From: Allobosea thiooxidans
Lineage (GTDB): Bacteria > Pseudomonadota > Alphaproteobacteria > Rhizobiales > Beijerinckiaceae
Assembly (NCBI RefSeq): GCF_900168195.1
Contig: NZ_FUYX01000002.1
Coordinates: 131,501-195,500 of the forward strand
DNA length: 64,000 bases
Direction: 5' to 3'
Made by a program: the position numbers and the translations under genes. This document shows positions 1-64,000 of this stretch, in pieces. Position 1 is the first letter of the stretch. Each line of letters starts with the position of its first letter. The notes under the pieces were generated by a model that had not been told where the DNA came from, did no database searches, and was given only the letters and a program-made list of their open reading frames with translations.

Positions 1-338
1 TGCCGGACTTCGTCGCGCTGCTGCGCGGCTATGGCGTCGCGGCGATCACCTCGGCCGATGCGGATTATCCGCAGATCGCCGATGTGACGGCGCCCTTCGT
101 CTATGCGCGCATCATGGGGACGCAGGAGGCGGAGCCGAAGGGCTATTCCGAGGCCGGTCTCGGACGCTGGGCCAAGGCGGCGCAGGCCTGGGCCGAGGGC
201 GGCGTTCCGGAAGGGCTGGAGACGGTGGCGCCGGCCGCTCCCCGGGAGAAGCGCGACGTCTTCCTCTATGTCATCAGCGGCGGCAAGGTGCGCAATCCGG
301 CTGCCGCGATGGAACTGATCGCCCGGACGGCAGGCTGA
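1..338 (+). CDS. DUF72 family protein, C-terminal part (5' end outside window)
   Basis: The frame is open from the left edge (first full codon at base 3) and stops at 336-338, so about 111 residues of the C-terminal end are visible. The motif FVYARIMG followed by a serine/tyrosine-rich turn and a final segment with DVFLYVISGG and a small hydrophobic helix matches the end of DUF72 (YecE-like) TIM-barrel proteins, which usually run 240-280 residues. The biochemical role of this family is not established. The gene converges on the leftward ybaK-like gene with only 3 bases between the stops, so no separate terminator fits there. Family assignment is moderately sure because only the tail is present. 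Confidence 0.7.
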   Translation, partial: PDFVALLRGYGVAAITSADADYPQIADVTAPFVYARIMGTQEAEPKGYSEAGLGRWAKAAQAWAEGGVPEGLETVAPAAPREKRDVFLYVISGGKVRNPAAAMELIARTAG

Positions 339-341
339 GCG

Positions 342-830
342 TCACTCCGCCGCCGCTGTCTCCGGCAGCGCTTCCTGGCAGACGTCGACCCATTCCGCCT
401 GTGTCAGCTCCGCCATGCGCGCCGGCCCGATGCGCAGCGCGCTATGCGTCGAGCCGGCCGCCGGCACGACGATGTCGTAGGCCTTCAGCGAGAGGTCGCA
501 ATAGATCTTGAGCGGCGTGGCGAGCCCGAAGGGGCAGACGCCGCCGACGGGGTGGCCGGTCAGGGCCTCGACCTCTTCCTGGCCGAGCATGCGCGGCTTG
601 CCGCCGAGCGCGGCCTTGGCCTTGCGGTTGTCGAGCCGGGCGTCGCCGCGGGTGACGACGAGCACCACCTCCTCGCCGATGCGCAGCGACAGGGTTTTTG
701 CGATCTGGCCCGGCTCGACGCCATGGGCCGCCGCGGCGAGCGGCACGGTGGCGCTGCTCTGCTCGGTGACGATCACGGCGATGTCGGGGGCGTGCTCGGC
801 GAAGAAGGCGCGGACGGATTCGAGGCTCAT
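342..830 (-). CDS. YbaK/ProX-type aminoacyl-tRNA deacylase (162 aa)
   Basis: A stand-alone YbaK/EbsC editing-domain protein. Family members hydrolyse mischarged tRNAs (for example Cys- or Ala-tRNA(Pro)) in the cytosol. The domain spans most of the chain: an early QIAKTLSLR segment carries the conserved lysine, and GGVCPFGL near residues 95-102 is the glycine-rich loop. I chose the ATG at 830 because it overlaps the stop of the upstream small membrane gene as ATGA (827-830), a typical coupled start. A GTG at 854 would add eight residues. Which tRNA it edits cannot be told from sequence alone. Confidence 0.82.
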   Translation of the reverse strand: MSLESVRAFFAEHAPDIAVIVTEQSSATVPLAAAAHGVEPGQIAKTLSLRIGEEVVLVVTRGDARLDNRKAKAALGGKPRMLGQEEVEALTGHPVGGVCPFGLATPLKIYCDLSLKAYDIVVPAAGSTHSALRIGPARMAELTQAEWVDVCQEALPETAAAE

Positions 831-1105
831 CGGACGATTCGGGAAGTCAGCCACAGGATCAGCAGGCCGGCGAGAGCCGGGACGCCGAAGACGAGGAGGA
901 AGATCGGAGCTTCCTCCATCACAGTATAGCCTGCCCGGCTGACGCCGATCCAGAGGTTGATCAGCGCGCCGACGAACCAGAGCGGCAGGAAGAGCCTGAT
1001 CGCGAAGGGAATGGGCCGGCCGGCGGATACGGCCAGACGGGGCGCGGCCACGAGCAGAATGCCGAGCAGGGCGAAGCCGATGCCGATGACCTTGATCGTG
1101 TGCAC
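827..1105 (-). CDS. Small three-helix membrane protein, function unknown
   Basis: A 92-residue protein with three hydrophobic segments at about residues 5-22, 37-53 and 66-87, separated by short basic or polar loops, so probably an inner-membrane protein. I do not recognise a family. The GTG start at 1105 is preceded by GGAGGACGAC, a good ribosome binding site. It ends in a 4-base overlap with the ybaK-like gene and begins 57 bases after purH, so it looks like the second-last gene of the purH-side operon. Reality as a gene rests on the RBS, overlap and hydrophobic pattern. Confidence 0.65.
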
Positions 1106-1162
1106 GTCGTCCTCCGCGTCAGTCGTCTCGCCGCGGAGGCTGGCGCGCCACCGAGGCCGCCG

Positions 1163-2755
1163 TCAATGGCGGAAGTGGCGGTGCCCGGTGAAGACCATGG
1201 CGAGGCCGGCTTCGTCGGCCGCCTTGATGACCTCGTCGTCGCGCATCGAGCCGCCCGGCTGGATCACCGCGGTGGCGCCGGCCTCGGCCGCCGCCAGCAG
1301 GCCGTCGGCAAAGGGGAAGAAGGCGTCGGAGGCGACGACCGAGCCCTTGGCCAGGCTTTCCGCCACGCCAGCCGCCTTCGCGGCCTCGGCGGCCTTCCAG
1401 GCGGCGATACGCGAGGAATCGACCCGGCTCATCTGGCCGGCGCCGATGCCGACGGTGGCAAGGTCCCTGGCATAGACGATGGCGTTCGACTTGACGTGCT
1501 TGGCGACGCGGAAGGCGAAGCGCAGATCGGCGAGCTCGCGCTCGCTCGGCTGGCGCTTGGTCACGACCTTGAGTTCCATGTCGTCGACGACGGCGTTGTC
1601 GCGCGACTGGGCGAGGAAGCCGCCGGAAACGGTGCGCAGCGCGAGACCGGGCGCGCGGACATCCGGGAGGCCGCCGGTCAGCAGCAGGCGCAGGTTCTTC
1701 TTGGCGGCGATCATGGCGATCGCCTCCTCGTCGGCATCCGGCGCGATGATGACCTCGGTGAAGACCTCGACGATCTTCTTCGCGGCCTCGGCGTCGAGCT
1801 TGCGGTTGAGCGCAACGATGCCGCCGAAGGCCGAGACGGGGTCGCAGGCGAGCGCGCGCTCATAGGCCTCGAGCAGCGAGCCGCCGGCGGCGACGCCGCA
1901 GGGATTGGCGTGCTTGACGATGACGCAGGCGGCGGACGCCTCGGGCGCGAACTCGGCGACGCATTCGAAGGCGGCGTCGGTGTCGTTGATGTTGTTGTAG
2001 GAGAGCTGCTTGCCCTGGACCTGACGGGCGGTCGAGACGCCCGGGCGGTTCTCCGGCGTGCGGTAGAAGGCGGCCCATTGATGCGGGTTCTCGCCATAGC
2101 GCATGGTTTCGGCGAGGGCGCCGCCCAGCGCCCGGAAGGCCGGAGCCGTGTCGCCCAGCTCATTGGCGAACCAGTTCGAGATCGCCGCGTCATAGGCCGC
2201 GGTGCGAGCATAGGCCTTCTGGGCCAGCTTGCGGCGCAGCGTCAGCGTGGTCGCGCCCTTCTGCGCCTCGAGATCGGCAAGGACGGAGGGATAGTCCGCA
2301 GGCTCGACCACAACGGCGACGTCGTGATGGTTCTTGGCGGCGGCGCGGATCATCGCCGGCCCGCCGATGTCGATGTTCTCGATGCAGTCGTCATAGGCCT
2401 TGCCGGCCGCAACCGTCGCCTCGAAGGGGTAGAGGTTCACGACGAGCAGATCGATCGGCTGGATGCCGTGGCCGAGCATCGAGGCCTGATGCTCGGGATG
2501 CGAGCGGATGGCGAGCAGGCCGCCATGGACCTTCGGATGCAGGGTCTTGACCCGGCCGTCCATCATCTCGGGGAAGCCGGTGAGGTCGGAGACGTCGCTG
2601 ACCGGCAGGCCGGCCTCGGCGATGGCCTTGGCGGTGCCGCCGGTCGAGACCAGCGCAATGCCGAGCCTGTGGAGCGAGCGCGCGAAGTCGATCAGGCCCG
2701 TCTTGTCGGAAACGGAAAGGAGAGCGCGTTCGACGCGGCGAAGTTCATTCGGCAT
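1163..2755 (-). CDS. purH: Bifunctional AICAR formyltransferase/IMP cyclohydrolase PurH
   Basis: Catalyses the last two steps of de novo purine synthesis: formylation of AICAR with 10-formyl-THF and ring closure to IMP. At 530 residues it has the usual length. The N-terminal MGS-like cyclohydrolase domain begins [15 protein letters not shown] (about residues 11-25) and carries the [12 protein letters not shown] motif at 70-81. The C-terminal transformylase domain contains the [11 protein letters not shown] and VKHANPCG motifs, the latter holding the catalytic lysine-histidine pair. The ATG at 2755 is the natural start. It follows a heparinase-family gene at a 109-base distance in a leftward run with rsmB and htpX, an arrangement I recall from other Hyphomicrobiales. 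Confidence 0.97.
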
Positions 2756-2864
2756 CGGGGTCAGGTCCGGTCTGGATTGCGACGAAGGCAGTTTCTGAGT
2801 TCGGCAGCCGCGCGCGGGCTATCATGCTGCGCCGCGAAAGGCAAAGCGCGCCGTCGCAGGACCG

Positions 2865-4610
2865 TCACGCGTCGGGTGCGGACTCGGCTCCTTCGCGCTC
2901 GGCGATCGCGGCCGCGACGGTCTTGCCGGCGCGCGGATTGGCGGCGCTGATCCGGCTGAAGCGCCAGGCGAGGCGCGGCGTCGCGACGACGTCGTAGGCG
3001 ACGACCAGCTGCTCGGTGCGCCGCCGCCCGTCCGCCGCTGCGAGGAAGATGCTCTCCTCGATCGCGATCTGCAGCCCGCTGGCCTCGAAGCTCCAGACCT
3101 CGCCGGAGGCCAGCGCCAGCAGCGCGCCGCTGCCGTCGCGAACCAGGCTGGCGCGGACATGCGGATGCAGATGGAAGCGGATTGCGGCGGGCAGTGTGGC
3201 GCCGGCACCGGTCAGCGCGACCTCGTCCTCGCCCGAGAGGGCGGCGCCGTCGCGCGCGAGCAGGAGGCGCCTCGTATGCACGGCGCCCAGGCTGCGGCGA
3301 TAGCCGTCATGGCTCGCCACCCATTCCGGACCCTCCACTCCGTCCTGACGCGCGACGCGGACGTCGCGCGGTCCCGAGACGATCCGGCTCTCGCCCAGGA
3401 CCACCCCGAAATTCGCGCTCGAGCGGTCGTCGAGGACGAGGGTGGAATGCGCGGCGGTGCTGCGGGCGGCGAGCCTCAGCTCGGGCGGGCCGAAGCGGCT
3501 GGCGCCGCAATTGACGATGATGCGCTGTGGGCCGCTGGAGAACTCGAAGGCGAGGCAGCCGGCATGGGCCTCGGTCGAATAGGCGCCGCGCGGCGGTGCG
3601 CCGGCATCGGCGACGACGATGCTGCGCTCGGCGGCGAGGCGGCTGTAGCCGGAATAGGCGGCGTGCTCGGTCGGGCGCCCGCGCGCGTCGTCATAGGCGG
3701 CGAGCGTGGCCATCAGGTCGGGCGGTGTCGTGCCCATGCCATTGAACAGCGCCAGCGCCCCGTCGCCATGCCGGAACAGGCGCAGATGCGGCATCATCCG
3801 CTCGATCGCCGTCAGCACGCCCTGCGGCGGCTCGAGGCCGCGGGCGGCGAAGGTTTCGCGCAGCGGCAGCAGATCGAGCAGGAACTCGATCAGCAGGCGC
3901 GGATTGCGCGAGAGATGGCCGCCATCGGGCAGGACCTGCTCCTCCAGCTCGTCCGAGAGCTGGCTTTCGTAGCGGCGCCGGCGCGCATCCTGGCCGTCGA
4001 GGCAGATGGCGGCGAGCGTGACCGCGATGAGGCTGTTCAGCCGGTCGGTGCCCTCGACCGCCCCGGCGAGGGCGAGGCCCAGCCGATCGGCCAGCTGCGC
4101 GACATGGCGCAGATAGCGCTCGTAGAAGGCGTGGTCGGAGCCTTCGAGCAGCAGCGGCGAATGGGAGAGGAAGGAGATCAGTCGGCGGGCGGCGACGGCA
4201 GGCCGGCGCGCGATCTCGTGGCGGTAGCGGCGCCGGGCGATGAAGTCCTCGACCAGGCTGCGGGCATTGGCGCGGGCGATCGCCGTGTCGGCGGCGCGCA
4301 TATGGCGCAGCCAGCCGAAGCCGTAGAGCGCCTCGGCCCAGGCCTCGCTCGGCGGCTCGACGTCGAAGGGGGATTCGCCATGGCTGCGCAAAGTGCGCCC
4401 GGCAAAGGCGTAGTAGCCGGCGTAGAAGTCTCCCGCCGTCGTCGGATCGGCGGTGCGCAGGTCATGCGGCGCGAAGAGCAGGCGGGTGGCGGTGCCGCGG
4501 CCGAAGGGCCAGAGCCGGCGCGTGGCGCCGACGAACTGGCCACGGGTCCGCCGTGCCGCCCGTCCGATCGCGGCCTGGGCCAAACCCCGTCGCTCAGTCC
4601 AGCCGTTCAA
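2865..4610 (-). CDS. Heparinase II/III family protein
   Basis: A 581-residue protein of the heparinase II/III family (an alpha-alpha toroid followed by a beta-sandwich lyase domain). LFAPHDLRTADP near residue 65 begins the conserved N-terminal region, and the catalytic-type C-terminal domain covers roughly residues 310-540 with the segment AHAGCLAFEFSSG. No clear signal peptide is seen. These rsmB-purH-linked homologues are conserved in rhizobia, but their substrate is unknown; envelope polysaccharide turnover is only a guess. The start is uncertain: TTG at 4610 is the only start codon I find at the upstream end of this frame, and its GGGAG lies rather close to it. Confidence 0.82.
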   Translation of the reverse strand: MNGWTERRGLAQAAIGRAARRTRGQFVGATRRLWPFGRGTATRLLFAPHDLRTADPTTAGDFYAGYYAFAGRTLRSHGESPFDVEPPSEAWAEALYGFGWLRHMRAADTAIARANARSLVEDFIARRRYRHEIARRPAVAARRLISFLSHSPLLLEGSDHAFYERYLRHVAQLADRLGLALAGAVEGTDRLNSLIAVTLAAICLDGQDARRRRYESQLSDELEEQVLPDGGHLSRNPRLLIEFLLDLLPLRETFAARGLEPPQGVLTAIERMMPHLRLFRHGDGALALFNGMGTTPPDLMATLAAYDDARGRPTEHAAYSGYSRLAAERSIVVADAGAPPRGAYSTEAHAGCLAFEFSSGPQRIIVNCGASRFGPPELRLAARSTAAHSTLVLDDRSSANFGVVLGESRIVSGPRDVRVARQDGVEGPEWVASHDGYRRSLGAVHTRRLLLARDGAALSGEDEVALTGAGATLPAAIRFHLHPHVRASLVRDGSGALLALASGEVWSFEASGLQIAIEESIFLAAADGRRRTEQLVVAYDVVATPRLAWRFSRISAANPRAGKTVAAAIAEREGAESAPDA

Positions 4611-4667
4611 ATCTCCCGTAAGCTCCGTCCCGGGGCGCGGCGGCGCGCCGCGCGAATCCCGGCTCCG

Positions 4668-6029
4668 TCATAGCCTGATCAGGCGGGTTGCGTAAAATCC
4701 CGCCCATCCCGAAAGACGCGCCGTTTCACCGGAAAGCTGATGCGGAAGGGTCCGGATATCGCCGTTCGCATCGATCGCCTCCGCCAAACCGCCGATTTCC
4801 GCCGGCTCAACGGGCCCGCGACGAAATTGGGGATGACGCGCCAGGAAGGCCGTGATCTGGGCCTCGCCCTCCTGCGCCTCGAGCGAGCAGGTGCAGTAGA
4901 CGAGGCGCCCGCCGGGCTTCGTCAGGGTGGCCGCCGCGTCGAGCAGGCGCGCCTGCAGGCCGGCGAGCCGGTCGCGATCCTCCGGTGTCTTGGTCCAGGC
5001 CACGTCGGGGTGGCGGCGGATGGTCCCGGTCGCGCTGCAGGGTGCGTCGAGCAGCACCGCATCGAAGGGCTCGGCCTTCCAGTTTGCGGCATCGGCGGTG
5101 ACGACTTCGGCCGTGAGGCCGAGGCGGGCAAGATTGGCCTTGAGGCGGCGCAGGCGCGGCGCCGACCGATCGAGCGCCGTCACTTCGGCTCCCGCGGCGG
5201 CAAGCTGCGCGGTCTTGCCCCCGGGCGCGGCGCAGAGATCGGCGATGCGTTCGCCGGGGCGTGCTGCCAGCAGCCGTGCGGGCAGGGCGGCCGCGGCATC
5301 CTGCACCCACCAGGCGCCTTCCGCGAAGCCGGGCAGCTCGGCGATGGCCCGGCGCTCGCGCAGCCGGACCGAGCCGGTCGGCAGGGCGACGCCGCCGAGC
5401 GCTTCGGCCCAGTGGGCCGGATCGGCCTTCACGGTGATATCGAGGGGCGGCTCCTCGCGGTGGCTCGCCGCGATCGCGGCCGCCGTTTCCGCGCCATAGG
5501 CGTCGTGCCAGCTCTCGGCCAGCCAGTCGGGCGTGTCGCGGAAGGCGTCGGCCCGGCTCTCGGCCAGGACCGCGTCGCGCTCGCGTACGAGCCGGCGCAG
5601 CACGGCATTGCCGAGCGAGGCATAGCGGGCGGAGCGCGCATCCTCGTGCAGATGGCGGATGGCGAGATCGACGGCGGCATGGTCCGGCACGTCGAGGAAG
5701 AGGATCTGCGCCGCAGCTGCGGTCAGGATCGGCTCGAACGGGCCGGACTGGCGCGGGCTGCCGCGGTCGAGCCGCTCGTCGATAGCCTGCTGGATCGTGC
5801 CCAGCCGGCGAAAGGCGGTGACGGCGATGGCGCGGGCGAGCCCGGCATCTGCGGCGTCGAGACCGGCCTCCGGCAGCATCCGCTCGATGGTCTCGTCGAG
5901 CGCGACGCGGGCGCGCAGCACCTCGTCGATGACATCGGCGGCGAGACGGCGGGCGGGCAGGCCCGGCGCATCGTCGCGCTTCGGGGTCGCTGCCGGGGGC
6001 CGGCGGCGCGAGGGAGCGTGACCAGCCAT
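4668..6029 (-). CDS. rsmB: 16S rRNA (cytosine-C5)-methyltransferase RsmB/NOL1-NOP2 type
   Basis: A SAM-dependent m5C methyltransferase of the RsmB (Fmu/Sun) family, 453 residues. The N-terminal third is a NusB-like RNA-binding domain starting near AADVIDEVL. The C-terminal Rossmann domain has the SAM loop DLCAAPGGKTAQLA, the DAPCSATG motif with the first conserved cysteine, and YCTCSLEAQEGE with the second, catalytic cysteine. I chose the ATG at 6029 because it lies one base after the htpX stop (6031-6033); the frame stays open upstream to 6125 but that would run inside htpX. It is translationally coupled to htpX. Confidence 0.92.
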   Translation of the reverse strand: MAGHAPSRRRPPAATPKRDDAPGLPARRLAADVIDEVLRARVALDETIERMLPEAGLDAADAGLARAIAVTAFRRLGTIQQAIDERLDRGSPRQSGPFEPILTAAAAQILFLDVPDHAAVDLAIRHLHEDARSARYASLGNAVLRRLVRERDAVLAESRADAFRDTPDWLAESWHDAYGAETAAAIAASHREEPPLDITVKADPAHWAEALGGVALPTGSVRLRERRAIAELPGFAEGAWWVQDAAAALPARLLAARPGERIADLCAAPGGKTAQLAAAGAEVTALDRSAPRLRRLKANLARLGLTAEVVTADAANWKAEPFDAVLLDAPCSATGTIRRHPDVAWTKTPEDRDRLAGLQARLLDAAATLTKPGGRLVYCTCSLEAQEGEAQITAFLARHPQFRRGPVEPAEIGGLAEAIDANGDIRTLPHQLSGETARLSGWAGFYATRLIRL

Positions 6030-6030
6030 C

Positions 6031-6960
6031 TCAGCCCCAGGGGCCGGGCTGACGCGGGGCGCTTCCCCATGGGCCGTTGCCGGCCTGGGTGGTGAAGCCC
6101 GCTGCGGACGCGGTGGCGCCGACACCCATGGCGCGCGCCTGCTCCATCAGCGCGGCGATGCGGTTACCAGTGTCGGGATGGGTCGAGAAGAGATTATCCA
6201 TGCCGCCGCCGGTCAAGGGATTGATGATGAACATGTGCGCCGTAGCAGGCTTGGCCTCGGCTGTCTCGTTGGGAATGTGCTGGACGCCGGCCGCGATCTT
6301 GGCGAGGGCGTCGGCGAGCCAGACCGGGTTGCCGCAGATCTGGCCGCCGAGCTTGTCGGCCTCGTATTCGCGCGAACGCGAGATCGCCATCTGGATCAGG
6401 GCGGCCGCCATCGGCGCCAGGATCGAGAGCAGGATCTGGACGATCAGGTTCGGGCGGTTGTCGCGCGAGCCGAAGAACATGCCGAAGGTGACGAGCGAGG
6501 AGATCGCGCCCGCGAAGGTCGCGGTGATCGTCATGGTCAGCGTGTCGTGATTCTTGATGTGCGCAAGCTCGTGCGCCATCACCCCGGCCAGTTCCTCATA
6601 GGTCAGCGCGCGCAGGATGCCGGTCGTCGCTGCGACGGCCGCGTTCTGCGGGTTGCGGCCGGTGGCGAAGGCGTTGGGCTGGTCCTCATGGATCAGGTAG
6701 ACACGCGGCATCGGCATGTTCGCGCGCGCCGCGAGGTCGCGCACCATGCCGTAGAGTTCCGGGGCGCTGCGTTCGTCGACCTCCTGGGCGTTATGGGCGG
6801 CGAGCGCCATCCGGTCGGAGTTCCAGTAGCTGAAGAGATTGGTCACGGCGGCGAAGCCGAGCGCCATCAGCATGCCGCCGCCGCCGCCGAGCAGATAGCC
6901 GACGGCGCCGAACAGCGCGGTCAGGCCTGCCATCAACATCCCGGTGCGAACGTAGTTCAT
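6031..6960 (-). CDS. htpX: Membrane zinc metalloprotease HtpX
   Basis: An M48-family inner-membrane protease that degrades damaged membrane proteins, 309 residues. Two N-terminal membrane helices (about 5-24 and 28-46) are followed by the metal site HELAH near residue 130 and the third ligand in [11 protein letters not shown]. Another hydrophobic stretch lies between them, around [19 protein letters not shown]. The C-terminal glycine/proline-rich tail beyond the [13 protein letters not shown] motif is longer than in enterobacteria. It is the first gene of the leftward htpX-rsmB-heparinase-purH run and is divergent from the DUF1674 gene, with 118 bases between the starts. Confidence 0.95.
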
Positions 6961-7078
6961 CGATACCCCTTTATCGGCGGCGCTGCGCGGGAAAGCCCTC
7001 GCGAAGGCCAGGTCCGTGCCCTATGTGGTGGGGGCTATCCCGATCCTGCAAGAGAAACCGCGAGGAAGGCGAGCCGAG

Positions 7079-7309
7079 ATGCCGGAAAAATCCAGCGACG
7101 ACGACATGCCGGGTGCCGCCGGGCAGGCGCAGGCGAAGACGATTTCGCCCGCCGCCGAGCGGGCGCTCGCCGAGGCCGCCGCGCGACGGGCCGCGATCGA
7201 TGCCCATGCCGCCGAAGTCGCCAAGGCGCGCGAGCTGAATGGCCGCGGCGGGCTCGAACCGGTGCGCTACGACGACTGGGAAGTGAAGGGCATCGCCAGC
7301 GATTTCTGA
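7079..7309 (+). CDS. DUF1674 protein, SDHAF4-like succinate dehydrogenase assembly factor
   Basis: A 76-residue protein whose C-terminal end GRGGLEPVRYDDWEVKGI followed by ASDF is the hallmark of DUF1674, the bacterial relatives of mitochondrial SDHAF4, which helps insert FAD-bearing SdhA into complex II. The first half is alanine- and charge-rich and probably helical. The ATG at 7079 has a GAGGAAGGCGAG ribosome binding site; an earlier in-frame start at 7016 would add residues not typical of the family. The sdhCDAB operon is 14 kb away in this window, so the two would work together only in trans. Confidence 0.88.
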   Translation: MPEKSSDDDMPGAAGQAQAKTISPAAERALAEAAARRAAIDAHAAEVAKARELNGRGGLEPVRYDDWEVKGIASDF

Positions 7310-7397
7310 GGTCTCCGGCCGGATCGACCGGCGCGAAACATTGCCAAGCCGCGAGGTTGCGTCCAAACAGCGCCGGAAGGGCATTGGATTTTCGGTG

Positions 7398-8702
7398 ATG
7401 GACAGCAACGACAAGCGTCTCGCGGCGCTGCGCCGCCTTCTGGCCGAGGCGCATGAAAAGCTCGGCCTGAAGCTCGGCTTCCGGCTCTGGGATGGCAGCT
7501 CCGTCCCGGCCGGCTGGCCCGCCGACGGGCTCGCCATCGCGATCGCCGACCCCGGCGTGCTTGCCGCGCTGATCCGCAAACCCAAGCTCGACACGCTGCT
7601 CAACCTGCACATCACCGACAGGATCGCGATCCGGAACGGTTCGATCTTCGATCTCGCGGCCGCGCGGCCTGACGGCAAGGTGGGCAAGCTCGCGCGCAAC
7701 ATCCCGAAGGGCGCGGTCTTCGATGTCGTCAGACGCTTCGTCTTCGCCCCCGGCAAGGCGGAAGCGGCGATCGGCCACCGCAAGGGCGACGAGATCGCGC
7801 GCGACGGCGCCCCGGCCACCAACAAGGCCAATATCGCCTATCACTACGACGTCTCGAACGATTTCTACCGGCTCTTCCTCGACGAGGAGATGGTCTACAC
7901 CTGCGCCTATTTCACCGAGGACCATGGCGACCTGGCGCGGGCCCAGCGCGACAAGCTCGACATGATCTGCCGGAAGCTGCGCCTGAAGCCGGGCGACCGC
8001 TTCCTCGACATCGGCTGCGGCTGGGGCGCGCTGGTCTGCCATGCGGCGCGCCATTACGGCGTCGAGGCCCATGGCGTGACGCTGGCCGAGGAACAGCTCG
8101 CCCTGGCGCGCGAGAAGGTCGAGAAGCTCGGGCTGCAGGGCAAGGTCACGCTCCATCTCAAGGATTTCACCCAGATGGAGGGGGAGTTCGACAAGATCTC
8201 CTCGATCGGGATGTTCGAGCATGTCGGCATCCGCAACCATCCGTCCTATTTCCAGGCGGTGAACCGGCTGCTGCGGCCGCGCGGGCTCTACCTGCACCAT
8301 TGCATCTCGCGTCGGGCCAAGAAGACCGAGAAGGCCTTCAACAAGATGCCGGCCGAGTATCGCGCGCTGGTGCGCTACATCTTTCCCGGCGGCGAGCTCG
8401 ACCATCTGGGCATGTCGATCGCCAATCTCGAGCGCCACGGCTTCGAGATCCACGACGTCGAAGGCTGGCGCGAGCACTATCAGCGCACGACGCGGCTGTG
8501 GTGGGAGCGGCTGGAGGCCAACAAGGCGAAGGCGGAGGTCGAGATCGGGCCGGAGCGGACGCGGATGTGGCTGCTCTATCTGGCGGGCTGCTCGCTCGCC
8601 TTCGAGCGCGGCGGGGCGCTGGTCAACCAGACGCTGGTCTCGAAGCGACGCAAGGGCCCGTCCGGCCTCCCCCTGACGCGCGTCGATCTTTATCGCGACT
8701 GA
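7398..8702 (+). CDS. Cyclopropane-fatty-acyl-phospholipid synthase family methyltransferase
   Basis: A 434-residue CFA-synthase-family SAM enzyme, which typically transfers a methylene group to unsaturated acyl chains of membrane phospholipids. The SAM-binding loop is DIGCGWGALVCHAA. SSIGMFEHVG and the later HHCISRR region match the family's catalytic core. The N-terminal 120 residues are the usual lipid-binding extension. I chose the ATG at 7398, directly before DSNDKRLAALRRLL; the frame stays open to 7341. It stands 88 bases after the DUF1674 gene and converges on a DUF2853 gene. Whether the product is a cyclopropane or a methyl-branched lipid cannot be told. Confidence 0.88.
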   Translation: MDSNDKRLAALRRLLAEAHEKLGLKLGFRLWDGSSVPAGWPADGLAIAIADPGVLAALIRKPKLDTLLNLHITDRIAIRNGSIFDLAAARPDGKVGKLARNIPKGAVFDVVRRFVFAPGKAEAAIGHRKGDEIARDGAPATNKANIAYHYDVSNDFYRLFLDEEMVYTCAYFTEDHGDLARAQRDKLDMICRKLRLKPGDRFLDIGCGWGALVCHAARHYGVEAHGVTLAEEQLALAREKVEKLGLQGKVTLHLKDFTQMEGEFDKISSIGMFEHVGIRNHPSYFQAVNRLLRPRGLYLHHCISRRAKKTEKAFNKMPAEYRALVRYIFPGGELDHLGMSIANLERHGFEIHDVEGWREHYQRTTRLWWERLEANKAKAEVEIGPERTRMWLLYLAGCSLAFERGGALVNQTLVSKRRKGPSGLPLTRVDLYRD

Positions 8703-8810
8703 ACGGCTTTACGGCCGGCTGCGCCGCCGGCCATATCGTTCGTCCATTCTGCATCTGCGGGTGGGAATGCCCGGCGCAGGCCGGGCCAAGACTCACAGCT
8801 CGATCGAGAT

Positions 8811-9128
8811 CTACTTCTTGATGAAGAGGTCGAGCTTTCCGTGGTGTTCCGCCAGCAGGTAATAGAAGGTCAGGCGGGACTTGGTCCTGTCCTCCTTCAT
8901 GTGCTCGCAGACGGCCTTGATCGAGCCGTCGAGATCGCCGGACTTCAAGCCGAGCTTCTTCTTCAGGAAGTTCTCGCGGACGCGCTCGACCTCGGCCGGG
9001 TCGGAACAGGCGACGTAGCGGGTGTCCGGCTTGCTCATGACGAGTGCGTAGGATTTCGACATGCCGGCAAAGGCAGCCTCGTTCAACGGCTTCTTGGCGA
9101 ACTTCTTCACGTCAGCGAGGTGGTCCAT
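8811..9128 (-). CDS. DUF2853 family protein
   Basis: A 105-residue, lysine-rich soluble protein matching the DUF2853 family in length and in the pattern SKSYALVMSKPDTRYVACSD followed by an ENFLKKKLGL helix and a C-terminal TFYYLLAEHHGKLD segment. Structures in the family are small helical bundles with no assigned function. It is monocistronic: the neighbours are a convergent CFA-synthase gene and an L,D-transpeptidase gene 151 bases upstream. The ATG at 9128 follows a GGAAGGGG ribosome binding site. Confidence 0.8.
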   Translation of the reverse strand: MDHLADVKKFAKKPLNEAAFAGMSKSYALVMSKPDTRYVACSDPAEVERVRENFLKKKLGLKSGDLDGSIKAVCEHMKEDRTKSRLTFYYLLAEHHGKLDLFIKK

Positions 9129-9279
9129 CGGGTAGCCCCTTCCTGGCCCGCGCGAGGCGGGCGGTTGCGTGTCGCGGCGCGACGTTAACGTGGTTTTTCA
9201 CGGGGGGCGAGGGGGCGGCGCCTGCGATTACGGCTTTTGCGGGCGCTTGGCCGTCGTCTTTCGTCGAAATCCGGGCCGT

Positions 9280-9801
9280 TCAGGGCAGCACGACGACCGG
9301 GGTGCCCATCTGGACGCGGGCGTAGAGGTCGATCACGTCGCTGTTGTGCATGCGGAAGCAGCCATAGGAGGCAGCGGTGCCGACCGTGTTCGGCATGTTG
9401 GTGCCGTGGATGGCGTATTGCCCGCCCGGTCCCAGGCCGATCACGCGCGCACCCATCGGGTTGCGTGGCGAGCCGCCGGGAATGACGTCGGGCAGCCGGG
9501 GATTGTCGCGCTTGACCTCGGCCGGCGGTGCCCAGGCCGGATCGACCTGCATCTCCTCGACATATTTGACGCCACGCCACTGCTTGCCGGCCTTGCCGAC
9601 GGCGATGGTGTAGCGGATCGCCTCGCCGGGCGCGACGACGAGATAGAGCTTCCGCTCGCCGGTGCGGATCACGATGGTGCCCGGCTGGAAGCGATCGTCG
9701 CGCAGGCCGACGACCTCGCGTGCCTCGGCCGATGTGCCGGCGGCGAGCCCGAATGCCGCGAGGGCGGCGGCGAGGCCGAGGGCGGCGGCGGATCTGGCCA
9801 T
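9280..9801 (-). CDS. Periplasmic L,D-transpeptidase (YkuD domain)
   Basis: A 173-residue exported enzyme of the ErfK/YbiS/YkuD family that forms 3-3 peptidoglycan cross-links or attaches outer-membrane proteins to murein. A signal peptide covers about residues 1-27, with cleavage likely after the AxA-type sequence SAEA. The YkuD domain begins at TIVIRTGERKLYLV (about 42). The catalytic site is visible: His132 in AIHGTN, and SYGCFRMHN with Cys148 and Arg150. Loss of that cysteine would have argued against activity; it is present. The gene stands alone, convergent with nothing and 127 bases from hmuV. Confidence 0.93.
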   Translation of the reverse strand: MARSAAALGLAAALAAFGLAAGTSAEAREVVGLRDDRFQPGTIVIRTGERKLYLVVAPGEAIRYTIAVGKAGKQWRGVKYVEEMQVDPAWAPPAEVKRDNPRLPDVIPGGSPRNPMGARVIGLGPGGQYAIHGTNMPNTVGTAASYGCFRMHNSDVIDLYARVQMGTPVVVLP

Positions 9802-9928
9802 GGTCGAGACTCCCGTTCGGATGCTGGCGGGAGTTTGACGGGCGCAGCCGTGAAGCAGCGGTTGAGCGATATGGTGAAGCCGCGATTCAGGATGAATCGC
9901 CGGTGAACCCGCACGTGCGGTCTTTCGG

Positions 9929-10753
9929 CTAGGCCGCGGGCCGGGCCCGGTGCTGCTGCGGCAGCAGGAAGGGCAGGCCGGGCGCAGGCGCGCGGCTCAG
10001 CGTCAGGTCGACCTTGAAGACCTGGCGCAGCAGCGCGTCGTCGAGCGTGCGCGCTGGCGGTCCCTGCGCGATGATCCGCCCCTGGTCCATCACCACGAGA
10101 TGGTCGGCATAGGTCACGGCGAGGTTGAGATCGTGCAGCACGATCAACACCGCAACGCCGCGCGCGGCGATGCTGCGCGCCATGTCGAGCAAAGCGAGCT
10201 GGTGACAGAGATCGAGGCTGGCGATCGGTTCGTCGAGGAACAGCACCTGCCTTTCGGCGATGCTGCGGCCGGCTTCGAGCTGGCAGAGGACGCGGGCGAA
10301 CTGGACGCGCTGCTGCTCGCCGCCGGAGAGCGTCTGGTAGCGCCGCCCGGCGAGGTCGATGACGCCGGCTGCCGCGAGGCTCTCGGCGACGATCGCCTCG
10401 CGCCGCTGGCGCGTCAGCGCCCGGCCGACGCCGTCGACGCCGAGCCGGGCGACCTCATAGGCGCTGAACGGGAAGGCGAGCCGAGCATGCTGGGCCATGA
10501 CCGAGCGCAGGCAGGCCAGGCGCCAGGCCGGGACCGTGCCGAGCGGCGCCCCCGCGATCTCGATGTGCCCGCCCACCGGCTTGAGTTCGCCGGTGAGGAG
10601 CTTGAGCAACGTCGATTTCCCGGCGCCGTTCGGGCCGATCAGGATCGTGGTCATGCCGCCGGCGAGGCCGAGGCTCGCTTCGGCGACCAGGCGTCGTCCG
10701 CCGGCGGCGAAGCTCACGCCATGGCTGGAGAGGATCGGCATCGGGTCAGACAT
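9929..10753 (-). CDS. hmuV: Heme ABC importer ATPase HmuV
   Basis: The ATP-binding subunit of a heme importer, 274 residues. Walker A is GPNGAGKSTLLKL (about 39-51), the signature is LSGGEQQRVQFAR, and Walker B is VLFLDEPIASLD, followed by the H-loop VLHDLN. It overlaps the end of hmuU by 8 bases and is the last gene of hmuTUV. Family members such as FhuC/BtuD carry siderophores or cobalamin. The heme assignment rests on the neighbouring hmuT plus a heme monooxygenase and hutX next door. Confidence 0.92.
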   Translation of the reverse strand: MSDPMPILSSHGVSFAAGGRRLVAEASLGLAGGMTTILIGPNGAGKSTLLKLLTGELKPVGGHIEIAGAPLGTVPAWRLACLRSVMAQHARLAFPFSAYEVARLGVDGVGRALTRQRREAIVAESLAAAGVIDLAGRRYQTLSGGEQQRVQFARVLCQLEAGRSIAERQVLFLDEPIASLDLCHQLALLDMARSIAARGVAVLIVLHDLNLAVTYADHLVVMDQGRIIAQGPPARTLDDALLRQVFKVDLTLSRAPAPGLPFLLPQQHRARPAA

Positions 10754-11852
10754 CGAGGACGCTCGTGCGGCGCAGCAGCAGCCAGAGGAAGAAGGGCGCG
10801 CCGATCGTGGCCGTGACGATGCCGATCGGCAGCTCCGCCGGGGCGACGATCAGGCGTGCGGCGATGTCGGCGCCGACCAGTAGCATCGCGCCGCCCAGCG
10901 CCGAGAGCGGCAGCAGCAGCCGGTGATCGGGGCCGACGGACAGGCGGATCAGATGCGGCACAACGATGCCGACGAAGCCGATCATCCCGGCCGAGGCGAC
11001 ACTGGCGCCGACCGCGAGCGCGACGAGCAGGATCGCCAGCGCCTTGATGCGCTGCACGGGGATGCCGAGATGATAGGCCTCGGCCTCGCCCAGCATCAGG
11101 CCGTTCAGCCCGCGCGCCAGCAGCGGCATCAGCAGCAGGAGCGGCAGGATGATCGGCGCCACCGCCGAGAGCTTCGTCCAGCTCGCGCCGCCGAGGCTGC
11201 CGAGCGACCAGAAGGTCAGGTCGCGCAGCTGCCGGTCGTCGGAGACGAAAGCGAGAAGCCCGGTGAGCGCACCGGCCAGGGCGCCGAGGGCGACGCCGGC
11301 CAGCAGCATGGTCGCCACCGAGGTGCGGCCGCCGCGGGTGGCGATGAGGTAGAGCGCCAGCGTCGAGGCGAGGCCACCGCAGAAGGCGCCGGCGGGCAGC
11401 AGCGCGAAGGGCAGCTTCATCATGGTGCCGGCCAGAAAACGGTCGCCCAGCACGATGGTGGCGGCGGCGGCCAAGGCGGCGCCGCTGGAGACGCCGACGA
11501 GGCCGGGGTCGGCCAGCGGATTGCGGAACAGCCCCTGCATCAACGCACCCGAGACGGCGAGCCCGGCGCCAACGAGCAGGCCGAGCAGCACGCGCGGCAG
11601 GCGGATATTGAGGACGACGAGGACGTCGCGGCCTTCCAGCAGCGTGGCATCGCCGGTGAGCCTGGCGATCAGGATCTCGGCGACTCGGCCGGGCGCGATC
11701 GAAATCGCGCCCTGGCCGATCGCGACGATGGCGAGCAGCAGGCAGGCGAGGGTGAGCCCGGCCAGCGCGAGGGCGCCGACGCGGCGGCGCCCGGTGATCA
11801 GCGTCGCGAGCGGCGAGGGAGCCATTGCGGGAGAAGGCGCGGCGAGGGTCAC
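10746..11852 (-). CDS. hmuU: Heme ABC importer permease HmuU (FecCD family)
   Basis: A FecCD/BtuC-type permease of about 368 residues with the usual ten or so hydrophobic segments; it dimerises in the inner membrane. Recognisable family blocks are PRVLLGLLVGAGLAVSGAL, NPLADPGLVGVSSGAALA, and the C-terminal GFVGIVVPHLIRLSVGPDHR, which contacts the ATPase. I chose the GTG at 11852 because it overlaps the hmuT stop as GTGA, the same coupling style seen elsewhere in the window; an ATG at 11825 would shorten it by nine residues. The reading frame extends further upstream to 12821, but that stretch is the shadow of hmuT. Confidence 0.92.
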   Translation of the reverse strand: MTLAAPSPAMAPSPLATLITGRRRVGALALAGLTLACLLLAIVAIGQGAISIAPGRVAEILIARLTGDATLLEGRDVLVVLNIRLPRVLLGLLVGAGLAVSGALMQGLFRNPLADPGLVGVSSGAALAAAATIVLGDRFLAGTMMKLPFALLPAGAFCGGLASTLALYLIATRGGRTSVATMLLAGVALGALAGALTGLLAFVSDDRQLRDLTFWSLGSLGGASWTKLSAVAPIILPLLLLMPLLARGLNGLMLGEAEAYHLGIPVQRIKALAILLVALAVGASVASAGMIGFVGIVVPHLIRLSVGPDHRLLLPLSALGGAMLLVGADIAARLIVAPAELPIGIVTATIGAPFFLWLLLRRTSVLDV

Positions 11853-12808
11853 GGGGCGGCGGCCGTCTTCAGCGGCGGGATGCCGGCTTCCGGATAGATC
11901 GCGGCCATGAGATCGCGCGCCGCCATCGGCGTGCGCGGTCCGAAGCCGAGCAGGTAGAGCCCGTCCATATGCAGCAGCCGCTTGCCCGCCGCGGCCGGGG
12001 TCTGAGCGAAGGAGGGCATGGCGAAGAGCTCGTCGGGGGTGATGTTGTGGGCGCTGCTGTTGCGCATCATCAGCACCATTTCCGGCGCGGCGGCGGCGAT
12101 GGCCTCGTCGGTCATCGGCTTGTAGCCCTCGATCGCGTCGGCGACGTTGAGGCCTCCCGCAAGCGAAATGATCGCGTCGGCCGTGCTGTTGCGGCCGCCG
12201 ACCAGGGCGCGGCCGTTCTGGAGCGAGAGCAGGAAGAGCACGCGGCGCTTCTTCGCGACGGTGGAGCGCAGGGAGGCGAGCTCGTCGAAGCCGGCCCGGG
12301 CCCGGGCCGCCAGGCGCCCGGCCGGTCCGGCGGCGCCGACAGCGGCGCCGATCGCGGCGATCTTGGTGGCGACGCCATCCGGCGTCAGCCCGTCGGTGAT
12401 GCGGACGAGCTTCACGCCGGATTCGTTGAGCAGGGAAATGGCGTCGGGCGGGCCGGCACCCTCGATCAGCATCACGAGAGACGGCTTGAGCGAGAGCACG
12501 CCCTCGGCGGAAAGGGCACGGACATAACCGATATTCGCCTTGTCCTTCAGGGCTTCGGCCGGGAACTGGCTGGTGGAGTCGACGCCAACGATTCTGTCCT
12601 GGAGGCCGAGCGCGTAGAGCACCTCGGTGATGACGCCGCCGGCGACGACGATGCGATCGGGCGTCTGCGCGAGGGCTGAGCCAGTAAGGCCTGCGGGCAA
12701 GGCGAGCCCGCGGAGGCCGAGCGCCGCCAGTGCGAGGCACGTGGCGAATTCGCGTCGGCTCGGACGGGAGGGAAGGCGTTGCGTCGCGGGGATGCGCGAG
12801 CCGGACAT
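11849..12808 (-). CDS. hmuT: Periplasmic heme-binding protein HmuT
   Basis: A class III (helical-backbone) solute-binding protein of the heme importer, 319 residues. A signal sequence preceded by SRREFATCLALAALGL suggests a Tat-type or long Sec leader ending near ALAQ. The mature chain opens with DRIVVAGGVITEVLYALG and contains the hinge-region blocks GVDSTSQFP and a later PGDELFAM-like loop typical of HmuT/ShuT. I chose the ATG at 12808; the frame stays open to 12865. It is the promoter-proximal gene of leftward hmuTUV. No TonB-dependent heme receptor gene accompanies it in the window. Confidence 0.9.
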   Translation of the reverse strand: MSGSRIPATQRLPSRPSRREFATCLALAALGLRGLALPAGLTGSALAQTPDRIVVAGGVITEVLYALGLQDRIVGVDSTSQFPAEALKDKANIGYVRALSAEGVLSLKPSLVMLIEGAGPPDAISLLNESGVKLVRITDGLTPDGVATKIAAIGAAVGAAGPAGRLAARARAGFDELASLRSTVAKKRRVLFLLSLQNGRALVGGRNSTADAIISLAGGLNVADAIEGYKPMTDEAIAAAAPEMVLMMRNSSAHNITPDELFAMPSFAQTPAAAGKRLLHMDGLYLLGFGPRTPMAARDLMAAIYPEAGIPPLKTAAAP

Positions 12809-12903
12809 ATGGCAACTCCATGCACGGCCGGGGCAGCGGATCGCTATCCGAAGCAGATCGGCCAATTCAGAAGGCGGTTTTCAGTTTACAATGATTCAAC
12901 TCA

Positions 12904-12927
12904 AGTAATTTCCTGTTTTTAATTACT
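12904..12927. promoter_or_regulatory. Inverted repeat upstream of hmuT, candidate iron/heme operator
   Basis: AGTAATT (12904-12910) and AATTACT (12921-12927) are perfect 7-base inverted arms around a 10-base T-rich spacer. It sits about 96 bases upstream of hmuT and 239 bases upstream of the heme monooxygenase start, within the AT-rich stretch. Position and symmetry suggest a dimeric regulator site; which regulator (Irr, RirA, Fur or other) is not evident from the sequence. Confidence 0.4.
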
Positions 12928-12954
12928 CAAAACAAGAAATACTTACATGTATTG

Positions 12955-12983
12955 TTGACGGTGATATTCGGCTTTACTACAAG
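12955..12983 (+). promoter_or_regulatory. Candidate sigma-70-type promoter for the heme monooxygenase and hutX genes
   Basis: TTGACG at 12955-12960 and TACAAG at 12978-12983 are separated by 17 bases and match the bacterial consensus at five and four of six positions. It points rightward toward the gene at 13166, giving a leader of roughly 175 bases. Not tested; chance matches of this quality occur. Confidence 0.35.
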
Positions 12984-13165
12984 GGGTCAAGGGCGGCGCC
13001 GGAGTGCGCCGGTTCCGGCCGCGGCACCTTGTCCGCCGCCGGATCGTGCCATGCGCTTTTCCGGGATGGGCGCCTCGCTGAGGCGGCATGCAGGGCTGGC
13101 GCGAGCGCTTCGCTCCGCTGCCCGTTCCAGCCGCTTCCCGCGGCAGTGCCAGCGCAGGGTTTGCC

Positions 13166-13513
13166 ATGTTCATCGCCATGAATCGCTTCAAGGTCGTCAA
13201 GGGCGAGGAGGCCGCCTTCGAGACGGTCTGGTCCTCGCGCAAGAGCCGGCTCGACGAGATGCCGGGCTTCCTGTCCTTCCATCTGCTGAAGGGGCCGGAG
13301 AAGGAGGACCACACGCTCTATTCGTCGCATACGAGCTGGGCTGCGAAGGAGGATTTCGTTGCCTGGACCAAGTCGGAGCAGTTCCGCGAATCGCATCGCA
13401 ATGCCGGCCAGCCGCGCCCGAAGCCGATCTATCTCGGCCATCCCGAATTCGAGGGTTTCGAGACGATCCTGACCGAAACCAACCCGCATCTGCCCCGCCA
13501 GGCGGCCGAGTGA
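13166..13513 (+). CDS. IsdG-like heme-degrading monooxygenase (ABM domain)
   Basis: A 115-residue antibiotic-biosynthesis-monooxygenase (ABM) fold protein. The start MFIAMNRFKV places an asparagine at residue 6, with a tryptophan at 67 (FVAWTKS) and a histidine at 77 (RESHRN). These match the Asn/Trp/His triad of staphylococcal IsdG/IsdI (near 7/67/77), so I infer cytosolic heme ring opening and iron release. The ATG at 13166 gives the normal family length; an upstream start at 13088 would add an alanine/arginine-rich leader. It lies 10 bases before hutX in the same operon. Confidence 0.85.
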   Translation: MFIAMNRFKVVKGEEAAFETVWSSRKSRLDEMPGFLSFHLLKGPEKEDHTLYSSHTSWAAKEDFVAWTKSEQFRESHRNAGQPRPKPIYLGHPEFEGFETILTETNPHLPRQAAE

Positions 13514-13523
13514 GGGCGGCGGG

Positions 13524-14042
13524 ATGACGTTGCTGGAAACAGCCGCGCCGGCGGCGATGGAGCGGGTGCGCGAACTGCTCGCGGCCAAGCCGGACGGCGT
13601 GATCGAGGCGATCGCGCGCGAGGCCGGCGTGTCGACGCTGGTCGTGCTCGAGCAGGCGCCGGCGAGCGACCGCGTCCTCGTGGCGCCGGAGCATTTCGAG
13701 GCGCTCTGGCAGGATCTCGCGACCTGGGGCGAGGTGCTCTTCATCGTGCACACCCCCGACATCGTGCTCGAATGCGAGGGCTCCCTGCCGGTCGGCTCCT
13801 TCGGCCATGGCTACTACAACATCCATGGCGACAGCCCGATCGGCGGCCATATCAAGGCCGGCAACTGCACGGCGATCTATGTCGTGGATCGCGCCTTCCA
13901 CGGCCGCCGCTCCTGCTCGGTCCAGTTCTTCAACGGGGCGGGCGAGGCGATGTTCAAGGTCTTCGTGCGGCGAGACGCCGCTCGCGAATTGCTGCCGGAT
14001 CAGCTAGAGCGCTTCGAGGCGCTCAAGGCGAAGTTCGTCTGA
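13524..14042 (+). CDS. hutX: Cytosolic heme-carrier protein HutX
   Basis: A 172-residue protein of the HutX/ChuX/HugX family, which binds heme in the cytosol and hands it to degrading enzymes. The C-terminal half has the family blocks GSFGHGYYNIHGDSPIGGHI, then CTAIYVVDRAFHGRRS and VQFFNGAGEAMFKVFV. The first half is helical (RVRELLAAKPDGVIEAIARE). With the IsdG-like enzyme directly upstream and hmuTUV divergent, the locus covers import across the inner membrane, cytosolic carriage and degradation of heme. Confidence 0.9.
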   Translation: MTLLETAAPAAMERVRELLAAKPDGVIEAIAREAGVSTLVVLEQAPASDRVLVAPEHFEALWQDLATWGEVLFIVHTPDIVLECEGSLPVGSFGHGYYNIHGDSPIGGHIKAGNCTAIYVVDRAFHGRRSCSVQFFNGAGEAMFKVFVRRDAARELLPDQLERFEALKAKFV

Positions 14043-14183
14043 GGCCGCAAAAAAGGCGACATCCTGCGCTTGACGCAGATGTTTCCGGGGAGCCGAGGCT
14101 CCCCGTCACCGGCTGGTCATGACTGAGATTTACCGATCGTTAACCATACCGTCGCAGCCTGCGCGGCAGAAGGCCCGTCGTTC

Positions 14184-15617
14184 GTGAGCGCGCCTGCCGA
14201 TCCTTCCGGCACTGGCGCGGCCGATGACAGGCTGTCCGATCAGCCTGTGGTGGATGTCGATATGACCGCTCATGTCGCCATGGAACGTGCGCTGCTGCCG
14301 CCCAGCCGGCCGGCCCTCGCCCTGGCGGCCGGGCGCCGCTTCGTCGCGGCGCGGGCGCCGATGCTGCGTTCGGCCGTGCTGCTGGGGTTGCGCTTCGTCC
14401 AGGCTCGGCTGATTTCGGTCTGGGGTCTCCTGATCGCTGCCGCGCTCTGCCCGCCTTTCGTCTTCGCGGCTTTCGCGGTCTTCTCCGCCGCGGTGAACTT
14501 CGTCTCGACCGCTTCGCTGCTGCGCCTGGAGGCAGTGTTCTTCCAGAGCGGCGACCGGGTCCGGCTCGGCCTCGCCTTCCGGCTTGCGACGGCGGTCGGC
14601 TTCGCCTTCTGTGTTGCGGTGGCAGCGGTTCTGATCGGGCTCGCCGCCTTCGGCTGGATCGCGCCTGCGGTCGGGTTCCTGTTCTTCGGTTCGCTGGTCG
14701 CCCGTTCGGTGCTGCGGCTGCTCTGGGCCGAGGCCACGGCCGAGGGCGATTTCCGCGCGATCGGCAACAGCAATGTCGTGCAGGCGATGGTCCAGCCGGC
14801 GATCATGCTGGTGTTGATCGTCATCTTCGGGCCCAAGGCGCTCGCGTTGTTCCTGGCCGATATGCTGGGGCATGTGCTGGCCGCCGGTTATCTGCTGCGG
14901 CGACGTTGGCCGGCGGTGCTGAGGCTCGCGCATCCGGCCCTGTGGTCGTGGCGCGGCCTCCTCGGCGCGGCCTATCGCTGGCGCGACGCCCCGCGGGCGA
15001 TGCTGCCGGCGGCGCTCCTCGCCTATGGCTTCGCCATCGCCCCGGTGCTGGCGCTGCCCTACGCCTCCAACACCGTGCTCGCCGCCCAGATCGCCCTGTC
15101 GATGCGCCTGCTCGACATGCCGACCCAGATGTTCGGCACGGTCTCGATCCCGGTGGTGCTGAACCGGCTGCGGGCCTGCCCTGGGCAGCGCCGGCGCCTC
15201 TGGGCGCGGATCATGGCGCTTGCGCTCATCGCCGGGGCGGTGCTGCTCTTCGGCGCCATCGCCTTCACCTTCCTGCTGGCGGACCCGTGGCTCGTCGGCA
15301 CGCAATGGGAGGATCTCGGCGTCGTGATCGCGCTGATGGCGCCGTTCTATGTCGGCATCGCCGTGCTGGCGCCGCTGCAGGAAATGGCGACGCTGTCGCG
15401 CCAGCCCCTATGGCAGGTTGCGATCAACGCGCTGGCGCTCGTCGCGATCATCGTGGCGATGGCCTCCTTCGGCGCGCTTTCGCCGGCCCTGCTCGAGGTG
15501 ATTGGCCTGATCTCGGTCCTGCGCATGCTAATGCATGCGGTGTTCATCTGGCTGCATCTCGGCCATGTCGAGGACGTGCCTGCCAGCGGCCTTGCCGTGG
15601 GCAGCGCGGCGCGCTGA
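14184..15617 (+). CDS. Polytopic membrane protein, polysaccharide/lipid flippase-like
   Basis: A 477-residue protein with about 11-12 hydrophobic segments after a polar N-terminal region of roughly 70 residues. The arrangement and the internal YGFAIAPVLALPYASNTVLA block resemble Wzx/MATE-type polysaccharide-biosynthesis flippases, but no polysaccharide genes are nearby, so the substrate is open. The GTG at 14184 gives the longest form; an ATG at 14262 (TAHVAMERALL) is equally possible. The gene is 141 bases after hutX and converges on a phosphatase-like gene with 4 bases between the stops. Confidence 0.65.
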   Translation: MSAPADPSGTGAADDRLSDQPVVDVDMTAHVAMERALLPPSRPALALAAGRRFVAARAPMLRSAVLLGLRFVQARLISVWGLLIAAALCPPFVFAAFAVFSAAVNFVSTASLLRLEAVFFQSGDRVRLGLAFRLATAVGFAFCVAVAAVLIGLAAFGWIAPAVGFLFFGSLVARSVLRLLWAEATAEGDFRAIGNSNVVQAMVQPAIMLVLIVIFGPKALALFLADMLGHVLAAGYLLRRRWPAVLRLAHPALWSWRGLLGAAYRWRDAPRAMLPAALLAYGFAIAPVLALPYASNTVLAAQIALSMRLLDMPTQMFGTVSIPVVLNRLRACPGQRRRLWARIMALALIAGAVLLFGAIAFTFLLADPWLVGTQWEDLGVVIALMAPFYVGIAVLAPLQEMATLSRQPLWQVAINALALVAIIVAMASFGALSPALLEVIGLISVLRMLMHAVFIWLHLGHVEDVPASGLAVGSAAR

Positions 15618-15621
15618 CGCC

Positions 15622-16470
15622 CTATTCCCGGCGGATCAGGCGGTCCGCGACGAGCGAGGAGAGCAGGCCCGGCTTGAATTCGCGCTCGAGCCGCTCCGGG
15701 TCGTAGACCGTCTCGACCCAGTCGAGGAAGGCGATGCCCTTCGCCTCGCCTTCTCGGCCATAGGCCTCGAAGAAGGCGTCGAGGATGCCGGTCTTGGCGA
15801 AGCGGAAATGGCCGTAACGCAGGGAGAGCTGGCGCATCGCCTCGTCGAGCGGGCGGCCCTCATGGACGAGCAGGTACAGCGCCGAGAAGAAGCCGGCACG
15901 ATCGGCGCCGGACTTGCAGTGGACGAGCGCCGGCTTGTCGAGGCTCTCGAAGAAGGCCTTGGAGCCGAGGATCGTCTCGCGGTCCGGCGCGCCGCGCGAA
16001 CGCAGCACGAAGTCGACGAGCGTGATGCCGTGGCGCTCGCAGGCTTCCTTCTGCAGCGGCCAGGAGCCGTGTTCGCGGCCGCCGCGCAGATTGACGATGG
16101 TCCTGACGCCCTGGCGGGCGAAGCGCGCGATCTGATGCGGAGCTGGCTGGGCGGCGCGCCACAGCTTCGGCGTGACGCGATGCGCGTTGAGATAGGCCAG
16201 CCGGAAGATGCCATGATCGACGAGCAGCATGTTGGCCCAGGCGCGCAGGCGCTGGCCGCGGCCTTCGATCGGGCGGTCCCAGCGGGCGATGCGGGCCATG
16301 CGGCGGGCGTAACGCTCCTCGTCGGAGCGCGGGCGGCTCAGCACGGGAAGATCTCGGTCGGCTTCATGCAGCGCCCGATACCAGCGCACACCCCGTCGCG
16401 CAAATTGCGCCGGGCCCCCGTGCACGACCGAGCGAAGGAAGGGGTTGGACTTTTCGCGTCGAACTTGCAT
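15622..16470 (-). CDS. Tyrosine/dual-specificity phosphatase-like protein
   Basis: A cysteine-phosphatase-fold protein. The P-loop VHCKSGADRAG carries the CX5R signature, preceded by the general segment VRTIVNLRGGREHGSW and followed by LDEAMRQLSLRYGHFR. The family dephosphorylates protein tyrosine or small phospho-substrates in the cytosol. The start is uncertain: ATG at 16470 gives 282 residues, ATG at 16299 (ARIARWDRPIEGRG) gives 225. The frame remains open to 16926, but that part is antisense to ppa. If the longer start is right, the ppa promoter must lie inside this gene, since the two starts are 33 bases apart. Confidence 0.75.
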   Translation of the reverse strand: MQVRREKSNPFLRSVVHGGPAQFARRGVRWYRALHEADRDLPVLSRPRSDEERYARRMARIARWDRPIEGRGQRLRAWANMLLVDHGIFRLAYLNAHRVTPKLWRAAQPAPHQIARFARQGVRTIVNLRGGREHGSWPLQKEACERHGITLVDFVLRSRGAPDRETILGSKAFFESLDKPALVHCKSGADRAGFFSALYLLVHEGRPLDEAMRQLSLRYGHFRFAKTGILDAFFEAYGREGEAKGIAFLDWVETVYDPERLEREFKPGLLSSLVADRLIRRE

Positions 16471-16503
16471 AACGCCCGCGAAATTTCCGAGTGAAGGTTT
16501 CCC

Positions 16504-17043
16504 ATGCGCATCGACGCCATCTCCATCGGCAAGAACCCGCCCGACGAAGTCAACGTCCTGATCGAAGTGGCGATCGGCGGCGAACCGATCAAGTACGAGA
16601 TGGACAAGGAAGCCGGCACGCTCTTCGTCGATCGCTTCCTCTACACGCCGATGCGCTATCCGGGGAATTACGGCTTCATCCCGCACACGCTGTCGGAAGA
16701 CGGCGACCCCTGCGATGTGCTCGTCGCCAATACGCGCCCACTGGTGCCGGGCTCCTACATTGCGGTCCGGCCGATCGGCGTGATGCTGATGGAGGACGAG
16801 GGCGGCGGCGACGAGAAGATCATCGCCGTGCCGGTGCCGAAGCTGACGAAGCGCTACGAGAACGTCCACAACTACACCGACCTGCCGAAGATCACGCTCG
16901 ACCAGATCCAGCACTTCTTCGAGCACTACAAGGATCTCGAGCCCGGCAAGTGGGTGAAGCTCAAGGGCTGGGGCGGTGCCGCCGAGGCCAAGAGGCTGAT
17001 CGTCGAGGCGATCGAGCGCGCCAAGGCCGCGAAGAAGGGCTGA
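16504..17043 (+). CDS. ppa: Inorganic pyrophosphatase
   Basis: A family I soluble pyrophosphatase, 179 residues, which hydrolyses pyrophosphate to two phosphates and pulls biosynthetic reactions forward. The signature [10 protein letters not shown] (about 62-71) carries the metal-binding aspartates, and ERxxKYE-type and [14 protein letters not shown] blocks precede it. Length is normal for bacteria. It is followed by a strong intrinsic terminator and is monocistronic. Confidence 0.97.
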
Positions 17044-17071
17044 GGCCCGGCGCAGGCGTCGGAAAGATCAA

Positions 17072-17099
17072 GGGGTCGCGCCTGGCGCGACCCCTTTTT
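17072..17099 (+). terminator. Intrinsic terminator after ppa
   Basis: A perfect 10-base GC-rich stem (GGGGTCGCGC / GCGCGACCCC) with a 3-base loop is followed by five T residues. It lies 29 bases after the ppa stop and immediately before the end of the convergent CoA-ester lyase gene, which it may also terminate from the other side. Confidence 0.9.
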
Positions 17100-17103
17100 C
17101 ATT

Positions 17104-17982
17104 TCAGGCAGCGATCGCTTCCGCCAGCGCCACGGTGCGGCGCGCCATTTCGGCATGCAGCAGCTCGACCATCCGCCCGTCGAGCTGGATCGCGCCCTTG
17201 CCGGCATTCTCCGGCTGGTCGAAGGCGGCGATGATCGCGCGCGCCCGGGCGAGCTCCGCCTCGTCCGGCGCGAAGATCGCGTTGGCGGGGCTGAGCTGCG
17301 AGGGGTGGATCAGCGTCTTGCCGTCGAAGCCGAGATCGCGCCCCTGCTCGCATTCCGCCCGGAAGCCCGCCTCGTCCCGGATCTCGTTGTAGACCCCGTC
17401 GAGGATGTCGATGCCATGGGCGCGCGCGGCAAGCAGCGCGCTGGTCAGCCAGGGCAGCATCGGCGCGCGGCCCGGCACGAAGCGGGCGCGCGTCTCCTTG
17501 GCGAGATCATTGGTGCCCATCACGAAGCAGGAGAGCCGCGTGGCAGGATCGCGGGCGGCCCGGGCAATGCGCTCGACGTCGAGGATGGCGAGCGGGGTCT
17601 CGATCATCGCCCAGACGGCGATCTCCGGCGCGGCCTGCAGGACGTCGAGCCGCCGGCCGACCTCGCGCAACGTCTCGGGCGAGTCGACCTTCGGCAGCAG
17701 GATCGCGGCGGGCGCGGCTGCCGCCGCCGCGGCGAGATCGTCGGAGAACCAGGGGGTGGCGAGGCCATTGACCCGGATCACCAGCTCGCGCTTGCCATAG
17801 CCGCCGGCCTTTACCGCGGTGCAGACCTGGTCGCGCGCCACGGCCTTGGCATCGGGGGCGACGGCGTCCTCGAGATCGAGAATCAGCACATCGGCCGCGA
17901 GCTCGCGCGCCTTCTCGAGCGCGCGGGCGTTGGAACCCGGCATATAGAGGGCGCTGCGGCGGGGGCGAATCGTCGTCATCAT
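17104..17982 (-). CDS. HpcH/HpaI-family CoA-ester lyase (CitE/malyl-CoA lyase-like)
   Basis: A 292-residue CitE-like enzyme of the PEP-mutase superfamily. The opening ALYMPGSNARALEKARE is followed by LILDLEDAVAP with the metal-binding acidic residues, RVNGLATPW, and a later CFVMGTNDLAKETRA block. Family members cleave or hydrolyse malyl-CoA, beta-methylmalyl-CoA or citramalyl-CoA. The mesaconyl-CoA hydratase 2 kb away makes an ethylmalonyl-CoA pathway lyase or malyl-CoA thioesterase (Mcl2-like) likely, but these cannot be separated from sequence. Start ATG at 17982 follows a CAGGAGA site. Divergent from the DUF429 fusion gene. Confidence 0.82.
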   Translation of the reverse strand: MMTTIRPRRSALYMPGSNARALEKARELAADVLILDLEDAVAPDAKAVARDQVCTAVKAGGYGKRELVIRVNGLATPWFSDDLAAAAAAAPAAILLPKVDSPETLREVGRRLDVLQAAPEIAVWAMIETPLAILDVERIARAARDPATRLSCFVMGTNDLAKETRARFVPGRAPMLPWLTSALLAARAHGIDILDGVYNEIRDEAGFRAECEQGRDLGFDGKTLIHPSQLSPANAIFAPDEAELARARAIIAAFDQPENAGKGAIQLDGRMVELLHAEMARRTVALAEAIAA

Positions 17983-18070
17983 CTCTCCTGACACGGCCGG
18001 CTTGTGTTGCGCCGCACAGTAGACCACCGCAGCCGCAATGCCAGCGCTGCGAAAGGCGGAGGAAGTGGTC

Positions 18071-19783
18071 ATGGCATTGCTCGCCGGCGTCGATGGCTGC
18101 CGCGGCGGCTGGATCGCGGCGCTTTTCGACACGAGCCGGCCGGAATGTCCGCCGATGGTGCGCGTCCTGCCGCGCTTCGACGATCTGTTCGCCGATGCCG
18201 TGCCCGACATCGTGGCGGTCGACATGCCTATTGGGTTGCCGGAGCGGGTGCAGGGTTCCGGTCGCGGGCCCGAGCAACTGGTCCGGCCGCTGCTCGGCGC
18301 TCGGCAATCCTCGGTCTTCGCGATCCCGGCGCGGTGCGCCGTCGAGGCCGCCGACTATGCCGAGGCCTGCGCGCGGGCGCTGGCGGCGTCCGACCCGCCG
18401 CGCAAGGTCTCGAAGCAGGGATTCCACCTCTTTCCCAAGATCCGCGAGATCGACAGGCTGCTGCGCGGCGAGCCGGCGCTGAGCGAGCGCGTTTTCGAAA
18501 TCCATCCTGAGCTCGCCTTCCGCATGATGCGCGGTGCGACGCTGGCGCATCCGAAGAAGATCAAGGGCGTGGTCAATCCGGCGGGGCTCTGCGAGCGCCG
18601 GGGCCTGCTGGTCGCCGCGGGCATCCCGGCTGCAACGGCTGAAGCCCGGCCGCCGCGGGGTGCGGCGGGCGACGACCTGCTCGACGCGCTCGCCGCCCTC
18701 GTCGTCGCCCGGCACATTGCCGCCGGGCGGGGCAGGCCCTTCCCCGATCCGCCCGGACGCGATAGCCACGGGCTTCCGGTCGCGATCTGGACCTTTGCGT
18801 CCTCGCCTCAGCCAGCACAGGATTCCGTCATGAGCGTTTCCCCTGTCACCCGCCCGATGATCGAGGAAGCGGCCGGGCGCATCGCCGGCCATGCGCGGGT
18901 TACACCCGTGATGCGGCTCGGCGCCGGCGCGCTCGGCACCAAGGCGGATGTCTCGCTCAAGCTCGAATGCCTGCAGCATGCCGGCTCGTTCAAGACGCGC
19001 GGCGCCTTCAACAACCTGCTCTCGCTGCCTGTGCCGGCGGCCGGAGTCTCGGCCGCATCGGGCGGCAATCACGGTGCGGCGGTGGCCTATGCCGCGATGA
19101 AGCGAGGGGTGAAGGCGACGATCTTCGTGCCGGAGATCTCGCCGGCAGCCAAGATCGACGCGATCCGGCGCTTCGGCGCCGATGTGGTCGTCGGCGGCGC
19201 GCAGTACGACGATGCGCAGGCGGCCTGCGACCGCTTCGTCGCGGAGACCGGGGCGCTCAAGATCCACCCCTTCGCCGCGATGGAGACGATCGCCGGGCAG
19301 GGCACGCTCGGCCGCGAATGGGATCTGCAGGAGCCCGATCTCGACACGGTGCTCGTCGCGGTCGGCGGCGGCGGGCTGATCTCGGGCATCGCGAGCTGGT
19401 TCGCCGGCAGCAAGGTCAAGGTCGTCGGCGTCGAGCCCGAGGGTTCGCGGGCGCTCCAGGCGGCGTTCGAGGCGAAGGGGCCGGTCGAGGTCAAGGTCGC
19501 GTCGGTCGCGGCGGATTCGCTCGGCGCCCGCAATGTCGGCCAGCTCGTCTACGACGTCACCAAGGACAGCGTCGCCCGCATCGCGCTCGTGCCGGATGCG
19601 GCGATCACCGAGGCGCAAGCGCTGCTCTGGCGCGATTTCCGCCTTGCGGTCGAGCCGGGCGGGGCGGCAGCGCTGGCGGCGCTCCTGTGCGGCGCCTACG
19701 AGCCCGCGGCGGGCGAGCGGCTCGGCGTTCTGGTCTGCGGGGCCAATGTCGATCTGACGAAGCTCGCGGCGATCGCGGGGTAA
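18071..19783 (+). CDS. DUF429 domain fused in frame to a PLP-dependent threonine/serine dehydratase
   Basis: One uninterrupted frame of 570 codons encodes two proteins normally separate. Residues 1-253 are a DUF429 domain (LAGVDGCRGGWIAALF, VDMPIGLPER, FEIHPELAFRMM). Residues 254-570 are a fold-type II dehydratase beginning at an internal ATG (18830), with the Schiff-base lysine in HAGSFKTRGAF (Lys308), the phosphate-binding SGGNHGAAVAYAA, and VGGGGLISG. GCGGAGGAAG before 18071 is a good ribosome binding site; only a weak CAGG precedes 18830. The junction reads through an 11-residue linker ending QPAQDSV. Either it is a true fusion or the first gene has lost its stop. Confidence 0.8.
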   Translation: MALLAGVDGCRGGWIAALFDTSRPECPPMVRVLPRFDDLFADAVPDIVAVDMPIGLPERVQGSGRGPEQLVRPLLGARQSSVFAIPARCAVEAADYAEACARALAASDPPRKVSKQGFHLFPKIREIDRLLRGEPALSERVFEIHPELAFRMMRGATLAHPKKIKGVVNPAGLCERRGLLVAAGIPAATAEARPPRGAAGDDLLDALAALVVARHIAAGRGRPFPDPPGRDSHGLPVAIWTFASSPQPAQDSVMSVSPVTRPMIEEAAGRIAGHARVTPVMRLGAGALGTKADVSLKLECLQHAGSFKTRGAFNNLLSLPVPAAGVSAASGGNHGAAVAYAAMKRGVKATIFVPEISPAAKIDAIRRFGADVVVGGAQYDDAQAACDRFVAETGALKIHPFAAMETIAGQGTLGREWDLQEPDLDTVLVAVGGGGLISGIASWFAGSKVKVVGVEPEGSRALQAAFEAKGPVEVKVASVAADSLGARNVGQLVYDVTKDSVARIALVPDAAITEAQALLWRDFRLAVEPGGAAALAALLCGAYEPAAGERLGVLVCGANVDLTKLAAIAG

Positions 19784-19788
19784 GGGGG

Positions 19789-19875
19789 CGTCATTCCCGG
19801 GCTTGACCCGCGAATCTCCTGACGAAAGAGGCGCCCCTTCTGCATGATATGCTAGGGGCAAGCCCGGGCATGACG
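19789..19875. repeat. Intergenic palindromic element with 17-base arms
   Basis: The arms CGTCATTCCCGGGCTTG (19789-19805) and CAAGCCCGGGCATGACG (19859-19875) are inverted and match at 16 of 17 positions, around a 53-base centre. It lies between the dehydratase fusion and the mesaconyl-CoA hydratase genes. The GTCAT-TCCCGGGCTTG core is a type of dispersed palindrome I associate with rhizobial genomes. Confidence 0.75.
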
Positions 19876-19947
19876 CTCGGCCTTTCGTCGGGGCTGGACG
19901 GCGCGCTTGGTTGCAACGCAATATCGCCGGCGATCAGGAGGCGATGC

Positions 19948-21009
19948 ATGACCGGCGCGACAGCGAAGACCAGTTCCGGCCGCTTCTTCGAGGATTTCCA
20001 TCTCGGCGACATGATCGTGCACGCGACGCCGCGCACGGTGACGGCCGGCGACGTCGCACTCTACACCGCCCTCTACGGGCCGCGCTTCGCCGTGCAGTCC
20101 TCGGACGCCTTCGCCCGGGCGATCGGCTACCCGGCGGCGCCGGTGGACGACCTGCTGGTCTTCCACATCGTCTTCGGTAAGACCGTACCGGACATCTCGC
20201 TCAATGCGGTCGCCAATCTCGGCTACGCCGATGGCCGGTTCCTGCGGCCGGTCTTCCCCGGCGACACGTTGGCGACGACCTCCGAGGTCATCGGGCTGAA
20301 GCAGACATCCGCGGGCGATGCCGGCATCGTCTATGTCCGCTCGATCGGCCGCAACCAGCATGCCGAGATCGTGCTGAGCTATGCGCGCTGGGTACTGGTG
20401 CGCAAGCGGGAGCCCGGCACGCCGGCCCATGCCGAGCAGGTGCCGGAACTGGCGAAGGCCGTGCTGCCCGAAGAGCTCGGCGAAGGCTGCCCCGCGATCG
20501 AGCTCTCTGCCTATGACGATGCGCTGGCAGGCTCGCCCTTCCGCTGGAGCGACTATGCCGTCGGCGAGCGCATCGACCATGTCGACGGCATGACCGTCGA
20601 GGAGAGCGAGCACCAGCTCGCGACCCGGCTCTACCAGAATACGGCCAGAGTGCATTTCGATGCCCATGCCGCGCAGGGCAGCCGCTTCGGCAAGCGGCTG
20701 ATCTATGGCGGCCATGTCATCAGCCTGGCGCGGGCACTCTCCTTCAACGGGCTCGGCAACGCCTTCCACATCGCGGCGATCAATGGCGGGCGCCATGTTG
20801 CGCCGCTCTTCGCCGGCGACACGGTCTATGCCTGGAGCGAGGTGCTGGCGAGCGCGGAGCTGCCGGGGCGCGGCGATGTCGGAGCACTCCGGCTGAGGCT
20901 CGTCGCCGCCAAGAACCGACCCTGCGCCGACCACCCGCTGAAGCAGGGCGATCAGTACGATCCGAGCGTGATCCTCGATTTCGACTACTGGGCGCTGCTG
21001 CCGCGGTGA
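19948..21009 (+). CDS. mch: Mesaconyl-CoA hydratase (beta-methylmalyl-CoA dehydratase), MaoC-type
   Basis: A 353-residue double-hotdog (MaoC-like) hydratase that interconverts mesaconyl-C1-CoA and beta-methylmalyl-CoA in the ethylmalonyl-CoA pathway. The family hallmarks are FFEDFHLGDMIVHATPRTVT at the N-terminus, VFHIVFGKTVPDISLNAVAN, then DHVDGMTVEESEHQLATRLY and FAGDTVYAWSEVL. These agree closely with my memory of Rhodobacter Mch. The ATG at 19948 has a CAGGAGG site. With the CoA-ester lyase at 17.1 kb it suggests acetyl-CoA assimilation by this pathway; crotonyl-CoA carboxylase/reductase is not in the window. Confidence 0.9.
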   Translation: MTGATAKTSSGRFFEDFHLGDMIVHATPRTVTAGDVALYTALYGPRFAVQSSDAFARAIGYPAAPVDDLLVFHIVFGKTVPDISLNAVANLGYADGRFLRPVFPGDTLATTSEVIGLKQTSAGDAGIVYVRSIGRNQHAEIVLSYARWVLVRKREPGTPAHAEQVPELAKAVLPEELGEGCPAIELSAYDDALAGSPFRWSDYAVGERIDHVDGMTVEESEHQLATRLYQNTARVHFDAHAAQGSRFGKRLIYGGHVISLARALSFNGLGNAFHIAAINGGRHVAPLFAGDTVYAWSEVLASAELPGRGDVGALRLRLVAAKNRPCADHPLKQGDQYDPSVILDFDYWALLPR

Positions 21010-21021
21010 CTTCGGACGTGG

Positions 21022-21109
21022 TTGCGAGGAGCGAAGCGACGAAGCAAAGCCGGGCCGCAGGGCTGAAGGCTCTACCCAGTCCCTCTGGGTTGCTTCGCTT
21101 CGCTCGCAG
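21022..21109. repeat. Imperfect palindromic repeat upstream of sdhC
   Basis: A left segment TGCGAGGAGCGAAGCGACGA followed by AGCAA (from 21023) and a right segment TTGCTTCGCTTCGCTCGCA (21090-21108) are inverted copies with small gaps, around a roughly 42-base centre. The GCGAAGCGAAGCAA core looks like a dispersed intergenic repeat. It occupies the first third of the 305-base gap between mch and sdhC; the rest carries a promoter candidate and no gene. Confidence 0.6.
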
Positions 21110-21215
21110 TGACGGTTATGGTGCCGGCAAGCACTCCTTAATGGGAGCCGCGCTAAGCTTTTTGTAACGAAATGACGATTTTCAGAATCTGTAACTTTGT
21201 TATGCGCGTGCCGCA

Positions 21216-21244
21216 TTGCAGCGCCGGGATGGTTTCGTTAGAGA
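21216..21244 (+). promoter_or_regulatory. Candidate promoter of sdhCDAB
   Basis: TTGCAG (21216-21221) and TAGAGA (21239-21244) are spaced by 17 bases in the AT-richer part of the gap and lie about 70 bases before the sdhC start. The position is right for the operon promoter. The match is moderate. Confidence 0.4.
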
Positions 21245-21314
21245 ACCAGTCACCCTAGAATGATCCCAAATGGGTCCGCCGTTTTCCGACGGGCCGCTTG
21301 ATCGGAGAACGATA

Positions 21315-21710
21315 TTGGCCGAGGTCAAGCCCGTGGCTCGCCCGCTTTCGCCGCATCTGCAGATCTACCGCTGGTCCTGGACGATGGCGATGTCCGTCGC
21401 CCACCGCGTCACCGGGTCGGGGCTCTATCTCGGCACGGTGCTGATCGCAGCCTGGCTCGTCGCCGCCGCGTCCGGCCCCGCCGCCTTCGGTACCGCCCAG
21501 GCGATCGCCGGCTCCTTCCTCGGCCGCCTCGTGCTGTTCCTCTACAGCTTCTCGCTGATCCATCACATGCTCGGGGGGCTGCGCCACTTCGTCTGGGACA
21601 TGGGCAAGGGCTACGAGCCCGAGACCCGCATGAAAATGGCCAAGTTCACGCTGGTCGGCTCGGTGAGCCTGACGGTCCTGGTCTGGATCGTCGCGCTGGT
21701 CCTGCGCTGA
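21315..21710 (+). CDS. sdhC: Succinate dehydrogenase cytochrome b556 subunit SdhC
   Basis: A 131-residue membrane-anchor subunit of complex II. The motif RPLSPHLQIYRWSWTMAMSV, then the SVAHRVTGSGLY segment and HHMLGGLRHFVWD with the heme-ligand histidine are diagnostic. Three membrane helices are visible. I chose a TTG start at 21315 because GGAGAA sits 5 bases upstream and the product then begins with the family-typical (M)AEVKPVARPLSP; an ATG-like start further up (21270) would add a non-conserved 15 residues. First gene of sdhCDAB. Confidence 0.9.
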   Translation: MAEVKPVARPLSPHLQIYRWSWTMAMSVAHRVTGSGLYLGTVLIAAWLVAAASGPAAFGTAQAIAGSFLGRLVLFLYSFSLIHHMLGGLRHFVWDMGKGYEPETRMKMAKFTLVGSVSLTVLVWIVALVLR

Positions 21711-21720
21711 GGAGTCCGTC

Positions 21721-22113
21721 ATGCAGTCCAACTCCTCGATGCGCACTCCGCTCGGCCGCGTCCGCGGCCTCGGTTCCGCGAAGTCCGGCACCGGCCATTT
21801 CTGGCTGCAGCGCGTCACCGCCGTCTCGAACCTGATCCTGACGGTCATCTTCATCGGCGTCGTCATCGCGCTGGTCGGCCGGCCCTATCCGGCCGCTGTC
21901 GCGCTTCTGTCCAACCCCTGCGTCGCCATCCTGATGCTGCTCTTCATCCTCTCGGCCTGCATCCATATGCGTCTCGGCATGCAGGTCGTCATCGAGGATT
22001 ACGTCCATGCCGAAGGGCCGAAGGTCCTCGCCGTCATGGCCAACACCTTCTTCGCCATCGCGGTCGGCGCGGCCAGCGTCTATGCGGTGCTGAAGCTGTC
22101 TTTTGGAGGCTGA
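21721..22113 (+). CDS. sdhD: Succinate dehydrogenase membrane anchor SdhD
   Basis: A 130-residue second anchor subunit with three predicted helices (about 34-56, 60-86 and 101-125). The N-terminal [20 protein letters not shown] and the [15 protein letters not shown] block with a heme-ligand histidine and the quinone-site Asp-Tyr pair identify it. It begins 10 bases after sdhC and ends 4 bases before sdhA, so the operon is tightly packed. Confidence 0.93.
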
Positions 22114-22117
22114 TCCG

Positions 22118-23950
22118 ATGGCGATCACCAAGTCCCGCCCGGTCCCGGCCTATACCGGAGCCGCCTATCCGATCACGGACCACACCTTCGACGTCGTCGT
22201 CGTCGGGGCCGGTGGCGCGGGCCTTCGCGCCACCGTCGGCTGCTCGCAGGCTGGCCTGCGCACGGCCTGCATCACCAAGGTGTTCCCGACCCGCTCGCAC
22301 ACCGTCGCGGCGCAGGGCGGCGTCGCCGCCTCGCTCGGCAACATGGGCAAGGACACCTGGCAGTGGCACATGTTCGATACCGTGAAGGGGTCGGACTGGC
22401 TCGGCGACCAGGACGCCATCGAGTATCTGGTGCGCAACGCGCCGGCCGCCGTCTACGAGCTCGAGCATTGGGGCGTGCCCTTCTCGCGCACCGAGGACGG
22501 CAAGATCTACCAGCGCCCCTTCGGCGGCATGACCACCGAATTCGGCCAGGGTCCGCCGGCCCAGCGCACCTGCGCCGCGGCCGACCGGACCGGCCACGCC
22601 ATGCTGCACACGCTCTACGGCCAGGCGCTGCGCTACAATACCGAGTTCTTCATCGAGTACTTCGCCATCGACCTGATCATGGACGAGGACGGCCATTGCC
22701 GCGGCGTGATCGCGCTCAAGCTCGATGACGGCACGCTGCACCGCTTCCGCGCCCAGCAGACGATCCTGGCGACCGGCGGCTATGGCCGCGCCTATTTCTC
22801 GGCGACCTCGGCCCATACCTGCACCGGCGATGGCGGCGGCATGGTGCTGCGCGCCGGCCTGCCACTGCAGGACATGGAGTTCGTGCAGTTCCATCCGACC
22901 GGCATCTACGGCTCGGGCTGCCTGATCACCGAAGGCGCGCGCGGCGAGGGCGGCTATCTCACCAATTCCGAGGGCGAGCGCTTCATGGAGCGCTACGCCC
23001 CCTCCGCCAAGGACCTTGCCTCGCGCGACGTCGTCTCGCGCTCGATGACGATGGAGATCCGGGCCGGCCGCGGCGTCGGCAAGGACAAGGACCACATCTA
23101 CCTGCATCTCGACCATCTCGACCCGAAGATCCTGCACGAACGCCTGCCGGGCATCTCGGAGAGCGCCAAGATCTTCGCCGGCGTCGACGTCACCCGCGAG
23201 CCGATTCCGGTGCTGCCGACCGTCCACTACAACATGGGCGGCATCCCGACGAACTATCACGGCGAGGTGCTGACCAAGGTCGGCGGCGATCCGGATACGG
23301 TGGTTCCCGGCCTGATGGCGATCGGCGAGGCGGCCTGCGTCTCGGTCCATGGCGCCAATCGCCTCGGCTCCAACTCGCTGATCGACCTCGTCGTCTTCGG
23401 CCGTGCGGCCGGCCTGCGCTGCGCCGAGACGGTGACGGCGGGCGAGAAGCAGCCGGAACTGCCGAAGAACTCGGCCGATCTGGCGCTCACCCGCCTCGAC
23501 AAGTACCGCAACGCTGCGGGCAAGACGCCGACGGCGGAGCTTCGCGACCGGATGCAGCGGACGATGCAGAACAACTGCGCCGTCTACCGCGAGGGCGATA
23601 CGCTGGAAGAGGGCCACAAGCTCATCCACGAGGTCTGGGCCGGCATCACCGATATCGGCACCAAGGATCGCTCGCTGATCTGGAATTCCGACCTGATCGA
23701 GACGCTGGAGTTCGACAACCTGATCACCCAGGCGGTCGTCACCATGGACTCGGCGCTGAACCGGCCGGAAAGCCGCGGCGCGCATGCCCGCGAGGATTAT
23801 CCGAACCGCGACGACAAGGACTGGATGAAGCACACCCTGGCCTGGATCGACGACGAGAAGCGCACGGTCACCCTCGATGACCGGCCGGTGCACACGTACA
23901 CGATGTCCAACGACATCGAGTACATCAAGCCCAAGGCGCGGGTGTACTGA
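22118..23950 (+). CDS. sdhA: Succinate dehydrogenase flavoprotein subunit SdhA
   Basis: The 610-residue FAD-carrying catalytic subunit that oxidises succinate to fumarate in the TCA cycle, on the cytoplasmic face of the inner membrane. The FAD loop is [14 protein letters not shown] (about 29-42), covalent flavin attachment is expected at the histidine in [10 protein letters not shown], and the active-site region includes [11 protein letters not shown] and the downstream arginine-rich [11 protein letters not shown]. The ATG at 22118 has a GGAGG site. A DUF1674/SDHAF4-like flavinylation helper is encoded at 7.1 kb. Confidence 0.98.
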
Positions 23951-23960
23951 GGACGATCCG

Positions 23961-24758
23961 ATGGCCGAATTCAATCTCCCGAAGAACTCCCGCCTGACCG
24001 AGGGCAAGGCCTGGCCGAAGCCGGCCAACGCCAAGAACGTCACCGAGTTCAAGATCTATCGCTGGAACCCGGACGACACCGCCAATCCGCGCACCGACAC
24101 CTATTATGTCGACCGCGACGATTGCGGGCCGATGGTTCTCGATGCGCTGATCTGGATCAAGAACAAGGTCGACCCGACGCTGACCTTCCGCCGCTCCTGC
24201 CGCGAGGGCATCTGCGGTTCCTGCGCCATGAACATGGACGGCAAGAACGGGCTGGCCTGCACCACCGGCATCGACGAATGCGGCGGTACTGGCAAGAGCG
24301 CCGGCAAGGTCGCGATCTACCCGCTGCCGCATATGCCGGTCGTCAAGGACCTCGTGCCTGACCTGACCCGCTTCTACGCGCAGCACGCCTCGATCGAGCC
24401 CTGGCTGCAGACGACGACGCCGGCTCCCGAGAAGGAATGGCGCCAGGCCAAGGATGACCGCGAGAAGCTCGACGGGCTCTACGAGTGCATCCTCTGCGCC
24501 TGCTGCTCGACCTCCTGCCCGAGCTATTGGTGGAACGGCGATCGCTATCTCGGCCCGGCGGCGCTGCTGCAGGCCTATCGCTGGCTGATCGATAGCCGCG
24601 ACGAGGCGACGGGCGAGCGGCTCGACAATCTGGAAGACCCCTTCCGGCTCTATCGCTGCCACACCATCATGAACTGCGCCAATGCCTGCCCGAAGGGCCT
24701 GAACCCGGCCAAGGCGATCGCGGAAGTCAAGAAGATGATGGTGGCGCGCCAGGTCTGA
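23961..24758 (+). CDS. sdhB: Succinate dehydrogenase iron-sulfur subunit SdhB
   Basis: A 265-residue electron-transfer subunit. The [2Fe-2S] cluster motif is [15 protein letters not shown] plus a later GLAC, and two C-terminal cysteine groups, [12 protein letters not shown] and [14 protein letters not shown], bind the [4Fe-4S] and [3Fe-4S] clusters. The N-terminal extension before [13 protein letters not shown] is usual for alphaproteobacteria. Last gene of sdhCDAB, followed by a good terminator. Confidence 0.98.
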
Positions 24759-24793
24759 GCCGGCGCCGCCATTCGCTATTCAAGTGTTTATGA

Positions 24794-24818
24794 CGCCAGC
24801 CCTCGGGGCTGGCGTTTT
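24794..24818 (+). terminator. Intrinsic terminator of sdhCDAB
   Basis: A perfect 9-base stem CGCCAGCCC / GGGCTGGCG with a TCG loop is followed by TTTT. It lies 36 bases after the sdhB stop and separates the operon from the convergent oxidoreductase gene. Confidence 0.9.
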
Positions 24819-24865
24819 CGTTTCATCTCCTGGCGCTGATGTCGATGAAGGGCGCGGGGACCGTT

Positions 24866-26107
24866 TCAGGCGATATATCGCCCCGGCCGGAACGGCGCCG
24901 GATCGATCGGGGGTGCTTCTCCGCAGACCATGGCAGCGACCATCTCGCCGGTGATCGGGCCGGTCGAGAAGCCGATATGCTGGTTGCCGAAGGCGAGCCA
25001 GAGGCCGGGGTTGCGCGGCGCCTCGCCGATCATCGGCAGTGAATCCGGCAGGGTCGGCCGGGCGCCGCGCCAGGTTTCGCCGACGGCCTCGCCGAGCGGG
25101 AAGGCCTCGCGGGCGGCGGCCGTGGCGCCGTCGATCTGGCGGTGCTCGTCGGGCGCGTCGCGGAAGGACAGATCGACACCGCTGGTGACGCGGAAACCCT
25201 GCTCCATCGGCGCCATATAGTAGGCGCCGTCGACATCGTAGACCGGCCGCGACAGGCTGGTACCCGCCTGGGGCTTCATATGGCGGTGATAGCCGCGTTC
25301 GACGTCGAGTTTCGGATCGATGCCGAGGGGCTTGAGCAGGTCGCCGCTCCAGGGGCCGAGCGCGACCACGGCGATGTCGGCATCGAATGCGCCCTGTGCG
25401 GTGCTGGCACGCCAGCCGGCGCCGTTTCGGGCGAGGCCGGTGATCGTGGCCTGCTCGATCCGCCCGCCGCGCTCGGCGAAGAGCCTGCCATAGGCGGCGG
25501 TGACCGCGCCGGGTGAATCGACCGAGCCGACGGAGGGGATCAGCAGCCCGGCCGGGAAGATCGGGTTCAGGCTCGGCTCGACGGCGGAGATGCCCTGCCG
25601 GTCGAGGACTTCAGACTCGATGCCATGGCGCTTCAGGAAATCGTGCTCGGCCTGGGCTGCGGCGTGGCCGGCCTCGGTGCGCCATAGCTTGAGCGTGCCG
25701 GTTTCGCGCAGGCGGTGGGGGACGCCGGCTTCAGCCATCAGGGCGCGGTGGCGCGCGACGGTGCTCGCGGTCAGCGCCTGCAGCGCGGCGATGCGGGCGG
25801 CGGCCTGCGACGGCCTGGCCTCCCAGAGGAAGCGCAGCAGCCAGCCCGGCCGCGACAGGGCGCGGCGCCAGCTCAGATTGAGCGCCGGATGGCGATTGCC
25901 GAGATAACCGGCGATCTTCGGGAACAGCGACGGGTTGTTGAGCGGCACGATCGACGATGTCGCGAGCACGCCGGCATTGCCGTAGGAGGTCTCGCAGCCG
26001 GGCTCCCGGCGGTCGATCAAAGTCACGGCGATGCCGCGCTTCTGCAGGGCGAGCGCGCAGGAGACGCCGACCATGCCGGCGCCGAGGACGAGAGCAGTCT
26101 GGGTCAC
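24866..26107 (-). CDS. FAD-dependent D-amino-acid dehydrogenase/amine oxidoreductase (DadA-like)
   Basis: A 413-residue member of the DAO/DadA family. The N-terminal Rossmann loop is LVLGAGMVGVSCALALQ (about 6-22) with the acidic end of the second strand in LIDRREPG. VERGYHRHMKPQ and the C-terminal RPTLPDSLPMIGEAP and FGNQHIGFSTGP blocks are typical of D-amino-acid dehydrogenases. The family oxidises D-amino acids to 2-oxo acids at the membrane; the exact substrate is unknown. The GTG start at 26107 overlaps the upstream amidotransferase stop as GTGA, so the two are co-translated. Confidence 0.85.
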   Translation of the reverse strand: MTQTALVLGAGMVGVSCALALQKRGIAVTLIDRREPGCETSYGNAGVLATSSIVPLNNPSLFPKIAGYLGNRHPALNLSWRRALSRPGWLLRFLWEARPSQAAARIAALQALTASTVARHRALMAEAGVPHRLRETGTLKLWRTEAGHAAAQAEHDFLKRHGIESEVLDRQGISAVEPSLNPIFPAGLLIPSVGSVDSPGAVTAAYGRLFAERGGRIEQATITGLARNGAGWRASTAQGAFDADIAVVALGPWSGDLLKPLGIDPKLDVERGYHRHMKPQAGTSLSRPVYDVDGAYYMAPMEQGFRVTSGVDLSFRDAPDEHRQIDGATAAAREAFPLGEAVGETWRGARPTLPDSLPMIGEAPRNPGLWLAFGNQHIGFSTGPITGEMVAAMVCGEAPPIDPAPFRPGRYIA

Positions 26108-26907
26108 GCGGGCTCCGAGGCGGTATCGGCGGGCTGTTTCAGCCAGTGGTCGAGGAAGGCGTCGAGCCAGAGCCGGATCGCCGGATCATGCTGGAACCAG
26201 CCGGGGACATGGGTGTGGCCGAGCTGGGCACCGGGCATCAGCGTGCGCTCATGGCCACGTACCGACCAGCGATACATCATCGCCGGCGTCACTTCGGGAT
26301 GGAACTGGATGCCGTAGGCCTTGCTGCCGGCGCGGATCGCCTGGACCGGGAAGTCGCCGCCGGTCGCGAGGCATTCGGCGCCGTTCGGGCAGTCGAAGCC
26401 TTCGCGGTGCCATTGATAGACGGTGCGCGGCCAGACGAAGCCGGCCTCGCGGGCATGGCCGTCGCCCGCCGTCGTCGGGTTCAGCGCATAATAGCCGACC
26501 TCGGCGCGGCCCTCGGCATGCGGATAGACGCGTCCGCCGAGATGCCGGGTCAGCATCTGCGCGCCGAGGCAGATGCCGAGGAAAGGCGCATCCTCCTTCA
26601 GGCAGGTGCCGATCCAGTCGATCTCGGCCTTGACGAAGTCGTCGGCGTCGTTGGCGCTCATCGGCCCGCCGAAGATCACGGCGCCGGCATGGTCGCGCAT
26701 GGTCCGCGGCAACGGATCGCCGAAGCGCGGCTTGCGGATATCGAGCGCATGGCCGCGGGCCTGGAGCAGCCGGCCGACGCGGCCGGACGTCGAGTGCTCC
26801 TGATGCAGAACAATGAGGACGGGCTTCGGCGCGGGCCGCAGCTTGCGGACGGAAACGAGGGAACGGGTTCGGCGCGCCGGGCGGAAGGGGAAGGCGTGGT
26901 CGTTCAT
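26104..26907 (-). CDS. Class I glutamine amidotransferase-like protein
   Basis: A 267-residue GATase-1 protein. The nucleophile elbow GICLGAQML puts the cysteine at residue 113, and GIQFHPEVT carries the histidine-glutamate pair. The N-terminal 27 residues are basic and variable. No synthetase domain is fused, so it may be a GMP-synthase-like or gamma-glutamyl-hydrolase (PuuD-related) enzyme. Pairing with a DadA-like oxidoreductase suggests amine or D-amino-acid metabolism, which is inference. I chose the ATG at 26907; upstream in-frame starts exist at 26964 and beyond. Confidence 0.78.
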   Translation of the reverse strand: MNDHAFPFRPARRTRSLVSVRKLRPAPKPVLIVLHQEHSTSGRVGRLLQARGHALDIRKPRFGDPLPRTMRDHAGAVIFGGPMSANDADDFVKAEIDWIGTCLKEDAPFLGICLGAQMLTRHLGGRVYPHAEGRAEVGYYALNPTTAGDGHAREAGFVWPRTVYQWHREGFDCPNGAECLATGGDFPVQAIRAGSKAYGIQFHPEVTPAMMYRWSVRGHERTLMPGAQLGHTHVPGWFQHDPAIRLWLDAFLDHWLKQPADTASEPA

Positions 26908-27116
26908 CACGGACTTCGAGGTCGCTCGCACGCGGATGGGCACAGGGACGGCGCGCGAAGCCATGCCAGATCGCTTCCGAGCATGCGGTTCCAGACGGAA
27001 CGAAGCAAGCGAATTATGCGCCGGGAGCGCGGCAATGATCCGGCAAGCTTCCGCCATCATGCCGGATTCCGCCGGTGGAAATGCCGTTTTGCTTGACGAC
27101 GGTCTGCTTATCTGAG

Positions 27117-27140
27117 ATGAGAATGAACATTCATTCTCAT
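27117..27140. promoter_or_regulatory. Palindromic TetR operator upstream of the RND efflux operon
   Basis: ATGAGAATGAA (27117-27127) and TTCATTCTCAT (27130-27140) are perfect 11-base inverted arms around a CA centre. The site is 15 bases upstream of the TetR gene start and downstream of a TTGACG -35-like element at 27093-27098, an ideal place for autorepression of the operon. TetR dimers commonly bind 16-24-base palindromes of this kind. Confidence 0.8.
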
Positions 27141-27155
27141 TGTTGTCGAGTTGCG

Positions 27156-27794
27156 ATGCCCCCCGTGCTGCCCGCCACGCTGTCCGATTCCGCCCTGTCG
27201 GAGCGCCATATCCGCATCCTCGATGCGGCGGAGCGCGTCTTCGCACGCGCCGGCTTCCATGCGGCGACGATGCAGGACGTCGCGGCCGAGGCGGGGATGA
27301 GCCCGGGCAATCTCTACCGCTACTTCAACTCCAAGGATGCGATCATCGCCGGCATGTCCGAACGGGACCGCAGCCTGATCGCGGAAGATTTCGGCAGCCT
27401 GTGTCCGGCCAACGGCTCGCTCCTCGACCAGCTCGAGGAGCTCGGCCGCAAGCACCTCGTCCGCCAGCCTCGCGAGAAGGCAGTGATCGCCCTTCAGATC
27501 TGGGCTGAAGCCGCGCGCAACCCCGAGATGGCGCGGATGTGCGCCGATATCGAGGGCACGGTGATCGAGGGGCTGGCGACCGCGATCGGCGAGGCCAAGC
27601 GCAATGGCGAGCTGCCGCCGCGGCTCGACGAGCACCGTTTCCTGCTCGCGATCTCGATGATGGCGGACGGCTTCTTCTGTCGGCGCGCCATGGACCCGAC
27701 CTTCGATGAGGCTGTTGCAGCCGACACCCTCTTTGCCGGCATGCGCCAACTCGCGCAGAGCATGCTCCTGCCCGATCCGGACCCGAAACCATGA
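27156..27794 (+). CDS. TetR/AcrR-family transcriptional regulator
   Basis: A 212-residue regulator. The N-terminal TetR HTH covers about residues 17-64: RILDAAERVFARAGFHAATM, then DVAAEAGMSPGNLYRYFNSK and the IIAGM turn. The C-terminal ligand domain is not specific. The gene overlaps the next one, a periplasmic adaptor, as ATGA. Combined with the palindrome just upstream, it is very likely the autoregulated local repressor of the efflux system. I chose the ATG at 27156; an upstream start would place the operator inside the coding region. Confidence 0.9.
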   Translation: MPPVLPATLSDSALSERHIRILDAAERVFARAGFHAATMQDVAAEAGMSPGNLYRYFNSKDAIIAGMSERDRSLIAEDFGSLCPANGSLLDQLEELGRKHLVRQPREKAVIALQIWAEAARNPEMARMCADIEGTVIEGLATAIGEAKRNGELPPRLDEHRFLLAISMMADGFFCRRAMDPTFDEAVAADTLFAGMRQLAQSMLLPDPDPKP

Positions 27795-29050
27795 TCTCTG
27801 CCTCCGCTTCCCCGCTTTCGTCCAGTCGCGCCGCCGCAACAGGATCCACCGCGATGTCCGCTCGCTTCCGCGTCTTCCATCCGCTCCGCCCGGCCGCGAC
27901 GGCCGCCGTGCTGGCGGTCCTCCTGACCGCATCCCTGCCGCTTGCCGCGCAGACGCCGGCGCCGACGCCCGCGGCGGCGGGCCCCTCCGTCACGGTGACG
28001 CAGGCCCAGCGGACCGAGATCGTCGAGAGCGTCGTCGTTTCCGGCTCGATGGTGGCGCGCGATGAGATCCTGGTCGGACCGGAGGTCGACGGGCTGTCGA
28101 TCGTCGATCTCCTGGCGGAGGAGGGCGACCGGGTCCGGCAGGGGGCGGTGCTCGCTCGGCTCGACCGGACGACTCTGGATGTCCAGAAGGCGCAGAACGA
28201 CGCGCAGATCGCCCGCGCCGAGGCGGCCGTTGCGCAGGCACAGGCGCAGATCGCCGAGGCCGACGCCAATCTGGTCCAGGCCAACAATGCCTTCGACCGC
28301 ACCAAGGCGCTGCGCGAGAGCGGCAATGCCAGCATCGAGATGTTCGACCAGCGCGCCGCGGCGGCGCGTTCGGGGCAGGCGCGCGCCAATGCGAGCCGGC
28401 AACTCCTGGCGATCGCCAGTGCCGATCTCGCGCTCGCCCAGGCGCAGGGCAAGGACATCGCGGTCAAGCTCGCCCGTACCGAGATCAAGGCGCCGCGCGC
28501 CGGCATCGTCAGCCGCCGCACCGCCCGGCTGGGCGGAACCGCGAGCATGTCGCCGGGGGCCGAGCCCCTGTTCCGCATCATCGCCGACGGCGCCGTCGAG
28601 CTCGAGGCGGAGGTCGCCGAGGTCGAGCTGCCGGGGCTGAAGCTCGGGCAGAAGGTGGCCGTGACGCCGGCTGGAGCCCGGGAAACGTTGGCGGGCACGA
28701 TCCGCCTGATCTCGCCCGAGGTCGACAAGGCCTCGCGCCTCGGCCGGGTCAGGGTCGCGCTCGACGGCAATCCGCCGGTGGCGATTGGGACCTTCGCGCG
28801 CGGCATCATCGAGACCGGACGCAAGCAGGCCGTGACTTTGCCGCTTTCCGCCATCACCTATAGCCGCGTCGGAGCGAGCGTGCAGAGCGTCAAGGACGGC
28901 AAGGTGACGACCAAGCCGGTGACGCTCGGCCTGTCGGGCGGGGGGCGCGCCGAGATCGCCTCCGGCCTCGTCGAGGGAGAGACCGTGGTCGCACGCGCCG
29001 GCACCTTCGTGCGTGACGGCGACCTCGTCACTCCCGTCGCGACCAACTGA
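27791..29050 (+). CDS. RND efflux periplasmic adaptor (MFP/HlyD family)
   Basis: A 419-residue periplasmic adaptor that joins the inner-membrane pump to an outer-membrane channel. The signal region lies around residues 35-55 (AAVLAVLLTASLPLAAQ). The beta-barrel/lipoyl part starts at VVVSGSMVARDEI, and a coiled-coil hairpin rich in alanine, glutamine and glutamate follows from about residue 130 to 205. GTASMSPGAEPLFRI begins the return strand. ATG at 27791 overlaps the tetR stop; an ATG at 27854 would remove 21 residues before the signal region and is also plausible. Confidence 0.9.
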   Translation: MISASASPLSSSRAAATGSTAMSARFRVFHPLRPAATAAVLAVLLTASLPLAAQTPAPTPAAAGPSVTVTQAQRTEIVESVVVSGSMVARDEILVGPEVDGLSIVDLLAEEGDRVRQGAVLARLDRTTLDVQKAQNDAQIARAEAAVAQAQAQIAEADANLVQANNAFDRTKALRESGNASIEMFDQRAAAARSGQARANASRQLLAIASADLALAQAQGKDIAVKLARTEIKAPRAGIVSRRTARLGGTASMSPGAEPLFRIIADGAVELEAEVAEVELPGLKLGQKVAVTPAGARETLAGTIRLISPEVDKASRLGRVRVALDGNPPVAIGTFARGIIETGRKQAVTLPLSAITYSRVGASVQSVKDGKVTTKPVTLGLSGGGRAEIASGLVEGETVVARAGTFVRDGDLVTPVATN

Positions 29051-29061
29051 CGGATGCGACC

Positions 29062-32000
29062 ATGAACGTGAACTTCTCCGCCTGGTCGATCCGGAAGCCG
29101 GTCCCGGCGATCCTGCTCTTCTTCGTGCTCTGCGTGCTCGGCCTGCTCGCCTTCTCGAAGCTGCCGGTCACGCGCTTTCCGAATATCGACATCCCGCTGG
29201 TCTCGGTCACCGTGACCCAGTCCGGCGCGGCGCCGGCCGAGCTCGAAAGCCAGGTCAGCAAGCGCGTCGAGGATTCGGTTGCCAACATCACCGGCGTCAA
29301 GCACGTCACCTCGACCCTGGCCGACGGCCAGTCGCTGACGCTGATCGAGTTCCGGCTCGAGACCGACACCGACCGCGCTGTCAACGACGTCAAGGACGCC
29401 ATCGCCAAGATCAGGGCCGATCTGCCCCGCACCATCGACGAGCCGGTGATCCAGCGCATCGATGTCGAGGGCCAGTCGATCCTGACCTATGGCGCGGCCT
29501 CGGCCGGCATGACGCTGGAGCAGCTCTCCTGGCATGTCGACGACGTCGTCGCGCGCGAGCTGCAGGGGCTGAAGGGCGTCGGCCGCGTCGAGCGCTATGG
29601 CGGCGTCGATCGCGAGATCCGCATCTCGCTCGATCCCGACCGGCTGCTGGCGCTCGGCATCACTGCCAACGAGGTCAACCGCCAGATCCGCGCCACCAAT
29701 GTCGACCTCGCCGGCGGGCGCGGCGAGGTCGGCGGGCAGGAGCAGGCGATCCGCACGCTTGCCGGCGCGCGCACCGTCGCCGACCTGGCCGAGACCAAGA
29801 TCACGCTCTCGGGCGGGCGCGAGGTGCGGCTGAAGGAGCTCGGCCGCGTCGAGGATTCGCATTCGGAGCCGCGCGCCTTCGGCCGGCTCAACAAGAACCC
29901 GGTCGTGACCTTCGCGGTGTTCCGCTCGAAGGGTTCGAGCGAGCTCTCGGTCAAGGACGTGGTGGCGCAGCGCGTCGAGGAACTGAACAAGCGCTTCCCC
30001 GACATCAAGATCACGCCGATCGACGACGCCGTCGCCTATACCCACGGCAACTACAAGGCGGCGATGGAGACGCTGATCGAGGGCGCCGCGCTCGCCGTCA
30101 TCGTCGTCTTCCTGTTCCTGCGCAACTGGCGCGCGACGCTGATCACGGCCGTTGCTCTTCCGCTCTCGGCCATCCCCACCTTTTGGGCGATGGAGCTGAT
30201 GGGCTTCTCGCTCAACCTGGTCAGCCTGCTCGGCATCACGCTGGTGACCGGCATCCTGGTCGACGACGCCATCGTCGAGATCGAGAACATCGTCCGGCAC
30301 ATGAAGATGGGCAAGTCGCCCTATCGCGCCGCGATGGAGGCGGCGGACGAGATCGGGCTCGCGGTCATCGCGATCACGCTCACCATCGTCGCGATCTTCG
30401 CGCCGGTCTCCTTCATGGGCGGCGTCGCCGGCCAGTATTTCCGGCAGTTCGGCCTGACGGTCGCGGTCGCCGTGCTGTTCTCGCTGCTCGTGGCGCGGCT
30501 GATCACGCCGATGATGGCGGCCTATCTGATGCGGCCGGTCCACCATGCCGACCCGAAGGACGGGCGGATCATGGGCGCCTATGTCGGCCTGCTCAAGACG
30601 ACGCTGAAGAAGCGGCGCATCCCGTTCTTCCCGCGCTTCGACGGCACGGGCCGCTGGCGCAGCATGCCGTTCAACACGGCCTATGCGACGCTGGTGATCG
30701 GCTTCATGTTCCTGATCGGCTCGATCCAGGCGACGCAGCTGCTGCCGACCGGCTTCATCCCGGATGAGGACACCTCGCGCGTCGTGGCCTCGGTCGAGCT
30801 GCCGCCGGGCTCGACGCTGGAGGATACCCGCGTCACCACCGACAAGCTCGTCGACGCGCTGAAGACGATCCCCGAGGTGACCAACGTCTTCGTGCTCGGC
30901 GGCGCCTCGCCGACCGGCCAGCGCGAGGTGCGCCGCGCCGCCGTCTTCATCCTGCTCAAGCCCAAGGCCGAGCGCGACATCGCCCAGAAGGAGCTCAAGG
31001 TCACCATCGCCGAGAAGCTCGCCAGCGTGCCGGATGTGCGCGCCTGGTACGTCAACGAGCGCGGCGAGCGCGAGATGGCCTTCTCGATCCTGTCGAAGGA
31101 TGGCGAAGCGCTCGACGCCGCGGTCGCCAAGATCGAGGCGCGGATGCGCCAGGTCGATGGCTATCTCAACGTCGCCACCGCCGGTTCGCTCAGCCGCCCG
31201 GAGCTGCGCGTCACGCCGAAGCTGGAGGAGGCCGCCAATCTCGGCGTCACGCCGGAGGCGATCTCGGAAGCCGTGCGCGTCGCCACGATCGGCGATGTCG
31301 GCGCCAATCTCGCCAAGTTCAACGCCGGCGACCGGCTGGTGCCGATCCGCGTCCAGCTCGACGAGGCCGCGCGCACCGACATGCGCAACATCGCGGCGCT
31401 GCGCGTCACCAACACGAACGGCGTCTCGATCCCGCTCACCGCCGTCGCCGAAATCGGCTTCGGCGAAGGCCCGAGCTCGATCGACCGCTACGACCGCGTC
31501 CGCCGGGCGCAGATCGGCGCCGATCTCAAACGCGGCTTCGAGCTCGGCACCGCTCAGGAGAAGTTCCAGGAGATCGTCAAGGAGGTCGGCCTGCCGCCGG
31601 GCGTCTGGATCGCCGCGACCGGCGACGCAGAGATCCAGGGCGAGGTCGTCCAGGGCTTCATCACCGCGATGACGACCGGCCTCATGCTGGTGCTGGCGGT
31701 GCTGATCCTGCTGTTCGGCTCGGTCTTCCAGCCGATCACCATCCTGCTCTCGCTGCCGCTTTCCTTCGGCGGCGTGGTGATCGCGCTGCTGGCGACGCAG
31801 AATGCCGTCTCCATGCCGGTCTATATCGGCCTGCTGATGCTGATGGGCATCGTCACCAAGAACGCGATCATGCTGGTCGATTTCGCGGTCGAGGAGGTCG
31901 GGCGCGGCAAGGACCGGATGACCGCGCTGATCGAGGCCGGCCGCAAGCGGGCGCGCCCGATCCTGATGACGACCATCGCCATGGCGGCGGGCATGCTGCC

Positions 32001-32283
32001 CTCGGCCTATGGCGTCGGCGACGGTGGCGAGTTCCGCGCGCCGATGGCGATCGCGGTGATCGGCGGCCTGATCGTCTCGACCGTGCTGTCGCTCGTCTTC
32101 GTGCCGTCCTTCTACATGGTGATGGACGATCTCTCGCGCGCGACCGGCTGGCTCTTCGGCCGCTTCTTCGGCAAGGCCGAGGACGAAAGCAGCTGGGAGC
32201 CGATCGACGAGCACGCGGCCCCGGCGATCGCGACGGCGGAAGCGATGTCGAAGCCGGCCCGGCCGCGATTGGCGGCGGAGTAG
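29062..32283 (+). CDS. RND multidrug efflux permease (AcrB/MexB-like)
   Basis: A 1073-residue proton-driven HAE1-type RND pump with 12 membrane helices and two large periplasmic loops. The family opening WSIRKPVPAILLFFVLCVLG, the VTGILVDDAIVEIENIVRH segment with the proton-relay aspartates in helix 4, and PVSFMGGVAGQYFRQFGLTV are clear; GIVTKNAIMLVDFAVE holds the paired site in helix 10. It is 11 bases after the adaptor gene. No outer-membrane TolC-like gene follows, so a shared channel elsewhere is expected. Substrates are unknown. Confidence 0.95.
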   Translation: MNVNFSAWSIRKPVPAILLFFVLCVLGLLAFSKLPVTRFPNIDIPLVSVTVTQSGAAPAELESQVSKRVEDSVANITGVKHVTSTLADGQSLTLIEFRLETDTDRAVNDVKDAIAKIRADLPRTIDEPVIQRIDVEGQSILTYGAASAGMTLEQLSWHVDDVVARELQGLKGVGRVERYGGVDREIRISLDPDRLLALGITANEVNRQIRATNVDLAGGRGEVGGQEQAIRTLAGARTVADLAETKITLSGGREVRLKELGRVEDSHSEPRAFGRLNKNPVVTFAVFRSKGSSELSVKDVVAQRVEELNKRFPDIKITPIDDAVAYTHGNYKAAMETLIEGAALAVIVVFLFLRNWRATLITAVALPLSAIPTFWAMELMGFSLNLVSLLGITLVTGILVDDAIVEIENIVRHMKMGKSPYRAAMEAADEIGLAVIAITLTIVAIFAPVSFMGGVAGQYFRQFGLTVAVAVLFSLLVARLITPMMAAYLMRPVHHADPKDGRIMGAYVGLLKTTLKKRRIPFFPRFDGTGRWRSMPFNTAYATLVIGFMFLIGSIQATQLLPTGFIPDEDTSRVVASVELPPGSTLEDTRVTTDKLVDALKTIPEVTNVFVLGGASPTGQREVRRAAVFILLKPKAERDIAQKELKVTIAEKLASVPDVRAWYVNERGEREMAFSILSKDGEALDAAVAKIEARMRQVDGYLNVATAGSLSRPELRVTPKLEEAANLGVTPEAISEAVRVATIGDVGANLAKFNAGDRLVPIRVQLDEAARTDMRNIAALRVTNTNGVSIPLTAVAEIGFGEGPSSIDRYDRVRRAQIGADLKRGFELGTAQEKFQEIVKEVGLPPGVWIAATGDAEIQGEVVQGFITAMTTGLMLVLAVLILLFGSVFQPITILLSLPLSFGGVVIALLATQNAVSMPVYIGLLMLMGIVTKNAIMLVDFAVEEVGRGKDRMTALIEAGRKRARPILMTTIAMAAGMLPSAYGVGDGGEFRAPMAIAVIGGLIVSTVLSLVFVPSFYMVMDDLSRATGWLFGRFFGKAEDESSWEPIDEHAAPAIATAEAMSKPARPRLAAE

Positions 32284-32287
32284 GGCG

Positions 32288-32800
32288 TCAGGCGGAGGCG
32301 GCCAAAGCCGCCTGCCGCCGCGCCAGCGCCTCCCGATAGGCCTGCGTCAGCTCGTCGAGCACGGATCGCTCTGGCTTTGGCGCGTCGAGATGGAGGAAGC
32401 GCAGCTCCTCCATGAAGCGCTCCCAGAGCGCGGGGCCGCCTTCGCTCAAGAACTCGGCCCGGATCGAGAGCTCCTCGGTCACCGGCAGGGAGCGCCGGCC
32501 CCATTCGCCCATCGCGGCGAAGACGGGCACGAGCGCGATGCCCATCTCGGTCAGGCTGTAGATCGCCTTCTGCTTGTGGCTGGCGTCGTCGCGGCGCGAG
32601 AGCAGCCCGTTCCCGACGAGGCGCTTCAGCCGGTCGGCGAGGATGTTCGAGGCGATGCCCTCGTCGGATTTCGACAGGAGCTCGCGGAAGTGCCGGCGAT
32701 TGCCGAACATCACGTCGCGCAGGACGATCAGGCTCCAGCGATCTCCCAGGATTTCCAGCGTCAGATTGATCGGGCAGCCGGAACGGCCGGTCTCGCGCAT
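32288..32800 (-). CDS. HxlR-family winged-helix regulator
   Basis: A 170-residue regulator with the HxlR domain in the first 100 residues: CPINLTLEILGDRWSLIVLR, then FRELLSKSDEGIASNILADR and a wing with KAIYSLTEMG. The C-terminal 60 residues are a longer tail than the minimal family. I chose the ATG at 32800, which has GGAG 6 bases upstream; 32812 is a TTG. It is divergent from a dihydrofolate-reductase-like gene and probably controls it and itself. Confidence 0.88.
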   Translation of the reverse strand: MRETGRSGCPINLTLEILGDRWSLIVLRDVMFGNRRHFRELLSKSDEGIASNILADRLKRLVGNGLLSRRDDASHKQKAIYSLTEMGIALVPVFAAMGEWGRRSLPVTEELSIRAEFLSEGGPALWERFMEELRFLHLDAPKPERSVLDELTQAYREALARRQAALAASA

Positions 32801-32823
32801 GCTCGTCTCCAAAAACTGCTTGC

Positions 32824-32852
32824 AATATAAAATCAGTCTGGCTACCCATCAA
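32824..32852 (-). promoter_or_regulatory. Promoter of the HxlR-family gene
   Basis: Read leftward, TTGATG (32852-32847) and TATATT (32829-32824) are spaced by exactly 17 bases. The predicted transcript start is about 15-18 bases before the ATG at 32800, leaving a short leader. Confidence 0.55.
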
Positions 32853-32875
32853 CCAATTGCAAATAACAACTGGTT
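32851..32875. promoter_or_regulatory. Imperfect inverted repeat, candidate HxlR operator
   Basis: AACCAATTG (32851-32859) and CAACTGGTT (32867-32875) are inverted with one mismatch, around a 7-base AT-rich spacer. It lies between the divergent hxlR-type and dihydrofolate-reductase-like genes and touches the -35 box of the former, so a bound dimer could control both. Confidence 0.55.
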
Positions 32876-32901
32876 TTGAGCGGGCATGACAGGAGGCTGA
32901 G

Positions 32902-33465
32902 ATGGCCAAGGTGATCGTCTGGAATCTGATGACGCTGGAGGGGTTCTTCGAAGGCCGGGAGAAATGGGATCTCGGCTTCCACGAAGACGCCTGGGGCGAG
33001 GAACTGAGCGATCTCAGCAAGGAGTTCGGGCGCAAGGCCGGGCTCCTGGTCTTCGGCCGCGTCACCTATGAGGGGATGAAGGCCTATTGGACGACCGCCG
33101 CGGAGGAGGAGGGCGAGATCAAGGCCTTCATGAACGCCCTGCCGAAGCTCGTCGCCTCGCGCAGCCTGACCGCCTCGGACTGGAACAACACCACGGTGAC
33201 GGCCGACATCGCCGGCGAGATCGCCCGCCACAAGGCTCTGCCGGGCAAGGACATCTACGTTTTCGGCAGCGCCGAATTGACCGAGTCGCTGCTGGCGGCC
33301 GGGCTGGTCGACGAGATCATGATCGCCGTCGCGCCGGTCACGATCGGGCAGGGCACGCCCTTGTTCAAGCCGGGCGAGGAGAAGCGCCGCTTTGCGCTGA
33401 TCGCGGCCCGCCCGCTCGCGAACGGCACCGTGATCCTGCACTACGGGGTCAAGCGGGCCGGCTGA
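32902..33465 (+). CDS. Dihydrofolate reductase/RibD C-terminal-domain family protein
   Basis: A 187-residue protein of the RibD_C/DHFR-like fold. It begins MAKVIVWNLMTLEGFFEG and contains GLLVFGRVTYEGMKAYW, DIYVFGSAELTESLLAAGLV and IAVAPVTIGQGTPLF, all typical of the stand-alone deaminase-reductase family often annotated as dihydrofolate reductase. Real substrates of such proteins are mostly unknown. The ATG follows an AGGAGGCTGAG site. Divergent from an HxlR gene that shares its control region. Confidence 0.88.
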   Translation: MAKVIVWNLMTLEGFFEGREKWDLGFHEDAWGEELSDLSKEFGRKAGLLVFGRVTYEGMKAYWTTAAEEEGEIKAFMNALPKLVASRSLTASDWNNTTVTADIAGEIARHKALPGKDIYVFGSAELTESLLAAGLVDEIMIAVAPVTIGQGTPLFKPGEEKRRFALIAARPLANGTVILHYGVKRAG

Positions 33466-33474
33466 CGGCGCGGT

Positions 33475-34377
33475 TCAGCCGCGGCGGACCATCAGCACGG
33501 CGGCGAGGATGGCGACCCCGCCGAAGCCCTGCACCGGCGTCGGCTGCTCGCCGAACAGCGCCCAGGCGGCGAGCACGCTGACCAGCGCCGGCCAGACCAT
33601 GACGAGCGAGGCGGCGCTGGCGCCGTAGCTGCCGAGCGAGAGCGTGATCAGCCCCTGGCCGAGCACATGGGAGACGATGCCGAGCGCCGCGACCGCGAGC
33701 CAGCCCTGCAGGCTGGCCGGAATGATCTGCTCGCCGAAGGCGAGCGCCGCCGCGAGACAGAACACTGCGCAGACCGCGCTGGAGACGAGGTTGACATAGC
33801 CGGCATCGGCCCGGTTGCGGGCGTGGCGCACCGCCAGGATATAGGCGGCGTAGGACATCGCCGCGCCGACGGCGAGGCTGTCTCCGAACAGATTGCCCGA
33901 CAGCTGCGCCGCGCCGGTGAATTTCGGCAGGATCAGCAGGAGCGCGCCGGCGATCGCCAGCATCAGCGCGCCGAGAATGCGCCGGGACGGGCGCTCGCCG
34001 AGGAGCAGCCAGGCGCCGAGCACGACGCCCACCGGGGCAAGATTGCCGAGCAGCGAGGCATTGGCGATCGTCGTATGGCCGAGCGCGGCGTTGTAAAGCG
34101 TGACGTCGATGCCGAAGGCGAGCCCCGCCAACGCCACGGCGGCGAAGGCGCCGCTACGGATCGCGCCGCTCTTCGGCTTGCGCCGCTCCACCGCCGTCCA
34201 GGCCATGAGCGCCGGCAGGGCGAAGATCATCCGCCAAAAGCCGGCCGCGGCCGGGCCGACATCGGCGAGGCGCACAAAAATGCCGGAAAAGCCGATGAAG
34301 GTCGCTCCGGCGAGCAGCACGAGAAACATCGCGAGTGCGGGCGATGCGGGCCGGGCGGGAATCGCTGGGGCGGACAT
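33475..34377 (-). CDS. DMT-superfamily transporter with two EamA domains
   Basis: A 300-residue inner-membrane transporter with ten predicted helices arranged as two EamA repeats (about 12-145 and 160-295). Typical blocks are FSGIFVRLADVGPAAAGFWR and the second-repeat ending VWPALVSVLAAWALFGEQ. EamA proteins export metabolites such as amino acids or purines; the substrate is not predictable. It is divergent from a LysR-type regulator gene, which probably controls it. Confidence 0.9.
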   Translation of the reverse strand: MSAPAIPARPASPALAMFLVLLAGATFIGFSGIFVRLADVGPAAAGFWRMIFALPALMAWTAVERRKPKSGAIRSGAFAAVALAGLAFGIDVTLYNAALGHTTIANASLLGNLAPVGVVLGAWLLLGERPSRRILGALMLAIAGALLLILPKFTGAAQLSGNLFGDSLAVGAAMSYAAYILAVRHARNRADAGYVNLVSSAVCAVFCLAAALAFGEQIIPASLQGWLAVAALGIVSHVLGQGLITLSLGSYGASAASLVMVWPALVSVLAAWALFGEQPTPVQGFGGVAILAAVLMVRRG

Positions 34378-34543
34378 GATGTTTTCTGATCGATATTGGG
34401 GTCAGCTTCGGCCGCGACGGCGCGCCCGGCTCAGCCCCGTTCGAGCGTGGATATAGGGCGCTTTCTCCCATCGGAAAAACGGATTATTCTGATTTAACCA
34501 TTCTTAAAATCGATCGAAGCAGCACGTTCCAAGGAGGCACGTC

Positions 34544-35410
34544 ATGACGGTCCATTTCGACCTCGCCGCGCTCGGCATGCTGGTCGCCGTGGCGGAGACC
34601 GGCGGCTTCACCGCGGCGAGCGCGAGGCTCGGCCGGACGCAATCGGCGATCTCGGTCCGGATCCAGGATCTCGAGAGCCAGCTCGGCCACAAGCTGCTGG
34701 AACGATCGCGCCGCGGCGTCACGCCGACCGATGCCGGCGAGCGGCTGATCGCCCATGCGCGGCGGCTGCTCGCGGTCGAGCGCGAGGCGCTGGCGGATCT
34801 CGCCGGCGACACGCCCTCCGGACGGCTGCGCATCGGCATTCCCGACGACTATATGGACGCCTATCTCAGGCCGCTGATCGCGCGCTTCGCGGCCGAGCAC
34901 CCGAAGGTCGAGCTCGAGGTGCGCTGCGACCTGTCGAAGCGCATCGAGCCGGCATTGCTGGCTGGCGAATACGATCTCGCCGTGGTGACGCAGGACCCCA
35001 AGAAGCCGATGGGCGAGGTGCTCAGGCGCGAGCCGATGGTCTGGGTGGCGGGGCGTGGCCATCGCCCCGAACTGCAGGAGACACTGCCGCTCGCCCTCTT
35101 CTCCGAGGGCTGCCGGGCGCGGCCGCGCATCCTCGCGGCGCTCAGCACCGCCGGCAAGGCACATCGCCTGGTCTTCTCATGCTCGCATACCTCGGGCGTG
35201 CTCTCGGCGGTCGAGGCCGGGTTCTGCGTGGCGGCGATCACCGAAAGCGCGATCCCTCCGTCCCTGCGCCGGCTCGGCCCGGCCGAGGACCTGCCGCCTC
35301 TGTTCGAGCTCACGGTCGGGCTGATGATGGCGCCGCGTCCCGATCTTGCGGCGCGGCGCTTCGCCGATGCGCTGCGCGAGGAAATGAGCCTGTTGCGGCT
35401 GGCGGCCTGA
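34544..35410 (+). CDS. LysR-family transcriptional regulator
   Basis: A 288-residue LTTR. The winged-helix domain spans residues 1-65, with GGFTAASARLGRTQSAISVR as the helix-turn-helix and RSRRGVTPTDAGERL as the wing. The periplasmic-binding-protein-like effector domain starts near SGRLRIGIPDDYM (about 90). Start ATG at 34544 has AAGGAGG. The 166-base gap to the divergent EamA transporter gene holds the shared promoter region, AT-rich around 34480-34520. Confidence 0.92.
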   Translation: MTVHFDLAALGMLVAVAETGGFTAASARLGRTQSAISVRIQDLESQLGHKLLERSRRGVTPTDAGERLIAHARRLLAVEREALADLAGDTPSGRLRIGIPDDYMDAYLRPLIARFAAEHPKVELEVRCDLSKRIEPALLAGEYDLAVVTQDPKKPMGEVLRREPMVWVAGRGHRPELQETLPLALFSEGCRARPRILAALSTAGKAHRLVFSCSHTSGVLSAVEAGFCVAAITESAIPPSLRRLGPAEDLPPLFELTVGLMMAPRPDLAARRFADALREEMSLLRLAA

Positions 35411-35469
35411 TCCGGTGCATTGCCCAAAGGCGCGCGTGGGCTTAAAGCCGAGGGCATCTCTTTCTCAGG

Positions 35470-35568
35470 CGTCATCCCGGGCGTGGCAAAGCGCAGACCC
35501 GGGGTTCATGCCGGAACGGTTCAGGCATGGATCCCGGATCAGCGCCGCCGACGCGGCTTGTCCAGGAT
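35470..35568. repeat. Dispersed GTCATCCCGGG-type repeat upstream of obgE
   Basis: This part of the 199-base gap before obgE begins CGTCATCCCGGGCGTGG and contains ACCCGGGGTTCATGCCGG and CAGGCATGGATCCCGGATCA, short self-complementary blocks typical of dispersed repeats in this kind of genome. The ends are approximate. No gene is seen in the gap. Confidence 0.45.
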
Positions 35569-35570
35569 AG

Positions 35571-36653
<1,083 letters not shown>

Positions 36654-36669
36654 CATCAGCGGTTCGGCT

Positions 36670-37446
36670 CTAGCGGAAGTTCCGCCAGGCGCCGACGCGG
36701 TGGATGTTCTCGCGGTCGGCTGCCTCTTCTCCGAAGGGCGCGACCGGCCAGTCCCAGCTCTCATCGGGCGCAGGCAACGCGACGCCGCGCATCAGGTCGA
36801 GCTGGTCCGTGACGGTGCCGGCGCGGTCGCGCTCGACCATCTCGACGTCGCTCAGCAGGACGACGCGGCCGCGGAAGCGGCGCAGGTCGGCGAGATGCCA
36901 GGCGATGCAGCGCGCCGGCAGGTCGATCGGCAGCGCCGCGGCTTCGTCGGGATTGTCCGCGAGCCAGTCCTCGATCGGCCAGGCAAGCTGCGAGAGCAGG
37001 TTGGCCGAGACGACGAGGTCGATCGCCGGGTCGGCGGCGAGGCCCACCAGTGGATCGTCCCGGCCGTCGCCCTGCCCGGCGAGCCAGGCCATGATGCCGG
37101 TGAGGTTCTGCGTCAGCAGCGCGACCTTGCGGCGGAAGCGCATGGCGAGCCGGATTTGCGGCAGATGCACGGCGTCCACCAGCAGCACGCGCTCGAAATT
37201 GGCTGCGAGTAGCCGGAGCGGGATGTCGCGCAGCAGTCCGGAGCCGAGGATGACGGCGGTCCGCCGCTGCGGGAGTTCGGTGACGACCTCGGCGATGACG
37301 GCGCGACAGCGGGCGTGATGCCCGGCCCAGGCTCGACGCTGCCGGACGCCGCGCGACCAGAGTGCGACGCTCTCCCCGACCAGGCCGAGCCTGCGGGTCA
37401 TGCGCGAGGCCGGCGTCGCCAGCCGCAGGGCCAGTTCCGCGAGCAT
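36670..37446 (-). CDS. Conserved-looking hypothetical protein with a methyltransferase-like core
   Basis: A 258-residue soluble protein I cannot place in a family. The middle has a Rossmann-like pattern: TAVILGSGLLRDIPLRLLAA resembles a nucleotide- or SAM-binding loop, followed by VLLVDAVHLPQIRLA and LVVSANLLSQLAW, spaced as motifs I-IV of class I methyltransferases. The motif-I glycines (GSG) are fewer than usual, so cofactor binding is uncertain. It stands between obgE (convergent) and a D-threonine-aldolase-like gene 34 bases upstream, with which it could be co-transcribed. Confidence 0.6.
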   Translation of the reverse strand: MLAELALRLATPASRMTRRLGLVGESVALWSRGVRQRRAWAGHHARCRAVIAEVVTELPQRRTAVILGSGLLRDIPLRLLAANFERVLLVDAVHLPQIRLAMRFRRKVALLTQNLTGIMAWLAGQGDGRDDPLVGLAADPAIDLVVSANLLSQLAWPIEDWLADNPDEAAALPIDLPARCIAWHLADLRRFRGRVVLLSDVEMVERDRAGTVTDQLDLMRGVALPAPDESWDWPVAPFGEEAADRENIHRVGAWRNFR

Positions 37447-37480
37447 GGCTATGCGCCTGCGCTTCGCATCGGCCGATGTG

Positions 37481-38617
37481 TCAGGTCAGCGCGCCGCGCC
37501 CCGCAACCGGCCAGACGGCCTCGACATGGGCATCCGGCCCGTGCAGGCCGCGCATGCAGACGTACCAGTCGTGGAGATTGACCGTCGGGTCGCAATGGCT
37601 CGGCACCAGCAGCAGCCGGTCGCCGCGATGCGGCAGCGCGATCGGATCTCCGGTCAGCACGCCATGCTCGTCGGAGGGCTTGGTGTAGACCACCCCCTCG
37701 CGCCGGAAGGGGATCGGCATGCCGGAATCGACGGCCGCCGCCTTGTGCCCGGCATCGACGATGGCGCGGTCCGGCACCGGCTTGCTCATCACCCCGGCGA
37801 GCACGAAGAGCGCGTGCTCGAAGCTGCGGAAGGGCGTGCCGTCGGCCTGGCGGTTGCGGGCGTAGTCGGCGTCCATGAAGATGTAGGAGCCGGCCTGGAT
37901 TTCGTTCCAGAGGCCGGATTGCGTCTCGAGTTCATGGGTGCCGGTGCCGGCGCCGCTGACGATCTCGCAGTTCAGCCCGGCATGGGCGAGCCGCTCGGCG
38001 GTGTTGCGCACGGCGTATCCGGCACGCTCGATCGCCTCGCGCCGCTCGTCGATCGAGCGCATATGCTGGGCGGCGCCGTGATAGGCCTGAAGGCCGGCGA
38101 AACGCAGCGTGTTGGACCGGGCGATGGCTTCCGCCAGCCGGACCGCCCCCTCGCCGGGCGCGATGCCGCAGCGCCGGCCGCCGACATCGATCTCGACATA
38201 GACATCGAGCACGACGTCATTGCGCGCGGCAGCCTCCGCCGCCTCGCGGACACCCTCGGCATGGTCGACGCAAAGCCCGATCCGGGCGCTGCGGGCGAGC
38301 TGCGCCAGCCGGTCGAGCTTGGTCGGGCTCGCGATTTCGTTGGTCACCAGCACGTCGCCGACGCCGCCCGCGACCAGCACCTCGGCCTCGGACACCTTCT
38401 GGCAGCACTGCCCGATCGCGCCATGGGCGATCTGGCGCAGGGCGATCTCGGGGCTCTTATGGGTCTTGGCGTGGGGCCGCAGCCGCACGCCATGCGCCTG
38501 GGTGAAGGCGGCCATGGCGACGAGATTGCGCTCGAAGGCGTCGAGATCGAGGACGAGGGCGGGGGTTTCGATCTCGGCGAGGCTTTGGCCGGGCTGGGCC
38601 GGCGGCGATAGCGGCAT
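37481..38617 (-). CDS. D-threonine aldolase/D-serine dehydratase-like PLP enzyme
   Basis: A 378-residue fold-type III PLP protein (alanine-racemase-like barrel plus metal-binding C-terminal domain). RPHAKTHKS places the Schiff-base lysine at residue 51. SGAGTGTHE is the phosphate-binding loop, and the C-terminal PSDEHGVL and PSHCDPTVNLHD carry the metal-binding histidine/cysteine/aspartate residues. The family cleaves D-threonine to glycine and acetaldehyde or dehydrates D-serine. Start ATG at 38617 follows CAGGAGA. The open frame upstream to 38821 is spurious. Confidence 0.88.
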   Translation of the reverse strand: MPLSPPAQPGQSLAEIETPALVLDLDAFERNLVAMAAFTQAHGVRLRPHAKTHKSPEIALRQIAHGAIGQCCQKVSEAEVLVAGGVGDVLVTNEIASPTKLDRLAQLARSARIGLCVDHAEGVREAAEAAARNDVVLDVYVEIDVGGRRCGIAPGEGAVRLAEAIARSNTLRFAGLQAYHGAAQHMRSIDERREAIERAGYAVRNTAERLAHAGLNCEIVSGAGTGTHELETQSGLWNEIQAGSYIFMDADYARNRQADGTPFRSFEHALFVLAGVMSKPVPDRAIVDAGHKAAAVDSGMPIPFRREGVVYTKPSDEHGVLTGDPIALPHRGDRLLLVPSHCDPTVNLHDWYVCMRGLHGPDAHVEAVWPVAGRGALT

Positions 38618-38801
38618 GGAGTCTCCTGAATCGGTTGTGGCCATGGGAGGACAGCTTCGTGTCCGGAGCAAGGCCCCCGGCCTGCACCCCGGCATGCGCC
38701 GTAGCGGGCTCTGCCCGAGAGCGGGCCCGGCCGGCGGCGATTCGGCCGGGCCGGGACCTCCTCCAGTGGCGTTGCCGGCCCGGCCGTGATAGGCGCGGCC
38801 C

Positions 38802-40622
<1,821 letters not shown>

Positions 40623-40634
40623 CCGCTGCGGCGC

Positions 40635-41402
40635 TCAGGCGCCCGTAGACTGCTTCAGCTTCTCGTTGAGCGGCGCGCAGAAACCGGGTTCGAGCGGCGC
40701 ACCGTCGATCCAGCAATGGCGGACGATGACGATGCGCCCGGCATCGACCAGGCTGTTCTCATCGCCGGGCCGGCTGCTGCGCGGGCGGCCGCGCCGGATG
40801 CGCCAGACGATCCGGTCGGGGTCCTCGCTCAGCACATCGGCGGCGCCGGCGATCTTGTCGCGGCCGATCATGGCGAGACCGGCCTCGGCCGGCAGCTCCT
40901 TGGGCAGGTTGACGCTGAGATAGGCGCCCTCGCGGCTCCATTGCGCCCGGCGTTGCCAGAGATCGTCGATGATCGCCGCGAGCGCAGCGATGTCGCGTTC
41001 CTCCGCCGTGCCGCCCTTGGTGCGCGAGAAGCCGATGGCGGGAAGGTCCCAGAAGCTGGCTTCGCGCGCGATCGAGAGCGTTCCGGAATAGGCGGCGTCC
41101 TCGGCGGCGTTGCGGCCGTCATTGACACCGGAGAGCACGAGGTCGGGCCGGCCGCCGTCACGGAACAGCACGGTCATCGCGGCGACGACGCAATCGGCCG
41201 GCGTGCCGTCCAGCGCATAGAGCTGCGGCGCGCGTCGGGTCAGCGTCAGCTCGCGATCGAAGGAGAGATGGTGGCTCGCCGCCGTCCATTTCCGCTCGGG
41301 TGCGACCACCCAGATATCGGAGGCGATGCGAGCTGCGGCGGCGCGCAGCAGGGCGATGCCAGGAGCGTCGATGCCGTCGTCATTGGCGATGAGAATGCGC
41401 AT
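40635..41402 (-). CDS. surE: 5'/3'-nucleotidase SurE
   Basis: A 255-residue metal-dependent nucleoside-monophosphate phosphatase. The signature ILIANDDGIDAPGI places the NDDG metal site at residues 7-10, with LVLSGVNDGRNAAEDAAYSG as the second active-site loop. The family also hydrolyses short polyphosphates. SurE is usually next to pcm and rpoS-type genes in other bacteria, but here it ends a run with an MBL hydrolase and an ABC importer, 2 bases after the MBL gene. It may therefore be a dedicated, specialised copy for a phosphate-ester substrate. Confidence 0.93.
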   Translation of the reverse strand: MRILIANDDGIDAPGIALLRAAAARIASDIWVVAPERKWTAASHHLSFDRELTLTRRAPQLYALDGTPADCVVAAMTVLFRDGGRPDLVLSGVNDGRNAAEDAAYSGTLSIAREASFWDLPAIGFSRTKGGTAEERDIAALAAIIDDLWQRRAQWSREGAYLSVNLPKELPAEAGLAMIGRDKIAGAADVLSEDPDRIVWRIRRGRPRSSRPGDENSLVDAGRIVIVRHCWIDGAPLEPGFCAPLNEKLKQSTGA

Positions 41403-41404
41403 GC

Positions 41405-42553
41405 TCAGACCTCGATGACGTCGCCGGGCCGCAGATCGGCCGCGAGGCCGGGAATGTCGGCCGCCAGCGAGCGGGCGGTCTCGGCATCGCAGGAATGGGC
41501 GAGGATGCGGCCGGCGCCGCTCGCCGCCGCGATGGCCGCGTTCTCCGGCAAGGTGGGATGGGTTGGGAAGCGCAGCCAGTCGGCCTTGCCGGCGGCGAGC
41601 TGTACCGCGGCCGGGCTGCCGGTGGGAACATGTCCGGTGAGCAGGATGGGATGACCGTCACGGGCGGCCTGGGCGAGCGCAGCGCGGGACGGACCGGCGA
41701 GGCCCATGCCGTCGTCGCAGAGCAAGGCGGCGGGCGGCAGAGGTTCGCCCTCCTGCCAGAGCATGGCCTCGGCGAGGCGGGCGGAAAGCAGGTCGGCAAT
41801 CCCCGGTCGCAGCCAGGATGCCGCCGCGACCTGCTGGGCGAGTCCCGGGCGCATCGCCGGGTGAATGGCGAGCGGTGTCCCGATCAGCCCGATCAGCTCG
41901 ATCGAGCGGCCCGAGAGCGGCGTCGGCAGGACTGCGCCCTGCGGATGGGCGGCGAGCCAGTGCGTGATGGCGCCGCCCCGTTCCGCCGCCGGGACTCTGT
42001 CGGCGCCATAGGAGGCGTCGACCAGCAGCAGGTCGCAGGGCGGCAGCGGGTCCATGGCGAAGACCGGGCTCGCGGGCACGACGTCGCCGCAATAGCCGAG
42101 GCTGCGGCCGTCGGCCTGCAGATGGCACCAGACGCCGCCGACGACATGGCCGCTGCGCCCGGTGCGGATCCCGATCGGACCGAGCGCGAAGGCCTGCCCG
42201 GGACCGATGATCTCGGGCCGGATTCGCCGGGCCAGCGTCTGCTCCCGCTTCGTCGCATAGGCAGAGAGCGTCGCATCGGTCTCGGCGGCGGTTTCGGCCG
42301 TCATCAGCACCCGGCCGGAGAAGCCATTGGCACAGCACCAGCCCAGCGCCGCGACATGATCCTCATGGGCATGGGTGACGATGATCGCGTCGAGCCGCTC
42401 CAGCTCGTCGGGCGTGATCACGGGATAGTAGCCGGGGCCGCCCTGCGCGCTGGTGTCGACGCCGACATCGAGCAGAAGCCGGGTCCCGCCCGCCTCGATG
42501 CCGATGCAGGTCCGGCCCTTCTCGCCGACCCCGCCATGGATCTTCAGTTTCAT
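41405..42553 (-). CDS. MBL-fold hydrolase with degenerate beta-CASP-like C-terminal half
   Basis: A 382-residue metallo-beta-lactamase-fold protein. HAHEDH (residues 61-66) is the zinc-binding HxHxDH signature, followed by SGHVVGGVWCHLQ and LGYCGDV. LPTPLSGRSIELI and ILLTGHVPTGSPA recall the beta-CASP nuclease blocks. FPTHPTLPEN stands where the family has its final SxHAD, so that ligand looks altered. Related proteins are RNases or phosphodiesterases. It lies between the importer ATPase (11 bases) and surE (2 bases), which suggests action on the imported or a phospho-diester compound. Confidence 0.75.
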   Translation of the reverse strand: MKLKIHGGVGEKGRTCIGIEAGGTRLLLDVGVDTSAQGGPGYYPVITPDELERLDAIIVTHAHEDHVAALGWCCANGFSGRVLMTAETAAETDATLSAYATKREQTLARRIRPEIIGPGQAFALGPIGIRTGRSGHVVGGVWCHLQADGRSLGYCGDVVPASPVFAMDPLPPCDLLLVDASYGADRVPAAERGGAITHWLAAHPQGAVLPTPLSGRSIELIGLIGTPLAIHPAMRPGLAQQVAAASWLRPGIADLLSARLAEAMLWQEGEPLPPAALLCDDGMGLAGPSRAALAQAARDGHPILLTGHVPTGSPAAVQLAAGKADWLRFPTHPTLPENAAIAAASGAGRILAHSCDAETARSLAADIPGLAADLRPGDVIEV

Positions 42554-42563
42554 GCGGCCCGTC

Positions 42564-43655
42564 TCACGCAGCCTTGTCCAGAGGGTCGCTGTCGGGAATG
42601 ATCCAGCCGTCATTGATGGCGATGCGGATCGCCTCGCCGGTCTGGGCCGGCGCGGGCTCGGCCGCATCGAGATGCAGGACGATGTCGGCTCCGGCGCTCG
42701 GGCGCGCCTCCATGCGGAAGAAGCCGCCCTGATAGGAGAGGCGCTCGACGGCGGCGGAGACGCCGGCCTGATCCGCGGCGGCGAGGCCGATGTCGCGGGC
42801 GCGCAGGCAGAGTTTCGCCTGGCCGCTCAGCGCCTGATCGGGCCGGCAGCGCACCACCGCCTCGACGCCGAGCACGCTGACGCGGCAGCGTCCGGCCTGC
42901 GGCGCCGACAGCACCGCGGCCGGGAGGACCATGCCCTCGCCGATGAAGCTGGCGACAGTCGTGTTGGCAGGCTCGCGATAGAGCGCTGAGGGCGTGGCGA
43001 GCTGCAGCAGCCGGCCGCGATCCATCACGGCGATGCGGTCGGCCAGCGCCATCGCCTCGGCCTGGTCATGGGTGATGTAGACCATCGTCGTGCCGGTGCG
43101 CTCGTGGAAGCGGGCGAACTCATCCTCCATCGAGGCGCGCAAGTGCACATCGAGATTGGCGAGCGGTTCGTCGAGCAGCACCAGCGAGGGCTCGGTGACG
43201 AGGCAGCGCGCCAGGGCGACGCGCTGGCGCTGGCCGCCGGAGAGAAGACCCGGCCGGCGCTCGGCGAAGCCGTTCAGCCCGACGAGATCGAGCGCGGCGG
43301 CGACGCGCCTGGCCCGCTCGGGATCGCGCACGCCGGCGACGGTGAGGCCATAGGCGACGTTCTCCGCCACCGTCATATGCGGCCAGAGCGCGTAGGACTG
43401 GAAGACGATGCCGAGCTTGCGGTGCTCCGGCGGGATATGGGTCTCCGCCGAAGAGACCAGCCGGTCGCCGATGCGGATCGTGCCGCCGTCGAGCTTGTCG
43501 AAGCCGGCGATCTGTCGCAGCAGCGTGGTCTTGCCGCAGCCGGAGGCGCCGAGCACCGCCAGGAACTCGCCATCCTCGACGTCGAGTGAAACGTCGTCCA
43601 ACGCGAGATAGGATCCGAAGCGCTTCTGCGCCCGGTCGATGGTCAGTCGCGCCAC
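42564..43655 (-). CDS. ABC importer ATPase (AfuC/PotA-type)
   Basis: A 363-residue ATPase of the iron/spermidine/2-aminoethylphosphonate group. Walker A is GASGCGKTTLLRQIAG (about 35-50), signature LSGGQRQRVALAR, Walker B LVLLDEPLANLD and H-loop THDQAEAMAL. A C-terminal TOBE-like regulatory domain covers residues 250-360. The GTG at 43655 overlaps the end of the permease gene by 13 bases. The same run carries the permease and binding protein, so this is a full importer. Confidence 0.92.
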   Translation of the reverse strand: MARLTIDRAQKRFGSYLALDDVSLDVEDGEFLAVLGASGCGKTTLLRQIAGFDKLDGGTIRIGDRLVSSAETHIPPEHRKLGIVFQSYALWPHMTVAENVAYGLTVAGVRDPERARRVAAALDLVGLNGFAERRPGLLSGGQRQRVALARCLVTEPSLVLLDEPLANLDVHLRASMEDEFARFHERTGTTMVYITHDQAEAMALADRIAVMDRGRLLQLATPSALYREPANTTVASFIGEGMVLPAAVLSAPQAGRCRVSVLGVEAVVRCRPDQALSGQAKLCLRARDIGLAAADQAGVSAAVERLSYQGGFFRMEARPSAGADIVLHLDAAEPAPAQTGEAIRIAINDGWIIPDSDPLDKAA

Positions 43656-45355
43656 GGCAGGACTCCCTGGGGCAATCTCTGGGCGAAGAGGGTGGTCGAG
43701 AGCATCAGCCCGACGGTGACGAGGACGGTGATCGCGGCCAGCGCCGAGGCATAGGTCGAATCGCCCCCCTGCTCGAAGGAGAAGACGACGACGCCCAGCG
43801 TCTCGGCGCCCGAGGACCAGAGCAGGGCGGAGACGGTGAGCTCGTTGAAGGCGGTGAGGAAGACCAGCAAGGCCCCCGCCACCGCCGCCGGAGCGACCAG
43901 CGGGAAGATGACCGTGACGAGGCGCCGCGGCAGGCCGGCGCCGGCGATCTGCGCGGCCTCCTCCAGCGTCCGGTCGATCTGGAGATAGCCGCTGATGACG
44001 GGCCTTAAGCCGAGCACGAGGAAGCGGGCGAGATAGGCGAAGACGATGATCCAGACGGTGTTGTAGAGCGTGACGTTCAGGACCGGGATCGGCCTGAGGA
44101 AGAGCAGGATCGCGGCGATCGCGAGCACGACGCCGGGCATGGCGTAGGGCAGCTCGGCGGCGAGGTTGAGCAGGCGCAGTGCCCGCGACTTCTTCCAGAC
44201 GATGAAATAGCCGAGCGGCACGCAGATCAGCACGATCGCGGTTGCGGCACCCGCCGACATCAGAAAGCTGTTGACGAAGGCGCGCTTCGAGGCGGCGTGC
44301 TCGAACAGCACATAGGCGTAGTTGGCGAAGGTCGCCGTCGCCAGGTTGAGCGGCACGCCGAAGGCCGGGATCAGCGAGGTCGAGAGCAGGCCGAGGAAGG
44401 GCAGGGCCAGCACCAGGATGGCGAAGGTCCAGAGCGCGATCTCGACCGGCGTCCGCCAGCGGCCGAGCTCGAAGGGGCGCGCGGCGCTCGAGGTCGTGGT
44501 GATCCGGAAGTCGCGACGGCGCATCATGAAGTCCTGCAGCAGGATGCCGGCCATGGCGATGATGCCGATCAGTAGCGACAGGATCGCGACTTCCGAAAGG
44601 ACGCCCGGCCCGAGCCCGGCGAGGCGCTGGTAGATCAGCGTCGGCAGGGCGAGGAAATTGCCGGGGATGCCGAGGAAGGCGGGAATGCCGAAATTGCCGA
44701 GACAGGAGACGAAGCAGAGCGCGATGCCGGCGACGAGCGGCGGCGTCATCAGCGGCAGGACGACGGTGCGCAGCACGGTGAGCGGGCTCGCCCCGGCGGC
44801 GAGACCGGCCTCGATCAGCTCCTTGGGCAGAGCGCGCAGGCCGGCCCGCAGCGTCAGGAAGATCAGGGGCGCATATTGCAGGCCGAGCAGCAGGATGATG
44901 CCCTCGCGCGAATAGAGCGGGTTGCGGCTGCCCAGCGGCGGCGCCATGCCGACGAGCTTGAGCAGCGTGCTCGACGGGCCGAAGAGCTGCAGCCAGGCGA
45001 GCGCCGTGACCTGCGGCGCGATCATCAGCGGCAGGACGAAGCAGAAGGTGAAGGCGTTGCGGGCGCGGATGTCGGTCAGCGTCGCCAGCAGCGCGACCGT
45101 GCCGCCGATCAGCACGGCGAGCAGCGTTCCGGCGACGGCCGTGACCAGGCTGTTGGCGGTCGCCGTCCAGGTCGCAGGGCTCGCCAGCACCTTGCCGAGC
45201 GCCGTGGTCGAGAGCTGGCCGCCGGGGGCGAGCCCCTCGACGACCAGGCGCCCGATCGGCAGCAGCGACAACAGCGCGACGAGGCCGACGAGCCCCCAGA
45301 GGAGGCCCGTCTCCTCGACGCGCGTGCGCAGCGTCGCGGTATCGGCGAGGGACAT
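43643..45355 (-). CDS. ABC importer permease, two fused membrane domains (AfuB/FbpB-type)
   Basis: A 570-residue double permease in which two six-helix halves are fused. Each half carries the EAA-loop that contacts the ATPase: LIEAGLAAGASPLTVLRTVV in the first and TLEEAAQIAGAGLPRRLVTV in the second. This fused form is typical of Fe(III)/sugar-phosphate (FbpB/AfuB) and aminoethylphosphonate permeases. ATG at 45355 was chosen; a GTG six bases earlier is possible. It starts 16 bases after the binding-protein gene. Confidence 0.9.
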   Translation of the reverse strand: MSLADTATLRTRVEETGLLWGLVGLVALLSLLPIGRLVVEGLAPGGQLSTTALGKVLASPATWTATANSLVTAVAGTLLAVLIGGTVALLATLTDIRARNAFTFCFVLPLMIAPQVTALAWLQLFGPSSTLLKLVGMAPPLGSRNPLYSREGIILLLGLQYAPLIFLTLRAGLRALPKELIEAGLAAGASPLTVLRTVVLPLMTPPLVAGIALCFVSCLGNFGIPAFLGIPGNFLALPTLIYQRLAGLGPGVLSEVAILSLLIGIIAMAGILLQDFMMRRRDFRITTTSSAARPFELGRWRTPVEIALWTFAILVLALPFLGLLSTSLIPAFGVPLNLATATFANYAYVLFEHAASKRAFVNSFLMSAGAATAIVLICVPLGYFIVWKKSRALRLLNLAAELPYAMPGVVLAIAAILLFLRPIPVLNVTLYNTVWIIVFAYLARFLVLGLRPVISGYLQIDRTLEEAAQIAGAGLPRRLVTVIFPLVAPAAVAGALLVFLTAFNELTVSALLWSSGAETLGVVVFSFEQGGDSTYASALAAITVLVTVGLMLSTTLFAQRLPQGVLPWRD

Positions 45356-45371
45356 GCGCACGCGTCTCGGC

Positions 45372-46367
45372 TCAGTTGCCGAACAGGGTGGCGAAGCGAG
45401 CCTTGTCGGCCTCCGTCGCCTTGACCACGGCCGCGATGTCGGAGGCCATGACGTTGATCTTGGTGCCTTCGGGCAGCCAGGCCGGCGAGCCGACGCTCGG
45501 CTTGGCCGGGATATAGCCCATGGCGAGCGCGAGCTTCTGGCCCTCGTCGGAGAGGATGAAATCGACGAAGGCCTTGGCGGCAGCCTCGTTCTTCGTCGAC
45601 TTCATGATGGCGACGGGCTCGGTCACGGCCGGGGCGCCTTCCTTCGGGAAGACGAAGTCGATCGGCGAGCCCTGCTTCTTGGCGTTGTAGGCCATGAAGT
45701 CGACCAGCACGCCATAGGCCTTCTCGCCGGTCGCGACCGAGCGCAGAACGGCGCCGTTGCCGCGCACGGCGACGGCCTCGTTGGACTTCAGACCTTCGAA
45801 GAACTTCCAGCCGAGATCGGGGCGCGCGGTCATGGTCGAGAGCATGATCGCCGCCGCGCCCGAATAGAGCGGGCTGGGCATCGAGATCTGGCCCTTGTAG
45901 CCGGGCTTGTCGAGATCGGTCCAGGAAGCGGGCTTCTCCTTGGCGGCGGTGTTGTAGGCGATGCCGGTGGTGATCAGCTTCGAGCCGAAATAGGTCTTGT
46001 CCGCATCGAAGGAGCCGGGCTGGAGCCCCTCGGTCTTGGCGCCGGGATGGGCGAGGAGCTGCTTCTGGCCCTTCAGGATCTCCATGCTCGCCGCGTCGGC
46101 GATCAGCAGGACATCGGCGCCGGGCTGGCCGGCCGAGATCTCGGCGGCGAGCTTGCCCATCACTTCGGTCGTGCCCGAGCGGAAGATCTCGACCTCGACA
46201 TTGGGATAGGCCTTCTTGAAGGCGGCCGTCGTCTGGGCGGCGTCCTTCTCCGGCTGCGAGGTGTAGAGCACAAGCTTGCCGGAAGGGGCCTGCGCGAGGG
46301 CCGGGCCGGCGGCGAGCATGGCGCCGAAAGCGGCCGCCAGCATGAATTTGCGTCTCGTCTGGGTCAT
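45372..46367 (-). CDS. Periplasmic substrate-binding protein, AfuA/FbpA-type
   Basis: A 331-residue binding protein. The signal peptide covers about residues 1-26 (RRKFMLAAAFGAMLAAGPA, ending near ALAQ) with a possible Tat-type double arginine. The mature protein begins KLVLYTSQPEKDAAQTTAAF, the family opening. True Fe(III)-binding relatives carry two adjacent tyrosines in the second half; I see no such pair, and the matching stretch reads GVLVDFMAYNAKKQG. AfuA relatives bind sugar phosphates. I therefore favour an organic phosphate or other small anion as ligand. First gene of the importer, 116 bases after the E2 gene in the same direction. Confidence 0.85.
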   Translation of the reverse strand: MTQTRRKFMLAAAFGAMLAAGPALAQAPSGKLVLYTSQPEKDAAQTTAAFKKAYPNVEVEIFRSGTTEVMGKLAAEISAGQPGADVLLIADAASMEILKGQKQLLAHPGAKTEGLQPGSFDADKTYFGSKLITTGIAYNTAAKEKPASWTDLDKPGYKGQISMPSPLYSGAAAIMLSTMTARPDLGWKFFEGLKSNEAVAVRGNGAVLRSVATGEKAYGVLVDFMAYNAKKQGSPIDFVFPKEGAPAVTEPVAIMKSTKNEAAAKAFVDFILSDEGQKLALAMGYIPAKPSVGSPAWLPEGTKINVMASDIAAVVKATEADKARFATLFGN

Positions 46368-46483
46368 CGTCCTGTCTCCTCCGTCGTTTGCTGTCGACCT
46401 TTACGCCAGTCGCGCCGGTCGATCTCGCCTTCTGTTGGTCTATAGCCGGCAATTCCAGGCTTGCCGCCGGGAATTCTGTTGGA

Positions 46484-47782
46484 TCACAACAAAACCTCGG
46501 GGTTCTCCAGCGCCTCGCGCAGATCGGCCATGAACCGGGCGGCGGCAACGCCGTCGACGATGCGATGGTCCGAGGACAGCGTGAAGTTCGCCATCGGCCG
46601 CAGCACGATCTGGCCGTCGCGCCCGACCGGCTTGTCGATGGTGCGGCCGACCGCGAGGATCGCGCCCTGCGGCGGGTTGATGATCGCGGTGAAGCTGTCG
46701 ACGCCGTACATGCCGAGATTGGAGATGGTGAAGGTGCCGCCGCCGAGCTCGACCGGGGTCAGTGTGCGCTTGGCCATGCCGTCGCGCAGCCTGGCGAACT
46801 CGCGGGCCATGGCGGGCATGTCCATGGCGCCGGCATCGCGCAGCACGGGCACGACGAGGTCGCCGTCGCGCTCCATGGCGATGCCGATATCGATGCGCGC
46901 GTGGAAGCGGGTCGCCTCGCCTTCGGCGGAGGCATTGATGACGGGGTGATCGCGCAGGATGCGGGCGGCGACGCGGGCGATCAGCACGGTGAGGCTGGGC
47001 TTGGGCGCGCCGATGCGTTCGTGACGCTTGGCCAGGCGGCCGAGCAGGTCGCGGGCGGCGGTCATCTCGATCTCGGAGGTGAGATAGAAATGCGGGGCGG
47101 TGCGCATGCTCTCGGAAAGCCGGCTCGCGACGATGCGGCGGATGGCGGAGAAGGGCTGCAGGCGTCCTTCGGATTGCCGGCAGCTTTTCTTTCCCGAGCC
47201 CTCATCCTGAGGAGCCGCGCCAGCGGCGTCTCGAAGGATGCTCGCTGAGGCTCCGGAGCCACCTGGAACATCCTTCGAGACGCGATCCTGCGGATCGCTC
47301 CTCAGGATGAGGGCCGCGGTGACGTCCTTCTCGCCGATGCGCCCACGCGGGCCCGTGCCGGTCACGCTCTTGAGGTCGAGTGCGTTCTGGCGGGCGATGC
47401 GTCGGGCGAGCGGCGTTGCGCGCAAGCCTGATGTCGCGAGCGACATTGCAGCCGCGTGAGCGATCGGCGCCTGCGGAAGGGGTGTGGCAGCCGCCACGGT
47501 AGCCGCAGCGGCTGCCGGCTCGGACGGTGTGGTGGCGGCCTCACCGTCGAGGTAGATCCACGCAACGGGGGTCCCGACGGAGATCGGCACGCCGGTCTCA
47601 GCCGTGATGTTCCGGATCGCGCCGGTGGCGGGGGCCTCGACCTCCATCACGGCCTTGTTGGTGCCGATCTCGAAGATGGTGTCGCCCTGGCGGACCAGAT
47701 CGCCTTCCTTGACATGCCAGGCTTCGATCGTGCCCGTCTCCATGTCCATGTCGACCTTGGGGAGGATGACCTCGACCGGCAT
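46484..47782 (-). CDS. Dihydrolipoamide acyltransferase (E2), acetoin-dehydrogenase type, with in-frame repeat insertion
   Basis: A 432-residue E2. The lipoyl domain holds the modified lysine in GTNKAVMEVEAP (Lys43; the usual DK is NK here). The E3-binding domain is near 116-155 (RATPLARRIARQNALDLKSV). Residues 157-195 (ALILRSDPQDRVSKDVP onward, ending PQDEG) are encoded exactly by a 117-base palindromic repeat. The catalytic domain follows from FSAIRRIVASRLSESM and ends with the HRIVDG active site. The start TGATG overlap couples it to E1 beta. The inserted segment lies in a flexible linker, so the enzyme may still work. No E3 gene is in the window. Confidence 0.92.
   Translation of the reverse strand: MPVEVILPKVDMDMETGTIEAWHVKEGDLVRQGDTIFEIGTNKAVMEVEAPATGAIRNITAETGVPISVGTPVAWIYLDGEAATTPSEPAAAAATVAAATPLPQAPIAHAAAMSLATSGLRATPLARRIARQNALDLKSVTGTGPRGRIGEKDVTAALILRSDPQDRVSKDVPGGSGASASILRDAAGAAPQDEGSGKKSCRQSEGRLQPFSAIRRIVASRLSESMRTAPHFYLTSEIEMTAARDLLGRLAKRHERIGAPKPSLTVLIARVAARILRDHPVINASAEGEATRFHARIDIGIAMERDGDLVVPVLRDAGAMDMPAMAREFARLRDGMAKRTLTPVELGGGTFTISNLGMYGVDSFTAIINPPQGAILAVGRTIDKPVGRDGQIVLRPMANFTLSSDHRIVDGVAAARFMADLREALENPEVLL
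47198..47314. repeat. 117-base palindromic repeat inserted in frame in the E2 gene
   Basis: The outer arms GCCCTCATCCTGAGGAGC (47198-47215) and GCTCCTCAGGATGAGGGC (47297-47314) are perfect inverted copies. Inner arms GCGTCTCGAAGGATG (from 47226) and CATCCTTCGAGACGC (ending 47283) form a second stem, with GGCTCCGGAGCC near the centre. The element is exactly 39 codons long and free of stops in the E2 frame. The same sequence type recurs at 56292-56417. Confidence 0.9.
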
Positions 47783-48804
47783 CAGGCTTCCCCGCGGCGG
47801 ACGAGATTGGCGGCGGCGGTGACGATGTCGTCCTCCTGCGGAACGGCCGCCTTCTCCAGAACCGGGTTGTAGGGGATCGGCGAATCCGCGCCGCCGAGCC
47901 GGATGATCGGCGCGTCGAGGAAGTCGAAGACCTCGCTCTCGGCGATCATTGCCGAGATCTCGGCGCCGATGCCCATGGTCTTCACGCCCTCGTAAACCAC
48001 GAGAAGACGATGCGTCTTGCGTACGCTCTCGGCGATCGTGGTGAAGTCGATCGGGCGGATCGAGCGCAGGTCGATCACCTCCGCCGAGATGCCGTCCGCG
48101 GCGAGGCGCTCGGCCGCGGCTTCCGCCTTGCGGGCCATGATCGAGGAACCGACGATGGTGACATCCGTGCCTTCGCGGCGGATCGCGGCCTGGCCGATCG
48201 GCACGCGATAGGCTTCCGCCGGGACATGGCCCTTGGTCTTGTAGAGCAGCTTGTGCTCGAAGATCAGCACGGGGTTGGGATCGTCGATCGCGGCGAGCAG
48301 CATGCCCTTGGCGTCATGCGGGGTGCTCGGCTGCAGCACCTTGAGGCCCGGCACATGGGCGAACCAGGCTTCCAGGCTCTGGCTGTGCTGGGCGGCTGCA
48401 CCCGTGCCCGAGCCGCCGGGCAGGCGGACCACCATCGGAACGCTCGCCTTGCCGCCGAACATGAAGCGGATTTTTGCCGCCTGGTTGACGAGCTGCTCCA
48501 TGGCGAGCGTGACGAAATCGGAGAATTGGATCTCCAGCACCGGCCGCATGCCGGTGATCGCGGCGCCGACCGCGGCGCCGGCGATGCCGAGCTCGCTGAT
48601 CGGGGTGTCTATCACGCGCTCCGTGCCGAAACGGTGGACGAGGTCGCCGGAGACGCCGAAGGCGCCGCCATAGACGCCGACATCCTCGCCGAAGAGAAAG
48701 ACGCGCTCGTCGGCCTCCATCGCCTGGCCGAGCGCCTCGCGCACCGCTTCGGCATAGGAGAGCTCGCGGATCTCGCTCACGGCTTCGAGCGTGTCAGAGG
48801 GCAT
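47782..48804 (-). CDS. TPP-dependent dehydrogenase E1 beta subunit (AcoB-like)
   Basis: A 340-residue E1 beta subunit. It carries the transketolase pyrimidine domain ([20 protein letters not shown], then [20 protein letters not shown]) and the C-terminal domain with [20 protein letters not shown]. It pairs with E1 alpha to form the thiamine-diphosphate heterotetramer that cleaves 2-oxo acids or acyloins and passes the acyl group to E2. The ATG at 48804 was chosen; a GTG at 48813 gives three more residues. Either start overlaps the E1 alpha end. One base (TGATG) is shared with the E2 start. Confidence 0.92.
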
Positions 48805-49810
48805 AGACGTCACGGGTCAGGTCTTTCGGATCGGGGTCCGGGCAGGCGCGGGCGAATTCGACGGCGGAGTCGATCTCGCGCTGGGCGTCCTCTTCCAGCT
48901 TCATCAGCGCGGCGGCGTCGAAGCGGTCATGCGCCTTGAGCTCGTCCTCCAGCCGCCGGATCGGGTCCTGCGCCCGCCATTCCTCGATCTCCTCCTTGGA
49001 GCGGTAGAGGTTGCGGTCGCTCTTGGAATGGCCACGCCAGCGATAGGTCTTGCACTCGATCAGCGAGGGACCGCCGCCGGAGCGGGCCCGCGCGACCGCC
49101 TCTTTCGCCACCGCCGAGACGCCGGCGAGGTCGTTGCCGTCGAGGCTGTGGCCGGGCATGCCGTAGGCGCTCGCGCGGTCGGCGACGTTCGCCACCGCCA
49201 TGGCCCGGCCGATATCCATCGACATGCCGTATTTGTTGTTCTCGCAGACGAAGACGACCGGCAGCTTCCAGATCGAGGCCATGTTCAGCGCCTCGTGGAA
49301 GGCGCCCTCGTTCGAGGCGCCGTCGCCGAAGAAGACCATGCAGACCCGGCCGTTCTTCTGCGCCTTGATGCTCATGCCGACGCCGACAGCGATCGGCAGG
49401 CCGCCGCCGACGATGCCGTTGGCGCCGAGATTGCCGCCCTCGACATCGGCGATATGCATCGAGCCGCCGCGGCCCTTGCAGTAGCCGGTCTCCTTGCCGA
49501 AGAACTCGGCGAACATCAGCTTCGGCTCGGCGCCGCGGGCGATGCAGTGGCCATGGCCGCGATGGGTCGAGAGGATGTAGTCGTGCGCTTCGAGTGGCAG
49601 CGTCGTGCCGACGGCACTCGCCTCCTGCCCGATCGAGAGATGCATCGTGCCGTGGATCAGGCCGCGCATATAGCTCGCCTCGGCCGCCTCCTCGAACTTG
49701 CGGATCAGGTGCATCCGGGTCAGCGCCCGAGCCACCGTCTCGTCGTCGAGCGCGGCGAGCTCGGGCCGCTGGTTCGGCCTGGTGGCCTCTTCTGCCTTGC
49801 GTGCGCTCAT
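48794..49810 (-). CDS. TPP-dependent dehydrogenase E1 alpha subunit (AcoA-like)
   Basis: A 338-residue E1 alpha. The ThDP/Mg motif begins [17 protein letters not shown] (162-178) and ends at the NN pair at 191-192 ([10 protein letters not shown]). [14 protein letters not shown] and [10 protein letters not shown] shape the active site. The small subunit size and the GASNEG/SIWKLPV wording are nearest to acetoin dehydrogenase E1 alpha (AcoA), in contrast to pyruvate dehydrogenase. Its ATG overlaps the DRL-family stop as ATGA, so the genes are coupled. Substrate remains inferred. Confidence 0.92.
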
Positions 49811-51168
49811 GCGGTGGCTCCGGAGGTCAGCGCGGCGGTCATGGCGTCCTGGGCGCGGCGGACCTCGACGATCTTCAGGCGCTCGTCGGGAGACGCGTCG
49901 GCGAGCGTGATCAGCTCGCCCTTGCGGACCGGCCGCGTCATGGTCGCGCCCTGGGCGAGGCCGATCGGCAGGGCCTTGCGTGCCTGCGCATCGGCCCGGG
50001 ACAGCGCGAAGCCGCGATAGCCGTATTCGCCGATGGCATCGAGCGTCTCGCCGACGGCGAGATCCCGTTTGGCGACGCAGCCGACTTCGGAGGTCGGCAC
50101 CGGCAGCGGGCGCATATGGCTCTGGTTGAAGATGACGGCGGCGGCGGCCGAAAGCGGCACTTCCAGGCTCGTCAGGTGATAGGGCCGGAAGAAGGAGTAG
50201 TAGGGGCCGGGGCCGAGATGCAGGTCGCTCATCCGCTCGCGGACGCGGGGATGGCGCATCTCGGCGACCGCGAAGACGCCGGGCGCGACGCCCTTGGCCA
50301 CCGAGAAATCGACGACGCCCTTGCGCGAAAGCAGGCCGCCCTCTTCCTTCGGGCAGAAATAATTCTGCAACTCGTCCTTCGGCGCGGCCGGGCCGTGCAT
50401 GCCCGGGATATCCGGCACGAAGCCGCAGGCATTGGCGATGGCGACCATCTCGACCATGGTCTTCGAGCCGTCGACGAACTCGACAAGCATGCGCGGGTTC
50501 ATGTTCCGGCGCGTGGCTTCCTCGACATAGTCGGCCGGGACCGCGTCGATGCGGAACGGATTGTTCTTGCCCTTGCCGGCGGCGACGACCGGATAGCCCA
50601 TCGCCCGGATGAAGTTGATCAGCTCCATCGCGGCGGCGGGCTCGTCACCCGCCCCGAGGGTGTAGACGACGCCGGCCTTGGCGGCCTCGACCGCGAGATA
50701 GGAGCCGATGGTGATGTCGGCTTCGACATTCATCATCACGATGTGCTTGCGCGCGGCTATTGCCGTCAGCGCCACGCGCGATCCGGCCTCGGGATTGCCG
50801 GTGGCGTCGATGATGACGTCGACCTCGGGCGAACGGCAGATGAGGTCGAGCGAGGTGGTCGCGGCGATGCGGCCCTTGCGGCGGGCGGCCTCGAGCCCGA
50901 CCTCGTCCGAAACCGAATCGACCTCGCCCTTACGGCCCGCGAGCGCGGCGGCTTCCGAAACGCGCTCCGGCGCGATGTCGGCGACGGCCGCGATCTCGAT
51001 GCCGGTCATCTGGGAAATCTGGACGACGATGTCGGTGCCCATCTGGCCGGCGCCTATCAGGCCGACGCGCACGGGCTTGCCGGCCTTTTCCCGAAGTTCG
51101 AGGGCTTCGGCCAGGGACAGGCCGGCGGCGGGCGCGCCGTGAGGCGGCTGCGTCAGGATCGCGGCCAT
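49807..51168 (-). CDS. DRL-family (DXR-like) homoserine-dehydrogenase-type oxidoreductase with SAF domain
   Basis: A 453-residue NAD(P)-dependent oxidoreductase. The Rossmann loop is [16 protein letters not shown] (residues 34-49), with [16 protein letters not shown] after it. The middle carries [15 protein letters not shown] and [10 protein letters not shown], and a SAF domain covers about the last 80 residues. It agrees closely with what I remember of Brucella DRL, the alternative enzyme converting 1-deoxyxylulose 5-phosphate to methylerythritol 4-phosphate. Paralogues of unknown function exist, so activity is inferred. The ATG at 51168 has a GGAGAG site; ATG at 51192 is possible. First gene of the leftward run, facing a SorC regulator. 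Confidence 0.85.
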
Positions 51169-51191
51169 CGTCGAAATCTCTCCCCAGGACA

Positions 51192-51221
51192 TATGTTCTT
51201 TGATTGGAACAAAAGAACATA
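51192..51221. promoter_or_regulatory. Perfect operator palindrome between the DRL run and the SorC regulator
   Basis: TATGTTCTTT (51192-51201) and AAAGAACATA (51212-51221) are perfect 10-base inverted arms around a 10-base spacer. It sits 24 bases upstream of the DRL start and about 100 bases before the regulator GTG. It overlaps the expected -10 region of the leftward promoter whose -35 TTGACA lies at 51237-51232, so binding would repress. Confidence 0.85.
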
Positions 51222-51237
51222 GCTTTCGTGCTGTCAA
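51209..51237 (-). promoter_or_regulatory. Leftward promoter of the DRL/E1/E2 run
   Basis: Read leftward, a consensus TTGACA (51237-51232) is followed after 17 bases by TTTTGT (51214-51209), which is a weak -10. The good -35 and weak -10 suggest an activated or repressor-controlled promoter. The operator palindrome covers the -10. Confidence 0.5.
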
Positions 51238-51323
51238 GCGCACAGATGTTCAAACAGGTTGCCTTGGGCGCCGCGATGCTGTGATGCTGGCGCGGAAGAG
51301 CCGGAGCAGGCGCAGGAGCGGCG

Positions 51324-52331
51324 GTGGAAGACGCGTTCGGAGCGGGACAGATCTCGGGCGAGGTGCCGGTGGCGGATGCGAAGGTCCGGGTCGCCTGGCT
51401 CTATTACGTCGAGGGCCTGACGCAGGAGCAGATCGCGGAGGCGCTGGGGCTCAGCCGGATCAAGGTGATCCGCATGCTGGCGGCGGCGCGCAGCGAGGGG
51501 CTGGTCAAGATCAGGATCGATGCGCGTTCGGCCAGGCAGGCCGGGCTCGAGCGCGGCCTCGTCACTGCCTATGGCCTGAGCGAGGCCGTGGTCGTGCCGG
51601 CGGCGCGCGATCCGGCGAGCATCTCGGCCCTCGTCGGCTATGCGGCTGGCTCATGGCTGTCCGACAAGCTCGCCGACAACATGTCGCTAGCCGTGGGCTG
51701 GGGCCAGACGCTGCACCAGGCGCTGCGCGGCATCCAGCCGCGGCAGATCGAGGCGATGTCGGTGGTCTCGCTGCTCGGCGGGCTCACCCATTCGCGCAGC
51801 ATCAACCCCTCCGCGGTGGCGCGCCGGGTCGCCGACATGTTCGGAGCCGACTGCTTCCAGCTCACGGCGCCGGTCTTCGTCTCGAATGCGGAGCTGCGCG
51901 ACGCGCTCTGGCGCGAGCCGACGCTGCGCGAGCTGCGCGACAGGGCGCGGGCGGCCGATGTCGCGCTGGTCAGCGTCGGCGATCTGCTGCCGGACTCGAC
52001 GCTGTTCCGCGAGGGGCTGTTGCCGCAATCGGACCTCGCCTCGCTGCGGAAGGCCGGGGCTGTCGGCGACCTCGTCTGCCATTTCATCGACGCCGATGGC
52101 GAGTTGGTCGACCATCCCGTCAACCGCAGAATCATGGCGGTGAGCCCGGCGGATCTGAAGGAGATCGGGCTGGTCGCGATCGCCGCGGGCGGCGCCAACA
52201 AGGAGCACGCCATCCGCGCCGCGCTGCGGGCGAGCGCCGCCAAGGTCCTGATCACGGACGAAGGTGCGGCGGAGGCGCTTCTGGCCGGTGGCGCCAAGGC
52301 GCAGCAGGACGAGCGGCGGGCGCAAGGATAG
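51324..52331 (+). CDS. SorC/DeoR-family sugar-binding transcriptional regulator
   Basis: A 335-residue regulator. The N-terminal HTH (LYYVEGLTQEQIAEALGLSR, then KVIRMLAAARSEGLV) is followed by a sugar-phosphate-isomerase-like effector domain from about residue 70 (AYGLSEAVVVPAARDP) with the later VGDLLPDSTLFREG and HPVNRRIMAV blocks typical of SorC. Members sense sugar phosphates or polyol intermediates. GTG start with GCAGGAG site. Divergent from the DRL gene with the palindrome between them, so it is the likely controller of that run. Confidence 0.92.
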   Translation: MEDAFGAGQISGEVPVADAKVRVAWLYYVEGLTQEQIAEALGLSRIKVIRMLAAARSEGLVKIRIDARSARQAGLERGLVTAYGLSEAVVVPAARDPASISALVGYAAGSWLSDKLADNMSLAVGWGQTLHQALRGIQPRQIEAMSVVSLLGGLTHSRSINPSAVARRVADMFGADCFQLTAPVFVSNAELRDALWREPTLRELRDRARAADVALVSVGDLLPDSTLFREGLLPQSDLASLRKAGAVGDLVCHFIDADGELVDHPVNRRIMAVSPADLKEIGLVAIAAGGANKEHAIRAALRASAAKVLITDEGAAEALLAGGAKAQQDERRAQG

Positions 52332-52450
52332 GCCGTCACGCCGCTTCCCGGGCGGGGGCGGCGATTCATCATGTTGTCAAAGCATCGGTTTCGGCCAAAC
52401 TGGCTTCCACCTCTCGGTCCGATGCTTCAGGGAGTTCGGGAAACACGGTC

Positions 52451-52807
52451 ATGGCCAGCAATTTCGAGCAGTTCGCGCGCAACTCGCTGCAGTTCCGCCC
52501 GTCCGATATCCGCCTCATGCTGGAGCGCGTGCATTCGCATGTCGTGAAGCCGCGCATGTCGGCGGAGGAATTGCTGGATGTGGTGCGCGGCCTCGGCTTC
52601 GAGACGGTCGAGGCCTTCGGCGACCAGATCGGGCTAGAGCGGCGCACCTCGGAGAGCTGGGCGCGCTACGGGCTGTCGCGCGACGCGGCGCAACTCCTGC
52701 TCGCCCTGCTGAACTACCGCCGGCGCCTGCTCGATGCGATGGACGATTTCGAAAAGACGACGCAGATCCCGCTCGACGGCTTCTTCGAGAACCAGCAGCT
52801 GCCCTGA
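52451..52807 (+). CDS. Hypothetical protein, possible helix-turn-helix
   Basis: A 118-residue soluble protein I do not recognise. The stretch VEAFGDQIGLERRTSESWAR reads like a helix-turn-helix, followed by a leucine-rich helix AAQLLLALLNYRRRLLDAMD, so a small DNA-binding or adaptor role is possible. It starts 119 bases after the SorC gene and ends just before the repeat at 52819. Composition is like its neighbours. Evidence for being a real gene: length, ATG with no competing frame, and good codon pattern. Confidence 0.55.
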   Translation: MASNFEQFARNSLQFRPSDIRLMLERVHSHVVKPRMSAEELLDVVRGLGFETVEAFGDQIGLERRTSESWARYGLSRDAAQLLLALLNYRRRLLDAMDDFEKTTQIPLDGFFENQQLP

Positions 52808-52818
52808 AACGTCCTTCG

Positions 52819-52911
52819 CGTCATGGTCGGGCTTGTCCCGGCCATCCACGTCTTCGCTGGTCGAAGCTTGTGTTCAAGACGTGGATGCTCGCCACAAGGG
52901 CGAGCATGACG
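52819..52911. repeat. Palindromic repeat, copy 1, with hairpin ends and central stem
   Basis: The left end CGTCATGGTCGGGCTTGTCC folds back on CGGCCAT, and the right end ATGCTCGCC/GGCGAGCAT folds as a perfect hairpin. The inner arms CATCCACGTCTT and AAGACGTGGATG pair with each other around a variable centre. The whole therefore resembles a cruciform with three stems. The inverted second copy is at 55198-55291. Confidence 0.85.
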
Positions 52912-52925
52912 GCGGGAGCTGCCAT

Positions 52926-53447
52926 CTAAAGGCAGAAGTCGGCGCAGCCGGCTTCCCAGAATGCTTTGCCGGATTCAGGCGCCGGGACCGAGGGCCGCGG
53001 CTTGCGGCCGGGCAGGTCGGCTGGGACCGGCTTCACCAGCTCCCACCAGCCATGGGCGCATTGCGAGCGATAGGCCATCTGGTCGGAGATCGAGGTGCCC
53101 TCCTGCTCCAGGACGGCGTCGAGCGCCGCGCAAGCCGCACGGAGCCGTTCGTCGTGCAGATCGCTCGGTGCGTTGGCATAGTCGTGGAAGGCCTCGGTGA
53201 AGGCTTCCATCTCGCGGGCGATATGAGGCCAGTCGGCGCGGCCAAGATTCCAGGCATCCATCCATTCGCGCACGACGATCTCGACGGCTTCCGCCTTCGG
53301 CCTGTCCTTCACCTTGCCGGCGGTGGTCAGCATGTGGCGCATCAGCTCGGCGCGGGCATGGGCGTGGCGGGCGCGCAATGCGGCTTCCTGCATCTGCGCG
53401 ACGGCTTCCGCCGCCTGCTGCTGCAGCGCTTCGACGAAATGCGGCAT
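52926..53447 (-). CDS. Hypothetical protein in the nucleoside hydrolase run
   Basis: A 173-residue protein of unknown family. The first 50 residues form a likely amphipathic coiled-coil (ALQQQAAEAVAQMQEAALRA), followed by a helical AREMEAFTEAFHDYANAPSD region and a proline-rich end with a C-terminal CADFCL. No signal peptide or membrane segment is seen. It begins 11 bases downstream of the nucleoside hydrolase gene in the same direction, so it belongs to that transcription unit. Confidence 0.5.
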   Translation of the reverse strand: MPHFVEALQQQAAEAVAQMQEAALRARHAHARAELMRHMLTTAGKVKDRPKAEAVEIVVREWMDAWNLGRADWPHIAREMEAFTEAFHDYANAPSDLHDERLRAACAALDAVLEQEGTSISDQMAYRSQCAHGWWELVKPVPADLPGRKPRPSVPAPESGKAFWEAGCADFCL

Positions 53448-53458
53448 GGTGCGATCCT

Positions 53459-54388
53459 TCAGGGCAGGGTGGCGAGGCGTTCGATCATCCGCTCGAACAG
53501 CTCCCGGGCCTTCACGGCCGCGACGACATGGGCGTTGGACTCGCGCCGGAGGCGGCCGTTCCAGTCGATGGTGGTGCGCCCGCGCAGCGGCCCCTCGCCG
53601 GTCTCGACCGCGACGAAGCAGTCGCGTCCCTCGAACAGCTCGGGCCAAAGCAACCAGGCGACGACGCAGGGGTCGTGCATCGGATGGCCGTCGCTGCCGA
53701 GCCCGCCGGGCCGCGGGCGGGTGAGCATGCCGTGGACGGCCTTGCCGGCGGCGTTGCCGAGGGCGCCGATGCGGGCGATCTGCTCGTGGCTGGCGATGGC
53801 CTGCAGCGTGACGCCGAGGCCGAACATCACGATGGGCCGGCCGCAGCCGAAGACCACTGCCAACGCATGCGGATCGACATAGGCGTTGAACTCGGCGGCG
53901 GGGGTGATGTTGCCGAGCCCGATGGCGCCGCCCATCAGCACGATGCGCCTGACCTTCGGCAGGATGTCGGGCGCGAGCCGGAAGGCCAGCGCCAGATTGG
54001 TCAGCGGTCCCAGCGGGCAGAGCGTGATGCTCGCGTCTGGTGCAGCGCGGCAGATCTCGATGATCCCCTGCACGGCATGGCCGGGCGCCGCCTCGCTCGT
54101 GGGGGCGGGAAGCCCTGCGCCGGCAAGCCCGTCGGGGCCGCAGACGAATTCGGCGGTCTCGAGCGCGACGACGAGTGGTCCCTCGGCGCCGGAATGGACG
54201 GGAACGTCGCCGCGGCGGGCGAGATCGCGGATGCGCAGTGCGTTCGCCGTGGTCTGCGCGACCGGGACATTGCCCGCGACCGTGGTGATGGCCCTGAGGT
54301 CGAGGCGGTCGGCGCTGGCGAAGGCGAGCAGCAGCGCGACGGCGTCGTCCTGGCCCGGGTCGGTGTCGATGACGATCGGTTCGCGCAT
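53459..54388 (-). CDS. Inosine/uridine-preferring-type nucleoside hydrolase
   Basis: A 309-residue member of the IUNH family, which splits N-glycosidic bonds of nucleosides. The calcium-binding signature DTDPGQDDAVALL lies at residues 8-20. LGPLTNLALAF and the later MHDPCVVAWLLWP block complete the active site. Nucleoside hydrolases next to FrcBCA-like importers suggest salvage of an N-glycoside. It starts 4 bases after the ATPase gene stop. The sugar-side specificity is unknown. Confidence 0.9.
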   Translation of the reverse strand: MREPIVIDTDPGQDDAVALLLAFASADRLDLRAITTVAGNVPVAQTTANALRIRDLARRGDVPVHSGAEGPLVVALETAEFVCGPDGLAGAGLPAPTSEAAPGHAVQGIIEICRAAPDASITLCPLGPLTNLALAFRLAPDILPKVRRIVLMGGAIGLGNITPAAEFNAYVDPHALAVVFGCGRPIVMFGLGVTLQAIASHEQIARIGALGNAAGKAVHGMLTRPRPGGLGSDGHPMHDPCVVAWLLWPELFEGRDCFVAVETGEGPLRGRTTIDWNGRLRRESNAHVVAAVKARELFERMIERLATLP

Positions 54389-54392
54389 CGGA

Positions 54393-55175
54393 TCAGGCCG
54401 CCTTGGCGTTGCCGGCCATGATCATATGGGCGATGTCGTCGGCGCTGAGGTCGCCGAGGGGGCGGTCGACATATTTGCGGCCGGCGCCCATGATCACGAC
54501 GCGATCGGCCAGCGCGACGACGTCGCGCATGTTGTGGCTGATCAGGATGACGGTGCGCCCATCGGCCTTGAGCTTGCGGATCAGGTCGAGGACGAGCGCG
54601 CTCTCCTTGACGCCGAGCGCCGCCGTCGGCTCGTCCATGATGATGATCTCGGCGTTCCAGCGCAGCGCCCGGGAGATCGCGACCGCCTGGCGCTGGCCGC
54701 CGGAGAGCCGCTCGACCGGCCGGGTCATGTCGGTGACGGCGGCGGAGAGCTGCGCGAGATAGCGCTGCGATTCCGCGATCATCTTCTTCTTGTCGAGGAT
54801 GCGCAGGAAGGGCAGCAGCACCGGCCGGGTCAGCTCCGAGCCCATGAAGACGTTCTGGGCGACGGAGAGGCGCGGGGCGAGCGCGAGGTCCTGGTAGATG
54901 GTGGCGACGCCGTTTTCCAGCGCGTCATGCGGCGAGGAGAAGGTCACGGGCTTGCCGCGCAGGCTGATCGTGCCGCTCGTCGCCTCCTCGGCGCCGGAGA
55001 TCACCTTGATCAGGCTCGACTTGCCGGCGCCGTTGTCGCCGCAGAGCGCCACGACCTCGCCCGGGAAGATGTCGAGGTCGACGTCGCGCACGGCGACGAC
55101 CGGGCCGTAGGCCTTGCCGATGCCGCGGAGCGAGAGGAGGGGGGTGGGGGCGGTCATGGCTTCAATGCTTGTCAT
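54393..55175 (-). CDS. Sugar ABC importer ATPase, single-domain FrcA/RbsA-half type
   Basis: A 260-residue ATPase. Walker A is GDNGAGKSSLIKVI (about 44-57), signature RLSGGQRQAVAISRAL, Walker B IIIMDEPTAALG, and H-loop LISHNMRD. Classical ribose importers carry two such domains in one chain (RbsA, ~500 residues); this single-domain form is like FrcA of the fructose importer. ATG at 55175 or 55157 both fit. With permease and binding protein from the same run it makes a CUT2-class importer. The signature reads GQRQAVAI, slightly unusual. Confidence 0.9.
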   Translation of the reverse strand: MTSIEAMTAPTPLLSLRGIGKAYGPVVAVRDVDLDIFPGEVVALCGDNGAGKSSLIKVISGAEEATSGTISLRGKPVTFSSPHDALENGVATIYQDLALAPRLSVAQNVFMGSELTRPVLLPFLRILDKKKMIAESQRYLAQLSAAVTDMTRPVERLSGGQRQAVAISRALRWNAEIIIMDEPTAALGVKESALVLDLIRKLKADGRTVILISHNMRDVVALADRVVIMGAGRKYVDRPLGDLSADDIAHMIMAGNAKAA

Positions 55176-55197
55176 GAGTCCGAATGGTTGGCGACGG

Positions 55198-55291
55198 CGT
55201 CATGCTCGCCCTTGTGGCGAGCATCCACGTCGTGAACACCGCACTGCACGAAAAGAAGACGTGGATGGTCGGAACAAGCCCGACCATGACG
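55198..55291. repeat. Palindromic repeat, copy 2, inverted relative to copy 1
   Basis: It begins CGTCATGCTCGCCCTTGTGG and ends GGAACAAGCCCGACCATGACG, which is the reverse-complement order of the element at 52819. The arms are nearly identical to copy 1; the 25-base centre has diverged. It occupies the gap between the binding-protein and ATPase genes of the sugar importer, and could terminate or attenuate transcription there. Confidence 0.85.
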
Positions 55292-55309
55292 CGGAAAGCA
55301 CGAGCGCCG

Positions 55310-56254
55310 TCACTTCTTCAGGAACTGCTGGACGTTGTTCTTGTCGACCAGCACGGCGTCGGTGAAGAGATAGGGGCCCGACGCGATGCTCTCCTTCGGC
55401 TTCTTGTCGACGACGATCGCCTGGATCGCGTCGACCGCCTGCTTGCCCATCTCCTCGAAGGGGATCGCGACGGTCGCCATGAAGGTCGAGCTCGGATCGG
55501 CGATGCGCTCGTAGCTTTCCTTGCCGCCATCGACCGAGATCAGCGGGATCTGGCCCTTCTTGACGCCTTGAGCCTGCAGCAGGTCGTCGATGATGTAGGC
55601 CTGCCCGTCGAACGAGGCCCAGATGCCGTTGATCTTGCCCTGGTTCTGCAGCAGCAGCGCTTGCATCCCGGCGCGGACATCGTCGCGCCAGCTCTGGGTG
55701 CGGGCCATCGAAAACTTGCCGAGTTCCTTCACCGCCTGGTTCTCGGAGAGCACGGCGTCGAGGATCTTGCCGCGGATGCGCGAGGCGACGTTGAGGTCGA
55801 AGCGGGCCGAGATGATGTTGCCCTGGTAGCCGAGCTGACCGAGCAGGTAGAGCGCCGCATCGGCACCGACCTTGTACTCGTTGGTCTGGATGTCGAAGAG
55901 CGCATGCGGGCTTGCGCCCGACTGCACGGTGATCACCGGGATCTTCGCGTCCTTGGCAGCCTTGAACTGGGCGTCGGCCTCGACCGGCTTGCCCATGGCG
56001 ACGATGATGGCGTCGACCTTCTTGGCGATCAGCGCGTCGAACTGCTCGGCATGCTTGGGCAGCGCGCCTTCCGAGTTCAGCAGCGTGACGTTCCAGCCCT
56101 TGGCCTTGGCCGCCGCGGCTGCAGCGTTGGCGACGCGCGCATGCGTCTCCGAGGTGAACTGGAAGCCGATGATGCCGACCTCGAATGCCTGCGCTGATTG
56201 GCCGAGTGCGACGAGCGCGGCAGCCGCCACCAGCATCTTCCTGAACCCGAGCAT
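55310..56254 (-). CDS. Sugar ABC importer substrate-binding protein (CUT2, FrcB/RbsB-like)
   Basis: A 314-residue periplasmic-binding-protein type I. Signal peptide about residues 1-23 (MLVAAAALVALGQSAQA). The mature domain opens FEVGIIGFQFTSETHARVAN and has the domain-hinge blocks VDAIIVAMGKPVEAD, VQSGASPHALFD, and GIWASFDGQAYIIDDLLQ. It delivers a monosaccharide or related ligand to the permease upstream in the run. A palindromic repeat at 56292-56417 separates it from the permease gene, unusual inside an importer operon. Confidence 0.9.
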   Translation of the reverse strand: MLGFRKMLVAAAALVALGQSAQAFEVGIIGFQFTSETHARVANAAAAAAKAKGWNVTLLNSEGALPKHAEQFDALIAKKVDAIIVAMGKPVEADAQFKAAKDAKIPVITVQSGASPHALFDIQTNEYKVGADAALYLLGQLGYQGNIISARFDLNVASRIRGKILDAVLSENQAVKELGKFSMARTQSWRDDVRAGMQALLLQNQGKINGIWASFDGQAYIIDDLLQAQGVKKGQIPLISVDGGKESYERIADPSSTFMATVAIPFEEMGKQAVDAIQAIVVDKKPKESIASGPYLFTDAVLVDKNNVQQFLKK

Positions 56255-56291
56255 GAAACCCTCTCCCCTCTGTCGTTCCGTGGCATTCCAT

Positions 56292-56417
56292 CCTCAGCCC
56301 TCATCCTGAGGAGCGCTTGGAGAGCGCGTCTCGAAGGATGCTCCAGATGTCTCCGGAGCCTCCTGGAACATCCTTCGAGACGCAGCCTGCGGCTGCTCCT
56401 CAGGATGAGGGCTGAGG
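56292..56417. repeat. Palindromic repeat related to the E2 insertion
   Basis: Outer arms CCTCAGCCCTCATCCTGAGG plus AGC (from 56292) and GCTCCTCAGGATGAGGGCTG plus AGG (to 56417) are inverted copies. Inner arms GCGTCTCGAAGGATGCTCC and GGAACATCCTTCGAGACGC match the E2 copy. It sits between the permease and binding-protein genes in a 178-base gap with no gene. Confidence 0.88.
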
Positions 56418-56432
56418 TCTTCAACTCCAAAT

Positions 56433-57389
56433 TTAGACCTTGAACGCCGCCTTCTTCATCGCGCTGGCCGAGAAGGCGACCGAGCCGATGATGATCGCGC
56501 CGAGCACGATGTCCTGAACGTAATAGGGCGCGCCGAGCAGCACCAAGCCGTTGCCGAGCACCTTGAGCACGAGTGCCGCGAAGACCGTGCCCGGGATGTT
56601 GGGCTTGCCAGGATCGAACATGGTCATGCCGAGCAGCACGGCGGCGATGGCGTAGAGCAGGTAGTCGCCCGCCATGTTCGGCGCGGCCGAGGACAGGTTG
56701 GCGGCGAGCAGCACCGCCATGATGCTGGCGAAGATGCCGGCGAGCAGCAGGCCGATGCGCTTCATCCGCGCCGTGGCGATGCCGGCGAGCCGCGCCGCCT
56801 CGTCCGCCTCGCCGGTGGCGACCATATGCGCGCCGGTCTTCGTCCATCTGACGAGGCCCCAGGCGAAGAGCGTGGCGCCGGCCATCCAGAGCACGAGATT
56901 GGGGATGCCGAAGGTGTAGCCGCGGGCGAGCCCGGTGAAGCCGACGGGCCAGCGCCCGACGAAGGCGACGCCCTGGGTGATCATGAAGGCGAGGCCTTTG
57001 GCGATGGCCGCCGTGCCGAGCGTCATGATCAGCGAGGGGATACGCAGCACCGTGACGCCGTAGCCGTTGAGCGAGCCGAGCACGACGCCGACGGCGAGCG
57101 CGGCCGAGACCGCGACGGCCGGCGGATATTGCGCATGCACCAGCCAGCCGCAGACCACGGCGGCGAGGCTCGCCATCTCGGCGACGGAGAGGTCGAGCTC
57201 GGCCACGGTGAAGGCCAGCGCGAAGCCGAGCGCCAGGATGGCGAGGAAGCTCGTATCCTTCAGCACGTTGATGATGTTGGTCGTGCTGGCGAAGTTCGGG
57301 GCGAAGATCAGGAAGAACAGGATCAGCGCCAGGCCGGCCAGCGCCGTGCCGTAGCGCCCGATCAGATCGCGCGGGTCGATGCGGCCCAA
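56433..57389 (-). CDS. Sugar ABC importer permease (CUT2, FrcC/RbsC-like)
   Basis: A 318-residue permease with about eight to ten hydrophobic segments. Family blocks are LALGFALAFTVAELDLSVAE near residue 55, GSLNGYGVTVLRIPSLIMTL and MTMFDPGKPNIPGTVFAALV. The TTG start at 57389 is preceded by GGGAG eight bases upstream and lies 1 base from the SDR stop, so the two are coupled; no better start is seen nearby. It pairs with the downstream binding protein and single-domain ATPase. Confidence 0.9.
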   Translation of the reverse strand: MGRIDPRDLIGRYGTALAGLALILFFLIFAPNFASTTNIINVLKDTSFLAILALGFALAFTVAELDLSVAEMASLAAVVCGWLVHAQYPPAVAVSAALAVGVVLGSLNGYGVTVLRIPSLIMTLGTAAIAKGLAFMITQGVAFVGRWPVGFTGLARGYTFGIPNLVLWMAGATLFAWGLVRWTKTGAHMVATGEADEAARLAGIATARMKRIGLLLAGIFASIMAVLLAANLSSAAPNMAGDYLLYAIAAVLLGMTMFDPGKPNIPGTVFAALVLKVLGNGLVLLGAPYYVQDIVLGAIIIGSVAFSASAMKKAAFKV

Positions 57390-57390
57390 A

Positions 57391-58185
57391 TCAGGCTCCC
57401 TTGGCGATGGTGGAGATCGGCGAGAGGATCTCGATGCCGCCGGTGATCGGGATCAGCGCGCCGGTGACGAAGGCCGCGCCCGGAGAGAGCAGGAAGGCGA
57501 TCACGTTGGCGACATCCTCGGGCCGTCCCAGCCTCCCTAGCGGCGTGCGCAAGGCCGCTCCCTCGACCAGCGCATCGAATTGCTGCGCGAATCCGTTGCG
57601 CACCATTGGCGTATCGATGATGCCGGGCGCAACCGCGTTGACGCGGATGCCGTGCGGGCCGAGCTGCTGGGCCATGCCATAGGTCAGCGTCGCAACGCCG
57701 CCCTTGGCCGAGCCATAGGCGAGGTTGGCGCCGCCATTGGCATGGGCGATCGAGGAGATATGGACGATGGCGCCGCCCTCGCCCTGGGCGATCATCCGGC
57801 GCGCGGCCATTTTCGCGATGCGGAAGACAGCGGAGAGATTGAGGTCGACGAGCCGGTCCCATTCGTCGTCCTCCATCTCGACCATCGGCACCGGTCGCGA
57901 GGCGCCGGCACCAGTGACGAGATGATCGAGCCGACCGAAGCTGGAGACGGCGAGGTCGACGAGGGCGCCGGGAAGGTCGCGCTCGCGCAGATCGCCGGCG
58001 AGCGTCACCGCCTGGCCGCCTGCCGCGGCGACATCCGCCGCCACGGTGGTGAGGCCGGACTCGTCGAGGCCGGAGAGCACGAGCCGATGGCCGGCGCGGG
58101 CGAGGATCACGGCGAGCGCGCCGACGATGCCGCCCGAGGCGCCGGTCAGAAGCGTGACGGGAGTGGTCGCGGTCGGGCTGGTCAT
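57391..58185 (-). CDS. Short-chain dehydrogenase/reductase with atypical glycine motif
   Basis: A 264-residue SDR. The catalytic set is visible: serine in HISSIAHANGG, then YGSAK (Tyr/Lys) at about 156-160, and the cofactor loop at residues 14-21 reads TGASGGIV, where the usual final glycine of TGxxxGxG is valine. VTGAGA replaces the usual NNAG. C-terminal VTGALIPITGG is typical of sugar- or polyol-oxidising SDRs. In a locus with FGGY kinase and sugar importer it probably oxidises or reduces a polyol or lactone. It is coupled to the permease downstream. Confidence 0.87.
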   Translation of the reverse strand: MTSPTATTPVTLLTGASGGIVGALAVILARAGHRLVLSGLDESGLTTVAADVAAAGGQAVTLAGDLRERDLPGALVDLAVSSFGRLDHLVTGAGASRPVPMVEMEDDEWDRLVDLNLSAVFRIAKMAARRMIAQGEGGAIVHISSIAHANGGANLAYGSAKGGVATLTYGMAQQLGPHGIRVNAVAPGIIDTPMVRNGFAQQFDALVEGAALRTPLGRLGRPEDVANVIAFLLSPGAAFVTGALIPITGGIEILSPISTIAKGA

Positions 58186-58226
58186 GGCTGGGGTAGTGGC
58201 GCGGTCGTCGGCATGGCGCGCGTTCC

Positions 58227-59753
58227 TTAAGGCGCCGGCGCCGGGTTGGCGAGGCCGGGCAGCGCAGCCGCGGTCTGCGCCAGCGCGGTGAGATCGGTGG
58301 AGATCGGTGCTAGCGCCTGCTCGCTGCGGCGGTAGAGAGCATAGAGCGCGTCATAGGCCGGGCGCCGGGCGGGATCGGGCTCGTAGCGCCGGGCGATGCC
58401 GACCAGCGCTTCCTGCGCCGCTTCGAGCGAGGCGAAGCGGCCGAGCCCGGTCCAGGCGATGATCGCGGCGCCGAGCAGGCCGGGTTCCCGGGCGCGGCCA
58501 ACCACGATGGGGCGGCCGCAGAGATCGGCCTTGATCTGCGCCCAGACCGGATTGGCGGCAGCACCGCCGCCGAAGCGGATTTCGTCGACGCGGGTGCCAA
58601 GCGCTGTCTCCGCCCGCTCCAGCACGAGACGATTGAGGCAGGCGACGCCTTCCAGAACCGCATAGGCGAGATCGGTCGCGCCATGTTGCCGGCCGAGCCC
58701 GATGAAGGCGCCGCGCAGGTTCGGGTCCCAATAGGGCACGCGCTCGCCTTGCAGATAGGGCAGGAAGATCAGCGGCTGCGGGTGGCGGCGGCCGGCGAGG
58801 AGCCGGTCGATGCGCTGGCCGACCGGTTCCGAGCCGCCGAGCAGGCCCGCCAGCCAGGCCGCGGTGTCGGCGCCGTTCTGGCTCGGCCCGCCGAGATGCC
58901 AGAGCCCGCGCCAGTCGACGGTGATCAGCCCTTCGGCTTCCGCCTGGTGCGGGCCGAGCACGCCCAGGACCTCGGTGGTTCCGGAGATGTTGTAGGCATA
59001 GCCCGCCCGCAGCGCGCCGAGGCCGGCGACGGCGGCCCAGGTGTCGTTGCAGCCGCAGAAGACCGGCACGCCGGCGAGCCGGTCGAAGGGGGCGGGCAGG
59101 CCGGCCCGGACGGCCTCGACAGCATCGCAGGGCTCGAGGATCGTCGGGATCACGGCCTGGGAGAGGCCGATCGCGGCGAGCGGCGAGGCGCCGTCGCCGC
59201 TTTCCGCACAGGCGATGAGGCGTGCCATCGAGACCGGGTCGCTCGCCTGCCGGCCAGTCAGGCGGAAATTCAGATAGTCCTTCGGTTCGAGCACGCGGGC
59301 GAGCGCCCGGGCATTCTCCGGCTCGCTTTCCGCAAGCCAGGCGAGGCGCGCGAGCGGGTGGAAGGCGTTGATGCGCCCGGCTTCGGGATGATCACCCAGC
59401 GCCGCCCGAAGCCGCGTCGCGATCGCCTCCGAGCGCGCATCCTTCCAGGTCAGGGCCGGGCGCAGCTCGCGCCCGTCATGGCCGAGGAAGATCTGCGTCC
59501 GCGTCACGCCGCAGATCGCGATGCCCTCGATGCGGGCGAAGAGATCGGGTCTCGCCTGCGCCAGATCGCCGGCGGTCCTGAGAAGGAGCTCCCACCAGCC
59601 CTCGGCAGCGACCTGCGAATGCCCGAGATGGTCGTCGAGAGCGGGGCCGGCAGCGGCGCTCTCGGTCAGGACCGCGCCGCTGCGGTCGATCAGGGCGGCG
59701 CGGAAGCTGCTGCCGCCGAGATCGCAGGCAAGGACGATGTTCATCTGCTGCAT
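58227..59753 (-). CDS. FGGY-family carbohydrate kinase
   Basis: A 508-residue sugar kinase. Its N-terminal ATPase-fold domain begins IVLACDLGGSSFRAALID (phosphate-1 loop). The C-terminal domain has the adenosine region NISGTTEVLGVLG and FGGGAAANPVWAQIKADLCG, then LLGAAIIAWTGLG. Members phosphorylate xylulose, ribulose, glycerol, erythritol and others. GYxxN-type specificity loops do not settle which one. The ATG at 59753 or 59744 is the likely start; the frame upstream to 59870 is spurious. A 41-base gap separates it from the SDR. Confidence 0.9.
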   Translation of the reverse strand: MQQMNIVLACDLGGSSFRAALIDRSGAVLTESAAAGPALDDHLGHSQVAAEGWWELLLRTAGDLAQARPDLFARIEGIAICGVTRTQIFLGHDGRELRPALTWKDARSEAIATRLRAALGDHPEAGRINAFHPLARLAWLAESEPENARALARVLEPKDYLNFRLTGRQASDPVSMARLIACAESGDGASPLAAIGLSQAVIPTILEPCDAVEAVRAGLPAPFDRLAGVPVFCGCNDTWAAVAGLGALRAGYAYNISGTTEVLGVLGPHQAEAEGLITVDWRGLWHLGGPSQNGADTAAWLAGLLGGSEPVGQRIDRLLAGRRHPQPLIFLPYLQGERVPYWDPNLRGAFIGLGRQHGATDLAYAVLEGVACLNRLVLERAETALGTRVDEIRFGGGAAANPVWAQIKADLCGRPIVVGRAREPGLLGAAIIAWTGLGRFASLEAAQEALVGIARRYEPDPARRPAYDALYALYRRSEQALAPISTDLTALAQTAAALPGLANPAPAP

Positions 59754-59770
59754 GGATAAGGAAACGCACC

Positions 59771-59900
59771 CGTCATTCCGGACAAACCGCCTTCGGGTCC
59801 GTCCTCGGGCGGCCCAAGGACGAGCTCCGCGGCGGCGATCCGGAAACCATCGCAGGGCGTTGCGCCTCATGACGGATTCCGTGTCGAGCCCGGAACGACG
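59771..59900. repeat. Degenerate palindromic repeat upstream of the FGGY kinase gene
   Basis: The 201-base gap between the FGGY and Gfo/Idh/MocA genes starts CGTCATTCCGGACAAACC and contains CCGGAACGACG and GATCCGGAAACCATCG, the type of GTCATTCCGG/CCGGAATGAC dispersed repeat seen in related genomes. The inverted arms are only partly complementary. No gene is supported there. Confidence 0.45.
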
Positions 59901-59954
59901 ACGGTTCAGGGCATCCGCATGAGAATCGGCGCCGGAGTCAAGCGCGCGACATCC

Positions 59955-60965
59955 TCACGCGCCCTTGCGCGCGGCCGAGAGAATCTCGTCGACGAGCCTT
60001 TGCGAGGCCAGCGCCTCCTCGCCGGTCACGACCGGGTCGCGACCTTGTTCGATTGCGTCGAGGAAATCGGCGATGACGGCGCGATGGGCGTCATGCGGGA
60101 AGTCCATGATGGCGGCGCCGCTGCCGGTCGAGCCCTCGGCCTTGACGATCTCCTCGCTTCCGTCGAGGAAGGCGAGCCTGAGCCGCCCGCCGATCAGGGC
60201 GGCAAAACCCTTGGTGCCGGTGATCTCGATGCGTTCGGGGTAGCCGGGATAGGCGGCGGTGGTCGTCACCAGCGTGGCCGGCGCGCCGTTGCCGGTCTCC
60301 AGCAGGGCGGAGACATAATCCTCGGTCTCCATGCGGTGGAGGGCGGTGGTGCGGGCCTGGGCCGCGACGACCCGGGAGACGCCGACGAGCGAGCGGAACA
60401 GGTCGAGCGAATGGATCGCCTGGGTCAGCAGCACGCCGCCACCGTCGCGGGCAAGCGTGCCGCGGCCGGGCTCGTCGTAATAGCCCTGCGGTCGCCACCA
60501 GGGCACGGAGAGGAAGGCGGCCTCGACCGTGCCGAGTTCTCCCGATTGCAGCGCGGCCCTGAGGCGAAGGCTCGCCGGGCGGAAGCGATGCTGCAGAACG
60601 ACACCGAAAGTCCTGTGCGTCCGGCGGGCGGTGTCGACGAGGCGCTGGCCGCGCGCGCTGGTCAGCTCGAGCGGTTTTTCGACGAGGACGTGCTTGCCGG
60701 CTTCGAGGCAGAGCGCCGAAACGTCGAGATGGCTCGACGGTGGGGTCAGCACGATGCAGGCATCCACCGACGGATCGGTCAGGACGGCGTCGAGATCGGT
60801 GGTCGTCGGAAAGGGGAATTGCGCGGCATAGGTCTTGGCGCGGTCGGGTGTGCGACTCACGGCCCAGCGCACATCCGCGCGATCGGCCAGGTCGAGCAGG
60901 CTCTTCGAATGCGGCTGGGAGGCGGGGCCGAGCCCGATCACGGCGATGCCGAGCTTGCGTGTCAT
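59955..60965 (-). CDS. Gfo/Idh/MocA-family oxidoreductase, first copy
   Basis: A 336-residue NAD(P)-dependent dehydrogenase. The Rossmann loop is GIAVIGLGPASQPHSKSL (about residues 5-22). The dinucleotide-domain lysine sits in CLEAGKHVLVEKPLELT, the EKP motif of the family. FLSVPWWRPQGYYDEPGRG and VLLTQAIHSLDLFR form the substrate side with the catalytic histidine. Substrates in the family are inositols and sugars. The second gene of the same family begins 90 bases upstream, but the two are not close copies. Confidence 0.92.
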   Translation of the reverse strand: MTRKLGIAVIGLGPASQPHSKSLLDLADRADVRWAVSRTPDRAKTYAAQFPFPTTTDLDAVLTDPSVDACIVLTPPSSHLDVSALCLEAGKHVLVEKPLELTSARGQRLVDTARRTHRTFGVVLQHRFRPASLRLRAALQSGELGTVEAAFLSVPWWRPQGYYDEPGRGTLARDGGGVLLTQAIHSLDLFRSLVGVSRVVAAQARTTALHRMETEDYVSALLETGNGAPATLVTTTAAYPGYPERIEITGTKGFAALIGGRLRLAFLDGSEEIVKAEGSTGSGAAIMDFPHDAHRAVIADFLDAIEQGRDPVVTGEEALASQRLVDEILSAARKGA

Positions 60966-61004
60966 GACGGGCGATCCCCTTCTTCTTCAACTCGTCCCAC
61001 GGTC

Positions 61005-61040
61005 GTCATCCCGGGTCTCCCTTCGGTCGCCCGCGATGAC
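61005..61040. repeat. Short inverted repeat between the two Gfo/Idh/MocA genes
   Basis: GTCATCCCGGG (61005-61015) and CCCGCGATGAC (61030-61040) pair at 10 of 11 positions around a 14-base loop. It is a small relative of the GTCATCCCGGG-type dispersed palindromes. No T-run follows on either side, so a terminator is not indicated. Confidence 0.55.
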
Positions 61041-61054
61041 ATCGTTCCGGTCCC

Positions 61055-62065
61055 CTATGGCCGGGCCGGCAGCCAGGCGGCCTTAGCCTGCGCCTCCAGC
61101 GCCAGGCGGCAGACGGTGAAGGCGTGGCGCTGGCTCATCGCGGTCTCGCCGCGAGCGCCGATATCGGCGATCAGGTCGCGAAAATAGGTCAGCGGCTCGC
61201 GCGAGGCATCGATATGGCGGGTGCCGGCCTTGTCGACCAGGAAGACATGGTCGGTGCCGGGCCGGCCGGCGATGTCGACATATTTGCGCAGCTCGATCGT
61301 GCCCTCGGTGCCGAGGATGGTGAGGCGGCCATCGCCCCAGGTCGGCAACCCGTCGGCCGTGAACCAGTCGACGCGGATATAGCCGCCGGCCTTGTCGCTG
61401 CGCAGCAGGATTTCGCCGAAATCCTCGAAATCGGCGAAGTCCGGCCCGCCGAAATGCCCCACGCCCGAGGCGACGATCTCCGCATCGTCGGAGCCCGTGA
61501 AATGCAGGAACTGATCGATCTGGTGCGAGGCGATATCGGTGAGGATGCCGCCATAATGGCGCTTGTCGAAGAACCAGTCCGGCCGGATCGCACGGTTGAA
61601 GCGATGTGGACCCATGCCGAGCGTCTGGACGACCCGGCCGATCGCGCCATCGGCAATCAATTTGCCGGCTATGACCGTCGCGGGGACGATGAAGCGCTCG
61701 GAGAAGCAGATCGAGAAGATCCGCCCCGTCTCGGCCACCGCCTTTTCGACGGCTGCGAGCTGGTCGAAGCTGGTGACGCCGGGCTTGTCGACCATCACGT
61801 CCTTGCCGGCGCTCATGGCGCGGACGGCGATGGCCGCGCGCTCGGCCGGTACGGCGGCGCAGACGATGAGCTCGACTGACAGGTCGTCGATCAGCCGTTC
61901 GGCCGTGCTCTCCGGCAGATCGGGAAAACGCTCGCGGAAGCCGGCGAGGACGCGCTCGTCGGTGGTGGCTGGATCGAAGCCGACGCAGGTCGCGCCGGCT
62001 TCGAGGAGACCGCCGACCATATGGTAGATATGGCGGTGGTCGAGGCCGATGGCGGCGAAGCGCAT
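61055..62065 (-). CDS. Gfo/Idh/MocA-family oxidoreductase, second copy
   Basis: A 336-residue dehydrogenase. It opens MRFAAIGLDHRHIYHMVGG, where HRHIYHM replaces the usual GxGxxG pattern, so the cofactor loop is unusual. The family lysine lies in SAGKDVMVDKPGVTSF (DKP for EKP). GGILTDIASHQIDQFLHFTG holds the catalytic histidine. The starting ATG at 62065 is 2 bases from the stop of the upstream binding-protein gene, so they are coupled. Open frame upstream is the shadow of that gene. Confidence 0.9.
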   Translation of the reverse strand: MRFAAIGLDHRHIYHMVGGLLEAGATCVGFDPATTDERVLAGFRERFPDLPESTAERLIDDLSVELIVCAAVPAERAAIAVRAMSAGKDVMVDKPGVTSFDQLAAVEKAVAETGRIFSICFSERFIVPATVIAGKLIADGAIGRVVQTLGMGPHRFNRAIRPDWFFDKRHYGGILTDIASHQIDQFLHFTGSDDAEIVASGVGHFGGPDFADFEDFGEILLRSDKAGGYIRVDWFTADGLPTWGDGRLTILGTEGTIELRKYVDIAGRPGTDHVFLVDKAGTRHIDASREPLTYFRDLIADIGARGETAMSQRHAFTVCRLALEAQAKAAWLPARP

Positions 62066-62067
62066 GG

Positions 62068-63243
62068 CTACTGGGGAGCTCCGTGGCCGACGCCGATCTC
62101 CTGGTCCCAGCGCCGGAAGGCGGCGACGAGGCGCTCGGGCGTCAGCGGCGGGCGGGTCGGCAGGCTGGTGATCAGCTTGTCGTATTCCGGCCGGCCATAC
62201 TCGGCGAGGATGTCGCGGCTCTCCTGGGGCGCCATGGCGAGCGTCACGCCCTTCACGGCGGGGCCGGGGTAGAAATAGCCCTTGTCGTAGGTCACCGCCT
62301 GCGCCTCGGGCTTGAGCATATGCGCCATCAGCGCGACCAGGGCCGGCATCTTGTCCGCCGGCACGCCCTTGGGGATGCACATGAACTGGGTGTCCGGAAT
62401 CCAGTGTGTCTTGTCGAGGACGAAGACCTTGGCTTCCTTGGGCACAATGCCGAGCACGCGGGGGTTGATGTCCCAGCCCAGCGTCGAGACGATGACGTCG
62501 CGTGTGCCTTCCCCGAGCTCCTTCATCGTCGCGGCGGTGCCGCCCGGATAGTAGTCGATGCCGGTGCCGAGCTCCTTGAGATAGGCCCAGCTCTTGTCCC
62601 AGCCCTTCATCGGGTCGGCGGGGTCGGAATCGCCGAGGATGTAGGGCAGGCCCATGAGCCAGGTCCAGCCCGGGCCGGAATTGACCGGCCGCGCATAGGT
62701 GAAGCGCTTCGGGTTCTGCTTCACATAGGCGAGCAGCTCCTCGGCGGTCTTGGGCACGGCCTTGAGTCGTTCGGGCGCATATTCGAAGAGCGGGCCGGAG
62801 GGCGAGTAGACGACGGCGACGCCCTCGTTCTGGCCGAAATTGCGCTGCATCATCAGCGCCTGCTCGTGATAGACCTCCTCGGGCTTCGGAAGGTCCTTGG
62901 CGTGGGACTTCCAGACATCGACCCAGAGCCCCTGCTGGATGCCGTCGGACATGGCGCCCGGACCGGTGAGCACGAGGTCGATGTCGACGCGGTTGGCCTG
63001 CTGCTGGGCCTTCAGCTTGGCCGGCAGTTCCGGCGAGGGCGCGCGCGAGAAATTCAGGCGCGAGATCAGCTTCGGATTGTCCTTGGCGAATTTTTCGATT
63101 GCCGCCTGCGTCAGCTGCAGATTGCCGGCGACGTCGATGATGTTGAGCGCGACCGGGGCGCTTTGCGCCAGCGCTCCGCCGGCTTTCAATGCGGCGAGGC
63201 CGGCCGCTCCGGCCATGACGGTACGGCGTGTCGGATGTTTCAT
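62068..63243 (-). CDS. ABC importer substrate-binding protein, type II (family 1)
   Basis: A 391-residue extracellular solute-binding protein with a Tat-type leader (RRTVMAGAAGLAALKAGGAL, cleavage near ALAQ). The mature chain opens VALNIIDVAGNLQLTQAAIE and has an aromatic-rich centre GPGWTWLMGLPYI. This is a different structural class from the CUT2 binding protein at 55.3 kb, and its own permease/ATPase are not in the window. They may lie beyond the right edge. The ATG at 63243 follows CAGGGAGG. First gene after the ROK kinase. Confidence 0.88.
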   Translation of the reverse strand: MKHPTRRTVMAGAAGLAALKAGGALAQSAPVALNIIDVAGNLQLTQAAIEKFAKDNPKLISRLNFSRAPSPELPAKLKAQQQANRVDIDLVLTGPGAMSDGIQQGLWVDVWKSHAKDLPKPEEVYHEQALMMQRNFGQNEGVAVVYSPSGPLFEYAPERLKAVPKTAEELLAYVKQNPKRFTYARPVNSGPGWTWLMGLPYILGDSDPADPMKGWDKSWAYLKELGTGIDYYPGGTAATMKELGEGTRDVIVSTLGWDINPRVLGIVPKEAKVFVLDKTHWIPDTQFMCIPKGVPADKMPALVALMAHMLKPEAQAVTYDKGYFYPGPAVKGVTLAMAPQESRDILAEYGRPEYDKLITSLPTRPPLTPERLVAAFRRWDQEIGVGHGAPQ

Positions 63244-63391
63244 GATCCCTCCCTGGGTTGCGGCTCTCTTCTGGCGATGCCTGAGCGGCATCCGGAGCCT
63301 TTGACTGGGATACTAGTGCACCACTTATCGACGCGCCAGCGCATTCCTTGGCATGGCCGACACAAGGCTGGGGCATGCGAATGGCGGCTGA

Positions 63392-64000
63392 TCAGCGTTC
63401 GAGCAGCAGCGCCTCGGTTGCGCGGCTGATCAGCGGCGCGGCGGCGCCGTGGATCTCGTAGAGATGGCTGGCGGGAACGCCGGCGAGCTCGGGTACGGCG
63501 AAACCGTCCATCGTGCCTTCCGCCCGGAACAGCGTGTTGAACCGGGCCCAGAGCTGCGGATTGGCGGAGAAGGGGCCGCTGACGGCTATGCGTGCGGGGA
63601 AGAGCAGGCGGCAGGCATTGGCGAGGGCGCGGGCCAGCAGCCCCGCTGCCGTCTCGATCTCGGGCAGGGCCAGCAGGTCGAGGCCGGCGAGCTGTCGGGC
63701 GAGCCGGATCTCGTCCTGATCGAGTTCGGGCCAGCGCTCGCGCAGCGCCGGCAGCAGCGACCACAGCGCCGCGCCGGTCTCCAGGCAGGCGGTGTTGCCG
63801 CAGCCGCAGGGTCGATCGTGCAGGGCTGCGAGGCGCCAATGGCCGATCTCGCCGAAGGAGCCGGCCGGCGCGAATGGCTCGCCGTCGACGGCATAGGCGA
63901 GCCCGATGCCCCAGCCCCAATGCAGCAGGACGGTGCCACCGGCGAAGTGCTCGGGTTCGCGGGCGGCGCGGGCCCGCAGCTCGGCGTCGAGGTTGCGGCA
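63392..64000 (-). CDS. ROK-family sugar kinase/regulator, C-terminal part (5' end outside window)
   Basis: The final 202 residues of a ROK protein, reading leftward from the right edge. GSFGEIGHWRLAAL and the zinc-site CGCGNTACLETGAALW are diagnostic, and GGTVLLHWGWGIGLAY is the phosphate-binding stretch. Whether it is a kinase or a DNA-binding repressor (NagC-like) cannot be told because the N-terminal part is missing. It lies 148 bases upstream of the binding-protein gene, in the same direction. Confidence 0.88.
   Translation of the reverse strand, partial: CRNLDAELRARAAREPEHFAGGTVLLHWGWGIGLAYAVDGEPFAPAGSFGEIGHWRLAALHDRPCGCGNTACLETGAALWSLLPALRERWPELDQDEIRLARQLAGLDLLALPEIETAAGLLARALANACRLLFPARIAVSGPFSANPQLWARFNTLFRAEGTMDGFAVPELAGVPASHLYEIHGAAAPLISRATEALLLER

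Follow-up and report, generated by a model that had tools for sequence, protein, structure and literature searches.

A probable old stop-codon loss joins a DUF429 protein to a serine/threonine dehydratase in Bosea and appears to leave the dehydratase its own start

In the stretch of Allobosea thiooxidans DNA analysed here (64,000 nucleotides, hereafter the window), a DUF429 protein and a serine/threonine dehydratase are read as one protein, which raises the question of how the two came to share a frame and whether it is the fusion that is kept or only the coupling of their translation. The frame runs on the plus strand from an ATG at 18071 to a TAA at 19781-19783 and encodes 570 residues with no internal stop. 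Its N-terminal part, residues 1-242 (18071-18796), is a DUF429 domain by Pfam and in the AlphaFold2 model; PF04250 matches residues 6-228 with 180.9 bits, against a gathering score of 23, and a strong Shine-Dalgarno sequence, GGAGG, precedes the start at 18058-18062 on the same strand. The C-terminal part (plus strand, 18830-19783, stop included) is a dehydratase of PLP fold type II, in which PALP (PF00291) matches residues 273-557 with 226.5 bits (cut-off 35) and the serine/threonine dehydratase model PRK08246 matches residues from about 260 to 565 with 404 bits (NCBIfam cut-off 331). The first-pass annotation, made from the sequence of the window, had described one stop-free protein with these two parts, as we find; its 11-residue linker is in fact 13 residues long. 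This linker, TFASSPQPAQDSV (plus strand, 18791-18829), once an intergenic spacer, separates the final residue of the family-typical motif GLPVAIW (W240, 18788-18790) from the methionine of the dehydratase (Met254, 18830-18832).

The window's genome assembly comprises 34 contigs and 5.37 Mb, and the same annotation had offered a sequencing error or a recent loss of the stop as explanations. It had also suggested looking for the same fusion in relatives. Among 67 genomes selected by genus code, 66 match the fused protein at E ≤ 1e-60, and the junction is readable in 63 rows once four genomes are set aside: one with no match at that threshold (G016), two with no DUF429 (G011 and G832) and one with a contig break (G034). 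These rows fall into a main clade of 56 and a deep clade of seven, the latter including metagenome-assembled genomes not named Bosea (L079-L081). In 53 of the 63 readable junctions the two halves are fused in frame with no stop, more than chance would produce. The fused genomes include one- and two-contig assemblies (G012, G010 and G009, for example), and 27 of the 29 named records L055-L083, many of them the same genomes, show the same open frame. A base-call error or a recent loss confined to a single genome is thus extremely improbable given an open frame so widely shared across linkers that have diverged, and we rejected both.

What stands of the earlier proposal is the loss itself. At the site of the lost stop the window has TTT (Phe242, plus strand, 18794-18796), and the homologous codon is TAA in all three Chelatococcus loci and TGA in all seven other outgroup loci. 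The Chelatococcus loci (L084-L086) have the same gene order, with a divergent CitE-type gene, and read IWT followed by TAA; the seven further loci, six of them from one family, read IWA-TGA. Gene fusion by stop loss is the process associated with such a pattern, in which an outgroup shares the gene order but ends the first gene at the homologous codon. Because Chelatococcus carries TAA at the exact codon in the same locus, loss of the DUF429 stop is supported, and together with the other outgroup stops this argues that the Bosea frame arose by stop loss and read-through into the former spacer. Across the aligned main-clade rows (44 of 44) the codon now specifies Phe, Tyr or Trp and always begins with T. 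The distance from stop to dehydratase ATG in the outgroups is +70 or +71 nt in 3/3 Chelatococcus loci and +48 nt in five of the seven others, the start being unfound by script in the remaining two.

Within the genus, the ten junctions that are split show where a stop is found when one is present. In four of them the linker itself contains the stop (TAG in L016, L017 and L178; TAA in L185), and in the other six a frame shift makes DUF429 end in an ATGA that overlaps the dehydratase start (L041, L042, L187, L188, L189 and L191). The resulting distances from stop to ATG are -4 nt in six rows, +9 in three and +15 in one, so that nine of the ten fall within the spacing of coupled pairs (about -8 to +10 nt) and one lies beyond it. 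No stop occurs in linker codons 0-7 in any of the ten. In 19 rows the gap differs from the usual 30 nt, and in 13 of these its length is a multiple of three (one gap of 24 nt, two of 27, six of 36, one of 42, two of 45 and one of 48); the 13 include L178 and L185, which are split by their stops. The frame-changed rows have a gap of 29 nt five times and 35 nt once; all six frame-breaking rows end in ATGA, and no genus junction falls into the third frame class.

A quick tree built from the dehydratase halves places the split rows mostly as scattered tips and requires at least ten state changes within the genus. The ten splits are counts of rows and not of independent events, and the number of re-splits is approximate because many forks of the tree are weakly supported. 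For the main clade a fused root costs eight changes and a split root ten, and for the deep clade either root costs two. Once the outgroup is counted, a single stop loss at the root of the genus costs 11 changes and an independent loss in each clade costs 11 as well, and we do not press a single origin. On these counts, the base of the main clade is the latest point at which the stop can have disappeared; the deep clade either shares this one event with the rest of the genus or lost its stop independently.

The evolution of the linker suggests that most of it behaves as a spacer. We counted parsimony steps by codon position over those main-clade rows whose gap has the usual length (44 of 56), among them L016 and L017, which are split by TAG. 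The 15 codons before the junction took 12, 9 and 52 steps at positions 1, 2 and 3, and the 14 codons after the dehydratase ATG took 23, 15 and 86, in both cases a protein-coding pattern. The first two linker codons (codons 0 and 1, encoding [TS][FYW]) are also coding-like, with 0/3/10 and 0/8/11 steps; they evolve like protein after the W, and thus the extension is at least partly functional as a peptide. Linker codons 2-8, in contrast, took 60, 41 and 60 steps with no excess at position 3, and with no codon-position bias this stretch appears to evolve as a spacer rather than as a constrained peptide. Stop gains in the same rows number none in codons 0-8, where a neutral count gives 4.3, a moderately unusual shortfall, and one (L016 with L017) in codons 9-12, where 3.3 are expected; we take these counts as modest evidence. 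The bare absence of in-frame stops is a weak sign of selection, because the other two frames are also nearly free of them (a stop in just 1 and 6 of the 53 fused linkers), and an argument for selection on the open frame from missing stops alone was dropped for this reason.

At the far end of the linker, the dehydratase seems to have kept a start signal of its own. An in-frame ATG on the plus strand at 18830-18832 recurs in the same place, or a few codons away, in 62 of 63 genus rows, the remaining row (L170) having its ATG five codons earlier, and it shows no parsimony step among the 44 rows. Seven nucleotides ahead of it lies a putative internal Shine-Dalgarno sequence, AGGA (plus strand, 18819-18822). 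On the 44-row tree its four sites changed in a single parsimony step, where 27.9 would be expected from the remaining sites of linker codons 2-12 (Poisson p ~2e-11). By script, 54 of 63 rows have AGGA ahead of the dehydratase start, L170 has it before its earlier ATG, and it is reduced to GGA, GGAG or AGG in eight rows (the deep clade and L186). Thus a conserved internal ribosome-binding site and a start in the same frame, the pattern of an in-frame embedded gene, are both present, more weakly in the deep clade.

The first-pass annotation had granted a strong ribosome-binding site to the first start only, which is correct as to strength and overlooks the internal site, weaker but conserved. 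Pairing with the 16S tail gives -9.5 kcal/mol at the first start and -4.1 kcal/mol (median) at the internal one. Of 330 in-frame internal ATGs from the same set of loci, 22% do as well as the latter, and so do 35% of 4,000 positions taken at random from the window; we rejected an argument from the strength of a site whose energy is so common in the background; the evidence for the internal site is its conservation. Because the dehydratase keeps this conserved start signal, the cell can probably still make the free enzyme.

The acidic DUF429 residues D8, D51, E143, E147, D201, D202 and D205 occur in 63/63 genus and 10/10 outgroup rows and may form an RNase H-like active site, with the catalytic subset among them a matter of inference. 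In the dehydratase, every one of the 63 genus rows has K308 and N333, and 62 have G433-G435, the exception (L186) being cut by a contig end; we take K308 to be the PLP lysine and G433-G435 the PLP-binding glycine-rich loop. The model of the whole fusion has two confident domains joined by a linker with pLDDT below 50 at residues 245-255, and it does not predict how the domains are placed, because its pTM is 0.56. Modelled alone with AlphaFold2, the DUF429 half reaches a pLDDT of 94.6, and its last strand (236-242) includes T241, whose codon preceded the old stop, and F242, which now occupies the position of that stop.

Comparison of this DUF429 model with known structures gave RuvC-type resolvases as best matches (Z 9.3, with 140 residues aligned at 3.4 Å, only a little above the best Z of 7 to 8 that is typical when there is no clear match). 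The first 15 rows are all Holliday-junction resolvases (Z 9.3 to 7.5), and the next row scores 6.7. Foldseek alone returned nothing at E ≤ 0.001 for the model, and a sequence search for solved relatives of DUF429 gave weak, unrelated matches only. On balance, we lean towards an RNase H-like fold of the RuvC type for this domain. For the dehydratase half the best fold match is TdcB (2gn0), with threonine deaminases and serine racemases also matched; its search for solved relatives by sequence gave none at E ≤ 1e-20.

In the genomes sampled, the fusion appears to be a feature of the genus. In a scan of named genomes, the closest relatives are mostly records of the soil bacterium Bosea, with some Hyphomicrobiales and then Chelatococcus. 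Among the matches listed, no fusion was found outside the genus in 397 genomes of the order (E ≤ 1e-40), 385 of the class (E ≤ 1e-110) or 398 of the phylum (E ≤ 1e-85), these sets being overlapping samples, and a plasmid collection gave four records, all matching the dehydratase half only. The unbroken full-length matches listed from the order are the window's genome and two others of the genus, while seven others carry one TGA; in these seven and in the three Chelatococcus genomes DUF429 adjoins the dehydratase. In the flanks of 67 dehydratase loci from outside the genus (1.5-4 kb, some cut shorter), DUF429 was found at just four, comprising 4/19 loci from order genomes and 0/48 from named genomes, and thus the pairing is not general.

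Within the genus the dehydratase can also stand without its partner. G011 and G832 (the latter 88% complete) keep the dehydratase, and a genome-wide search of each with the DUF429 half gave no match at E ≤ 0.001. The dehydratase of G832 (L190) lies directly behind the divergent CitE-type gene, and that of G011 (L043) adjoins the MaoC gene. G016 has no DUF429 in the whole genome at E ≤ 0.001 and no dehydratase match at E ≤ 1e-60, and no genome of the genus set was seen to have DUF429 with the dehydratase demonstrably missing.

Several features of the surroundings deserve mention in their own right. In the window (region 17107-21707), the fusion is flanked on one side by a divergent lyase gene of the CitE/HpcH type and on the other by a MaoC gene resembling mesaconyl-CoA hydratase, which is followed by a succinate dehydrogenase subunit. 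The lyase gene (minus strand, 17107-17991 as searched, with an approximate start) is the synteny anchor common to Chelatococcus; the CitE-type gene is found in 29/29 of the records L055-L083 and 3/3 Chelatococcus loci, and MaoC was found in some but not all of these. Farther upstream, a 477-residue open frame at 14184-15614 on the plus strand has no Pfam match. Seven of the 56 main-clade rows (L032, L033, L034, L035, L036, L041 and L182) have a DUF429 half only 48-56% identical to the window's beside a dehydratase half that is 84-91% identical. In three such records (L076, L077 and L082) DUF429 is divergent up to about residue 200 and has an eight-residue insert, and the last ~40 residues before the W resemble the common type in L076 and L082 and less so in L077. 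The divergent DUF429 halves look like domain replacement by recombination within the frame.

The reading we favour, with somewhat better than even confidence, is that this is an old stop-loss fusion that has kept an internal start, most likely yields both products and is maintained for the coupling of their translation. The DUF429 gene would have lost its stop codon in an ancestor of Bosea, so that translation ran in frame across a short spacer into the downstream dehydratase gene. The former spacer would have turned into a flexible linker, with the dehydratase's own ribosome-binding site and ATG retained inside the fused frame. Because these are retained, one mRNA most likely gives two products: the 570-residue fusion and, from ribosomes starting at the internal ATG with the aid of translation of the upstream DUF429, the dehydratase alone at about 317 residues. 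The selected trait would then most likely be coupling, in that DUF429 translation has to reach the dehydratase start, and three interchangeable kinds of junction may achieve it: a covalent fusion, a stop lying 9-15 nt ahead of the ATG, or an overlap at ATGA.

A bolder version of the same idea can be put forward only tentatively. Here one gene would supply two forms of serine/threonine dehydratase, one made free from the internal start and the other attached to a RuvC-like nuclease domain. The junction would flip repeatedly between fusion, nearby stop and ATGA overlap, the reason being that what is selected is the coupling and assembly of the two proteins during translation and not the covalent bond. 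If so, DUF429 would be a physical partner of the dehydratase.

Alternatively, the 570-residue fusion may be the sole product, an obligate bifunctional protein whose activities depend on each other and in which the internal AGGA-ATG is a relic. The prevalence of fused junctions across the genus (53/63) would fit such a protein, as would the 13 of 19 unusual gaps that keep whole codons (two of the 13 being split, as noted), the stronger first ribosome-binding site, and the acidic residues and PLP lysine intact in 63/63 rows. Against this, neither AGGA nor ATG has decayed in the fused main-clade lineages. Moreover, ten rows are split, six of them by a change of frame, two genomes carry the dehydratase with no DUF429, and linker codons 2-8 show no codon-position bias. 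We consider an obligate fusion unlikely for these reasons; a functional covalent fusion of DUF429 and dehydratase is possible.

At the other extreme, the stop may have been lost by chance and the extension tolerated, with the dehydratase keeping its start and selection acting on neither fusion nor coupling. The bias-free evolution of linker codons 2-8 and the rarity of stops in all three linker frames (1 and 6 of 53 in the other two) are what neutral read-through would lead one to expect. The placement of the breaks is not: all ten stops lie between -4 and +15 nt from the dehydratase start with none in codons 0-7, codons 0-8 have gained no stop against 4.3 expected, and 6/6 frame-breaking rows belong to the ATGA class with none in the other. 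Neutral read-through is in our judgement rather improbable, and we return to the favoured reading of a stop-loss fusion with a retained internal start and coupled translation.

The finding of a DUF429-dehydratase fusion is real but modest. A partner that is fused across a genus offers a testable lead on DUF429, pointing to serine/threonine breakdown rather than DNA alone, and the presence of DUF429 beside the dehydratase in Chelatococcus, as in a small number of further lineages from the order, adds to it. The locus is also a natural series, with 10 of 63 junctions split and the outgroup stop still in place, in which it can be asked whether the fusion is kept or only the coupling. Searches under DUF429 and its Pfam and COG names found no tested function in the accessible portions of the literature, and those combining Bosea with threonine dehydratase brought up no related title.

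Our findings can be set beside several known systems. DUF429 (PF04250; COG2410, COG4328, COG4923) has been placed in clade D of the RNase H-like superfamily with RuvC, YqgF and Tex, and its nuclease activity is a prediction (PMC3985635, accessible part). The Bosea domain resembles the family in its domain match, in its conserved acidic residues and, less firmly, in having RuvC-type resolvases as best fold matches, the last in agreement with that clade placement (PMC3985635, same portion). According to the same text, most DUF429 proteins are single-domain, and the partners it names are NUDIX and RelA/SpoT. Fusion of a neighbouring gene pair is a known kind of event; the PLP dehydratase partner in Bosea differs from the family as described and goes unmentioned in the accessible part of PMC3985635. 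The dehydratase half is in turn like other PRK08246 proteins (TdcB and serine racemase-like, PLP fold type II) in passing the NCBIfam cut-off, in having TdcB (2gn0) as its best fold match and in keeping K308. It is unlike them in that 53 of the 63 readable Bosea junctions join it to a DUF429 at its N-terminus, a fusion seen in none of the matches listed from outside the genus.

The proposed internal start has a counterpart in phage Ms6, where lysA241 is embedded in frame in lysA with its own ribosome-binding site (PMC3111421, in the text available). The two cases share a common frame, an internal ribosome-binding site and a shorter C-terminal product, which in Bosea is proposed. As far as that text goes, both phage products have been studied by experiment, whereas the Bosea gene derives from loss of a stop between two genes and is known from its sequence.

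Translational coupling, the subject of a review (PMC12548453, from its accessible text), provides a comparison for the split junctions. Termination-reinitiation is described as requiring genes that overlap slightly or lie very close together, and a small set of E. coli genes is spaced at about +10; the -4 spacing and, in E. coli, that of about +10 are linked to it, and its gene pairs are enriched for subunits of complexes (all from the available part of PMC10666635). The downstream Shine-Dalgarno sequence of a coupled pair may be weak (PMC3711429, likewise in part). The split Bosea loci are like such pairs in that nine of ten are spaced at -4 with ATGA or at roughly +10 nt, the tenth at +15, and in their weak downstream Shine-Dalgarno sequence. 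Unlike coupled pairs, most Bosea rows have no stop at all, and the putative coupling site lies inside a single frame.
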